41,375 nt of DNA, taken from the NCBI RefSeq assembly GCF_028595955.1, contig NZ_JANHJP010000005.1:1-41375 (forward strand). The letters are read 5' to 3'. A model generated the notes under the pieces. That model ran no database searches. It saw only the letters and a list, made by a program, of their open reading frames with translations, and was not told the DNA's origin. Source of the DNA: Columbia Basin potato purple top phytoplasma (GTDB taxonomy: Bacteria; Bacillota_I; Bacilli_A; Acholeplasmatales; Acholeplasmataceae). Shown here one piece after another: positions 1 to 41,375 of this stretch (position 1 is its first letter; each line of letters starts with the position of its first letter). Position numbers and translations under genes: made by a program.

Positions 1-102
1 ATTTTTGTTAAATTAAAATTATTTAATAGTTTAAAATATCATCTTCAGTTTTCAAAGAAATAAGTTTAATCATAAGATTTAAATAAAAAGTTAATTCTTA
101 AA

Positions 103-188
103 TGGTGAAGGGGGATGGATTCGAACCATCGTACCTGTTACGGAGCAGTTTTACAGACTGATGCGTTTAGCCACTTCGCTACCCCTCC
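103..188 (-). tRNA. tRNA-Tyr (anticodon GTA)
   Basis: On the minus strand the sequence folds as a class II tRNA with a long variable arm. The acceptor arm GGAGGGG pairs with CCCCTTC (one G-U pair), followed by an A discriminator and an encoded CCA end. The T loop reads TTCGAAT and the anticodon loop carries GTA. The length of 86 nt suits tRNA-Tyr. It lies about 320 bases downstream of the DUF2130 gene on the same strand and probably has its own promoter, since a TGTTAAAAT extended -10 motif sits at 250-258. Confidence 0.95.
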
Positions 189-505
189 GAAATATAAAAA
201 GAAATAAAATAATTAAACTAAACTTTTAACTAAAATAAAAGTACAAATAATTTTAACATAATTTATAAAAAAAACAAAATAAAATTAAATAAAATTAATT
301 TTTTTTAAATTCATAAATAATATTTCTATTTTTATAAATTTCAATTTTTAAAAATTAATTTATTCAATACTTATAATATTTTACATAAATTTTTTATAAA
401 ATTCCAAAAATTAAAAATAATATTTTTTTATTTTATATAAAAATATATAAAATATTAAAAATTTATTTAAATTATTAAAAAATAAATATAAAAAAATATG
501 AATTA
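189..505. other. AT-only intergenic region
   Basis: This stretch between tRNA-Tyr and the DUF2130 gene is almost entirely A/T. Apart from the candidate -10 box at 250-258 I see no open frame, no strong hairpin and no RNA fold in it. Confidence 0.5.
250..258 (-). promoter_or_regulatory. candidate extended -10 promoter for tRNA-Tyr
   Basis: The minus strand reads TGTTAAAAT, a TGn extended -10 box close to the TGTTATAAT seen upstream of several other transcription units here. It would give a leader of about 55 nt before the tRNA. No convincing -35 box is visible. In DNA this AT-rich a match can arise by chance. Confidence 0.3.
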
Positions 506-1585
506 TTATCTATTTTTTTTATCTAAAGAATTTATTTTTTTAATAATTTTATTTATATTAAAATTTGTAATTTGATTAAAAATAGTTTTTAAATGTTCTT
601 TAGTAAGAATTTCAATTTTTTCTTCGATCTTTAAAGAAGAATTATTTAAAGATTTAGATATTTGTTTAATTTTTTCATTTTCTTCATAAATTTTTACTAA
701 ATTATTTTGTATGTTCTTTAAAGAATTATTTAAAATTTTGTCTTTAATTTTTTGAAAATTATCTTGTATTTCTTGTTCTTTATAAAATTCTTGTCTTTTT
801 TCTGAAATAGCTAAAATTAATTCTTTATTTTTACGTCCTAAAGCAGTAATAATATTCAAAAAAATAACTAAATAAGGAGGGCGAATAATGAACATATTTT
901 TATATCCGCTAACTTTCTTAACAGGTGCATCATTTTCTTTATCATATTCTAATTCACTTATCAAAAGAGCAAATTCTAAATTTTTATTATTACGATCTTT
1001 ATCTATTTTTTTAAAAAATTGTTCGTTTTTTTGTTTTGGCCCATTTTGTAAATTTTTGACTTCTGTTTTAATTTCTAAAAGAGCTGAAGTTAAAATTTCA
1101 TTTTCTTTTTTATTTTCATTAAAATGTAATTTATAAATGAAATCGCCTTTAGTGCCTTTTATAATTTCGTTATCTTTATACCAAGACACATCATCCATAA
1201 TTAATATTTGATTTTGTATTTCGTTATTACACCATTTTTCTAAATTTTCGCCTATTAATTTAATATTAAAATTAGATCTGGTTAATTTTAATTTGGTAAT
1301 TTCATTTTTTAATTCATAAATTTCATTATTTTTTTTATTTTCTAATTCCATTAATAATTTAGATAATAAAATTTCTTTTTCATTATTAGAAATAATTATT
1401 TTCTGTTCATATTCTTGTTTTATCTTTGAAACCATATTTTTAATTTCTTCTTCTTTTATTGTTTTTTGTAATAAAGTTAAATTTAACTCTAAACAATCTT
1501 TAAGATCAATGATATCTCCTTTAGAAGCGTTTTCTTGTAATTCTAATTCATATGAATTTTTAATTAAAACTTTTATTTTTTTCAT
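506..1585 (-). CDS. DUF2130 domain-containing coiled-coil protein
   Basis: A 359-residue protein of unknown biochemical role. Residues about 35-105 are a charged Lys/Glu-rich coiled coil. The middle carries the DUF2130 signatures: a KGTKGDF motif, an EIKTEVK stretch, a FFKKIDKDR stretch, a FALLISELE strand and a MFIIRPPYLV segment. A second coiled coil fills the C terminus. The family is usually somewhat longer (around 400 residues or more), so the N-terminal part may be reduced. It is the last gene of a minus-strand run, 14 nt after glnS, so the two are probably co-transcribed. No signal peptide or membrane helix is evident. Family membership is recalled from motifs; function is unknown. Confidence 0.8.
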   Translation of the reverse strand: MKKIKVLIKNSYELELQENASKGDIIDLKDCLELNLTLLQKTIKEEEIKNMVSKIKQEYEQKIIISNNEKEILLSKLLMELENKKNNEIYELKNEITKLKLTRSNFNIKLIGENLEKWCNNEIQNQILIMDDVSWYKDNEIIKGTKGDFIYKLHFNENKKENEILTSALLEIKTEVKNLQNGPKQKNEQFFKKIDKDRNNKNLEFALLISELEYDKENDAPVKKVSGYKNMFIIRPPYLVIFLNIITALGRKNKELILAISEKRQEFYKEQEIQDNFQKIKDKILNNSLKNIQNNLVKIYEENEKIKQISKSLNNSSLKIEEKIEILTKEHLKTIFNQITNFNINKIIKKINSLDKKNR

Positions 1586-1599
1586 ATTTTATCTTTGCT

Positions 1600-3222
1600 C
1601 TATTTAATTTTTTTTAAAGAAATAATTTCGTTAAAATACATTATTTTGTCAGTTATATTTATTAAATAAAAATAACCTCTTCTAATGAATTGAAATTTAA
1701 TATAATTTTGTTTTATATCTAAACCTCCTTCAATAAAACATTCTTTTTGAATCCAAGACGAATAATTAAATTCTTCTTTTAAATCTTGAGGATTTTCGCT
1801 TATAAAAAGTGGTTGATAAAAATTTATAATGGTTTTTTTTAATGTATTCTTTTCTACAAAATGAATAGTACCATTAGGTTTTCTTTCATTAAAAGAACTG
1901 CCGCTTTTAGTTTTAGGATCGTAAGTTGCTAAAATTTCAATAATTTCACCTTTATTATTTTTAATAACATCAATAGCTTTAATAAAATAAAAATAAAATA
2001 ACCTAATTTCGCCATTTAAGAAAAATTTTTTAGATTTAGGATCGGATTTTTCGATTTCAAAATCTTTTTTTTCAATATAAATATGTTTAGAAAAAAATAC
2101 TTTACGTGAACCTAAAAAATCTAAATTATTATGATAAGGTATTTCTCGAGATTCTATTTTATCATCAGGATAATTAATAATAGTTACTTTTAAAGGATCT
2201 ATAACAGCCATTATTTTTGGAGATTTGTTTTGTAAATCTTCTCTTAAACATGAATCTAACATATTTTGATTCATATAAGAATTATTTTTTGATAACCCGA
2301 TATCAAGAATAAATTTTTTTATAGATTCTGGAGTATATCCTTTATTTTTCATCCCTATTAAAGTAGGCATTCTAGGATCGTCCCAACCATTAACTAAATG
2401 AGAATTAACTAAAAATTTTAAACTTGTTTTACTTAAAACTGTTCTAGCCATATTTAATCTACCAAATTCTATTTGAGTCGGAATATGTTCCATTTCAGTT
2501 TCTTTTATTACCCAATTATATAAACATCGATGATCTTCGAATTCTATAGAACATAAAGAATGGCTAATACCTTCAATAGAATCTGATAAAGGATGAGAAA
2601 AATCATATGAAGGAAAAATAAAATGATGTTTTTGTTTCAAAGTATAAGCGTCCATAATTTTATATAAAACAGGATCTCTTAAATTCATATTAGGACTTGC
2701 CATATCAATTTTAGCTCTTAACACTTTTGTGCCTTTTTTGAAACATCCTTTTTTCATTTTGATAAATAAATCTAAATTTTCTTCTGCACTGCGATCGCGA
2801 CAAGAAGAATTTTCACCTGGTCGAAATAAATCGCCTCTTTTTTGTTTTAATTCTTCTTCACTTGAATCATCTACAAATGCTAATTTTTTTTTAATCAATA
2901 TAATCGCTTTTTCAAAAATTATATCAAAATAATCAGAAGTAAAACAAATTTTATCAGGAGTATAACCTAACCATTGCACATCTTTTAAAATAAAATCTAA
3001 ATATTTTTTTTTCTCTACAGTAGGATTAGTATCGTCATATCTTAAATAAGTTTTACCGTTAAAAATTTTAGCTAATTCAAAATTCATAATTATAGAACGA
3101 GCATGACCTAAATGAAGAAGACCATTTGGTTCAGGAGGAAAACGAGTAATAATTGTTTTATATTTTCCTTTAGCCAAATCTTCTTTAATAATGCTTTTAA
3201 TAAAATTAGATTCTTGCAACAT
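1600..3222 (-). CDS. glnS: glutaminyl-tRNA synthetase
   Basis: Class I aminoacyl-tRNA synthetase that charges tRNA-Gln with glutamine in the cytoplasm. The HIGH-type motif is PPEPNGLLHLGHA (about residues 28-40), followed by YLRYDDTNP. The KMSKS-type loop is VLSKTSLK, directly followed by the GlnRS-specific WDDPRMPTL motif, which separates it from GluRS. The C-terminal half is the beta-barrel anticodon-binding domain. Its 540 residues match the family. It follows tsaD by about 47 nt and precedes the DUF2130 gene. A GAGG ribosome site lies about 14 nt before the ATG. Many mollicutes lack GlnRS and make Gln-tRNA by amidation, so its presence suggests direct charging here. Confidence 0.97.
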   Translation of the reverse strand: MLQESNFIKSIIKEDLAKGKYKTIITRFPPEPNGLLHLGHARSIIMNFELAKIFNGKTYLRYDDTNPTVEKKKYLDFILKDVQWLGYTPDKICFTSDYFDIIFEKAIILIKKKLAFVDDSSEEELKQKRGDLFRPGENSSCRDRSAEENLDLFIKMKKGCFKKGTKVLRAKIDMASPNMNLRDPVLYKIMDAYTLKQKHHFIFPSYDFSHPLSDSIEGISHSLCSIEFEDHRCLYNWVIKETEMEHIPTQIEFGRLNMARTVLSKTSLKFLVNSHLVNGWDDPRMPTLIGMKNKGYTPESIKKFILDIGLSKNNSYMNQNMLDSCLREDLQNKSPKIMAVIDPLKVTIINYPDDKIESREIPYHNNLDFLGSRKVFFSKHIYIEKKDFEIEKSDPKSKKFFLNGEIRLFYFYFIKAIDVIKNNKGEIIEILATYDPKTKSGSSFNERKPNGTIHFVEKNTLKKTIINFYQPLFISENPQDLKEEFNYSSWIQKECFIEGGLDIKQNYIKFQFIRRGYFYLINITDKIMYFNEIISLKKIK

Positions 3223-3269
3223 GAAATAAATAAAAACCTCACTTATTTAAATAATATACACAATTACAT

Positions 3270-4271
3270 TTATAAATTATTGAAAAATAAAGATAAATTT
3301 GGATCTCCTGTTAAATTATACTTTTTTTTACTTTTTGGATAGCCAAATATATTTTGATAATAAGCAGCAATCCCAATCATAGCAGCTTGATCAGTGCAAT
3401 ATTTCGGAGAAGGGATTATTAATTCTAAATCTTGGAAAAAAATCTGAAATTGTTTTTTTAAAAATTGGTTTGAAGCGACACCGCCTACAATTACAAGTTG
3501 TTTAGAAGGGTATATACTTAAAGCTTTCTGTGTTTTATTTATTAAAGCATCTATTATACTTCCTTGAAAAGAAGCACAAACATTATTAATATTGAAATTC
3601 TTTGTATTATGAATAAAATTTATAATTTGACTTTTTAAACCAGAAAAACTAAAATTTAAATTTTTATTATTTAAATAAGGGCGAGTAAAAGATAAATTAT
3701 CTTTACCTTCATACGATAATTTTTCAATTATAGGGCCACCAGGATATCCTAAATTTAAACTTCTAGCAATTTTATCATACACTTCACCTACTGCATCATC
3801 TAAAGTAGTACCTATTTTTTCAATTTCAAAATGTTTTTTTAAATAAAATAATTCAGTATGGCCGCCCGAAACCAAAAGAATTAAAGAAGGAAATTTTAAT
3901 TCATATTCTATTTGAACAGAATAAATATGACCTATTAAATGATTAACACCTATTAAAGGTTTGTCATAAATATAAGCAAATGTATTTGCTGCATTAATCC
4001 CGGCGAACAAAGAACCAATTAAACCTGGCCCTTGAGTAACTGCTACTAAATCAACTTCTTGAGGGGTTATTTTAGCTTCTTTTAAAGCTTTTTGCAAAAC
4101 CAAAGTAATAGTTTCTACATGTTTACGAGAAGCTAATTCTGGTACTACTCCGCCAAATTCTTGATGATACTTTATTTGCGACCAAACAATATTAGATAAA
4201 ATATTTTTTCCATTTTCAGTAACTGAAATACTTGTTTCATCACAACTAGTTTCTATTGATAAAATTATCAT
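3270..4271 (-). CDS. tsaD: tRNA t6A threonylcarbamoyltransferase catalytic subunit TsaD
   Basis: TsaD transfers the threonylcarbamoyl group from TC-AMP to A37 of ANN-decoding tRNAs, working in a complex with TsaB and TsaE. The 333-residue protein shows the ASKHA fold: an N-terminal [10 protein letters not shown] motif, the metal-binding HLIGH (about residues 111-115), a VSGGHTEL strand, and a GGVASN phosphate motif near residue 262. Length is typical. It is the third gene of tsaE-tsaB-tsaD, about 55 nt after tsaB, and an AGGA site lies 12 nt before the ATG. The partner that makes TC-AMP (TsaC/Sua5) is not in this window. Confidence 0.97.
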
Positions 4272-4326
4272 ATTAAAAAAATATCCTATGTCTTTTTTTT
4301 AAAAAATAAAACAAAAAATTTATATT

Positions 4327-4881
4327 TCAAGAACGAATATAATAACGAGGAACAAACAAAGAAGGTTGTCGAACTTCCTTTAAATGTTTAAAAACATTAG
4401 AAGGAGATATTTTAAAATTGTTTCCTTCTAATAAAATATGATTTTCAAAATTATTTAAAAAAAATTTTGTATAAATATTTTCAATTAAAATAATTTTTTG
4501 ATTTTTTAAACTTAAACTATAGAAACAATTTTTATTAGCATAAATTTTAGGAGTTTTTATATCTTGTTTATAACCACTAGATAAAAGTAATAAACTACTA
4601 ATTTGATATAAAGGTATATTTAATTCTAAAGATAAAATTTTAGAAGTTAAAACAGCCAATCTACTGCCTATATAAGAACCAGGACCGGCGCCTACAATAA
4701 TACCTTTTAATTCTTTCAATTTCAAATTATTTTTATTTAATATTTGAGAAATTAACGGAATCATTTCAGAAACAAAATTTTGTTTCAATAAATTTTTATT
4801 TATACTAATGATTTCTTCTTTTGTGATTAAAATCACCAACTGACAATTAGTAGAAACATCTAAAATAATATACTTGTTCAT
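4327..4881 (-). CDS. tsaB: tRNA t6A biosynthesis protein TsaB
   Basis: TsaB (YeaZ) is the non-catalytic ASKHA-fold partner of TsaD in t6A synthesis. The N-terminal YIILDVSTN strand and the GIIVGAGPGSYIGSRLAV motif are characteristic. The C-terminal region is short and divergent, as usual for this subunit. I place the start at the ATG at 4881, where the protein aligns with the family start (MNKYIILD). An in-frame GTG at 4902 would add seven residues, but it has only an AGAAA directly abutting it. It lies between tsaE and tsaD, matching the shared function. Confidence 0.9.
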   Translation of the reverse strand: MNKYIILDVSTNCQLVILITKEEIISINKNLLKQNFVSEMIPLISQILNKNNLKLKELKGIIVGAGPGSYIGSRLAVLTSKILSLELNIPLYQISSLLLLSSGYKQDIKTPKIYANKNCFYSLSLKNQKIILIENIYTKFFLNNFENHILLEGNNFKISPSNVFKHLKEVRQPSLFVPRYYIRS

Positions 4882-4942
4882 TTGCAAACCATATAAATAC
4901 ACTTTCTAAATTCAAAAAAATAATATAAAATACACATTACAA

Positions 4943-5428
4943 TTAAATATTTTGTTTTACAATAATATTTCTGTTTTTATTATCTAAAACTTTAATTTGA
5001 ATATAATAATCCCATTCATCCAATAAATGCATTATATTTATATTAGTTTCAATGACTATAATATCCCCTTTATATGTATTTTCCAATAACTCTTCTATTT
5101 CTATTAAAAAATTTTTCTCTTCATTTTTATTATCTAAAATACGATACAAATCTAAATGATGTAAATTCTTTATATCATTCTTATAAGTTTTTAATAAAAG
5201 AAAAGTAGGACTTGTAACTTCGTCTTCTCGAACACTTAATTTTTGAGCTATACCTTTAGTAAAAATTGTTTTACCTGAACCAACCCTACCTTCTATAATA
5301 ATATAAATTTTTTTATCAAGGTTTACATATCTATTAAGAAGTGTTTCGCACAAATTAAAACCTAAATGTTTAGTTTGAGACTCTGACAAAGTTATTGCAG
5401 AATAAGTGATTATTTTATTTTCTAACAT
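4943..5428 (-). CDS. tsaE: tRNA t6A biosynthesis ATPase TsaE
   Basis: P-loop ATPase that drives turnover of the TsaBDE complex in t6A synthesis. The Walker A motif is EGRVGSGKTIF at about residues 46-56, followed by the family's SPTFLLLKTY strand and HLDLYRI motif. The Walker B-like segment DIIVIETN is degenerate relative to the usual VEW-type ending. Its 161 residues match the family. It is the first gene after the gyrA terminator and probably starts its own operon, tsaE-tsaB-tsaD-glnS-DUF2130. Confidence 0.93.
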   Translation of the reverse strand: MLENKIITYSAITLSESQTKHLGFNLCETLLNRYVNLDKKIYIIIEGRVGSGKTIFTKGIAQKLSVREDEVTSPTFLLLKTYKNDIKNLHHLDLYRILDNKNEEKNFLIEIEELLENTYKGDIIVIETNINIMHLLDEWDYYIQIKVLDNKNRNIIVKQNI

Positions 5429-5471
5429 ATTTTATCAAACCTTAAATATAAATTATTTATTTTTGGAATAA

Positions 5472-5524
5472 CAAAAAAATAAAAAATCATCTAATTTAGA
5501 TAATTTTTACTCCTTAGATGATTT
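5472..5524 (-). terminator. intrinsic terminator after gyrA
   Basis: A 10-bp perfect inverted repeat (AAATCATCTA at 5484-5493 with TAGATGATTT at 5515-5524) is followed on the minus strand by a long T-rich tract. It begins about 20 nt past the gyrA stop and closes the gyrB-gyrA operon before tsaE. Confidence 0.8.
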
Positions 5525-5543
5525 ATATTAAAAAATATTTAAT

Positions 5544-8060
5544 TTAAAGCACTTCTATTTTATCTTTATTATTAACAACAACAATATTAACTAATCTATC
5601 ATCTGTTTTTAATTTTACTAATTTGTTTCCTTGAGTAACTTTAGACTTAAGAATTGGTATTTTACTATTATTCAATAATCTAATAACTTTTCCGCGATCA
5701 GAAATTAAAATTAGTTCATCACCATATAAAATAGTTTTTAAAGCAATGATTTGACCATTTTTAGATGTGATTTTTAATGTTTTAATTCCTTTGCCGCCTT
5801 TTTTTTGGATTTTATATTCATTAACTTTATTTTTTTTACCATACCCTAATTCAGTTACAACTAAAATATCTTGTTTATCCGAATCAATAACAGTAGCGCT
5901 TATAACATTTTCATTAGGATCTAATCTCATCCCGATAACTCCACTGCCTTGTCTACCAGTTATTTTAACAGATTTTTCCTTAAAACGAATTGCTTTCCCA
6001 TTAGAACTAGCCATAATAATATCTTGATTGCCTAAACTATTTAAAACTGTTAAAACTTCATCATCTTCTTTCAAAGTAAAAGCTTTTTTACCTTTATTTT
6101 GAATATTTTGATAATCTTTAATATTATTTCGTTTTATTAAACCTTTTTTAGTTACTAAAACTAAATAATTATTATTTTTATTTAGATCAGGATTAATACT
6201 TGTTATAGAAGTTAAAAATTCTCCTTCACTTAAAGGGATTAAGTTAATTAATGGTATGCCTTTGGCTTGTCTTGAATAATCAGGTATTTCATAACCTTTC
6301 ATACGATATACTTTACCTTTATTAGTGAAAAACAATTGATAGTCATGAGTAGAAGTAGTAACAAAATGTTTAACAAAATCATTCTCATTCATAGTGATAC
6401 CGCTAACACCTGTACCACCTTTGTTTTGTTTTTTGTAAGTATCTAAACCTAAACGTTTAATATAACCTTTATTAGTAATAGTAATCAAAATACGTTCTGG
6501 TTTTATTAAATCTTCATCTGTTATATGGACATCAACATCTTTTCTAATACAACTTTTTCTTTCATCTTTAAAAGTTTTTTTCAATTGAAGTAATTCTTTT
6601 TTTAAAATTTTTTCTTTTTCAGATTGGGAATTAATAATTTTTTCACATTCTTCAATTTTTTGAATTAAATTTTGTTCTTCTATTCTAATTTTTTCTATTT
6701 CTAAATTAGTTATTTTTTGTAAACTCATTTCTAAAATGTATTTACTTTGAATTTGATCAAAATTATATTTTAACATTAATTTTTCGCGTGCATCTTTTAC
6801 ATCTTTAGAATTTTTAATTAATTCAATAGCAGCATCAATATCATTTAAAACAATTACTGCAGATTGAATTAAATGTTTTTTATTTAAAGCGTTTTTTAAT
6901 TCAAATTTTTTTTGACGATTAATTATATCTATTCTAAAATTAAAAAAAGCTTCTAAAATTTGTTTTAAATTAACAAGTTGAGGTTTTTTATTAATTAAAA
7001 CAATCATATTAAAATGAAAAGATACTTGTAATTGAGAACGTTTATATAAATTATTTAAAAATACTTTAGGATTAACATCTTTTTTTAAATCAATAACAAT
7101 TCTAATACCTTTACGATTTGAAGATTCATCTCTTAAATCTGTAATACCATCTAAAAGTTTATTTCTATATAAAAAAACAATATTTTTAATTAAATTACTT
7201 TTTTTAATTTGATAAGGAATTTCAGTAATAATAATTGAACTTTTATTTTTTTCGGACATTACAATTTCTGTTTTAGAACGAATAATGATTTTCCCTTTAC
7301 CTGTTTCATAAGCTTCTTTTAAATTGTCAACTTCTAAAATTTCGCCTCCTGTAGGAAAATCTGGGCCTTTAATATATTGCATTATATCAACAATAGAAAT
7401 AGTTTTATCATTTATATAAGCAACTAAAGCATCAACTACTTCCCCTAAATTATGAGAAGGAATATTAGTAGCCATTCCAACAGCAATTCCTGTAGCTCCA
7501 TTGACTAAAAGATTAGGAAAACTTGTTGGTAAAATAACTGGTTCTTTTTCGCTATTATCATAATTATCAACAAAATCAATAGTTTCTTGATCTATTTCTT
7601 TTATTAATTCCATGGCTATTTTAGACATACGTACTTCTGTATAACGCATTGCTGCAGCAGAATCACCATCAATAGAACCAAAATTACCATGGCCATCAAC
7701 TAAAGGATAACGATAATTAAAATTTTGAGCCATTCTTACCATCGCCTCATAAATGCTACTATCTCCATGAGGATGATATTTACCCATAACATCACCAACA
7801 ACCCTAGCTGCTTTTTTATAACTAGATTGAGCAACAACGCCTAATTCTTTCATACTATACAAAATTCTTCTTTGAACTGGTTTTAAACCATCCTGAATTT
7901 CTGGCAAAGCTCTAGAAATAATAACGCTCATTGCATAATCTAAGAAAGATTTTTCCATTTCATCATTAATATTAACTTCTTGAACTTGACCTATATTATT
8001 AGGATCATCCACTGAATTAAATTCATCAAAAGAATTATTTTTTTTCAATTTATTTAACAT
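5544..8060 (-). CDS. gyrA: DNA gyrase subunit A
   Basis: Breakage-reunion subunit of DNA gyrase, which introduces negative supercoils using ATP through GyrB. The catalytic tyrosine is Tyr140 in [12 protein letters not shown]. The quinolone-pocket segment [13 protein letters not shown] has Ser101 and Glu105 at the positions of E. coli S83 and D87. A coiled-coil arm lies near residues 450-510. The C-terminal beta-pinwheel carries a QKKGGKGI sequence, the GyrA box, which separates it from ParC. Its 838 residues match the family. It follows gyrB by 46 nt on the same strand and ends in a terminator. Confidence 0.97.
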
Positions 8061-8106
8061 AACTTTAACGCCTTTTTTTTAATACTTCGAAAAAATATTA
8101 ATAAAA

Positions 8107-10020
8107 TTAAACATCTATATCTGCTTTGGCAGCATTTTGTTCGATAAATGCTTTTCTTTGAGAAACTACTTTTCCCATTAATTTATCAAAAACTTTATCA
8201 GCTTCTAAAATATCTTGTAAAGATACTCTTAATAAAATTCTTTGTTTAGGATCCATAGTAGTATTCCAAAGTTGTTCTGGATTCATTTCTCCTAAGCCTT
8301 TATATCTTTGCGAATAGATTTTTTTATTTTGGCTTTCTATTTCATTTTTATAATCTTTAAAATCTTTTTCATTATAAAAATATTTAATTTTTTTATTACA
8401 TTCTGTTTTATATAAAGGTGGTTGAGCAAAATAAATATAACCTTCTTCAATTAAAGGTCTTAAGTTCCTAAAAAAGAAAGTAAGAATTAAGGTTCTAATA
8501 TGAGCTCCATCTACATCGGCATCCGTCATTATAATAATACGATTATAACGAGCTTTTTTTAAATTAAATTCTTTATCTATACCTGTTCCTATAGCTTGTA
8601 TTAAAGAAACAATTTCATTATTTCCTAAAACTTTTTCTACATTTGATTTTTCTACATTTAGAATTTTTCCTCTTAAAGGTAAAATAGCTTGAAATTGAGA
8701 ATCTCTTCCTTGTTTAGCGGATCCGCCTGCTGAATCACCTTCTACAATATATAATTCTGATGAATTAGGATCTTTATTATAACAATCAGTTAATTTAGAA
8801 TCAAAATTTAATAATTCTAAAGACATTTTCTTTCTAGTTATTTCACGTACTTTTTTAGCAGCTACTCTAGCTTTCATAGATAATAAACATTTTTCAAGGA
8901 TTTTCTTAGCTTCTTGTGGGTTTTCTAATAAATAAGTTTCTAAAGATTCACCAAAAGATTTAGATATAAACTGTCTTACTTCATGATTACCTAGTTTATT
9001 TTTAGTTTGGCCTTCGAATAAAGGATTAGAATATTTTAATGAAATGATAGTTGTAATACCTTCTAAAGTATCTTCGCTAATTAAACTAATTTCTTTTTTT
9101 AAAATCTTCTTATCCTTAGCATATTTATTTAAAATTCTATTTAAAGCTATTTTAAAACCTTCTTCATGTGTACCGCCTTCTTTAGTAGGAATATTATTTA
9201 CAAAAGAATAAATATTTGAGCTATAATTTTCAGAATATTGGAAAGCGATTTCATAAAAAATATTATCAAAAGAATATTCTTTATAAAAAATTGAATTTAA
9301 AGTTTTTTTATTTTGGTTTAAATATGAAATATATTCTTTAACTCCTTCTTTATAATAAAAACTAAAATTTTGAGAAGGTGTTTTTTGATTATCGATAATA
9401 TTTAATTTAATATTTTTATTAAGAAAAGCTATTTGTTGAATTCTTTCTTTTAAGATATCCAACTTATAATTAAAATTTTCTATACTTTCGAAAATAGTCG
9501 GATCAGGAGTAAAAGTGATAATTGTACCTTTTCTTTTTGTAAATCCTTTTTTAAGTAAAGGAGTTATCGGAATACCTTTTTCATATTTTTGATAATATAT
9601 TTCTTTATTTAAATGAATCTCAACAGAAAACCAAGAAGATAAAGCATTTACAACAGAAGCTCCAACTCCATGTAAACCTCCAGAAATTTGATAAGAAGAA
9701 TTATCAAATTTGCCCCCAGCATGTAAAGTAGTCAAAATAGTTTCTACAGCAGGTTTATTAGTTTTTTGATGAATATCAATAGGTATTCCTCTTCCGTTAT
9801 CAGAAATACGAATAACATTGTTATCTAAAAGTTCTAAAGTAATTTCGTCAGCGAATCCTGCTAATGACTCATCAATAGAATTATCTAAAATTTCCCAAAC
9901 TAAATGATATAAACCTTTTTCGGAAGTAGATCCGATATACATACCAGGTCTTTTTCTAACAGCTTCTAATCCTTCTAAAATTTGAATACTATCAGCATTA
10001 TATTTTTTATCCTTAGCCAT
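8107..10020 (-). CDS. gyrB: DNA gyrase subunit B
   Basis: ATPase subunit of DNA gyrase. The GHKL fold shows EILDNSIDE (catalytic Glu), DNGRGIP and GGLHGVGASVVNALS near the N terminus. The TOPRIM domain shows EGDSAGGSA and MTDADVDGAHIRTL, and the C terminus has the QRYKGLGEMN motif. Its 637 residues are typical of a Gram-positive-type GyrB without the large insertion. It is the first gene of gyrB-gyrA. A TGTTATAAT promoter lies about 106 nt upstream of the ATG. Confidence 0.97.
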   Translation of the reverse strand: MAKDKKYNADSIQILEGLEAVRKRPGMYIGSTSEKGLYHLVWEILDNSIDESLAGFADEITLELLDNNVIRISDNGRGIPIDIHQKTNKPAVETILTTLHAGGKFDNSSYQISGGLHGVGASVVNALSSWFSVEIHLNKEIYYQKYEKGIPITPLLKKGFTKRKGTIITFTPDPTIFESIENFNYKLDILKERIQQIAFLNKNIKLNIIDNQKTPSQNFSFYYKEGVKEYISYLNQNKKTLNSIFYKEYSFDNIFYEIAFQYSENYSSNIYSFVNNIPTKEGGTHEEGFKIALNRILNKYAKDKKILKKEISLISEDTLEGITTIISLKYSNPLFEGQTKNKLGNHEVRQFISKSFGESLETYLLENPQEAKKILEKCLLSMKARVAAKKVREITRKKMSLELLNFDSKLTDCYNKDPNSSELYIVEGDSAGGSAKQGRDSQFQAILPLRGKILNVEKSNVEKVLGNNEIVSLIQAIGTGIDKEFNLKKARYNRIIIMTDADVDGAHIRTLILTFFFRNLRPLIEEGYIYFAQPPLYKTECNKKIKYFYNEKDFKDYKNEIESQNKKIYSQRYKGLGEMNPEQLWNTTMDPKQRILLRVSLQDILEADKVFDKLMGKVVSQRKAFIEQNAAKADIDV

Positions 10021-10125
10021 TTATAAATCCAAAACCCTTTGCTATTATTGATGTTATTAATAATAAAATAAAAATTTGATATAATTAAACAAATAAAAAT
10101 CAATTTATAAAATATTTTATAAGAT

Positions 10126-10134
10126 ATTATAACA
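10126..10134 (-). promoter_or_regulatory. extended -10 promoter for gyrB-gyrA
   Basis: The minus strand reads TGTTATAAT, a perfect extended -10 box with no clear -35. It would place the start of transcription near 10119, inside or beside an 18-nt perfect AT palindrome at 10105-10122 that could act as an operator or start-site hairpin. Confidence 0.45.
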
Positions 10135-10261
10135 TAAAAACAAGAATAATATTATAAAAAATAACGTTTTTTACGTATTTTTTATTTTAATAAATAATTA
10201 TTTTTGAAATATATTTAAACAATAAATTTTTATTATCGCTTTCCAAAAATTAATAAAAAAT

Positions 10262-11470
10262 TTATTTATCAAAATAAAAAAAATTATAAGCTTTGTATAA
10301 ACTATTAATTAATAAATCGACATCATTTTTATTATTATGAATACCAACTGAAGCTCTTATTGTACTGATTTCTCTCATTTGTTCTAAAGTTAATTGGGAA
10401 CAAAATTGTCCTGTTCTTACATAAATATTGTCTTGAATTAAAAAATGCTCAATATCATGAGAATGTAAATTTATAAAATTAAAATTAATAATATTAGTTA
10501 TTTGTGAAGTAAAAATTTTAATTTTAGGTATTTGACTCAATTTATTAAACAAATATTGAGCTATTTTTTTTTCATATTCAAAAATTTGAGTTAAACCAAT
10601 TTCTTCAATGAATTCTAAAGATTTTTCCCAAGCAATAATATTGGCAATACTAGGTGTACCGGCTAACCATTTATAAGGTGAATCGCGAAAAAGAAAATTA
10701 TTTTTTTGAATATCAATTTCTTGAATGCTGCCGCTTCCTACAAAAGGTGGTCTTAATTTTTTTAAAAATTTATTTTTACCAAATAATATACCTAAACCAA
10801 AAGGACCATATACTTTATGTGCTGAAAAAGTCATAAAATCAACGTCTAAATCTCCAACATTTAAAGGTATATGTGCTGCAGATTGTGAAGCATCTAAAAT
10901 AACTAAAGCTTTTGTTTTATGAGCTAAAGCAGTAATTTCTCGAATAGGGTTTATATGACCTAAAACATTCGATACATGAGTCAAAACTATAATTTTGGTT
11001 CTATGTGTTAAAACTTCTTTAAAATTGTCGATTTGAATTTGATATTGTGAATCTAAAGGAATGAAAACTAATTTTGCTTTTTTTTGATTAGCGATTTCCA
11101 TCCAAGGCAAAAAAGAAGAATTATGTTCCAAAGAAGACACAATAATTTCATCTTGTGACGAAATAGAAGAAGATAAACTTTGAGCAATAATATTTAAACT
11201 ATCTGTGGCTCCTTTAGTAAAAATAATTTCTTCTGGTTGCGATTTTAAAAAAAAGGCAGTTTTTTGTCTTGTTCTTTCTAAAATTTTATTATTTTCTAAA
11301 TTCAAAGGATTAGAACTTCTAATACTTAAACCATTATTATGATAAAAATCTGTTAAAGCTTCAATCATTTTATAAGGTTTTAAAGAAGTGGCTGCTGTAT
11401 CAAAATATATCAATTCAGGATGTTTTTGAAAAATAGGAAAAAAAGAACGAAAATTTTTTATTTTTTTCAT
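10262..11470 (-). CDS. sufS: cysteine desulfurase, SufS type
   Basis: PLP enzyme that converts cysteine to alanine and passes a persulfide to an acceptor for Fe-S cluster or tRNA thiolation. The PLP lysine is Lys219 in FSAHKVYGP. EHNSSFLPW contains the His that stacks on PLP, and LDASQSAAH the Asp that binds the PLP nitrogen. The active Cys lies in RTGQFCSQ near residue 357, the position of the SufS-type RxGHHCAQ loop. Length (402) is normal. No SufU, SufB, SufC or NifU gene lies beside it, so the sulfur acceptor is not apparent here. Confidence 0.93.
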   Translation of the reverse strand: MKKIKNFRSFFPIFQKHPELIYFDTAATSLKPYKMIEALTDFYHNNGLSIRSSNPLNLENNKILERTRQKTAFFLKSQPEEIIFTKGATDSLNIIAQSLSSSISSQDEIIVSSLEHNSSFLPWMEIANQKKAKLVFIPLDSQYQIQIDNFKEVLTHRTKIIVLTHVSNVLGHINPIREITALAHKTKALVILDASQSAAHIPLNVGDLDVDFMTFSAHKVYGPFGLGILFGKNKFLKKLRPPFVGSGSIQEIDIQKNNFLFRDSPYKWLAGTPSIANIIAWEKSLEFIEEIGLTQIFEYEKKIAQYLFNKLSQIPKIKIFTSQITNIINFNFINLHSHDIEHFLIQDNIYVRTGQFCSQLTLEQMREISTIRASVGIHNNKNDVDLLINSLYKAYNFFYFDK

Positions 11471-12003
11471 TTACAACAACGTTACCCTTTCTATACAAAA
11501 AACACAAAAAAATATTTTTAAAAAATAATTATATTTAATATTACCTTATCGGAATCAAACAAATTTTATTTTAAGAACTATAATATAGAAAAAAATTATA
11601 AATATAAATAAATACAATAAAAACATTCCATCCAAAAATTTATTTATTGACTAATTGCAATTACTTTTATATTATAATAATATGTTTAATAAAAAATGAT
11701 AATTTAAATTAATACGATTAGTTAACTTAATTATTTAATTAATAACTTTCAAATAAATATTATTTTGTTATATTATCAATGAATAAATAATTAAAATCAT
11801 ATTTTAAAATAAAAATATTACATCTAAATTAAATTTAGTTTTTAAAAAGTAAAATAAATTTATTAAAACGGATTTACTAATTTTTATATAATTTTTTAGA
11901 AAATATAAAATAGAAAAATATATTTATAGTTTATTAAATTTTTCTCATTTCAATGAATTATCATTTATGTTTTGAAAGTTTTTTTAAAAGGACAAAATAA
12001 AAA
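11471..12003 (+). other. 533-bp divergent intergenic region between sufS and plsY
   Basis: The region separates two divergently transcribed genes and should hold both promoters. On plus, TGTTATATT at 11766-11774 is an extended -10-like box, and TTGACT at 11647-11652 precedes TATAAT at 11673-11678 with an over-long 20-nt spacer. An AAAAGGA ribosome site lies just before plsY. I see no convincing coding frame or RNA gene. Confidence 0.4.
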
Positions 12004-12639
12004 ATGCAAATTACACAAAACATTTTAATAATAATTTTATGTTATTTAATTGGTTCTATACCTGTAGGTTTAATAATTAGCAAAACATTTAAAAATAAAG
12101 ATTTACGTTTATTAGGTTCTAAAAATATAGGTTCTTCAAATGCAACTAGAATTTTAGGTTTCAAATACGGTTTAATTGTATTTGTTTTGGATTTTTTTAA
12201 AGGTTTTTGGTTATTTTTTATGAAAAACCACAACCAAAATGAACATTTATTTTATTATGGAACTGCTGTCATTTTAGGGCATATGTTTTCTATTTTTAAT
12301 AAATTTAAAGGTGGAAAAGCAATAGCAACTTCAGTAGGTTTTATTACGGTTATAAATCCTTATATTGGGTTATCAGGTATTTTATCCTTCATTATTATTA
12401 TAAGAATTTGGGGTTATGCTTCTGTTGCTTCAATTATATCTACTTTATTAGTTAATATTTTATTATGGATTCGATATATTTTTTGCTCACCATATGAAGA
12501 AGATGTTATTTTAGTTGATAAAACAAGACTTTCATTAATTTTAATTATTACTATTATTATTTTTATAAAACATCTAAAAAATATTCAAAATTTAATAAAA
12601 AAACAAGAAAATAAATTTAATTTTGTTAAAAAAAAATAA
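12004..12639 (+). CDS. plsY: glycerol-3-phosphate acyltransferase PlsY
   Basis: Integral membrane acyltransferase that makes lysophosphatidic acid from glycerol-3-phosphate and acyl-phosphate, the first step of phospholipid synthesis. All three conserved PlsY loops are visible: [11 protein letters not shown] at the N terminus, [12 protein letters not shown] near residue 40, and the glycine-rich [13 protein letters not shown] near residue 105. About five hydrophobic segments are present and the length of 211 is typical. It is one of only two protein genes on plus that look intact. An AAAAGGA site sits 11 nt before the ATG. It joins GpsA, CdsA and FakA in this window as part of one lipid pathway. 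Confidence 0.96.
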
Positions 12640-12703
12640 AATATTTTATTAAAATCTCTTAAAATAATTCAAACTTGTCAGTCATAATCTAAAATTTTTT
12701 ATC

Positions 12704-12775
<72 letters not shown>

Positions 12776-12802
12776 TTATTAACGATAATAAAAATAAAAA
12801 TT

Positions 12803-12876
<74 letters not shown>

Positions 12877-12894
12877 CTAATAATAAAAAATATT

Positions 12895-14151
12895 TTATTT
12901 TTTTATCATTAGAAATTCAATGTCTTCTATTTTTCTAGGGATATGTTCGGTTAAATTTATATTACCATCATCTCTAATTAAAATATCATCTTCAATTCTA
13001 ATACCTAAATTAAATTCTTCAAAATATAAACCAGGCTCTATAGTGATAACACTATTGTGTGGTATAGGTTCATTCATATTTCCAACATCATGAACATCTA
13101 AACCTAAATAATGGCCTAAACCATGATAACAATACTTTTCTATTTTGTCATTTTCTTTTAACAAATTATGTTCTTGAAGGAATTTTGTTAAAATATCTTT
13201 TCCATATGCATTCATATCTGCAAAAGTATATCCTGGTTTAATCCATTCAATAATTTTTCTATTTGTGTCTAAAACTATATTATAAATAACTTTTTGTTGC
13301 GAAGTAAATTTTCCGCTCCCAGGCAAACATATAGAAATATCAGAAGCATAATTATTATAATTAACGCCTAAATCCAATAAAATCAAATCATTTGCTTTAA
13401 TTTTATCTTGTTGTTTGTTATAATGTAAAATAGTAGCATTTCTACCAGAAGCTATAATATTATTGAAAGAAGATCTAAGATTTCTTTGTGCTAAAAAATA
13501 ATTATAATATGCTGATAGTTGATACTCATATATACCAGGCTTTACAATTTGAGTTATTTCTTTTAAAGCTTCAGTTTGAACTTCAATCGCTTTTTTAATT
13601 AAATAAATTTCTCTTTCATCCTTGATAATCCTCATATCTATTAAAAAACTACAAAGATCATAAATTTTTATATAAGGATAATTTTTCGAAAGCCAATTAG
13701 CTTTAATTAAAGATAAATTAGAAAACTCATTTAAACTCTCCTTAGATAAATCCAAATAAAAATTTTCGATAAATCCATATTTAGAAATTCTTGAAGTGTT
13801 TAATAACCTAACTAAAAAAGAATCTAAATTATTAATATCTAAACAATTTAATAAAGGAATGGAACTTAATTCTGATGCTTTTTTAAAAGTTAAAGTTTCT
13901 CCATCCCATTTATTTTTTAAAACATCATTAGATTTTAAAAATAAAAAAGACTCTTCATGACCATATTGACTTTTAACAAGTAATAAAACAACGTTATCAT
14001 CTTCTATTCCTGTTAAATAATAAAAATTTTTATTCAATTTAAATTTTAAATCAATTGAAAAATTACTAGGATTAGAAAATAATAAAGCGATACTGCCTTT
14101 TTTCATTCGAGAAAACAATAAAGAACGTTTGTCAGAAGAAAAAGATAACAT
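12895..14151 (-). CDS. M24 family metallopeptidase (Xaa-Pro aminopeptidase type)
   Basis: Cytoplasmic di-metal aminopeptidase that removes an N-terminal residue preceding proline. The five metal ligands can be placed: Asp in LILLDLGVNY, Asp in ASDISICLP, His in GLGHYLGLDVHD, Glu in ITIEPGLYF, and Glu in GIRIEDDIL. The N-terminal 170 residues form the creatinase-like domain, which resembles PepP (aminopeptidase P with its own N-domain) more than the short methionine aminopeptidase. Length of 418 fits. rpmG lies 24 nt upstream and tRNA-Cys 18 nt downstream. The exact substrate cannot be told from sequence. Confidence 0.93.
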   Translation of the reverse strand: MLSFSSDKRSLLFSRMKKGSIALLFSNPSNFSIDLKFKLNKNFYYLTGIEDDNVVLLLVKSQYGHEESFLFLKSNDVLKNKWDGETLTFKKASELSSIPLLNCLDINNLDSFLVRLLNTSRISKYGFIENFYLDLSKESLNEFSNLSLIKANWLSKNYPYIKIYDLCSFLIDMRIIKDEREIYLIKKAIEVQTEALKEITQIVKPGIYEYQLSAYYNYFLAQRNLRSSFNNIIASGRNATILHYNKQQDKIKANDLILLDLGVNYNNYASDISICLPGSGKFTSQQKVIYNIVLDTNRKIIEWIKPGYTFADMNAYGKDILTKFLQEHNLLKENDKIEKYCYHGLGHYLGLDVHDVGNMNEPIPHNSVITIEPGLYFEEFNLGIRIEDDILIRDDGNINLTEHIPRKIEDIEFLMIKK

Positions 14152-14175
14152 TTTAACTAAACTCCGTAATTTTTT

Positions 14176-14325
14176 TTATTTTTTTTCCTTATGTACAGTA
14201 TGTTTACGTAAAAAAGGACAATATTTTTTAAATTCTAAACGACCTGAATGATTCTTCTTATTTTTATAAGTATGATAATTTTCTCTACCACATTCTGTGC
14301 AAATTAATTTTACTAAAGTACTCAT
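14176..14325 (-). CDS. rpmG: 50S ribosomal protein L33
   Basis: A 49-residue basic protein of the large subunit, near the E site. It begins [16 protein letters not shown] and ends with the family's [18 protein letters not shown]. Zinc-binding L33 carries two CxxC pairs. Here the first pair (CTEC) is intact, but the second has only one Cys, with CPFL where CPRC-type sequence is usual. The zinc ribbon is therefore incomplete and zinc may be held by three ligands or not at all. It precedes the M24 peptidase gene by 24 nt. Confidence 0.95.
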
Positions 14326-14417
14326 TTTTTTTCAAACCTTTTTTATCATTATATCTTTTCGCTCATAACAAAAATAATAATACTAAATTTAATATAATAA
14401 TTTATTTCGCAAAAATA

Positions 14418-14615
14418 TTATTTTTTATTTACTAAAGGCGTAATAGTGCCATTTTCTAAAGATAAAGGATAATCATAAATAACTTCTCTCATCCTTTTGA
14501 ATAATACACAAATAAAACCTTTTTGAAAATCAATACGAGTAACAACTCCTATTTCTATTTCATTTGACACTTTAACTTTTTCACCAATAACATAAGTATC
14601 ATTATGCCAAGCCAT
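14418..14615 (-). CDS. conserved-looking 65-residue protein of unknown function
   Basis: I do not recognise this protein. It opens with MAWHNDTYVIGEKVKV and has alternating hydrophobic residues with glycines at strand ends (GVVTRIDFQKGFICVLFK), the pattern of a small SH3/Tudor-like beta barrel. It then has a basic REVIYDYP segment. There is no signal peptide or membrane helix. A good ribosome site (AAGGA, 10 nt before the ATG) and codon use like its neighbours support it as a real gene. It lies between rpmG and the HU gene on the same strand. A nucleic-acid or RNA polymerase contact role, as in CarD/KOW folds, is only a guess. Confidence 0.7.
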   Translation of the reverse strand: MAWHNDTYVIGEKVKVSNEIEIGVVTRIDFQKGFICVLFKRMREVIYDYPLSLENGTITPLVNKK

Positions 14616-14693
14616 GATAATAAATTCCTTCTTTATTTTTTTATGATTATACAGATAACATAAAAAAATACTTTTAATTTTTAAAAATATTTT

Positions 14694-14993
14694 TTATTTA
14701 AATGAATCTTTAAATTTTTTGCTTATTTTAAATACTGGTACATCTTGAGATGGAATAGTTAAAACTTTTTCGCTTTTAGGAACTTTACAAATTCTTTCTT
14801 TTCTATGTTTTAAATGAACAGCTCCTAAATCGCCAATGATTACTTTAATCACTTTTGCTTCTGGGTTAGTTTTTTTTTCCAATTTTAAATTTTCGGCTGT
14901 AACTTCGCTTAAACAAGATAAAAATTTATCTACTTGATCTTTTTTCATGCCTAATTTACTAGATATTTCACTAATTAACTTTGATTTATTCAT
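14694..14993 (-). CDS. hup: HU-family DNA-binding protein
   Basis: Small nucleoid protein that bends and compacts DNA as a dimer. The N-terminal helices MNKSKLISEISSKLGM and the FKISKKFKDSF tail match the HU/IHF fold. The DNA-embracing arm is present but divergent: the usual RNPRTG arm tip is replaced by ICKVPKSEK, and the family's GFG turn before the arm reads GDLGAVHLKHRKER. Length of 99 is slightly above the usual 90. An AGGAG site lies 11 nt before the ATG, and a TGTTAGAAT promoter about 50 nt upstream. Divergence of the arm may alter its DNA preference. Confidence 0.9.
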   Translation of the reverse strand: MNKSKLISEISSKLGMKKDQVDKFLSCLSEVTAENLKLEKKTNPEAKVIKVIIGDLGAVHLKHRKERICKVPKSEKVLTIPSQDVPVFKISKKFKDSFK

Positions 14994-15043
14994 TATTTTT
15001 AATTCTCCTATTTTTCATTATTTTTTAAATTAAATCTAGTAAG

Positions 15044-15052
15044 ATTCTAACA
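15044..15052 (-). promoter_or_regulatory. extended -10 promoter for hup
   Basis: The minus strand reads TGTTAGAAT about 50 nt before the HU start codon, matching the recurrent TGTTAWAAT-type extended -10 of this window with one variation. No -35 box is clear. Confidence 0.35.
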
Positions 15053-15111
15053 TAAAAAATAATATTATCAACATAAATTAACAAAATACAAAATAATTTT
15101 AATTATTTTCT

Positions 15112-16101
15112 TTAATATTTATTAAAAATATTGAACAAAATATCATTAACAGATGCGTTTTTGTCAAAGACCGCTTTATAGGCGCTTTCAATAATAGGTA
15201 AATTAACCTTATTTTTGACAGCTAAATGATAAAAAACCTTCAAATTATAAATTCCTTCAATAACTTGAGTTGTTTTATTGTAAATTTGTTCTAAACTTTC
15301 GCCCATCTGAATTTGTTTGCCAGCTTTATAATTACGAGAATTTTTATTAAAAACAGTAACTATTAAATCGCCTATTCCAACTAAACTTAAAAAAGTTTCA
15401 GTAGAGTTGATATTTAAAAATAAAATTAAAATTTTTTTCATTTCAATAAGACTAAAAGTAATAAATGCTGAACGAGCATTAGTTAAAAAACGAGAATTAT
15501 CTAAAATACCACTAATAAAAGCTAAAGCATTTTTAACAGAAGAACAAATTTCGCAACCTGCTACATCACTCAAAGTAGATACCTTTAAATAAGTTTCGTT
15601 AGAACACATTTGACTGATTGCTAAAGCAAACTTTTGATTCAAAGAAACAGCATTTAAAAAAGTGATTTTTCTCAAAACTACTTCTTCTGCATGAGATGGA
15701 CCAGCTAAAAAAGCATAATTTTTAATTTTATTTGCTGATATTTCTTCTTGAATAATTTGAGAAATAATTTTATTACTTTTAAATTCAATCCCTTTAGATA
15801 AATTAATAAAATTTTTGCCCAAAGTTAAATTTTGATTAATTTTTTGAAATAAATTTCTCATACTTTGAGCTGGTACAGATAAAAAAATAAAATCTGAAAA
15901 ATCAAGTGCTTTTTTTAAGTCATCAGTAGCTTTAATTTTATCGGATAACAAAACATCAAAGCAAGGATGTTTATGTTGATTTATTTTATTGATATATTCT
16001 TTATTAATATCATAAATTAATATTTCTTTTTTATTATCAGCTAACACTTGTGCTATAGTAGAACCCCAAGCGCCGCCTCCAATAATAGTAATTTTTTTCA
16101 T
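15112..16101 (-). CDS. gpsA: NAD(P)-dependent glycerol-3-phosphate dehydrogenase
   Basis: Reduces dihydroxyacetone phosphate to sn-glycerol-3-phosphate, the substrate used by PlsY (also in this window). The Rossmann motif IGGGAWGST is at the N terminus. The catalytic Lys lies in SSVKNALAF (family: ALKN). The AGPSHAEEV and GIGDLIVTVFNKNSRN motifs are typical. Its 329 residues match the family. Its ATG overlaps the der stop by one base (TAATG), so the two are translationally coupled. Confidence 0.96.
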   Translation of the reverse strand: MKKITIIGGGAWGSTIAQVLADNKKEILIYDINKEYINKINQHKHPCFDVLLSDKIKATDDLKKALDFSDFIFLSVPAQSMRNLFQKINQNLTLGKNFINLSKGIEFKSNKIISQIIQEEISANKIKNYAFLAGPSHAEEVVLRKITFLNAVSLNQKFALAISQMCSNETYLKVSTLSDVAGCEICSSVKNALAFISGILDNSRFLTNARSAFITFSLIEMKKILILFLNINSTETFLSLVGIGDLIVTVFNKNSRNYKAGKQIQMGESLEQIYNKTTQVIEGIYNLKVFYHLAVKNKVNLPIIESAYKAVFDKNASVNDILFNIFNKY

Positions 16102-17420
16102 TAAACAAAAACTTCTTTCTTTTTAAAAATTATTTTTAAAGGAATACCGATTAATTCTAAATTTGTTCTTAACTGATTTTTTAAAAATCTTTCATAAGAA
16201 AAATGAATAAACTTAGGATCATTAACTAAACAAATAAATTCAGGACTTTTAGTAGCTACTTGTTTTAAATAATAAAATTTAGCTTTTCCTTGATTAAAAA
16301 AAGAAGGAGGATTAAGTTGAACAGCTTCATTTAAAATATCATTTAATAAATGAGAAGAAAATCTTTGTTTATAATTTGAAAAAACTTTATCTAAGGTCGT
16401 AAACAAAGTATTAATTCTTTTTTTATTCTTAGCAGATAAAAAAACTATAGGAGCATAAACAAAAAATTTAAATTCTGTTCGTATAAGAACTTCAAATTTT
16501 TTCATATCTTTATTAGAAGTTTTTAATAAATCCCATTTATTACAAACAATAACGCAAGGTTTTGAATAATTAAAAATAAGAGCCGCAATACTTCTATCTT
16601 GTTCAGTGATAGGTTGATTAATATCCAAGACAAAACAAACGATATCGCTTCTTTCAATGGCATCCAAAGCTCTTAAAAAACTATATTTATTTTGTTTTTC
16701 ATATAAATTTTTATTTTTACGAAAACCAGCAGTATCTATTATGTGATATCTTTGATTATTTTTGTCAAAAATAGTATCAACAGCATCTGTTGTTGTACCA
16801 GGTATCTCAGAAATAATCATTCTATCTTGCGACAATATAGCATTAGTTAAAGTTGATTTCCCAACATTAATACGTCCTACTAAACAAAATTTTAAATCTT
16901 CAGTTGAATTACTTATTGTTTTTTTATTTCGTGGCAAATAAGAAATAATTTTATCTAATAATTTGCCGATACCAATACCATGTTGAGTGCTAATTCCAAT
17001 AATATTGTTGAATCCCAAAGAATAAAAATCATAAATATTGTCATGTAACATAACATTATCTATTTTATTAACCGCTAAAATAACATTTTTATTATTTTTA
17101 TATAATAATTTAGTTATCTCAAAGTCTTCTTGTACTAATCCATTTTGACCATCAGTAACCCAAATAATTAAATCACATTCCGAAATGGCTAATTCAGTTT
17201 GATATTTAATTTGTTGAACTAGAGGTGCATCCTCAAAAACAATGCCACCAGTATCAATAATAAAAAATTTTTGATTCAACCACGTAGCTTCGGCATAAAT
17301 ACGATCTTTAGTAGTTCCTGCTTTTTCATAAACTATCGCTAATCTCTTATTTAAAATCCGATTAAACAAACTAGATTTTCCTACATTAGGTCTACCTATA
17401 ATAGCTACTTTAAAATTCAT
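16101..17420 (-). CDS. der: ribosome-assembly GTPase Der (EngA)
   Basis: Double GTPase needed for maturation of the 50S subunit. The first G domain shows GRPNVGKSS, DTGGIVF and AVNKID. The second shows GRINVGKST, DTAGFRK and CNKWD. A C-terminal KH-like domain follows from about residue 355. Length of 439 is standard. It overlaps gpsA by one base and is preceded by a 333-nt gap, so it is the first gene of der-gpsA. Confidence 0.97.
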   Translation of the reverse strand: MNFKVAIIGRPNVGKSSLFNRILNKRLAIVYEKAGTTKDRIYAEATWLNQKFFIIDTGGIVFEDAPLVQQIKYQTELAISECDLIIWVTDGQNGLVQEDFEITKLLYKNNKNVILAVNKIDNVMLHDNIYDFYSLGFNNIIGISTQHGIGIGKLLDKIISYLPRNKKTISNSTEDLKFCLVGRINVGKSTLTNAILSQDRMIISEIPGTTTDAVDTIFDKNNQRYHIIDTAGFRKNKNLYEKQNKYSFLRALDAIERSDIVCFVLDINQPITEQDRSIAALIFNYSKPCVIVCNKWDLLKTSNKDMKKFEVLIRTEFKFFVYAPIVFLSAKNKKRINTLFTTLDKVFSNYKQRFSSHLLNDILNEAVQLNPPSFFNQGKAKFYYLKQVATKSPEFICLVNDPKFIHFSYERFLKNQLRTNLELIGIPLKIIFKKKEVFV

Positions 17421-17753
17421 ATTTTACTCTTTATATTATTATTGATATTTAAAAATATTATTCTTCATAAAATATTTCTTTTTTTATGCTAAATAAATAA
17501 AAATATTTTTGCATTAAAATAAAACAATTTAAGAAAAATACATTTATATTTATTATTTTTTTATATATTCGAAAAAATTACTTTTTTTAAATCTATCTTT
17601 TATATCTTCTTTATTCGATAAACATAAAAAATATAAACAACTTTTTATTTGAATAAAGAATTGAAATAAATAATTCGAATTGAAATTGTCTGAAAACTTT
17701 TTACTTCAAAAAAATATATAATAAACTTGTTATTATTTCTAAAAATATATACT
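17421..17753. other. 333-bp intergenic region between proS and der
   Basis: Both flanking genes are on minus, so this should contain the end of the proS message and the der promoter. An AAAGAG ribosome site precedes der. A short palindrome (AATTCGAATT) lies near 17671. I see no coding frame, RNA fold or convincing terminator. Confidence 0.4.
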
Positions 17754-19178
17754 TTAATAAGCTCTAGCAAATAAAATTGTTTGATTAGCTTTTTTATTAG
17801 TAACAGGACATATTTTAGTAATTAATTTTTGCGAAATAATAACTCTCGCTGTCGCTCCTGTTTCTTCTTTTATAATTTTTTCTGCTTCATTCTCATGAAC
17901 ACTCATTTTAATATAACCTGTATTTGGAAGGTTTTTTTTGAAATCTTCATAAGTTTTTACTTCTAATATATTTTGATTTAAAAAATCTAAAGCTTTTTGA
18001 AACATGTTTTCGTGAATTGTTTTTAACAAAGTAGAGATTTCTTTTAATAAATCTTTTTCTTTAATAACTTTTTTTTGAAAATTATATCTTGTAAAAACTG
18101 TAATATTATTTTCTTTTAAATTTATGGGCCCTAATTCTATTCTTAAAGGAACGCCTTTTAATTCATAATGACTAAATTTCCAACCAATATTTTTATTTTG
18201 ATTATCCAAAACAACCCTATATTTTTTATGTAATTTTTTATATAACTCATTAGTTTTTTCTAAAACTTTTAAGTCGGAAGTTTTAATCGGAATAATAACT
18301 ATTTGAATAGGAGCAATGAAGGGAGGTAAAACTAATCCTTCATCATCTCCATGAATCATAATCAAAGCTCCTATTAATCTTGTAGAAACACTCCAAGAAG
18401 TTTGTTCCGCAAATTTAGTTTGTAAATTAGAATCTTGAAATTTAATTTGAAAAGTTTTAGAAAATTTAGTGCCTAAATAATGAGAAGTCCCTGCTTGAAG
18501 AGCTTGCTTATCATTCATCAAAGCTTCTATGGAATAAGTCAATTCAGCACCTTTAAATTTTTCGAATTCTGTTTTTTTACCCGAAACAAAAGGAATAGCT
18601 AAAAGATCTTTGCCTAATTTTTTATATAAATTTAATATTAAATTAGTTTCTTTTATAGCTTCTTCTTTTGTCGCATGAACTGTGTGTCCTTCTTGCCATA
18701 AAAATTCCCTACTTCTTAAAAAAGGTTTGTTAGTTTTTTCCCAACGTATAACATTACACCATTGATTGAATAATTTAGGTAAATCACGATAAGAAAATAT
18801 TTTTTTAGAATAATATTGCGAAAATAAAACTTCTGAAGTCGGTCTAACTATGAATTTTTCTAATAATTCTTCTTCGTTAAATTCTTTAATTTTCAGAGCT
18901 TCAGGTGCAAAACCTTCAATATGTTCTTGTTCCTTTTTAAATAAATTTTCAGTAAATAATAAAGGAAAATAAACATTTTGATGATTAAGTTTTTTTAATT
19001 GTTTATCTATAAATTGTTGAATTAATTCCCATATAGCATATCCATAAGGCAAATAAATAAAAAAACCTTTAATATCTGAATAATCCAATAATTCTGATTT
19101 TAAGCAAATTTCTTTATACCATCTACCAAAATCTAAAAAGCGCGGAGTTATTTCTTTTACTAGTTTAAATTTTTTCAT
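17754..19178 (-). CDS. proS: prolyl-tRNA synthetase (archaeal/eukaryotic-type short form)
   Basis: Class II synthetase that charges tRNA-Pro. Motif 2 region RWEKTNKPFLRSREFLWQEGHT and the preceding RPTSE are clear, and the GDDEGLVLPP motif marks motif 3 surroundings. It lacks the roughly 180-residue editing insertion of the long bacterial enzyme. The C-terminal zinc-like domain ends in ILFARAY with the terminal Tyr typical of the ProS type 3 (archaea-like) enzyme. Its 474 residues match that short class. An AAAAGGA site lies 12 nt before the ATG. It follows metK by 73 nt on the same strand. Confidence 0.96.
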   Translation of the reverse strand: MKKFKLVKEITPRFLDFGRWYKEICLKSELLDYSDIKGFFIYLPYGYAIWELIQQFIDKQLKKLNHQNVYFPLLFTENLFKKEQEHIEGFAPEALKIKEFNEEELLEKFIVRPTSEVLFSQYYSKKIFSYRDLPKLFNQWCNVIRWEKTNKPFLRSREFLWQEGHTVHATKEEAIKETNLILNLYKKLGKDLLAIPFVSGKKTEFEKFKGAELTYSIEALMNDKQALQAGTSHYLGTKFSKTFQIKFQDSNLQTKFAEQTSWSVSTRLIGALIMIHGDDEGLVLPPFIAPIQIVIIPIKTSDLKVLEKTNELYKKLHKKYRVVLDNQNKNIGWKFSHYELKGVPLRIELGPINLKENNITVFTRYNFQKKVIKEKDLLKEISTLLKTIHENMFQKALDFLNQNILEVKTYEDFKKNLPNTGYIKMSVHENEAEKIIKEETGATARVIISQKLITKICPVTNKKANQTILFARAY

Positions 19179-19251
19179 ATTAAAATAAATTCCTTTTGTG
19201 TGATGGATAACCTAATTATAATAAATTATTTCTATTTAATAAAAATAAAAA

Positions 19252-20400
19252 TTATTGTTTTTTTAATAATTGAGAAAAAAGATTGATTTGATCTATTCTT
19301 TCCCAAGAAAATAAATCATCATTGCGTCCAAAATGTCCTTCGCAAGATGTTATTCGAAACAAAGGTTTCTTTAAATTTAATTTTTTAATAATGCCTCTTG
19401 GAGTTAAATCAAAATTTTCTTCGATCATTTTTAAAATCAAAAATTCCGATACCTTATTAGTCCCGAAAGTATTTATAAAAAAACTTACAGGTTTATCAAA
19501 AGCTATAACATAAGAAATTTGTATTTCGCATTTATCACATAAACCAGCAGCAACAATATTTTTAGCTAAATATCTAGCCATATAAGCACCACTTCTATCT
19601 ACTTTAGAAGCATCTTTACCACTAAAACAACCGCCTCCATGACGAATTTCTCCGCCATAAGCATCTTGGATAATTTTACGACCTGTCAAACCTGTATCAG
19701 CAAAAGGCCCGCCAATAACAAAACTTCCTGAAGGGTTAATATAAAAATTCGTCTTATCGGTGATAAGTTTAGGATCGATTACTGGATTAATAACATGTTG
19801 TAAAATATTTTTTTGTAAAAAATTTTGAGTAATATTTTCTTCATGTTGAGCCGAAATAACAATAGAATCTATATAAAGAGGTTTATTTTTCTCATCATGA
19901 ACTAAAGTAACTTGAGTTTTTCCGTCCGGTCTCAAAAAAGGAAGAATTTTATTTTCTCTAACTTCGGTCAACTTTAAAGATAAACTTCTAGCTAAAAAAA
20001 AATTTAAAGGCAAAAACAAACTCGTTTCATTAGAAGCATAACCAAACATCAATCCTTGATCGCCTGCGCCTTTACCAATAATATTTGATAATTCTATAGA
20101 TTGTTCGTGAAGAAAATTTAAAATAGATAAATTATGATAACAAAAATTCTCTTTTTCTCGATCATATCCGATATCTTTTACAACATTTTTAACAATTTGT
20201 TTTATTTGTTCAGAACTTAATTTAAAAGAAGTTTTAATTTCGCCTAGAATAATAACTTTTTGTTTCGTAACTACAGTTTCTATAGCTACTTTAGATTCGG
20301 GATCACCTTTTAAAAAAGCATCTAATAAAGCATCAGAAATCTGATCTGCTATTTTATCAGGATGTCCTTTGGTAACTGATTCACTACTAAATTTTTTCAT
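19252..20400 (-). CDS. metK: S-adenosylmethionine synthetase
   Basis: Makes SAM from methionine and ATP. Conserved signatures are the N-terminal GHPDKIADQISDA, the GAGDQGLMFGY hexapeptide region, and the P-loop-like GGGCFSGKDASKVDRS. Length of 382 is full size and no internal stop or frameshift is visible, so the gene looks intact. From memory, metK is reported as decayed in some phytoplasmas, so an intact copy is worth noting. The leader from 20401 to 20505 shows no SAM riboswitch fold that I can recognise. An AGGA site lies 7 nt before the ATG. Confidence 0.97.
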   Translation of the reverse strand: MKKFSSESVTKGHPDKIADQISDALLDAFLKGDPESKVAIETVVTKQKVIILGEIKTSFKLSSEQIKQIVKNVVKDIGYDREKENFCYHNLSILNFLHEQSIELSNIIGKGAGDQGLMFGYASNETSLFLPLNFFLARSLSLKLTEVRENKILPFLRPDGKTQVTLVHDEKNKPLYIDSIVISAQHEENITQNFLQKNILQHVINPVIDPKLITDKTNFYINPSGSFVIGGPFADTGLTGRKIIQDAYGGEIRHGGGCFSGKDASKVDRSGAYMARYLAKNIVAAGLCDKCEIQISYVIAFDKPVSFFINTFGTNKVSEFLILKMIEENFDLTPRGIIKKLNLKKPLFRITSCEGHFGRNDDLFSWERIDQINLFSQLLKKQ

Positions 20401-20505
20401 ACAATTTTCCTGGTAATTTTATATATTAATATTATTCTTTTAAATAATATTTAAGGTCAATTTTGTTTCTTTTTTTAATTCAAAAAATAAAATCCTTTTT
20501 TAATT

Positions 20506-20532
20506 AAAAAAAGATCCAATAAATCTTTTTTT
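20506..20532 (-). terminator. intrinsic terminator after the cold-shock-domain gene
   Basis: A 10-bp stem (AAAAAAAGAT at 20506-20515 with ATCTTTTTTT at 20523-20532) with a 7-nt loop gives a T7 run at the end on minus. It lies about 38 nt past the stop of the upstream gene and before metK. Confidence 0.65.
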
Positions 20533-20569
20533 GAATCTTTTTTTATAAAATATTATTTTTTTATAACAA

Positions 20570-20920
20570 TTAAACTAAAACAATATAACAAGCTTGTTCT
20601 CTATCTTTAACTAATTTAATAAAAAACGTTACTTCATCGTTTTCTTCTAATTTTTTATATTTATTTTCTTGATAATGACCAGACGTTTCTTTGTTATTTC
20701 CTTCTATAATGTAATTAGAATGGCAAAATAAATCGTCTTCCATTTTATCTCTTTTATCAATTAATTGATCTATTTCTGACTCATTTAACGAAAATTGTTC
20801 AGCAATTTCATCATATGAAACTTCATGAAGAGGTTGTACTGATTTAAGAAAACCATAACCTTTAGTTTTGTCGAACCATTTAACAACACCTTTAAATTGG
20901 ATTTTTGTTCTTTTATCCAT
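20570..20920 (-). CDS. cold-shock-domain protein with a helical insertion
   Basis: An OB-fold nucleic-acid-binding protein. RNP1 is recognisable as KWFDKTKGYGFL (about residues 14-25), and RNP2 as DLFCHSNYI (about 63-71). The C-terminal strands (DEVTFFIKLVKDREQACYIV) complete the barrel. Classical Csp proteins have about 66 residues with only about 4 residues between RNP1 and RNP2. Here some 35 residues, rich in Glu/Asp and likely helical (around SYDEIAEQFSLNESEIDQLIDK), are inserted there, and a second short insert follows RNP2. It may act as an RNA chaperone with an added contact surface. A good SD (AAAGGAG) lies 15 nt upstream. It is followed by its own terminator. Confidence 0.85.
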   Translation of the reverse strand: MDKRTKIQFKGVVKWFDKTKGYGFLKSVQPLHEVSYDEIAEQFSLNESEIDQLIDKRDKMEDDLFCHSNYIIEGNNKETSGHYQENKYKKLEENDEVTFFIKLVKDREQACYIVLV

Positions 20921-21070
20921 TAGTTAATTTTAAAACTCCTTTATTTATATATTATATGAAACACCTTTTATATTATATATTAAAAATTAGGTAAATAAAC
21001 ATTTTTTTATAATATATTCAACAAATAATTTCAAATATGATAAAATAAATTAATAAAAAAATATAAAAAA

Positions 21071-21144
21071 GCCTTTATAGTTTAATGGAAAAACATGTCA
21101 ATGGTAATGACAAAATACAAGTTCAATTCTTGTTAAAGGCACCA
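21071..21144 (+). tRNA. tRNA-Thr (anticodon GGT)
   Basis: A 74-nt cloverleaf: acceptor GCCTTTA pairs with TAAAGGC, discriminator A, and CCA is encoded. The anticodon stem TGTCA/TGACA closes the loop ATGGTAA, giving GGT, and the T arm is ACAAG-TTCAATT-CTTGT. The arms are very A/T-rich, with a D stem of GTTT/AAAC. Amino-acid assignment follows from the anticodon. Confidence 0.93.
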
Positions 21145-21170
21145 ATAATTTATGCTATATATTTTTTTTA

Positions 21171-21179
21171 TGTTATAAT
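21171..21179 (+). promoter_or_regulatory. extended -10 promoter for tRNA-Gly
   Basis: TGTTATAAT lies 35 nt before the tRNA-Gly 5' end. It is identical to the motifs upstream of gyrB, fakA and spx. No good -35 box is seen. It could also mean that tRNA-Gly is transcribed apart from tRNA-Thr. Confidence 0.45.
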
Positions 21180-21213
21180 AATTAAGTGTTTATTTTAAAT
21201 AAATTTTAAAGTT

Positions 21214-21288
21214 GCGAATGTAGTATAGTGGCTATTACTTATGCTTGCCAAGCATAAGACGGGGGTTCGATTCCCCTCATTCGCTCCA
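21214..21288 (+). tRNA. tRNA-Gly (anticodon GCC)
   Basis: A 75-nt cloverleaf: acceptor GCGAATG pairs with CATTCGC, discriminator T as expected for Gly, and CCA is encoded. The anticodon stem TATGC/GCATA closes TTGCCAA, giving GCC. The T arm GGGGG-TTCGATT-CCCCT is clear. Confidence 0.96.
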
Positions 21289-21320
21289 AAAAATAAAAAT
21301 AAAATAATAATTAAAAATAA

Positions 21321-21352
21321 AAAAAACTATCTTGAATAAAGATAGTTTTTTT
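21321..21352. terminator. bidirectional terminator between tRNA-Gly and rpsO
   Basis: The stem ACTATCTT/AAGATAGT (21326-21333 and 21339-21346) is flanked by A6 on the left and T8 on the right, so it can terminate both the plus tRNA unit and the minus rpsO unit. It ends at the rpsO stop codon. Confidence 0.8.
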
Positions 21353-21579
21353 TATTTAGTTTTAGAATTTAAATATTTTATTAATTTACTTATTTTTTTC
21401 TTTTTCATTAAAAAACCACGTTTAGAATGAAAATCTAATTTATGTTGTTTTAAATGTTCGTTTAATTGATCTACTTCTTGAGATAATATATTAATTTGTA
21501 CTTGAACATGACCTGTATTAATTTCAGAATTAATGGTGTCCTTAACAATTTGTTTTTTTTGTTCTTTGTTTAAAGCCAT
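21352..21579 (-). CDS. rpsO: 30S ribosomal protein S15 (short C terminus)
   Basis: Primary 16S-binding protein of the small-subunit platform. It starts MALNKEQKKQIV and shows the core LNEHLKQHKLDFHSKRGFL motif that contacts 16S rRNA, followed by SKLIKYL. The usual protein has about 89 residues. This one has 75 and stops right after KYLNSKTK, lacking the last helix (normally around ERYRELIEKLGLR). The core RNA-binding residues are present. It lies 71 nt after the DarA gene, and an AAAGGA site lies 15 nt before the ATG. Confidence 0.93.
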   Translation of the reverse strand: MALNKEQKKQIVKDTINSEINTGHVQVQINILSQEVDQLNEHLKQHKLDFHSKRGFLMKKKKISKLIKYLNSKTK

Positions 21580-21650
21580 AAAATAAATTCATTTTCCTTT
21601 CAAATTAAAACTTCATTTAAATATAATGTTAATTTTAATTTTTTATAATT

Positions 21651-21986
21651 TTATATTTTTAAAAATTTTTCTATATCCAAAATAAAAACAGTAGCTCCTC
21701 CAACAGTAATTTCAGAAGATAAAGGTGCATAAATACTCATCTCATTTAAAATATTATTAGGGATTAATTGTGTTTTGGTTTTAGAATGTTTTCTTAAAAT
21801 GTCTAAAACTTGTTCTACTTTTTCTTTTTTTAAACCTATGATAAAAGTAGTATTACTGGTTTTTAAAAAACCTCCTTTAGTAGTTAATCTAGTGCTAAAA
21901 AAATTTTCTTTATTTAAATGTTCTTGTACCTTATTGGCATCTTCATTTGACATTATTGCTAAAATTAATTTCATTTCATTATCCAT
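21651..21986 (-). CDS. darA: cyclic-di-AMP receptor, DarA/PstA (PII-like) family
   Basis: PII-like trimeric protein that binds c-di-AMP. The family pattern is clear: MKLILAIMSNEDANKVQEHL, then TTKGGFLKTSNTTFIIGL, and the C-terminal EITVGGATVFILDIEKF. The GGFL and NTTFIIG segments form the nucleotide pocket. Starts are ambiguous: TTG at 21992, ATG at 21986 and ATG at 21974. The last aligns best with the family (MKLILAI) and has a GGA about 7 nt upstream. It implies c-di-AMP signalling in this organism, though no cyclase is in the window. It sits between hemolysin III and rpsO. Confidence 0.92.
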   Translation of the reverse strand: MDNEMKLILAIMSNEDANKVQEHLNKENFFSTRLTTKGGFLKTSNTTFIIGLKKEKVEQVLDILRKHSKTKTQLIPNNILNEMSIYAPLSSEITVGGATVFILDIEKFLKI

Positions 21987-22032
21987 AATCAATCATATTA
22001 TATATTATTTTTTTAAAAAATAAAATAATTAA

Positions 22033-22689
22033 TCATTTATTAATTACACCATAATAAAACCAAACAGAACAAACATGACATAAATTCCCTAAAATAACAA
22101 ATACATGCCAAATAAAATGATAATATTCTTTATATAAATTTTTATAAAATAAAACACCAATGCTATAAAAAATACCTCCCAATAATAAAAACAACAATAT
22201 TTTATAATCTTCCTTAAAATCACTCGCCAATTTAGGTATAATAAAAATACCACTCCAACCTAATAATAAAAAAAACATTAAGTGAATTTTATTACCTTTA
22301 TTCATTTTAAATATTTTAAACAAAATGCCTACTAATACTAAAAAAGATTGTAAAATAAAAAAAAATATTTCTAGTTCATAAATACTTATTTTTAAAAATA
22401 AAAAAGGTAAAAAACTACCCCAAATCAATAAATAAATACAAATATGATCCAATATTTGAAAATATATTTTAGCTTTTGTAAAAGATAAAGAATGATATAA
22501 ACAACTAATTAAATAAAGTATAAACATGGTTAATGTAAAAAAAAACAAGGGCCATTCAAATTTATTATATTCTCTATAAAACATAAAAAAAATAATAATA
22601 CTAAAAATAGCCATTAAACCATGAGATATAGCATTTAAAATTTCTTCTGATACCATTTGTTTTCGAGTTTCTCTTGTAGGCCATTTCAT
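22033..22689 (-). CDS. hemolysin III / PAQR family membrane protein
   Basis: Polytopic membrane protein of the YqfA/HlyIII branch of the PAQR superfamily, with about seven hydrophobic helices over 218 residues. The conserved zinc-type ligands of the family are present: SCLYHSLS (His), QILDHICIYLLIWGSFLPF (Asp), and HFIWHVFVILGNLCH (two or three His). Members are membrane hydrolase-like proteins. The hemolytic activity the name suggests is established only in a few species and should not be assumed here. Spacing to HIT is 52 nt, and a TGTTAATAT box lies at 22714-22722. Confidence 0.92.
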   Translation of the reverse strand: MKWPTRETRKQMVSEEILNAISHGLMAIFSIIIFFMFYREYNKFEWPLFFFTLTMFILYLISCLYHSLSFTKAKIYFQILDHICIYLLIWGSFLPFLFLKISIYELEIFFFILQSFLVLVGILFKIFKMNKGNKIHLMFFLLLGWSGIFIIPKLASDFKEDYKILLFLLLGGIFYSIGVLFYKNLYKEYYHFIWHVFVILGNLCHVCSVWFYYGVINK

Positions 22690-22741
22690 ATTTATTTTTT
22701 CTCTTTTTTCATTATATTAACATAATAATTTATTAAAGTAT

Positions 22742-23164
22742 TTATTTTTTATCTAAATTACTTAAAATTTGTTTTAAAAGTTCTTGATAATTATGATTAG
22801 TCAATTTATCACTGTTATCATTAAAAATAATTTTCATATCTTCATAAGAAAAACGAGGCAATAAATGAACATGATAATGAAATATTTGTTGCCCTGCTGC
22901 AACACCATTATTATTTATTAAATTAATACCTTTACAATTAAAAGTTTTAATTAAAATTTTACTTATTTTTTGAACTATACCAAATAGATGTTGAAAAACA
23001 TTCGGAGGTACATCTTCGATATTTTTATATTCTTCTTTTGTAACAACTAAAGTATGACCTTTAGTAACTTGCATAATATCTAAAAAAGCAATAACTAATT
23101 CATCTTCATAAATAACATAACCAGGAATTTCTTTTTTAATAATTTTTGTAAAAATAGTAGACAT
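22742..23164 (-). CDS. HIT family nucleotide-binding protein
   Basis: Histidine-triad hydrolase of about 140 residues. The triad is QQIFHYHVHLLPR near the C terminus, and the N-terminal TIFTKIIKKEIPGYVIYEDE and HTLVVTKEEYKNIEDV match the Hint branch. It probably hydrolyses AMP-linked or phosphoramidate nucleotides. A long purine-rich leader (GAAGGGGGAGAAAG) lies 14 nt or more before the ATG. It is followed by the hemolysin III gene. Confidence 0.93.
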   Translation of the reverse strand: MSTIFTKIIKKEIPGYVIYEDELVIAFLDIMQVTKGHTLVVTKEEYKNIEDVPPNVFQHLFGIVQKISKILIKTFNCKGINLINNNGVAAGQQIFHYHVHLLPRFSYEDMKIIFNDNSDKLTNHNYQELLKQILSNLDKK

Positions 23165-23284
23165 ATTAAAATAACTTTCTCCCCCTTCTTTTATTTAATA
23201 ACTTAAATAAAAATTAATTTAACATATTTTTTATTAAAATATATTTTTGAAAACAAAAATAAAAATATAATTAAAAAAATAATT

Positions 23285-24172
23285 TTAAACTTCAAAATAC
23301 TTTTTAATATTTTTGAAATTACACTTAGCTATCTTTTGAAAATAAATCAAATTTTTATTTTTTTTATAAATTTGATTTATTTGTTCATCTACTTGAACGC
23401 CTGCTCCTAATAATAAATTAATTCCTATTTCATTGCTTAAATTTAACATTTCTTTCAAGAAATATCTTCTAGCTAAAATAGAAGCTAAAGCTACACTTAA
23501 ATATTTAGATTCGGCTTTAGTTTCGAATATAATTTCTTTATATACTTCTTTTTCATTTCTTAAATAATGAAAATAATTTTTAGAACTAACGAATTGATCT
23601 AAAATAACAATAGCTTGTTCTTTATGTTTTTGAAAAAGTTCTAAAATCGCTTTATTATGTGATAAAGCTAATAAAGCTTTAATATTATTAAAACCATAAT
23701 TTTTATATAAAAAATTATATTTTGAGGGAGATAATATTTGAATTGAATAAATAATTTTATCTTTTATGTGTGAAATAATTTCATTAATTCGGTGTAATGA
23801 TAATTTTTTAGAATCTTTTACGCCTATCTGTTTTAAAAAAGATATTTGTTCTGGTTTTACTAAAACAGAGCAAACAACAATAGGACCAAAAACATCTCCT
23901 GTACCAACTTCATCTGAACCAATAATATTTTTGTTTGAATATTCATAATTATCTAAATGTAAAATTTTTTTAATATATTCAGCCGCTTTATTAACTTCAT
24001 TACCCTGAAGTAAACAAGTTCCGTTATTATAACATGTTATTCTAACTTGTGTTGTGTTTATTATTAAAAAAATATTCTTTTGAGAATTTTTAATAAGAAA
24101 TTTTTCAAATTTGTTTTTTAATATTTCCAATTTTTCTGGATTCAAATCTTTAAAAACATATACTTGGTCCAT
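23285..24172 (-). CDS. rnhC: ribonuclease HIII
   Basis: Removes RNA from RNA-DNA hybrids (R-loops and Okazaki primers). The N-terminal 80 residues form the TBP-like substrate-binding domain that marks HIII. The catalytic core shows GSDEVGTGDVFGP (Asp-Glu pair), GVKDSKKLS and IVILDQFVSS with the third acidic residue. Length of 295 matches. It follows ung by 49 nt and is paired with DNA-repair genes. Confidence 0.95.
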   Translation of the reverse strand: MDQVYVFKDLNPEKLEILKNKFEKFLIKNSQKNIFLIINTTQVRITCYNNGTCLLQGNEVNKAAEYIKKILHLDNYEYSNKNIIGSDEVGTGDVFGPIVVCSVLVKPEQISFLKQIGVKDSKKLSLHRINEIISHIKDKIIYSIQILSPSKYNFLYKNYGFNNIKALLALSHNKAILELFQKHKEQAIVILDQFVSSKNYFHYLRNEKEVYKEIIFETKAESKYLSVALASILARRYFLKEMLNLSNEIGINLLLGAGVQVDEQINQIYKKNKNLIYFQKIAKCNFKNIKKYFEV

Positions 24173-24221
24173 AAATATAAAATTATTTCACCTTTATAAA
24201 TTTTATAAAATAAAAAAATAT

Positions 24222-24869
24222 TTATTTGTCTAAACTCCAATCAATAGGTAAAATTTTATTTTTAATTAAATAAGAATTGGTTTTGGAAAAAGGTTTAGAA
24301 CCAAAAAAACCTTTATAGGCCGAAAAAGGAGAAGGATGAGGGCTTTTTAAAATATAGTTTTTATCTATATCAATGTATTTCTCGTATTCTTGAGCGGATT
24401 TGCCCCACAAAATATAAACTATTTTATTTTTTTTATTCAAAAATTTAAAAATATTTTTTGTAAATTCTTCCCAACCAATATTTTTATGACTTAAAGGTTT
24501 TTCTGATTCTACTGTTAAAATACTATTCAACAATAAAACTCCTTTTAACGCCCATGAGGTTAAATTATTATTATAAGATATTAAATTTAAATCATTTTTT
24601 AATTCTTTAAAAATATTTCTTAAACTTGAAGGAGTTATTTTACTTTGAGTGCTAAAAGATAATCCATGAGCTTGATTTATGCTAAAATAAGGATCTTGAC
24701 CTAAAATAACTACTTTAACATCTTGAAAAGAAGTTAGGCTAAAAGCCTCAAAAACATTTTGTAAAGGAGGATAAATTTTTTTTTCTTTTTTAATTTCATT
24801 TTTTATAAAACGCATTATATTTTGAAAATACTTCTTCTTTTTTTCTTGAGCAATAAAAGTTTGCCACAT
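24222..24869 (-). CDS. ung: uracil-DNA glycosylase
   Basis: Family 1 UDG that excises uracil from DNA. The water-activating motif VVILGQDPYFS is at about residues 55-65, and the catalytic leucine loop reads SPHPSPFSAYKGF near residue 175. LLLNSILTVE and YILWGKSAQ are also conserved. Its 215 residues are normal. A strong GAGGG site lies 8-9 nt before the ATG. With dut and rnhC it makes a nucleotide-hygiene set in this window. Confidence 0.97.
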   Translation of the reverse strand: MWQTFIAQEKKKKYFQNIMRFIKNEIKKEKKIYPPLQNVFEAFSLTSFQDVKVVILGQDPYFSINQAHGLSFSTQSKITPSSLRNIFKELKNDLNLISYNNNLTSWALKGVLLLNSILTVESEKPLSHKNIGWEEFTKNIFKFLNKKNKIVYILWGKSAQEYEKYIDIDKNYILKSPHPSPFSAYKGFFGSKPFSKTNSYLIKNKILPIDWSLDK

Positions 24870-24899
24870 TAATTATTCCCTCTTTATTTTTTAAATTTA

Positions 24900-25481
24900 T
24901 TATTCAGTAAGAGAGAATAATTTTTTTAACAAAAATGGTATTTTCAAAATTAAATAAATAAAACAAATTAAAAAAAAGGAGTTTTTTTTATAACTATTTT
25001 CTGTCCACTCCTTACCGAATAATTTAGATAAAGGAATAGTATTAACATGTTTAGCAAAAATATCTTTATATTGTGTACGAAAAGGATCGATATATCGATT
25101 ATTATCCCCTTTTGTTCTAATTTTTTCTTCACTTACAATATTTTCTACAACTCTATGAATAATAGGTGTTTTTGGAGATACAGATTCATTATGAAAAATA
25201 ACAATATCGCCTTTTTTTAAATTTTTTTTCTCATTTAACGAAATTTTTTTAACTATAACAATATCATTTACATTAATTAAAGAGGACATGCTAGGACTTA
25301 TAACCCAATAATAATCAAAATAAAATGTATTAATAATTTTTTCATGTTCCCAAAATATTTTACATAAATTAACGATCAATAAACACCAAAGACTAATATT
25401 TATAACACAATTAATACAAAACACAATAATTCTAAGAAAATAATAAAAATATTTTTTATAACGATTTTTTCTCATAACCAT
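24900..25481 (-). CDS. signal peptidase I, SipW/ER type (copy 1)
   Basis: Membrane serine peptidase that cleaves signal peptides of exported proteins. A basic N terminus is followed by one or two hydrophobic helices (about residues 12-45). The catalytic Ser lies in WVISPSMSSL near residue 62. The ER-type basic residue is a His in PIIHRVVE rather than a Lys. KGDIVIFHNE and TKGDNNRYIDP are family motifs. A C-terminal hydrophobic helix precedes the end. An ATG at 25475 is an alternative start. It begins the run that leads to ung, rnhC and beyond. A second, apparently damaged copy lies at 38786-39431. Confidence 0.92.
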   Translation of the reverse strand: MVMRKNRYKKYFYYFLRIIVFCINCVINISLWCLLIVNLCKIFWEHEKIINTFYFDYYWVISPSMSSLINVNDIVIVKKISLNEKKNLKKGDIVIFHNESVSPKTPIIHRVVENIVSEEKIRTKGDNNRYIDPFRTQYKDIFAKHVNTIPLSKLFGKEWTENSYKKNSFFLICFIYLILKIPFLLKKLFSLTE

Positions 25482-25563
25482 CTTTTCTACCTATTTACAT
25501 TCCTTAACATAGATCTTTTTATTATTTAATAAACTAAAATTTGACAATTATAAAAAATATATT

Positions 25564-28500
25564 TTAAAAATCTTTTATAAAATTATCTACAAGAGCATAA
25601 TTTTGTTCTTTAACAACAATTAAATTAGTGGTTACATGAGGCAAAATATTGTAAATCCTTTGAGGAGGAATAGAAATAAAAAATTGTATTTTCAATTTAT
25701 TAAAAAAAGACATCATAGCATCTATTCTATTTTCATCCATATTATTAAAAGCTTCATCAAAAAATACTAAACATCCTTTTGATTCATTCTTTTCTATTAA
25801 TAATTGTTCAAAACAAACAGCGATAATTATATAAAAAGGAACTTGTGTTTCGCCACCTGATTTTTCTCTAAAAATTTTAGAAAAAAAAGACCAATTGCCT
25901 TCTTTATCATAAATTTTAATATCATAATTTAAATAATTACGATAATCTAAAAACTGATAAGATAAATTTTCATATTCCGAATCAAAAAACATTATTTTTT
26001 GAAATAATTCGTTTAAAAGAATTTCTTTATGAGATAAATAATCTTCATTAAATAAATTTGTTTCTTCTAATTCGTTATCTTTCATAAAAAAAGAATAATA
26101 TTGTTGATATTCAGGAATATCAGAAGGTTTAATAACAATTTGATAATAATCATTGCCAAAAGGTCTATTTACTAAAATTTTATTTAAATCTTTAATTTGT
26201 TGTTTAACTTCTAAAATACTCTTTTTTAATTTATTAATGAATTCTTCTTTAAAAATAATTTCTGTTTTTATACTTAATTCTTTGGCTTCTTGTTCGTATT
26301 TAATTAAATTTTTAGACTGAATTAAATTATATTCTTTTATAAAAAAATCTAAATTTTCTAATTTAGCTTCAACATTAAATAAATGATAATTATCAATATA
26401 TTTTTTCATAAAAGACACTAAATCTATTTCAAAAATATTTTTTTGTTTTTCCATATTTTTTAAATCTTCTTGAATACTTTTGAACATCATTTCATAATGA
26501 TTAGAATATTTATTTAAATAATTATGAAATTGTACAGAAGCAGCTTCCATATTAATAATTTCTTTTTTTTCTTCTTCGAATAATTTATTTTTATTCAAAG
26601 ATAAATCATTTTCTAAATTATGAATTTGTTTCAAATAAATATTTTTTTTATTTTTATTTTCCAAAATTTGAAATAAAATTTGTTCTAATTCTTGATTTTT
26701 TACTTTTTTGTCTTCTTGCGCTTGAATAATACTATTTTCTAATTGATTTAAATTAGGATTCAATTCTAATTTTTTTATTTTTTCTTCAATAATAATTAAA
26801 TTAGATTCTTTGTCTTTTTTTTGTTCAAACCAATCACAATAATTTAAATTTGCAATTGAAAATATTTTACTTTTTTGAATCAAAGAAATAATATTTGCAT
26901 TATTTTTAAAATAATTTTGTTTTTGGTTTAACTCTTCTTTTTGCGAATTCATTTCATTTAAAATTATATTAGCGCGTATTTTCCGAGAATTAATCCCTAT
27001 ATAAGGGACTTGATAAATTTTAGGATTTATTTTTTTAGCAGTATAATTGCTATACATCATACATAAAGGAGTAATAGAAGTTTTGTGATTTTTTAAATTT
27101 TCAATATTTAATTCGCATTTAATATTAGATAATAATATTTTAATATATTTTAAAGCATCATTATTATCACTAGTAATATGCGAAGCTAAACTATCTAAAT
27201 TATCAGAGATATCAGGAATTTTTTCAACATTGACTAAACCAACATCATAAATTTTCAATTCATCTTGTAATTTATCATAAATTTTTAAAGCAGAATCAAA
27301 ATAACGATGATCTATAATTAAATTAAACTTTCTATATCCCAAAACACCTTCTAAAGCATTTCTCCATAACTCATCTTTTACTTCTATTAATTCACATAAA
27401 GGATAGACAAAAATATTTTTATTATGTTTTTGACTTAATTTTTCTTTTAATAAATTATTTATTTTAATAAAACGATTATTAGAAGAAACATGATTTTGAG
27501 TAATCATTTCTAAATCAGAATTATTTTTATTAATGTTTTCTTTTAAAAGAATTATTTCTTTTTGTAAATTATTTTGCAAAACATTAAAACTAATTATTTT
27601 TTTAGAAAAATATTCTAATACTTCATTAATTTTTGTTTTTAATAAAAAAGAATTTTTATCTATAGATTTTAATAAAAAAGACTTAATTTTTTCAGAACTT
27701 TCCCTAAAAAAAATCTCATTAGTCAAAATAAATAAATTATCTAAAATAACAGTTTCTTCATTTAATTGTTTTATGAAAATATTTATTTTTTCCTTAAGAT
27801 CTTCGATAAACTTTTTGTCTTGAATTAAATCTTTTTGCAAAGAATGCAAAACAGAACCTAAATTATTTTGGAATTTATTAGTTTGTAATTTCAAAATATA
27901 ATCATTTAAATTATCAATATATTCGTTGTATTTTTGTTTTTGAGATGTTAAATGAACTAATTCTTTTTCAACTAATGCTTGTTTTTTAATATAAGACTCT
28001 AAATTTATTTCATTCTGTTGAACTAAAATCATTTGTTTAGTTAAAGATTGAATCTTCATTTGATCATCTATTTTTTTTAAATTTTTATTAATTTCGATAA
28101 TCGCGGACAACTCTTTTAATTTCTTTTTTTCTATTTCCATTTGAAATTCAATTTGTTTTAATTGTCGAACATTATTCTTTAAACTATTAATATTAATAGG
28201 GTTTTCTTCTAGCAAAAAATCAAAAATAAATTTTTGTAAATTCAAAGGTTTAAAAGATAATGCTTTAGGTAATATTTTTAAATATTTTACAATATTAATT
28301 TTTAAATATTTACCAACTGCATTATGATATTGTTTTTTAGTATCAAAAAAATCAAAATCTTTATTAAAAGATCTAAAATAATCGCGCATATGTTTAATAT
28401 TTCTTATTTGATTATCAAATATAAAAACATTTTTATTTAGGCGCATACTAGTAGATAAAAGATAAAATTTATCCTTTAAAATACCTCTATAAGGTAATTC

Positions 28501-28854
28501 TAAAACACATCCTAAAATAGTATATGTTTGTGTTTGTTCATCATAAAATTCCAATGCAATATGTGTAACAACATCTTGATTTCTTAAAAATTCTTTATTT
28601 TCGATGCCAAGTTTACCTTTAATATAACTTTCTAACGAACGCTTAGCATTATCATTAGCAGCTATATTGAATTTAACACTATTTTTCTCGCCTATCAAAA
28701 CATATTGCAAAGCGTCTAATAAAGTTGATTTACCTGCTCCATTTTCGCCTGAAATCAAAACATTATCTTTAATCTCTATCTCTTGATAAGAAAATAAATG
28801 CCAATTAATTAATATTATTTTAGTTAATTTTTTCATTTTAATTTTTGTCGTCAT
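25564..28854 (-). CDS. SMC-like ATPase, JetC/MksB (Wadjet) type
   Basis: A 1096-residue structural-maintenance-of-chromosomes-like ATPase. The N-terminal head has a Walker A GENGAGKST at residues 36-44, followed by LLDALQYVL and the JetC-like NIAANDNAKRSLESY. Two long coiled coils flank a hinge-like region at about 480-640 that starts near LCELIEVKDELWRNALEGVLGYR, as in MukB/JetC proteins. The C-terminal head shows the ABC signature KSGGETQ (from residue 998) and Walker B CLVFFDEAFNNMD (from about 1030). It overlaps the DUF4194 gene by 17 nt. An ATG at 28836 is an alternative start just past that gene's stop. JetA and JetD are not found nearby. It may load on DNA as a condensin-like complex. 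Wadjet restricts plasmids, but that role is not shown here. Confidence 0.9.
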   Translation of the reverse strand: MTTKIKMKKLTKIILINWHLFSYQEIEIKDNVLISGENGAGKSTLLDALQYVLIGEKNSVKFNIAANDNAKRSLESYIKGKLGIENKEFLRNQDVVTHIALEFYDEQTQTYTILGCVLELPYRGILKDKFYLLSTSMRLNKNVFIFDNQIRNIKHMRDYFRSFNKDFDFFDTKKQYHNAVGKYLKINIVKYLKILPKALSFKPLNLQKFIFDFLLEENPININSLKNNVRQLKQIEFQMEIEKKKLKELSAIIEINKNLKKIDDQMKIQSLTKQMILVQQNEINLESYIKKQALVEKELVHLTSQKQKYNEYIDNLNDYILKLQTNKFQNNLGSVLHSLQKDLIQDKKFIEDLKEKINIFIKQLNEETVILDNLFILTNEIFFRESSEKIKSFLLKSIDKNSFLLKTKINEVLEYFSKKIISFNVLQNNLQKEIILLKENINKNNSDLEMITQNHVSSNNRFIKINNLLKEKLSQKHNKNIFVYPLCELIEVKDELWRNALEGVLGYRKFNLIIDHRYFDSALKIYDKLQDELKIYDVGLVNVEKIPDISDNLDSLASHITSDNNDALKYIKILLSNIKCELNIENLKNHKTSITPLCMMYSNYTAKKINPKIYQVPYIGINSRKIRANIILNEMNSQKEELNQKQNYFKNNANIISLIQKSKIFSIANLNYCDWFEQKKDKESNLIIIEEKIKKLELNPNLNQLENSIIQAQEDKKVKNQELEQILFQILENKNKKNIYLKQIHNLENDLSLNKNKLFEEEKKEIINMEAASVQFHNYLNKYSNHYEMMFKSIQEDLKNMEKQKNIFEIDLVSFMKKYIDNYHLFNVEAKLENLDFFIKEYNLIQSKNLIKYEQEAKELSIKTEIIFKEEFINKLKKSILEVKQQIKDLNKILVNRPFGNDYYQIVIKPSDIPEYQQYYSFFMKDNELEETNLFNEDYLSHKEILLNELFQKIMFFDSEYENLSYQFLDYRNYLNYDIKIYDKEGNWSFFSKIFREKSGGETQVPFYIIIAVCFEQLLIEKNESKGCLVFFDEAFNNMDENRIDAMMSFFNKLKIQFFISIPPQRIYNILPHVTTNLIVVKEQNYALVDNFIKDF

Positions 28855-29449
28855 ACTTCAAATTTAATGACTCTGTATACTGTTTAATCATATCTAAATC
28901 AATCAAATAAAGAATAGAATTATAAATTGTTATAATTAAATCATCAGATAATTCATTTTCTATATAATTAATAATATTGAACCTTTTATACAAAGCTAAA
29001 ATGTTTTTTATTTTTTCTTTAGTCAATTTTTTGATTTCTTTATAATCAATACTATTTAATTTATGATAAATATCTTGTAAATATATTGAAATAGTACCAC
29101 TAGATTTATTTTCTCTTTTTTGTTGAAATAAAATACGTAAAATTAATAAAATTAAACTTTCTTCTTTTTTTAATTTTAATTTATTAAAATGATTTAAATT
29201 TTTAATAAAAATAACTTCATCATATTTTTTAATTTCCAATTGAAAATCAGACAACTTAAAAAAAGAAGTAAAAAGTTCTTTATATAATAAAATAAAACGA
29301 TAATCATTGGCATCTTCTGTTTTTTGAATAGTTAGATAATTTATTTGAAATAATTTATTTACAATTTTAGAAAAAATATTTTTTTCTTGTTCTGTTAAAT
29401 TTTGAAATTTGTCTGTAAAAATATATAATGCTTTTGTTTTTTGCTCCAT
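28838..29449 (-). CDS. DUF4194 protein, JetB/MksE-like partner of the SMC ATPase
   Basis: A 203-residue winged-helix-type protein of the DUF4194 (JetB/MksE) family, which in Mks/Wadjet complexes binds the kleisin. The recognisable segment is around YDEVIFIKNLNHFNKLKLKKEES followed by LILLILRILFQQKRE, the conserved aliphatic/arginine block. The rest is mixed helix. The start is the ATG at 29449, with AAAGGA 8 nt upstream; a TTG codon one position earlier is also in frame. Its 3' end overlaps the SMC gene by 17 nt, so the pair are translationally linked. The kleisin it would need (JetA/MksF) is not in the window. Confidence 0.78.
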   Translation of the reverse strand: MEQKTKALYIFTDKFQNLTEQEKNIFSKIVNKLFQINYLTIQKTEDANDYRFILLYKELFTSFFKLSDFQLEIKKYDEVIFIKNLNHFNKLKLKKEESLILLILRILFQQKRENKSSGTISIYLQDIYHKLNSIDYKEIKKLTKEKIKNILALYKRFNIINYIENELSDDLIITIYNSILYLIDLDMIKQYTESLNLKYDDKN

Positions 29450-29544
29450 CAAAAAAATCCTTTACTAATTATTAATATCGCATAATAAAAAATAATGAAA
29501 ACCAATTGATGAATTTACTACAAAATCAATCGAAATTAAAAAAA

Positions 29545-30336
29545 TTAAACTAAATTATTTTTAATAAAAAAATCATACATTGTATTTTCCATAATATGAT
29601 CAGATATTAAATTAGCTTTTTTTTTAACATCTATATATTCACAATTACCCATTGCAATACCGATATCAGCAAATTCTAACATTTCTTTATCATTGCAACC
29701 ATCTCCAACACAAATTAATTCGTAATCATTATATTTTGGCTTAATTTTTTGAATACCATGTAATTTATTAATTGTCTTCATTGTTAAATCAATATGAGTG
29801 TTCCAATAATATCCTTGAAAATAATCTAATTTATCTAAAAAAGTTTTTATCTTTTCTCGATCATCTCCAAAAATATTCAACATAAAAATTTTTTCTTTTA
29901 AATAAAATTGATTATCAATTTTAATATCAAATTTCTTTGTCCAATGTTTAATAATTTCTAATTGTTTCGAATCATCATTAGAAAAAAAAGCTGACCCATT
30001 CATACTAACTCCGGAAGCTAAAATTTTAAAACCAGAGTATAATTTAATTTGTTTCACAACGTTATCAATATAATTAACAGGAATTGGATGTTCATCAATA
30101 ACTTTATTATCTTCTAAAACCAAAGCACCATTAACCAAAACTAAATATTTGAAACAAGGTAATAATTCCTGAATAACATCTAAATTTGCATAATTTCTAC
30201 CAGTTGCTATACCTAATACTACATTAGGGTTTTGAGATAATTTTAAAATTAATTTCTTAGTTTGTGACAAAACTTCATTTTTTCCATTACTATATAAAGT
30301 GTCGTCAATATCAAAAAAAAATAATCTTCGTTTAAT
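29545..30336 (-). CDS. HAD-superfamily hydrolase, Cof type (non-canonical start)
   Basis: Cytoplasmic phosphatase of the Cof/type IIB HAD class. Conventional start prediction begins at a TTG (30270) and loses the essential motif I. The frame continues upstream without a stop and encodes RRLFFFDIDDTLYSNGKN, which supplies the nucleophile Asp. Motif II (LGIATGRNY), the K in motif III and motif IV (CVGDGCNDKEML) are all present. There is no ATG, GTG or TTG between the upstream stop (30373-30375) and that TTG. The best start is ATT at 30336 (or ATC at 30339), with AGAGAGG 6-9 nt upstream. From ATT the protein has 263 residues, a normal length. It lies upstream of the SMC pair; the substrate is unknown. 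Confidence 0.85.
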   Translation of the reverse strand: MKRRLFFFDIDDTLYSNGKNEVLSQTKKLILKLSQNPNVVLGIATGRNYANLDVIQELLPCFKYLVLVNGALVLEDNKVIDEHPIPVNYIDNVVKQIKLYSGFKILASGVSMNGSAFFSNDDSKQLEIIKHWTKKFDIKIDNQFYLKEKIFMLNIFGDDREKIKTFLDKLDYFQGYYWNTHIDLTMKTINKLHGIQKIKPKYNDYELICVGDGCNDKEMLEFADIGIAMGNCEYIDVKKKANLISDHIMENTMYDFFIKNNLV

Positions 30337-30750
30337 GATTAAAAACCTCTCTATTCTATTATTTAATTTAATTTATTTATTAAAAAAAATGAAAAATTAG
30401 TAGAAAATACTATTTATAGTTTAATTAATTATAATCCATTATATCAAAAAAAATATAAAAATTTATATCCAAACAAACCCCATAATTATAAAACAATTAA
30501 ATTCCTAATTATTTTCTTTTTGATATAAAAGAAAATTAATATAAAAGAAAATAATTTTATTTATATATTCATATAAAAACTAATCCAAATAATATATGCA
30601 ACCTGAAAAGGAAATTTATAATTTATAATAAACAATTTATATTTATCCAAAAAATAAACATAATGTATTTAAATATATTAACTATTATTTTTTATTTATA
30701 TAAGCATAAATAAAAAATAATATAAAAATTAAAAAATAAATATTAATCAT
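30337..30750. other. intergenic region between the HAD gene and fakA
   Basis: The HAD ribosome site AGAGAGG is at 30346-30352. Two TATAAT-like boxes on minus at 30424-30429 and 30434-30439 could be its promoter. A direct repeat ATATAAAAGAAAAT occurs at 30523-30536 and 30539-30552. A 10-bp hairpin (30511-30520 with 30527-30536) overlaps the first copy. The fakA-proximal end holds the long hairpin listed separately. No coding frame is convincing. Confidence 0.4.
30683..30722. terminator. long hairpin just after fakA
   Basis: A perfect 17-bp stem (30683-30699 with 30706-30722) encloses a 6-nt loop (ATAAGC), starting about 28 nt after the fakA stop. Only A/T pairs form the stem and no U-tract follows on minus, so it may end or protect the fakA message rather than be a classical intrinsic terminator. 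Confidence 0.4.
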
Positions 30751-32394
30751 TTATTCTAAAACAAAAATATAAGGATATTTTTGGCTATTATTATTTTCTA
30801 TCTTTTCTATTTCTAAATTAGGGAAATGTTCTTCTACAAAAGATTCTATTTTTTCTAAATTTCTTTTCAAAAAAGTTTGTTTATGATAAAAAATAGTTAA
30901 AAAATTATTTTTTTTACTAATCATCTTTTTTAATAAATTTTTAGTTAATAAAATTAAATCTTTATTATTTTCTATTATTTTATTTTTCATATAAGAAACA
31001 AAACAATCTAAATCCAATTTATGATCTATTTTGTTCTCAAGATACCTTGAATCAATGATTTTTCCGATTTGAATTTTTTGCATATAATTCTTCATATTAG
31101 TCAAATTCTTTTGTAAAGAAATATTTTTATCAAAAACTAAAAGAGAAATATAACTTTCAACAATATCATTAGTAGGGATAATTTCGATTTTTAATTTAGG
31201 ATTTAATTCACAAGTTTCTTTTATAATAGGTATTATGTCTGATTGATTAGGGAAAATAACAATAATTTCAGCGTTAATTTCATTAATTATTTTGTTTAAT
31301 TTTTCTACTGACAAAAAATTCTTATATAAATTCAAAACAATATCAGATTGTAAATCTTTAAAAGTATTTTCGATTTCTTTTCCTGAACTAGAAACAAAAG
31401 TAATAACAGAATATCTAGAAACTTTAGAATCATTTTTATGTTTTTCTTTAGAAATAAAATTATGATATTGTTCTTTCATATTCTCAATTTTAGATTTAAC
31501 TAATGTCCCGTATTTAGATAATTTTGTTAAAATATTATCAGGATTATTCGTATGAATATGAATTTTTAATAAATCAGAATCTTTCAATAAAATTAAAGAA
31601 TCGCCATAATTAGTCATCTTTTGCTTCTGATCTTCGACATCAAAATCATTTGAACTATTCAATTTAATAATAAATTCAGTGCAATATTTATATTTTAATT
31701 CACTATTTTTTTCAATATTATGATTGACTTTTAAATCTAAAAATGTTATATCATCGTTTTCTAACTGAACATCATCTAAAAATAATAACATTCCTTCCAA
31801 AAAACAAATAAATCCTGCTCCACCACTATCTACTACTTTATATTGTTTCAAAATAGGTAATAAATCAGGAGTTTTGCTTAAAGAAATTTTAGCATTTTCA
31901 ATAATTATTTGAAGAGCTCTTTTAATTGTATTAATTTCCTTCTTTTTTTTTACAGTTTCTTCAATAGATTCTCGTAAAACAGTTAAAATAGTTCCTTCTA
32001 CTGGTTCGACAATTGAGGAATAAGATTTTTTATAACCGCTAATCATAGAATCAATAAACTCTTCAGCATTAATATTATTTTTTTTCAAACTACTAATATA
32101 ATCATAAATGCCGGAAAAAAATTGAGAGAAAATAACGCCTGAATTACCTTTAGAACCCATTAATAAAGCATCAGATAAAACTTTACTAACTTGAATAATA
32201 GAAGAATCATTTATCAATTGAAGTTTTTTAACGCCTTCCATCATAGTCATTTGCATATTAGTACCTGTATCTCCGTCAGGAACAGGAAAAACATTCAAAT
32301 TATTTATTTTTTGATAATTTTTTTTTAAATAAAAAGTTCCGTTTATAATCATTTTTTTAAATAAATTGCCGTCTATAATTTTTTGTTCTGCCAT
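30751..32394 (-). CDS. fakA: DAK2/DhaL-domain protein, fatty-acid kinase FakA type
   Basis: FakA phosphorylates fatty acids bound to FakB, making acyl-phosphate for PlsY-type acylation. The N-terminal DhaL domain shows NVFPVPDGDTGTNM, whose Asp residues bind Mg-ATP, and LLMGSKGNSGVIFSQ. The KQYKVVDSGGAGF segment and the C-terminal domain complete the fold. Its 547 residues match the YloV/FakA family. It joins PlsY and CdsA in lipid synthesis. A weak AAAGG lies 16 nt before the ATG, and a TGTTATAAT promoter with a hairpin leader lies upstream. A plain dihydroxyacetone-kinase role is excluded by the single-chain architecture. Confidence 0.9.
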   Translation of the reverse strand: MAEQKIIDGNLFKKMIINGTFYLKKNYQKINNLNVFPVPDGDTGTNMQMTMMEGVKKLQLINDSSIIQVSKVLSDALLMGSKGNSGVIFSQFFSGIYDYISSLKKNNINAEEFIDSMISGYKKSYSSIVEPVEGTILTVLRESIEETVKKKKEINTIKRALQIIIENAKISLSKTPDLLPILKQYKVVDSGGAGFICFLEGMLLFLDDVQLENDDITFLDLKVNHNIEKNSELKYKYCTEFIIKLNSSNDFDVEDQKQKMTNYGDSLILLKDSDLLKIHIHTNNPDNILTKLSKYGTLVKSKIENMKEQYHNFISKEKHKNDSKVSRYSVITFVSSSGKEIENTFKDLQSDIVLNLYKNFLSVEKLNKIINEINAEIIVIFPNQSDIIPIIKETCELNPKLKIEIIPTNDIVESYISLLVFDKNISLQKNLTNMKNYMQKIQIGKIIDSRYLENKIDHKLDLDCFVSYMKNKIIENNKDLILLTKNLLKKMISKKNNFLTIFYHKQTFLKRNLEKIESFVEEHFPNLEIEKIENNNSQKYPYIFVLE

Positions 32395-32506
32395 TTTTTT
32401 ATAATGTAATCCTTTTTAATTTCTATAAAATTTTCTTTTATTTGTGATTTAAATCTTTCTTAGTTATTATAATATTAAGTACTTTATAAAAAAAACGTAA
32501 CTAATA

Positions 32507-32552
32507 AATTCTTTTATATTTTTTTTGAATAATGAAAAAATATAAAAGAATT
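32507..32552 (-). promoter_or_regulatory. 18-bp hairpin in the fakA leader
   Basis: A perfect 18-bp inverted repeat (AATTCTTTTATATTTTTT at 32507-32524 with its complement at 32535-32552) encloses a 10-nt loop. If transcription starts about 8 nt past the TGTTATAAT box at 32568-32576, the hairpin would occupy the very 5' end of the fakA transcript. It is a candidate mRNA-stability or regulatory element, with a T8 run about 10 nt further downstream. Confidence 0.5.
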
Positions 32553-32567
32553 CAAAAAAACAATTAT

Positions 32568-32576
32568 ATTATAACA
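32568..32576 (-). promoter_or_regulatory. extended -10 promoter for fakA
   Basis: TGTTATAAT on minus, identical to the motifs upstream of gyrB, tRNA-Gly and spx. It is about 174 nt from the start codon, with the strong hairpin between them. Confidence 0.4.
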
Positions 32577-32577
32577 T

Positions 32578-32682
32578 ATGAATATTTTTATTAATATTGT
32601 TTTTGGATTCTTAATATCTTCTGTATTATTAGGAATAAAAATATGTTATTTTTTAACAAAAATATATTATAATAAATTATAA
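32578..32682 (+). CDS. possible 34-residue single-helix membrane peptide
   Basis: An ATG frame encodes 34 residues with one hydrophobic helix (IVFGFLISSVLLGIKICYFL) and a short basic tail (TKIYYNKL). No ribosome site is visible and such frames arise by chance in AT-rich DNA, so it may be spurious. It lies between the fakA promoter and rpmB on the same strand as rpmB, and would end 45 nt before it. Confidence 0.25.
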   Translation: MNIFINIVFGFLISSVLLGIKICYFLTKIYYNKL

Positions 32683-32727
32683 GTTATAAACACACAAAAA
32701 CATCATAAACGGAGTAGAATAAATATT

Positions 32728-32916
32728 ATGAGTAAATGTTATATCACTGGAAAAACAACTTTATTCGGAAATAAACGTAGTCATGCGATGAATGCGACTC
32801 GTAAATTATGGAAAGCTAATTTACAAAAAGTTAATATCATTGATCAAAAGGGTAAAAAGAAAAAAGTTTACATATCAGCACGTGCATTAAGAAAATTAGA
32901 ATTACAAAGAGTTTAA
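32728..32916 (+). CDS. rpmB: 50S ribosomal protein L28
   Basis: A 62-residue basic large-subunit protein. [26 protein letters not shown] and the C-terminal [13 protein letters not shown] are the family signature. Only one Cys lies at the N terminus, so this is the non-zinc form. It stands alone on plus with a GGAG site 13 nt before the ATG and a strong terminator directly after it. Confidence 0.97.
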
Positions 32917-32932
32917 TTGTTTAATAAACAAC

Positions 32933-32978
32933 TTTAAAATAAAAAAATATCTCAAACGAGATATTTTTTTATTTTAAA
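32933..32978. terminator. bidirectional terminator between rpmB and cdsA
   Basis: A perfect 21-bp stem (32933-32953 with 32958-32978) has a 4-nt AAAC loop; its core is ATATCTC/GAGATAT flanked by A7 and T7. It serves rpmB on plus and, overlapping the last codons and stop, cdsA on minus. Confidence 0.85.
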
Positions 32979-33918
32979 AGCAAATAAATTCTCGAGGAAT
33001 TGATAAAATAAAAATAACAAAAAAAGATAAAAAGAATAAAGAATCAAAACGATCTAAAAAACCACCATGACCAGGTATTAAACTATCAAAATCTTTAATT
33101 AAAAAATCTCTTTTAAATTTTGAAGCAATAAGATCACCTATTTGAGCGATAATACAATTACAAAAAGTAAAAATATAAAATGGTAACTTGTTTATGAGTA
33201 ATCTTCTATCAAAAATACAAAATACAATAATTAAGGATATAATAACGCCGCATAAAGAACCTTCCCAAGTTTTCTTAGGGCTAATTTTAGGATATAAAAG
33301 ATGCTTACCGAATAAAATACCGCCTAAATAAGCAAAACTATCATTTGCAATAGTAATAACAAATAAGTAAACGAACCATTCATAATTTAAACAAATTAAA
33401 GTAAAAAAACAAGCACTAGGTAAAACAATATATATTAAAATTAATAAAAGAAAATTTAAATTTTCTGTCCTAAACTTATTAACAAATAAAAAACAAAACC
33501 ATAAAAAAATAAAAAGAAAGAAAAAATAAAACAAAAATTGTTTAAGTTGAAATGATTGTTTTAAATAAATTAATTGTGCAGGTAAATAGATTTTTTTCGA
33601 AAAAATTTTTGAAAAATCATTTAATTGAGGGTTATTACAATAAAAACAAAATAAAAAAAGAAAAAAAAGATAAAAAAAGATAAAAGAAAAAATAAAATAA
33701 ATAAACTTTAAAAAATTATTTTTAAGTAATTGTTTAGATTTTAATACTTCTTTAACAGAACATATCATAATTACCAAAATAAAAAATAAACAAAAATAAA
33801 TAAAAAAAATTTTATTAAATTTCTTGTCAATCCATGTAAAAAAAAAGAAAAAAAATAAATTTATTAAAAAAAGGATTAATCCTGTATAAATTTTAATAAA
33901 TGATTTTTTTTTATTCAT
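32974..33918 (-). CDS. cdsA: phosphatidate cytidylyltransferase
   Basis: Membrane enzyme that makes CDP-diacylglycerol from phosphatidate and CTP. The C-terminal signature is complete: SKFKRDFLIKDFDSLIPGHG then GGFLDRFDS, preceded by SPKKTWEGS. About eight hydrophobic helices fill the 314 residues, and the first third is very Phe-rich. It is the last gene of rpsB-tsf-pyrH-frr-cdsA, starting 2 nt after the frr stop. Its stop lies inside the terminator stem shared with rpmB. Confidence 0.96.
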   Translation of the reverse strand: MNKKKSFIKIYTGLILFLINLFFFFFFTWIDKKFNKIFFIYFCLFFILVIMICSVKEVLKSKQLLKNNFLKFIYFIFSFIFFYLFFLFLFCFYCNNPQLNDFSKIFSKKIYLPAQLIYLKQSFQLKQFLFYFFFLFIFLWFCFLFVNKFRTENLNFLLLILIYIVLPSACFFTLICLNYEWFVYLFVITIANDSFAYLGGILFGKHLLYPKISPKKTWEGSLCGVIISLIIVFCIFDRRLLINKLPFYIFTFCNCIIAQIGDLIASKFKRDFLIKDFDSLIPGHGGFLDRFDSLFFLSFFVIFILSIPREFICF

Positions 33919-33920
33919 TT

Positions 33921-34475
33921 TTAAATTTTCAACAATTCATTATTTTTTTTAATTGTTTCAACTTCTATTAATTTAATAAATTTATTTATTAAATTTTGTA
34001 TATCTTTTAAGCAAATATTTTCTAATGTGTCGTTTAAATTCATTTTTTGAATTTGTTCTTTACCTTGACGACGAATATTTCTTATTATTACTTTAGTTTG
34101 CTCTGCTATTTTTTCTACTTCTTTCACTAACATTTTTCTTTTTTCTTCTGTAGGTTGAGGAAAGATTAATTTTATAACTTTACCATCGTCTTGAGGAGTT
34201 ATTCCTAAATCAGAATTTAAAATAGCCTTAGAAATATTATTGATAACAGTATTATCAAAGGGCTTAATATTAATCTGATTGCCTTGATGAACACTAATAG
34301 TACTAATATTTTTTAAAGCAATATCTTCATTATAATAATTAATAGTTATTTTATCCAAAATTTTAGGATTAGCTCTTCCTGTTCGAATGTTATTAAATTT
34401 AGATAACATAACTTCTTGGGCTTTACGTATTTGATTTTCTAATTTTATTAAAATTTCTTTTGATAAATCTTCCAT
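33921..34475 (-). CDS. frr: ribosome recycling factor
   Basis: With EF-G it splits post-termination ribosomes. The helical hairpin protein has conserved LSKFNNIRTGRANPKILDKI and the C-terminal helix segment EKRKMLVKEVEKIAEQTKV. Its 184 residues match. It lies 7 nt after pyrH in the conserved operon order. A perfect AAGGAGG sits 15 nt before its ATG, inside the end of pyrH, a clear case of long SD spacing. Confidence 0.97.
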   Translation of the reverse strand: MEDLSKEILIKLENQIRKAQEVMLSKFNNIRTGRANPKILDKITINYYNEDIALKNISTISVHQGNQINIKPFDNTVINNISKAILNSDLGITPQDDGKVIKLIFPQPTEEKRKMLVKEVEKIAEQTKVIIRNIRRQGKEQIQKMNLNDTLENICLKDIQNLINKFIKLIEVETIKKNNELLKI

Positions 34476-34482
34476 ATTTCTT

Positions 34483-35199
34483 TTATTTATCCTCCTTCGA
34501 AGTAATTAAAGTCCCTATTTTCTCTTTTAAAACAACTTTTTTAAAATTACCTTTTGCATTCATATCAAAAACTAAAATATCAATCTTATTTTCCCAACAT
34601 AAAGAAACAGCTGTCATATCCATAATATTTAATCTTTTAGAAAGAATTTCTTTATAATCGATTTTTTTTAACAAAATAGCGTTTGTATGTTTTTTAGGAT
34701 CTTTATCGTAAACACCTTCAACTCCATTTTTCGCCATTAAAATAACATCTACATTTAATTCTGCTGACCTCAGGGCAGCTGCAGTATCTGTAGAAAAATA
34801 AGGTAAACCTAAGCCAGTGCCTAAAATAACAACTCTATTTTTATCTAAATGTCTTAAAGCTTTTTCTTTAATATACGGTTCTGCTACTGCAATAACAGGA
34901 AAAGAAGTCATTACTCTTGTTTGGATTTGTAAATTATTTAAAGCATCTTGTAAAGCTAAAGAATTAATTATAGTACCTAACATACCCATATAATCTGAAC
35001 GGCTACGTTCCATACCTAATTCTTGACCTACAAGACCACGCCAAATATTTCCTGCACCAACAATAATTATAATCTCAATACCTAAATCTTTAATTTCTTT
35101 TATTTCTTCAGCTATTTTCTTAACTGTTTGAGGATTAATGTTAAAATTTTCTCCTTTTAATGCCTCTCCGCTTAATTTTAAAAGAATTCTTTTAAACAT
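34483..35199 (-). CDS. pyrH: UMP kinase
   Basis: Hexameric bacterial UMP kinase of the amino-acid-kinase fold. It begins FKRILLKLSGEAL and shows IIIVGAGNIWRG, MGMLGTIINSLAL and GTGLGLPYFSTDTAAALRA-type motif (GLGLPYFSTDTAAALRS). The 238 residues match. Its ribosome site is in an unusual purine tract (A16 then (GA)4 then GGG) directly upstream. It sits between tsf and frr in the conserved operon. Confidence 0.97.
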   Translation of the reverse strand: MFKRILLKLSGEALKGENFNINPQTVKKIAEEIKEIKDLGIEIIIIVGAGNIWRGLVGQELGMERSRSDYMGMLGTIINSLALQDALNNLQIQTRVMTSFPVIAVAEPYIKEKALRHLDKNRVVILGTGLGLPYFSTDTAAALRSAELNVDVILMAKNGVEGVYDKDPKKHTNAILLKKIDYKEILSKRLNIMDMTAVSLCWENKIDILVFDMNAKGNFKKVVLKEKIGTLITSKEDK

Positions 35200-35234
35200 T
35201 AACTTTTCCCTCTCTCTCTTTTTTTTTTTTTTTT
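35200..35234 (-). promoter_or_regulatory. A16-(GA)4-GGG purine tract containing the pyrH ribosome site
   Basis: On minus the sequence runs A16 (35234-35219), then four GA units, then GGGAAAAGTTA before the ATG at 35199. The GAGAGGG segment, 8 nt from the ATG, can pair with anti-SD. Both the A run and the GA units are slippage-prone, so their length could tune or break translation. Confidence 0.7.
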
Positions 35235-35269
35235 AATAAAAAATTATTTATAAAATATTTTATTTAAAA

Positions 35270-36109
35270 TTATTTTTTTCCTACTTCAAAATAATAATAG
35301 TTTATAATATCAGTTTTATTTTGGATTAAATATTCTTTAACTTTTTGATTTGATTCCATATAAAAAGGTTGTTCTAATAAACAATTTTGTTCTATTAAAG
35401 TATTAAATTTATTTTCTACTATTTTGTTTAATAGTTCATCTTTTAAAGGTTTATGACTATTTTTTTCTTTCAATTGTTCTAATAAAATTTCTTTTTCTTT
35501 ATTTAAGAAATTAATATCTATTAATTCCTTACTCAAAAATTTAGGTTTCATTCCAACTATATGCACTGGAATATGTTCTTCAACATCAGCAGAAGATTTA
35601 GTTAAATGAACTAAAGCGGAAATCTTGCCTCCTTGATGTTTATAAAAACCAAAACCTTCCTCATCTTTTTTATAAATAATTTGAATACGTGATAAAACAA
35701 TTTGTTCTTTAATTATAAAAGATTTTTGGGAAATCAATTCTTCAACACTTTGACCATTCCATTGATATTTTAAAAAATCTTTTAAATTTTGAATAGAAGA
35801 ATCAGCTTCTAATAAAATATTTTCTAATTGATTATATAATTCCATAAAATTTTTATTTTGAACAACAAAATCTGTCTCTGCATTAAGTTCATATAAAATA
35901 GCTTTGTTATTTTTAACAACAACATTTGTTAAGCCTTCAAGAATGTCTTTTGTTTTGTTCTTTTTATGATAAAAAAGACCTTTTTCTTTTAAAAAATTAA
36001 TCGCTGATTCAATATCACCATTAGTCTCTTCTAAAGCTTTTTTACAATTGGTAATACCTGCCTGAGTTTTTTGTCTTAACTCTTTAATCATTTCAATTGT
36101 TATTTTCAT
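35270..36109 (-). CDS. tsf: elongation factor Ts
   Basis: Nucleotide-exchange factor for EF-Tu. The N-terminal UBA-like helices carry LRQKTQAGITNCKKALEE, and the ELNAETDFVVQNKNF motif contacts EF-Tu. Length of 279 is standard. An AAAGGG site lies 10 nt before the ATG. It is separated from rpsB by 212 nt that contain a terminator-like hairpin, so its level relative to S2 may be set there. Confidence 0.97.
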   Translation of the reverse strand: MKITIEMIKELRQKTQAGITNCKKALEETNGDIESAINFLKEKGLFYHKKNKTKDILEGLTNVVVKNNKAILYELNAETDFVVQNKNFMELYNQLENILLEADSSIQNLKDFLKYQWNGQSVEELISQKSFIIKEQIVLSRIQIIYKKDEEGFGFYKHQGGKISALVHLTKSSADVEEHIPVHIVGMKPKFLSKELIDINFLNKEKEILLEQLKEKNSHKPLKDELLNKIVENKFNTLIEQNCLLEQPFYMESNQKVKEYLIQNKTDIINYYYFEVGKK

Positions 36110-36183
36110 GAATGTTTATCCCTTTTTTAATTTTTTTCCAAATTTATTTTTATTTCAATACTGATAATATTATTTTTAATATT

Positions 36184-36210
36184 AAAAAAAGATGTTTATT
36201 AAACATCTTT
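36184..36210 (-). terminator. intrinsic terminator or attenuator between rpsB and tsf
   Basis: A 10-bp stem (AAAGATGTTT at 36188-36197 with AAACATCTTT at 36201-36210) ends on minus in T7. It lies about 110 nt past the rpsB stop and 75 nt before the tsf start, dividing the classical operon. Confidence 0.7.
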
Positions 36211-36321
36211 AATTATAATAAATTACGATTTTAATAAAATAAGATTATAAATAAAATATCACTTTATAGCAAAATTTTATTTTTTTAAATTTTTATTTTG
36301 TTTTATATATTTTCTTATTCA

Positions 36322-37059
36322 TTATTTTTTTACATCAATTTTATTATTATTTGATTTTTGAGTTCCCTCGATAACTGCATTTGCGATAATAGAAGTTATT
36401 AACCTAACACCTTTAATAGCATCATTATTAGCAGGAATAATATAATCAACTAATTCAGGATCACAATCACTATCAATAATTCCAAAAACTTTAATATTTA
36501 ATTTACGTGCTTCAGTTATCGCTATAATATCTTTCTTAACATCAATAACAAAAATAGCTTGAGGTAAACTTGTCATGTTTTTTATACCACCTAAAAACTT
36601 CTCTAGTTTTTCTCTTTGTCTTATTAATTTAATAACTTCTTTTTTAGGCAAACCTTTCCACAAGCCTTCTTTTTCTTGATTATATAAATCTTTTAAAACA
36701 TTAATTCTTTTTAAAATAGTTTGAAAATTAGTAAAAGTACCGCCTAACCATCTATATGAAATATAATATTGTTTGGCTCTTTCAGCTTCTTGCTGAACAA
36801 TTTCTCGAATTTGTTTTTTGGTACCTAAAAATAAAATTTTCCCATTATTAGACGCTAATTCAACTATCTTCGGATAAACAAATTCAATTGCTTCCATTGT
36901 TTTCTTTAGATCTATAATATGAATTCTATTTCTTACAATAGGTATTCCTGTTTCATTTGAAAAAAGAAAAGGTTTCATTTTATAATGGCATTTTCTAGCT
37001 GCACTTCCGAAATGAATTCCTGATCCTAATAATTGTTTAATAGAAACAACAGATGACAT
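36322..37059 (-). CDS. rpsB: 30S ribosomal protein S2
   Basis: Late-binding protein of the small subunit. It starts MSSVVSIKQLLGSGIHFGSA and shows RWLGGTFTNFQT, LPQAIFVIDVKKD and the VDYIIPANNDAIK motif. The 245 residues match. It is the first gene of rpsB-tsf-pyrH-frr-cdsA. An AGGAG site lies 14 nt before the ATG. A candidate promoter is at 37237-37245, giving a leader of about 170 nt where S2 autoregulation could act. Confidence 0.97.
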   Translation of the reverse strand: MSSVVSIKQLLGSGIHFGSAARKCHYKMKPFLFSNETGIPIVRNRIHIIDLKKTMEAIEFVYPKIVELASNNGKILFLGTKKQIREIVQQEAERAKQYYISYRWLGGTFTNFQTILKRINVLKDLYNQEKEGLWKGLPKKEVIKLIRQREKLEKFLGGIKNMTSLPQAIFVIDVKKDIIAITEARKLNIKVFGIIDSDCDPELVDYIIPANNDAIKGVRLITSIIANAVIEGTQKSNNNKIDVKK

Positions 37060-37236
37060 AAAAACAAAATTAACTCCTAATTAAATTTTATTAAAATTTT
37101 TAAAATAATTAAATTATTAAACATCCATAATACAACAAATATACATCAAATTATTTATATTTATAATTTGCAAATTAAATTTATATTAAATTTTAATATT
37201 TTCCGTAAAATTATTTATTTTAAACGAATCTAAATT

Positions 37237-37245
37237 ATTTTAACA
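37237..37245 (-). promoter_or_regulatory. candidate extended -10 promoter for rpsB
   Basis: TGTTAAAAT on minus, a member of the recurrent extended -10 motif. It is about 178 nt before the rpsB ATG and 40 nt after the dut stop. No -35 box is clear. Confidence 0.3.
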
Positions 37246-37286
37246 TATTTTTATTTTTTTATAATTTAAATCTTTATATAACAATT

Positions 37287-37745
37287 TTAATCAGTGCTTC
37301 CGAAACCATCTTGACGGGTTTTCTTATCTTGTGTAAAATCATTATTAGTTAAATAAAATTTTTGCAAAATACCTTGAGCTATTCTTTCTCTTTTTTCAAT
37401 TTTTACTTCTTTATCCGATATATTATATAAAGGTACAAAAATATGTCCTTCATTTTTTAAATTATTATAATAATCACTATCTATAATCCCTACACTATTA
37501 GGCATTATCAAGCTTTTTTTTAAAGCTAATGAAGATCTAGGATATATACATAAAAATTTATCACTTTCAAAATAAGCTTTTATACCTGTAGGAATTAAAA
37601 CTAAATCTTTAGGTTTTATAAAAATCGAAATAGCCGATTCAAAATCATATCCTGCGCTATAAAGAGTATATCTTTTTGGTAAACTAATATTTTTATCTTT
37701 ATAAATGCTTACAACTTCAAAAAAAAAATTTACTTTATTTGGCAT
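37287..37745 (-). CDS. dut: dUTP diphosphatase
   Basis: Trimeric dUTPase that prevents uracil incorporation and makes dUMP. All five motifs are visible: SAGYDFESA, YPRSSLALK, GIIDSDYYN, RERIAQGIL and the C-terminal RQDGFGSTD. I use the ATG at 37745; a TTG at 37751 is possible. AAAGGA lies 10 nt before the ATG. It lies just after the recombinase gene on the same strand (15 nt). It complements ung in keeping uracil out of DNA. Confidence 0.96.
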   Translation of the reverse strand: MPNKVNFFFEVVSIYKDKNISLPKRYTLYSAGYDFESAISIFIKPKDLVLIPTGIKAYFESDKFLCIYPRSSLALKKSLIMPNSVGIIDSDYYNNLKNEGHIFVPLYNISDKEVKIEKRERIAQGILQKFYLTNNDFTQDKKTRQDGFGSTD

Positions 37746-37759
37746 ATTCAATATTTCCT

Positions 37760-38725
37760 TTATGTTTTTTTTAATAATTTTTTTTTATAAACATTTCTAG
37801 GATGTTTTTCTATAAATTTTTTTTTTAAAAAAACATCAGAAACATGAGTATAAATTTGAGTTGTTTTTAAATTAGCGTGTCCTAATAATTCTTGAACAAC
37901 TCTTAAATCTGCTCCATGATTTAATAAAACAGTAGCAAAAGCATGTCTAAAAGCGTGAGGATACAAAGAAATATTTGAACTTACCTTAGAACTTAATTGA
38001 TTTAAAATAAATCTAATTCCTTTTTCTGTTAAAGGATCGCCTTTATAATTGATTAATAAAAAATCATGTTTAGCCCTATTCGATTTTCTATTTTTATTTA
38101 AAAATTTATCTCTTATATAAGTTAAATAATGTTTCAACATATTTGATAAAACAATATGAAGAGGTATAAATCTTTCTTTTTTACCTTTACCATAAATTAA
38201 AATTTGATGATTCATAAAATAAATATTATTTATTTGTAAATTAACCAATTCACTTACTCTTAAACCACAACTATAAAGTAAATCTAAAATAATATAATTA
38301 CGATACCCAAAAATATTTGATGTATCAATAACATCTAATAAATTTTGAATAAAAGATTCAGGTAAAATTTGAGGTAATTTTCTAGATTTTTTTTTTAATT
38401 TAATTAATTTAAAAATATTATGCTTAAAGTTATATCTTTCGATTAAAAAATTATAAAAAAGTCTTAAAGAAGAGATTTTTCTAAGAATACTAGTATTAGA
38501 TAAATGTTTATTACTTAAATAAGAAACAAAATAACGAGCTTCATTTATTTCAGATAAATCAATAAAATTAAATATCATATTTTTTTGAAACAAAAAATTT
38601 TGAAATTCTTTTACATCATAAATATAATTCTTAATAGTAAAATAAGAATAATTACATTCGATTTTTAAAAATATTTCAAATTCATTAATAAAATCCAATA
38701 TTTTTAATCCTACCGCTAATTTCAA
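37760..38725 (-). CDS. tyrosine recombinase, XerC/XerD type
   Basis: Site-specific recombinase of 321 residues. The N-terminal SAM-like core-binding domain is followed by the catalytic domain with SCGLRVSELVNLQ (Arg), YGKGKKERFIPL (Lys), HAFRHAFATVLLNHGA (His, Arg), LLGHANLKTTQIYTHV (His, Tyr). All active residues are present. XerC/D resolve chromosome dimers, but in phytoplasmas related enzymes also act in mobile units, so the role is uncertain. The C terminus (KKKFIEKHPRNVYKKKLLKKT) is basic. It is not flanked by a visible att site. Confidence 0.93.
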   Translation of the reverse strand: MKLAVGLKILDFINEFEIFLKIECNYSYFTIKNYIYDVKEFQNFLFQKNMIFNFIDLSEINEARYFVSYLSNKHLSNTSILRKISSLRLFYNFLIERYNFKHNIFKLIKLKKKSRKLPQILPESFIQNLLDVIDTSNIFGYRNYIILDLLYSCGLRVSELVNLQINNIYFMNHQILIYGKGKKERFIPLHIVLSNMLKHYLTYIRDKFLNKNRKSNRAKHDFLLINYKGDPLTEKGIRFILNQLSSKVSSNISLYPHAFRHAFATVLLNHGADLRVVQELLGHANLKTTQIYTHVSDVFLKKKFIEKHPRNVYKKKLLKKT

Positions 38726-38785
38726 AATTATTTTAAAATTGAATTCGAAAATATAATAAGTTTGTGAGTTTATATTATCTATTTA

Positions 38786-39322
38786 TTATCTTAGAAACAA
38801 ATTTATTAAATTTATAAAATAAGAAAACTTATTTTTAATAAATTTAAAAATAATTGATTTTTTAAAATTAAATATCAAAAAAAACATAGATAAAATCAAA
38901 ATAATATAACCAATAATAGATAAATAAGATTTTTTTTTCTTTATAATATTTGATAATGGAATTGTATAAATAATTTTATACATAACATTTTCATAACTAA
39001 TTCTTTTTTCAAAATCTAATATTTTATTATTATTTATCCCTTTAGTTGTTATAAATTTTTCATTTTTATTATTATACTGTACTCGATGGCAAACAAAAGG
39101 AATTTGTCTCAATAATTTATTCGTTTGAAATTGTTCCTCAATATAAAAAACTACATCATCACCTTCTTTTAAATTTGAAATTTCTTCTTTAGTTATTTTT
39201 TTTACAATAATCAAATCATTTTTTTTATATTCGGGAGACATGCTATCACTAGATATATAATTAATGTTCAAAAAAATAAATTTATTAGCATTTTTAGGAT
39301 AAAAATAATTATACAAATTCAA
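38786..39322 (-). CDS. signal peptidase I, SipW type (copy 2), N terminus frameshifted
   Basis: The open part encodes the catalytic domain: Ser in SSDSMSPEYKKND, His in FVCHRVQYN, plus TKGINNNKILDFEK and a C-terminal hydrophobic helix. It differs strongly from copy 1 at 24900. As predicted it starts at a TTG and lacks the N-terminal membrane helix. In-frame DNA upstream encodes a hydrophobic helix but has no ATG, GTG or TTG. An ATG at 39431 is out of frame by one base across an A11 tract (39363-39373). With one base fewer it would read a basic N terminus, the helix and then this domain, giving about 214 residues. The gene may be switched off, phase-variable or misassembled. Confidence 0.75.
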   Translation of the reverse strand: MNLYNYFYPKNANKFIFLNINYISSDSMSPEYKKNDLIIVKKITKEEISNLKEGDDVVFYIEEQFQTNKLLRQIPFVCHRVQYNNKNEKFITTKGINNNKILDFEKRISYENVMYKIIYTIPLSNIIKKKKSYLSIIGYIILILSMFFLIFNFKKSIIFKFIKNKFSYFINLINLFLR

Positions 39323-39610
39323 AAAAATAAAATAAAAAATAATAAATACAAAAATATAATATAAAAAAAAAAATAAAATAATTAAAAAATTTTATTACTA
39401 TCTTTATTGTTATTATTCTATTTAGAATCATATTAAATGCTCTACATTTACAATATTTTATTATTTTATATTAAAATAAAAAAATATTTTTTTATTCTAT
39501 CAAACTAAATGACAAAAATCCAATTAGTTTTTATATTAATATTATTTTTTATTTTATCAAAATAATAATTATCTTTAAAATTAGACATATCTTTGAAATT
39601 AACTATATTG

Positions 39611-39653
39611 ATAAATTTACCAATTGATAAAATTTATCAATTGGTAAATTTAT
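39611..39653. terminator. large inverted repeat after spx
   Basis: Two 21-nt arms (39611-39631 and 39633-39653) are perfect complements, forming a stem of about 20 bp that overlaps the spx stop codon. There is no U-tract on minus, so it may be a stabilising 3' hairpin rather than a classical terminator. Confidence 0.5.
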
Positions 39654-40090
39654 TTAAAACTAAAATATTTTTTTATCATAAAAACATAATTATTATTATA
39701 TTCTGTATTAATATTATTTTGAATAATATATTTTCGTAAATTTTTAGGCATAAAAACTCTAATATCTTCTTTATTATAACCTATTACAATAGATTTTGAA
39801 TTATAAATAATAGGTTTTTTGCAAATAGATGGGTTTTTTACTATAAATTTTTTTATCTTTTGGATAGTCATTAGAAATAAATCTTTTTTCTGTTTTTTGA
39901 AAATTCGAGAACGAGTAGATATTATATTGGTAAAATCTATATTTTCATAATTCAAAATTATATCAATATCTTTTTCAGTGAAAGAAGAATGACTCAAATT
40001 TTTTTCATGATATTTAATATGATGTAAATCTAACCATTGTTTAGCTTTTTTACATGAAGAACAACGATTACTAGTTAAAATAAAAACCAT
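39650..40090 (-). CDS. spx: Spx/ArsC-family regulator
   Basis: Thioredoxin-like transcription regulator that binds the RNA polymerase alpha C-terminal domain and responds to thiol stress. The redox switch CSSC is at residues 10-13, and the Spx hallmark IISTRSRIF is in the middle. The KPIIYNSKSIVIGYNKEDI segment and MPKNLRKY are typical. Length of 146 matches Spx and exceeds plain ArsC. It is its own transcription unit with a TGTTATAAT promoter at 40264-40272 and AAAGGA 10 nt before the ATG. Confidence 0.93.
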   Translation of the reverse strand: MVFILTSNRCSSCKKAKQWLDLHHIKYHEKNLSHSSFTEKDIDIILNYENIDFTNIISTRSRIFKKQKKDLFLMTIQKIKKFIVKNPSICKKPIIYNSKSIVIGYNKEDIRVFMPKNLRKYIIQNNINTEYNNNYVFMIKKYFSFK

Positions 40091-40172
40091 AAAAATAAAA
40101 TCCTTTTTTATACAAAAAAATCATTTAAAAAAATACCCTTTTAAACCTTTATAAAATAAATGCAAATAAAAA

Positions 40173-40228
40173 TTCAAAAAAAATAAAAAAATTTTAAAAA
40201 TTCAAAAAAAATAAAAAAATTTTAAAAC
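40173..40228. repeat. 28-bp tandem duplication, two copies
   Basis: Two perfect copies of a 28-base unit, beginning AATTCAAAAAAAATAAAAAA and ending TTTTAAA, lie head to tail at 40173-40200 and 40201-40228. Confidence 0.9.
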
Positions 40229-40263
40229 ATTAAATTTCAACAGGATAGTAAAATTATGTTTTA

Positions 40264-40272
40264 ATTATAACA
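40264..40272 (-). promoter_or_regulatory. extended -10 promoter for spx
   Basis: TGTTATAAT on minus, identical to the boxes of gyrB, tRNA-Gly and fakA. It is 174 nt before the spx ATG, so the leader crosses the 28-bp duplication. Confidence 0.4.
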
Positions 40273-40398
40273 AATTTATTTTTAAAAGTCAAAAAAAGAT
40301 TATGAAAAATCAAAAAAATTACTAAATAAATCTATAAACATAAAAAGAATTTAAAATAAATAAAAAAAATAAAAATAAAATTGTTTTCAAAATCTTTA

Positions 40399-40446
40399 AA
40401 TTATGAATATTTTTAATTATGAATATTTTTAATTATGAATATTTGA
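40399..40446. repeat. 16-bp tandem repeat, three copies
   Basis: AATTATGAATATTTTT occurs at 40399-40414 and 40415-40430, with a third, slightly diverged copy at 40431-40446. Confidence 0.85.
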
Positions 40447-40736
40447 AAAATTAAATAAAAATTTAATAAAATATTATTTCCAACATTCATTATAATAAGT
40501 AAAAATTTTATAATATAATTATAATTAGTGAATAAAAAAATGAAATTTTTGTAAAAATTTAAATTTTAAGAATTCCGTTTTATTATTAAAATAATAATTA
40601 ATAAAAAATAATATAATTTAATATTTAATGAAAAAATATAAAAATTTATCCTAAAAATTTATTTTTAAAATATAAATAATTTTAGCTTTAATTCGATAAA
40701 AAATAAATATTATCTAGATAGGATTTTTTTTAAACA

Positions 40737-41375
40737 ATGATAAAAAATTTTTTAATTTTATTAGAAAAGAAAAACAATTTTATTTTTTATAACTTTGTTT
40801 TGTGTTTTTAATAATATTTTTAAATCGGAACCTCGAGGTAAAAAAATATTATTAAAAGAAATGGACAACAAATTTAAGAATAAATTGATTAAAAACTTTA
40901 AATATACAACAAGTTTTAATATATTCTGCAAATTCACTATATTATTTATTAGAAGTAAAAGATATAAACAATATTTTGTATCAAACTAAAATATTAGAAC
41001 CTTATGGAATAAACAAAATATATAATTTTATTAAAATTTTAAAAACAGAAAATAATTCTCAAGATACAGTATATGAATACAAAACAGATTTCGAAATTTT
41101 ATCTCAAATAACTGATAAATGGCCATTTTTTCTTTTATAATCATTAATGTTTTATACAACCATACTATGTATACCATTGCATTTATTTTTTATATTATAA
41201 AACAAATACTCGGTAATATAAGAAAATCCAATTCCAAACCTTTGATTTCTTCTAAACAAAAATCTCTTTTTACTTTCTAAGATGTAACTGGTAATGAAAA
41301 AAAAGAGGAAATGAAAGAATTAATTGATTTCTTAAAACAACCTCAAAAATATCAAAAAATAGGGGCTTCAATTCC
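40737..41375 (+). pseudogene. ftsH: ftsH (hflB) pseudogene, 5' part, continues past the window
   Basis: Broken frames on plus add up to the N-terminal half of an FtsH membrane protease. Frame 3 reads MIKNFLILLEKKNNFIFYN (first helix) and stops at 40809. Frame 1 then gives SEPRGKKILLKEMDNKFKNK. Frame 2 gives LNIQQVLIYSANSLYYLLEV and runs to ITDKWPFFLL with a stop at 41138-41140. Frame 1 resumes with a second helix, then KSLFTF, a nonsense TAA at 41278-41280, and DVTGNEKKEEMKELIDFLKQ, matching the FtsH 'DVAGxxxAKEELxEIVxFLK' lead-in to the AAA domain, and QPQKYQKIGASIP at the edge. At least two frameshifts and one nonsense are needed, so it is inactive. Phytoplasmas often carry several ftsH copies. 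Confidence 0.85.

What the first reader, a model, noticed from the sequence alone, without database searches (positions are those of the whole stretch)
25564..29449. Two-gene SMC system: JetC/MksB-like ATPase with a DUF4194 (JetB/MksE) partner but no JetA or JetD nearby
Seen: an SMC-like ATPase with intact Walker A, signature and Walker B motifs, overlapping by 17 nt a DUF4194 protein. Known: in Wadjet (JetABCD) and MksBEF systems these two work with a kleisin (JetA/MksF), and in Wadjet also with the JetD nuclease that cuts plasmids. Neither kleisin nor nuclease is in the neighbourhood, whose upstream gene is a HAD phosphatase. Either the kleisin is elsewhere, or this reduced genome runs a minimal SMC complex. 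It could serve chromosome compaction, or be a stripped defence system kept in a plasmid- and phage-exposed parasite.
Basis: partly seen in the sequence, partly recalled or inferred. Interest (0 to 1): 0.75.

Follow-up and report, generated by a model that had tools for sequence, protein, structure and literature searches.

The report
Nuclease-free Wadjet as a phytoplasma condensin
This phytoplasma carries the DNA-folding motor of an anti-plasmid defence system (Wadjet) without its DNA-cutting part, and because it and its whole bacterial order lack the usual chromosome-folding complex, the defence motor has most likely become their chromosome condensin.

Summary
The two genes are real. The large one is an intact JetC (type I Wadjet SMC ATPase) and the small one a JetB (DUF4194, KITE), overlapping by 17 nt. 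JetD is truly missing. Across 160 genomes of the order, JetA occurs in 127, JetD in 8 (mostly in a second, complete jetABCD copy) and ScpA of Smc-ScpAB in none. In the family, 36 of 37 near-complete non-phytoplasma genomes keep JetA, a housekeeping-like pattern. In a class sample, JetA occurs in 103 of 195 ScpA-less genomes against 14 of 199 ScpA-bearing ones. Trees show vertical inheritance in the family, and the nuclease-free state arose more than once. One JetABC-positive phytoplasma carries a 4.2 kb circular plasmid. Best reading: a nuclease-free Wadjet derivative, MksBEF-like, that took over chromosome organisation from Smc-ScpAB, parallel to MukBEF in enterobacteria. The condensin function is inferred, not shown. 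Some phytoplasmas have lost even this complex.

The parts
25564..28854 (-). jetC, SMC-type ATPase (1096 aa; head - coiled coil - hinge - coiled coil - head)
   Evidence: PADLOC JetC1 PDLC00519 E 4e-263; AlphaFold2 model pLDDT 83 with SMC architecture, matching JetC and MukB structures; purifying selection
28838..29452 (-). jetB, KITE subunit (DUF4194; 203-204 aa), overlaps jetC by 17 nt
   Evidence: PF13835 E 4.5e-20, JetB1 E 5e-45; model pLDDT 87, best fold match E. coli JetB 8as8_C, then MukE
28723..28749 (-). JetC Walker A, GENGAGKST (residues 36-44)
   Evidence: G36, N38, G41, K42, S43, T44 invariant in 24 homologues
25843..25863 (-). JetC ABC signature, KSGGETQ (residues 998-1004)
   Evidence: S999-Q1004 invariant in 24 homologues
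25753..25773 (-). JetC Walker B, CLVFFDE (residues 1028-1034)
   Evidence: F1032, D1033, E1034 invariant in 24 homologues
26995..27417 (-). JetC hinge, approximately residues 480-620
   Evidence: globular mixed segment between the two coiled-coil arms in the model; weak Pfam SMC_hinge match 483-578, E 0.027; fold matches to SMC hinges

Best explanation
The two genes encode two subunits of a three-subunit SMC complex, JetA-JetB-JetC; the third gene, jetA, was moved elsewhere in the chromosome in the phytoplasma lineage. The complex descends from the core of a type I Wadjet anti-plasmid system that lost its nuclease JetD. It probably works as an ATP-driven DNA loop extruder on the chromosome (condensin role) and has replaced Smc-ScpAB in Acholeplasmatales, as MukBEF did in enterobacteria. 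Shown here: composition, absence of JetD and ScpA, intact ATPase motifs, vertical inheritance, selection to keep the proteins. Inferred: loop extrusion and chromosome organisation.
For: JetA in the same genome. JetD absent from the genome, found in 8 of 160 genomes of the order, mostly in second complete jetABCD loci. ScpA in 0 of 160, no canonical Smc over cut-off in 88 family genomes. JetA in 36/37 near-complete non-phytoplasma family genomes, against about 5-10% of bacteria for Wadjet (PMC10586767). Class: JetA in 103/195 ScpA- against 14/199 ScpA+ genomes. JetC and JetA trees: one family clade (100 and 99 SH-aLRT), so jetA of phytoplasmas is the old partner moved, not a new one. dN/dS 0.12-0.52 for all three genes. 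JetABC+ JetD- 'Ca. P. australasiaticum' NCHU2014 carries the 4,224 bp circular plasmid pEpWB. Downstream neighbours in relatives are unrelated housekeeping genes, so no other conserved fourth partner is seen.
Against: No functional data exist. Ten of 29 phytoplasma genomes have no JetA or JetB detected, and one read in full also shows no Smc, so the complex is dispensable in some lineages. ScpA absence and JetA presence are phylogenetically clustered, so the Fisher p value overstates independence. About 92 of 394 class genomes have neither.
Confidence: 0.72

Rival explanations
1. It is still an anti-plasmid or anti-phage defence system: JetABC sequesters or compacts foreign circular DNA, or recruits a nuclease encoded elsewhere.
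For: JetB and JetC carry intact motifs and all three Wadjet sensing subunits are under purifying selection; phytoplasmas meet plasmids and phages; JetABC is the size- and shape-sensing part of Wadjet (PMC10586767).
Against: No JetD or alternative conserved neighbour. A JetABC+ phytoplasma carries a 4.2 kb circular plasmid, well within Wadjet's size range; in Bacillota only 2.2% of jetD-bearing strains had plasmids (PMC12287153). Near-universal, vertically inherited single copy is unlike a defence island.
Confidence: 0.13
2. A decaying remnant of Wadjet that is on its way out in reduced genomes, with little or no present function.
For: Some phytoplasmas have lost all three genes; the operon is broken up in phytoplasmas.
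Against: Full-length reading frames, invariant ATPase residues and dN/dS clearly below 1 for JetA, JetB and JetC although the genes lie apart; retention in a 513 kb genome; kept in 36/37 near-complete non-phytoplasma relatives.
Confidence: 0.08
3. A truly two-subunit SMC complex without kleisin.
For: jetBC stand alone in the window.
Against: JetA is present in the same genome at G000:C63:9074-10342 and in 18 of 29 phytoplasma genomes searched, co-inherited with JetC.
Confidence: 0.02

Closest known systems
Wadjet type I (JetABCD; E. coli GF4-3, C. glutamicum MksBEFG)
   Same: JetA (PF18982), JetB (DUF4194) and JetC belong to the same families; best PADLOC models are JetB1 and JetC1
   Different: No JetD nuclease in this genome or nearly all of its order; jetA is separated from jetBC; a small plasmid is tolerated in a relative
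MksBEF of Pseudomonas aeruginosa
   Same: Three-subunit, nuclease-free relative of Wadjet; [quoted passage not shown]
   Different: P. aeruginosa also keeps a canonical SMC (PMC7485682); here Smc-ScpAB is absent from the whole order. The Haloplasmataceae genomes found here, with ScpA plus nuclease-free JetABC, resemble the P. aeruginosa state
MukBEF of enterobacteria
   Same: A Wadjet-like complex that replaced Smc-ScpAB as the chromosome condensin (PMC10586767)
   Different: MukB is larger (about 1486 aa, from general knowledge) and sequence-divergent; phmmer gives only a weak match
Smc-ScpAB of mycoplasmas and Bacillus
   Same: Presumed cellular role
   Different: No ScpA in 160 genomes and no Smc over cut-off in 88; ScpA is found readily in other reduced genomes of the class, apparently mycoplasma-like ones with TGA inside the frame

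Membership tests
Wadjet type I | JetC SMC ATPase of the JetC1 type with intact ATPase motifs | tested here: met
   PDLC00519 E 4e-263; motifs invariant
Wadjet type I | JetB (DUF4194) KITE subunit | tested here: met
   PF13835 and JetB1 models; fold match to JetB 8as8_C
Wadjet type I | JetA kleisin (PF18982) | tested here: met
   G000:C63:9074-10342, E 4.6e-58, not adjacent
Wadjet type I | JetD Toprim nuclease (PF09983) | tested here: not met
   None in G000; 8/160 in the order, mostly with second jetABC copies. The draft is about 90% complete, but relatives with single-contig chromosomes lack it too
Wadjet type I | Cuts or excludes small circular plasmids | not testable with these tools
   Indirect: pEpWB, 4,224 bp, coexists with JetABC in NCHU2014
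MksBEF-type nuclease-free condensin | SMC + kleisin + KITE present, no nuclease | tested here: met
MksBEF-type nuclease-free condensin | Organises the chromosome | not testable with these tools
   Inferred from absence of Smc-ScpAB and near-universal retention
Smc-ScpAB | ScpA kleisin | tested here: not met
   0/160 genomes of the order
Smc-ScpAB | Canonical Smc ATPase | tested here: not met
   TIGR02168: no match over cut-off in 88 genomes, only low-scoring partial matches that look like coiled-coil stretches; at most 6 candidates per genome were scored
RecN / Rad50 (SbcC) | Best family match of the large protein | tested here: not met
   JetC1 is far better than any other model; no RecN or Rad50 family among the matches of the general libraries, only the generic SbcC/RAD50-like Walker B domain

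The most novel reading that the evidence does not exclude
Nuclease-free Wadjet cores have become the only chromosome condensin several times independently in one branch of Bacilli (Acholeplasmataceae, Anaeroplasmataceae and uncultured families), with Haloplasmataceae showing the intermediate state (Smc-ScpAB, nuclease-free JetABC and full JetABCD together), and some phytoplasmas have then lost every SMC complex.
Probability: 0.5. Interest if true: 0.82.

Novelty: new variant of a known kind. Interest (0 to 1): 0.7.

Why it matters
It turns the idea that defence SMC complexes gave rise to housekeeping condensins (proposed for MukBEF and MksBEF) into something testable in a second, independent lineage, with intermediate states still alive. 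It also implies that plant-pathogenic phytoplasmas and Acholeplasma organise chromosomes with machinery different from that of mycoplasmas, and that defence-system catalogues would miscount these loci as partial Wadjets. I found no paper in the open library that reports it; subscription papers and preprints are not held, so prior notice cannot be excluded.

Tried and rejected
DUF3375 (PF11855) as JetA probe: finds nothing convincing, wrong family for type I. phmmer of JetA and JetB against PDB sequences: no useful match. A hidden fourth partner behind jetC: the neighbours differ by lineage (PEP-utilising enzyme, C1 peptidase, SepF, nucleotidyltransferase, RNA methyltransferase), rejected. A single origin of all nuclease-free JetC: rejected by AU test (p about 1e-54; for Acholeplasmataceae plus the Anaeroplasmataceae group p 2e-7 with JetC, 0.006 with JetA), with the caveat that groups were chosen after seeing a tree and that quick LG+G4 trees, with long rows dropped for JetC, were used. 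JetD or JetA remnants in the window: none.

Full report
WHAT IS THERE. The reported genes exist at the reported place. jetC spans 25564-28854 on the minus strand (1096 aa) and jetB 28838-29449 (ATG) or 29452 (TTG); they overlap by 17 nt. JetC matches the PADLOC JetC1 model over its whole length at E 4e-263, JetB the JetB1 model at 5e-45 and Pfam DUF4194 at 4.5e-20. The AlphaFold2 models fit: JetC (pLDDT 83) shows head, coiled coil, hinge, coiled coil, head and matches JetC and MukB structures; JetB (pLDDT 87) matches E. coli JetB and MukE. The ATPase motifs are invariant in 24 homologues. Neighbours are core genes: FakA-like, HAD phosphatase, signal peptidase, uracil-DNA glycosylase, RNase HIII, and farther out gyrase A and B, EF-Ts, S2, so this is ordinary chromosome, not a mobile island.

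THE MISSING PARTNER. Type I JetA belongs to Pfam PF18982, not DUF3375. PF18982 finds JetA in the same genome on another contig, G000:C63:9074-10342, E 4.6e-58; DUF3375 finds nothing. In the non-phytoplasma members of the family examined, jetA-jetB-jetC form a tight operon; in the phytoplasmas examined jetA lies apart, 86 to 346 kb away on five main chromosome contigs. JetA of phytoplasmas groups with JetA of Acholeplasmataceae (SH-aLRT 99), as JetC does (100), so the operon was split, not rebuilt from another source. Relatives bearing names include 'Ca. P. vitis', pruni, oryzae, sacchari, pini, citri, australasiaticum and Acholeplasma laidlawii and granularum.

NO NUCLEASE. JetD (PF09983) is absent from this genome and found in 8 of 160 genomes of the order. 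In five of these (G023, G096, G109, G111, G121) it sits in a second, full jetABCD locus beside the nuclease-free copy; G151 has a single full locus; G152 and G133 carry partial loci. What follows jetC in the relatives sampled is an unrelated gene that changes with lineage.

NO SMC-ScpAB. ScpA is absent from 160 of 160 genomes of the order while the same search finds it in 199 of 394 genomes of the class, including small genomes whose ScpA frames hold TGA codons, as expected of mycoplasmas. The full-length Smc model has no match over its cut-off in the 88 family genomes; that search scored at most six candidates per genome. JetA is found in 127 of 160 order genomes and in 36 of 37 family genomes outside phytoplasmas that are at least 90% complete. 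In the class sample JetA occurs in 103 of 195 genomes without ScpA and 14 of 199 with it (odds ratio 14.8, Fisher p 5e-25, inflated by shared ancestry). Among loci read around jetC, 60 of 67 in ScpA-less genomes lack an adjacent jetD against 6 of 16 in ScpA-bearing genomes. These loci were chosen by me, several per family, and are not independent.

HISTORY. In the JetC tree the nuclease-free proteins form several clades: Acholeplasmataceae (100), Anaeroplasmataceae with related families (100), a third group of uncultured families (100), one family f7 (100) and Haloplasmataceae (not one clade). Uniting them all is rejected. Haloplasmataceae (named through) keep ScpA and hold nuclease-free JetABC; three of the genomes sampled (G186, G195, G211) hold full JetABCD as well. 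This looks like an intermediate state, though direction is inferred and other orders of JetD loss and gain are not formally excluded.

SELECTION AND USE. Pairwise dN/dS (Nei-Gojobori) among four phytoplasmas is 0.12-0.33 for JetB, 0.16-0.44 for JetC and 0.18-0.52 for JetA: all three are held by purifying selection even though they lie apart. 'Ca. P. australasiaticum' subsp. taiwanense NCHU2014 has JetABC without JetD and a 4,224 bp circular plasmid, pEpWB. A full Wadjet would be expected to exclude such a plasmid; in Bacillota only 2.2% of jetD-bearing strains had plasmids (PMC12287153).

MECHANISM. From the known biochemistry of Wadjet (PMC10586767; PMC12287153), JetABC is thought to extrude DNA loops with ATP and JetD to cut when the motor has run round a small circle and stalls. 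Without JetD the same motor would compact and separate chromosomes. The first part is shown or modelled for Wadjet elsewhere, not here; the second is inference, supported by the precedent of MksBEF in P. aeruginosa and of MukBEF replacing Smc-ScpAB in enterobacteria, both as described in that review.

LIMITS. Ten of 29 phytoplasma genomes lack JetA and JetB; one of them, a single-contig 704,525 bp chromosome read in full, has no JetA, JetB or JetC homologue and, among the ten candidate ATPases and coiled-coil proteins scanned, only UvrA and an ABC ATPase touch the SMC_N model, so it appears to have no SMC complex at all. About 92 of 394 class genomes have neither ScpA nor PF18982 JetA; what they use is unknown. 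All function is inferred from sequence.

Noticed in passing
G065 (L267-L302, single contig of 704,525 bp): A phytoplasma genome with neither JetABC nor Smc-ScpAB; it may live without any SMC complex. Nine other phytoplasma genomes also lack JetA and JetB; the Jet-negative genomes are on average larger (median about 700 against 513 kb, rounded sizes).
   Followed up: partly
L147, L149, L151, L152, L154 (Haloplasmataceae): Genomes with ScpA that also hold a nuclease-free JetABC; three of them hold a full JetABCD too: three SMC systems in one cell.
   Followed up: partly
L134, L138-L142 and other Anaeroplasmataceae loci: A short gene (110-114 aa; SepF-like, PF04472, in the one tested) sits directly behind jetC, hinting at a link with cell division.
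   Followed up: no
   Followed up: partly
class sample: About 92 of 394 near-complete Bacilli genomes have neither ScpA nor type I JetA; their chromosome-folding machinery is unidentified.
   Followed up: no
   Followed up: partly
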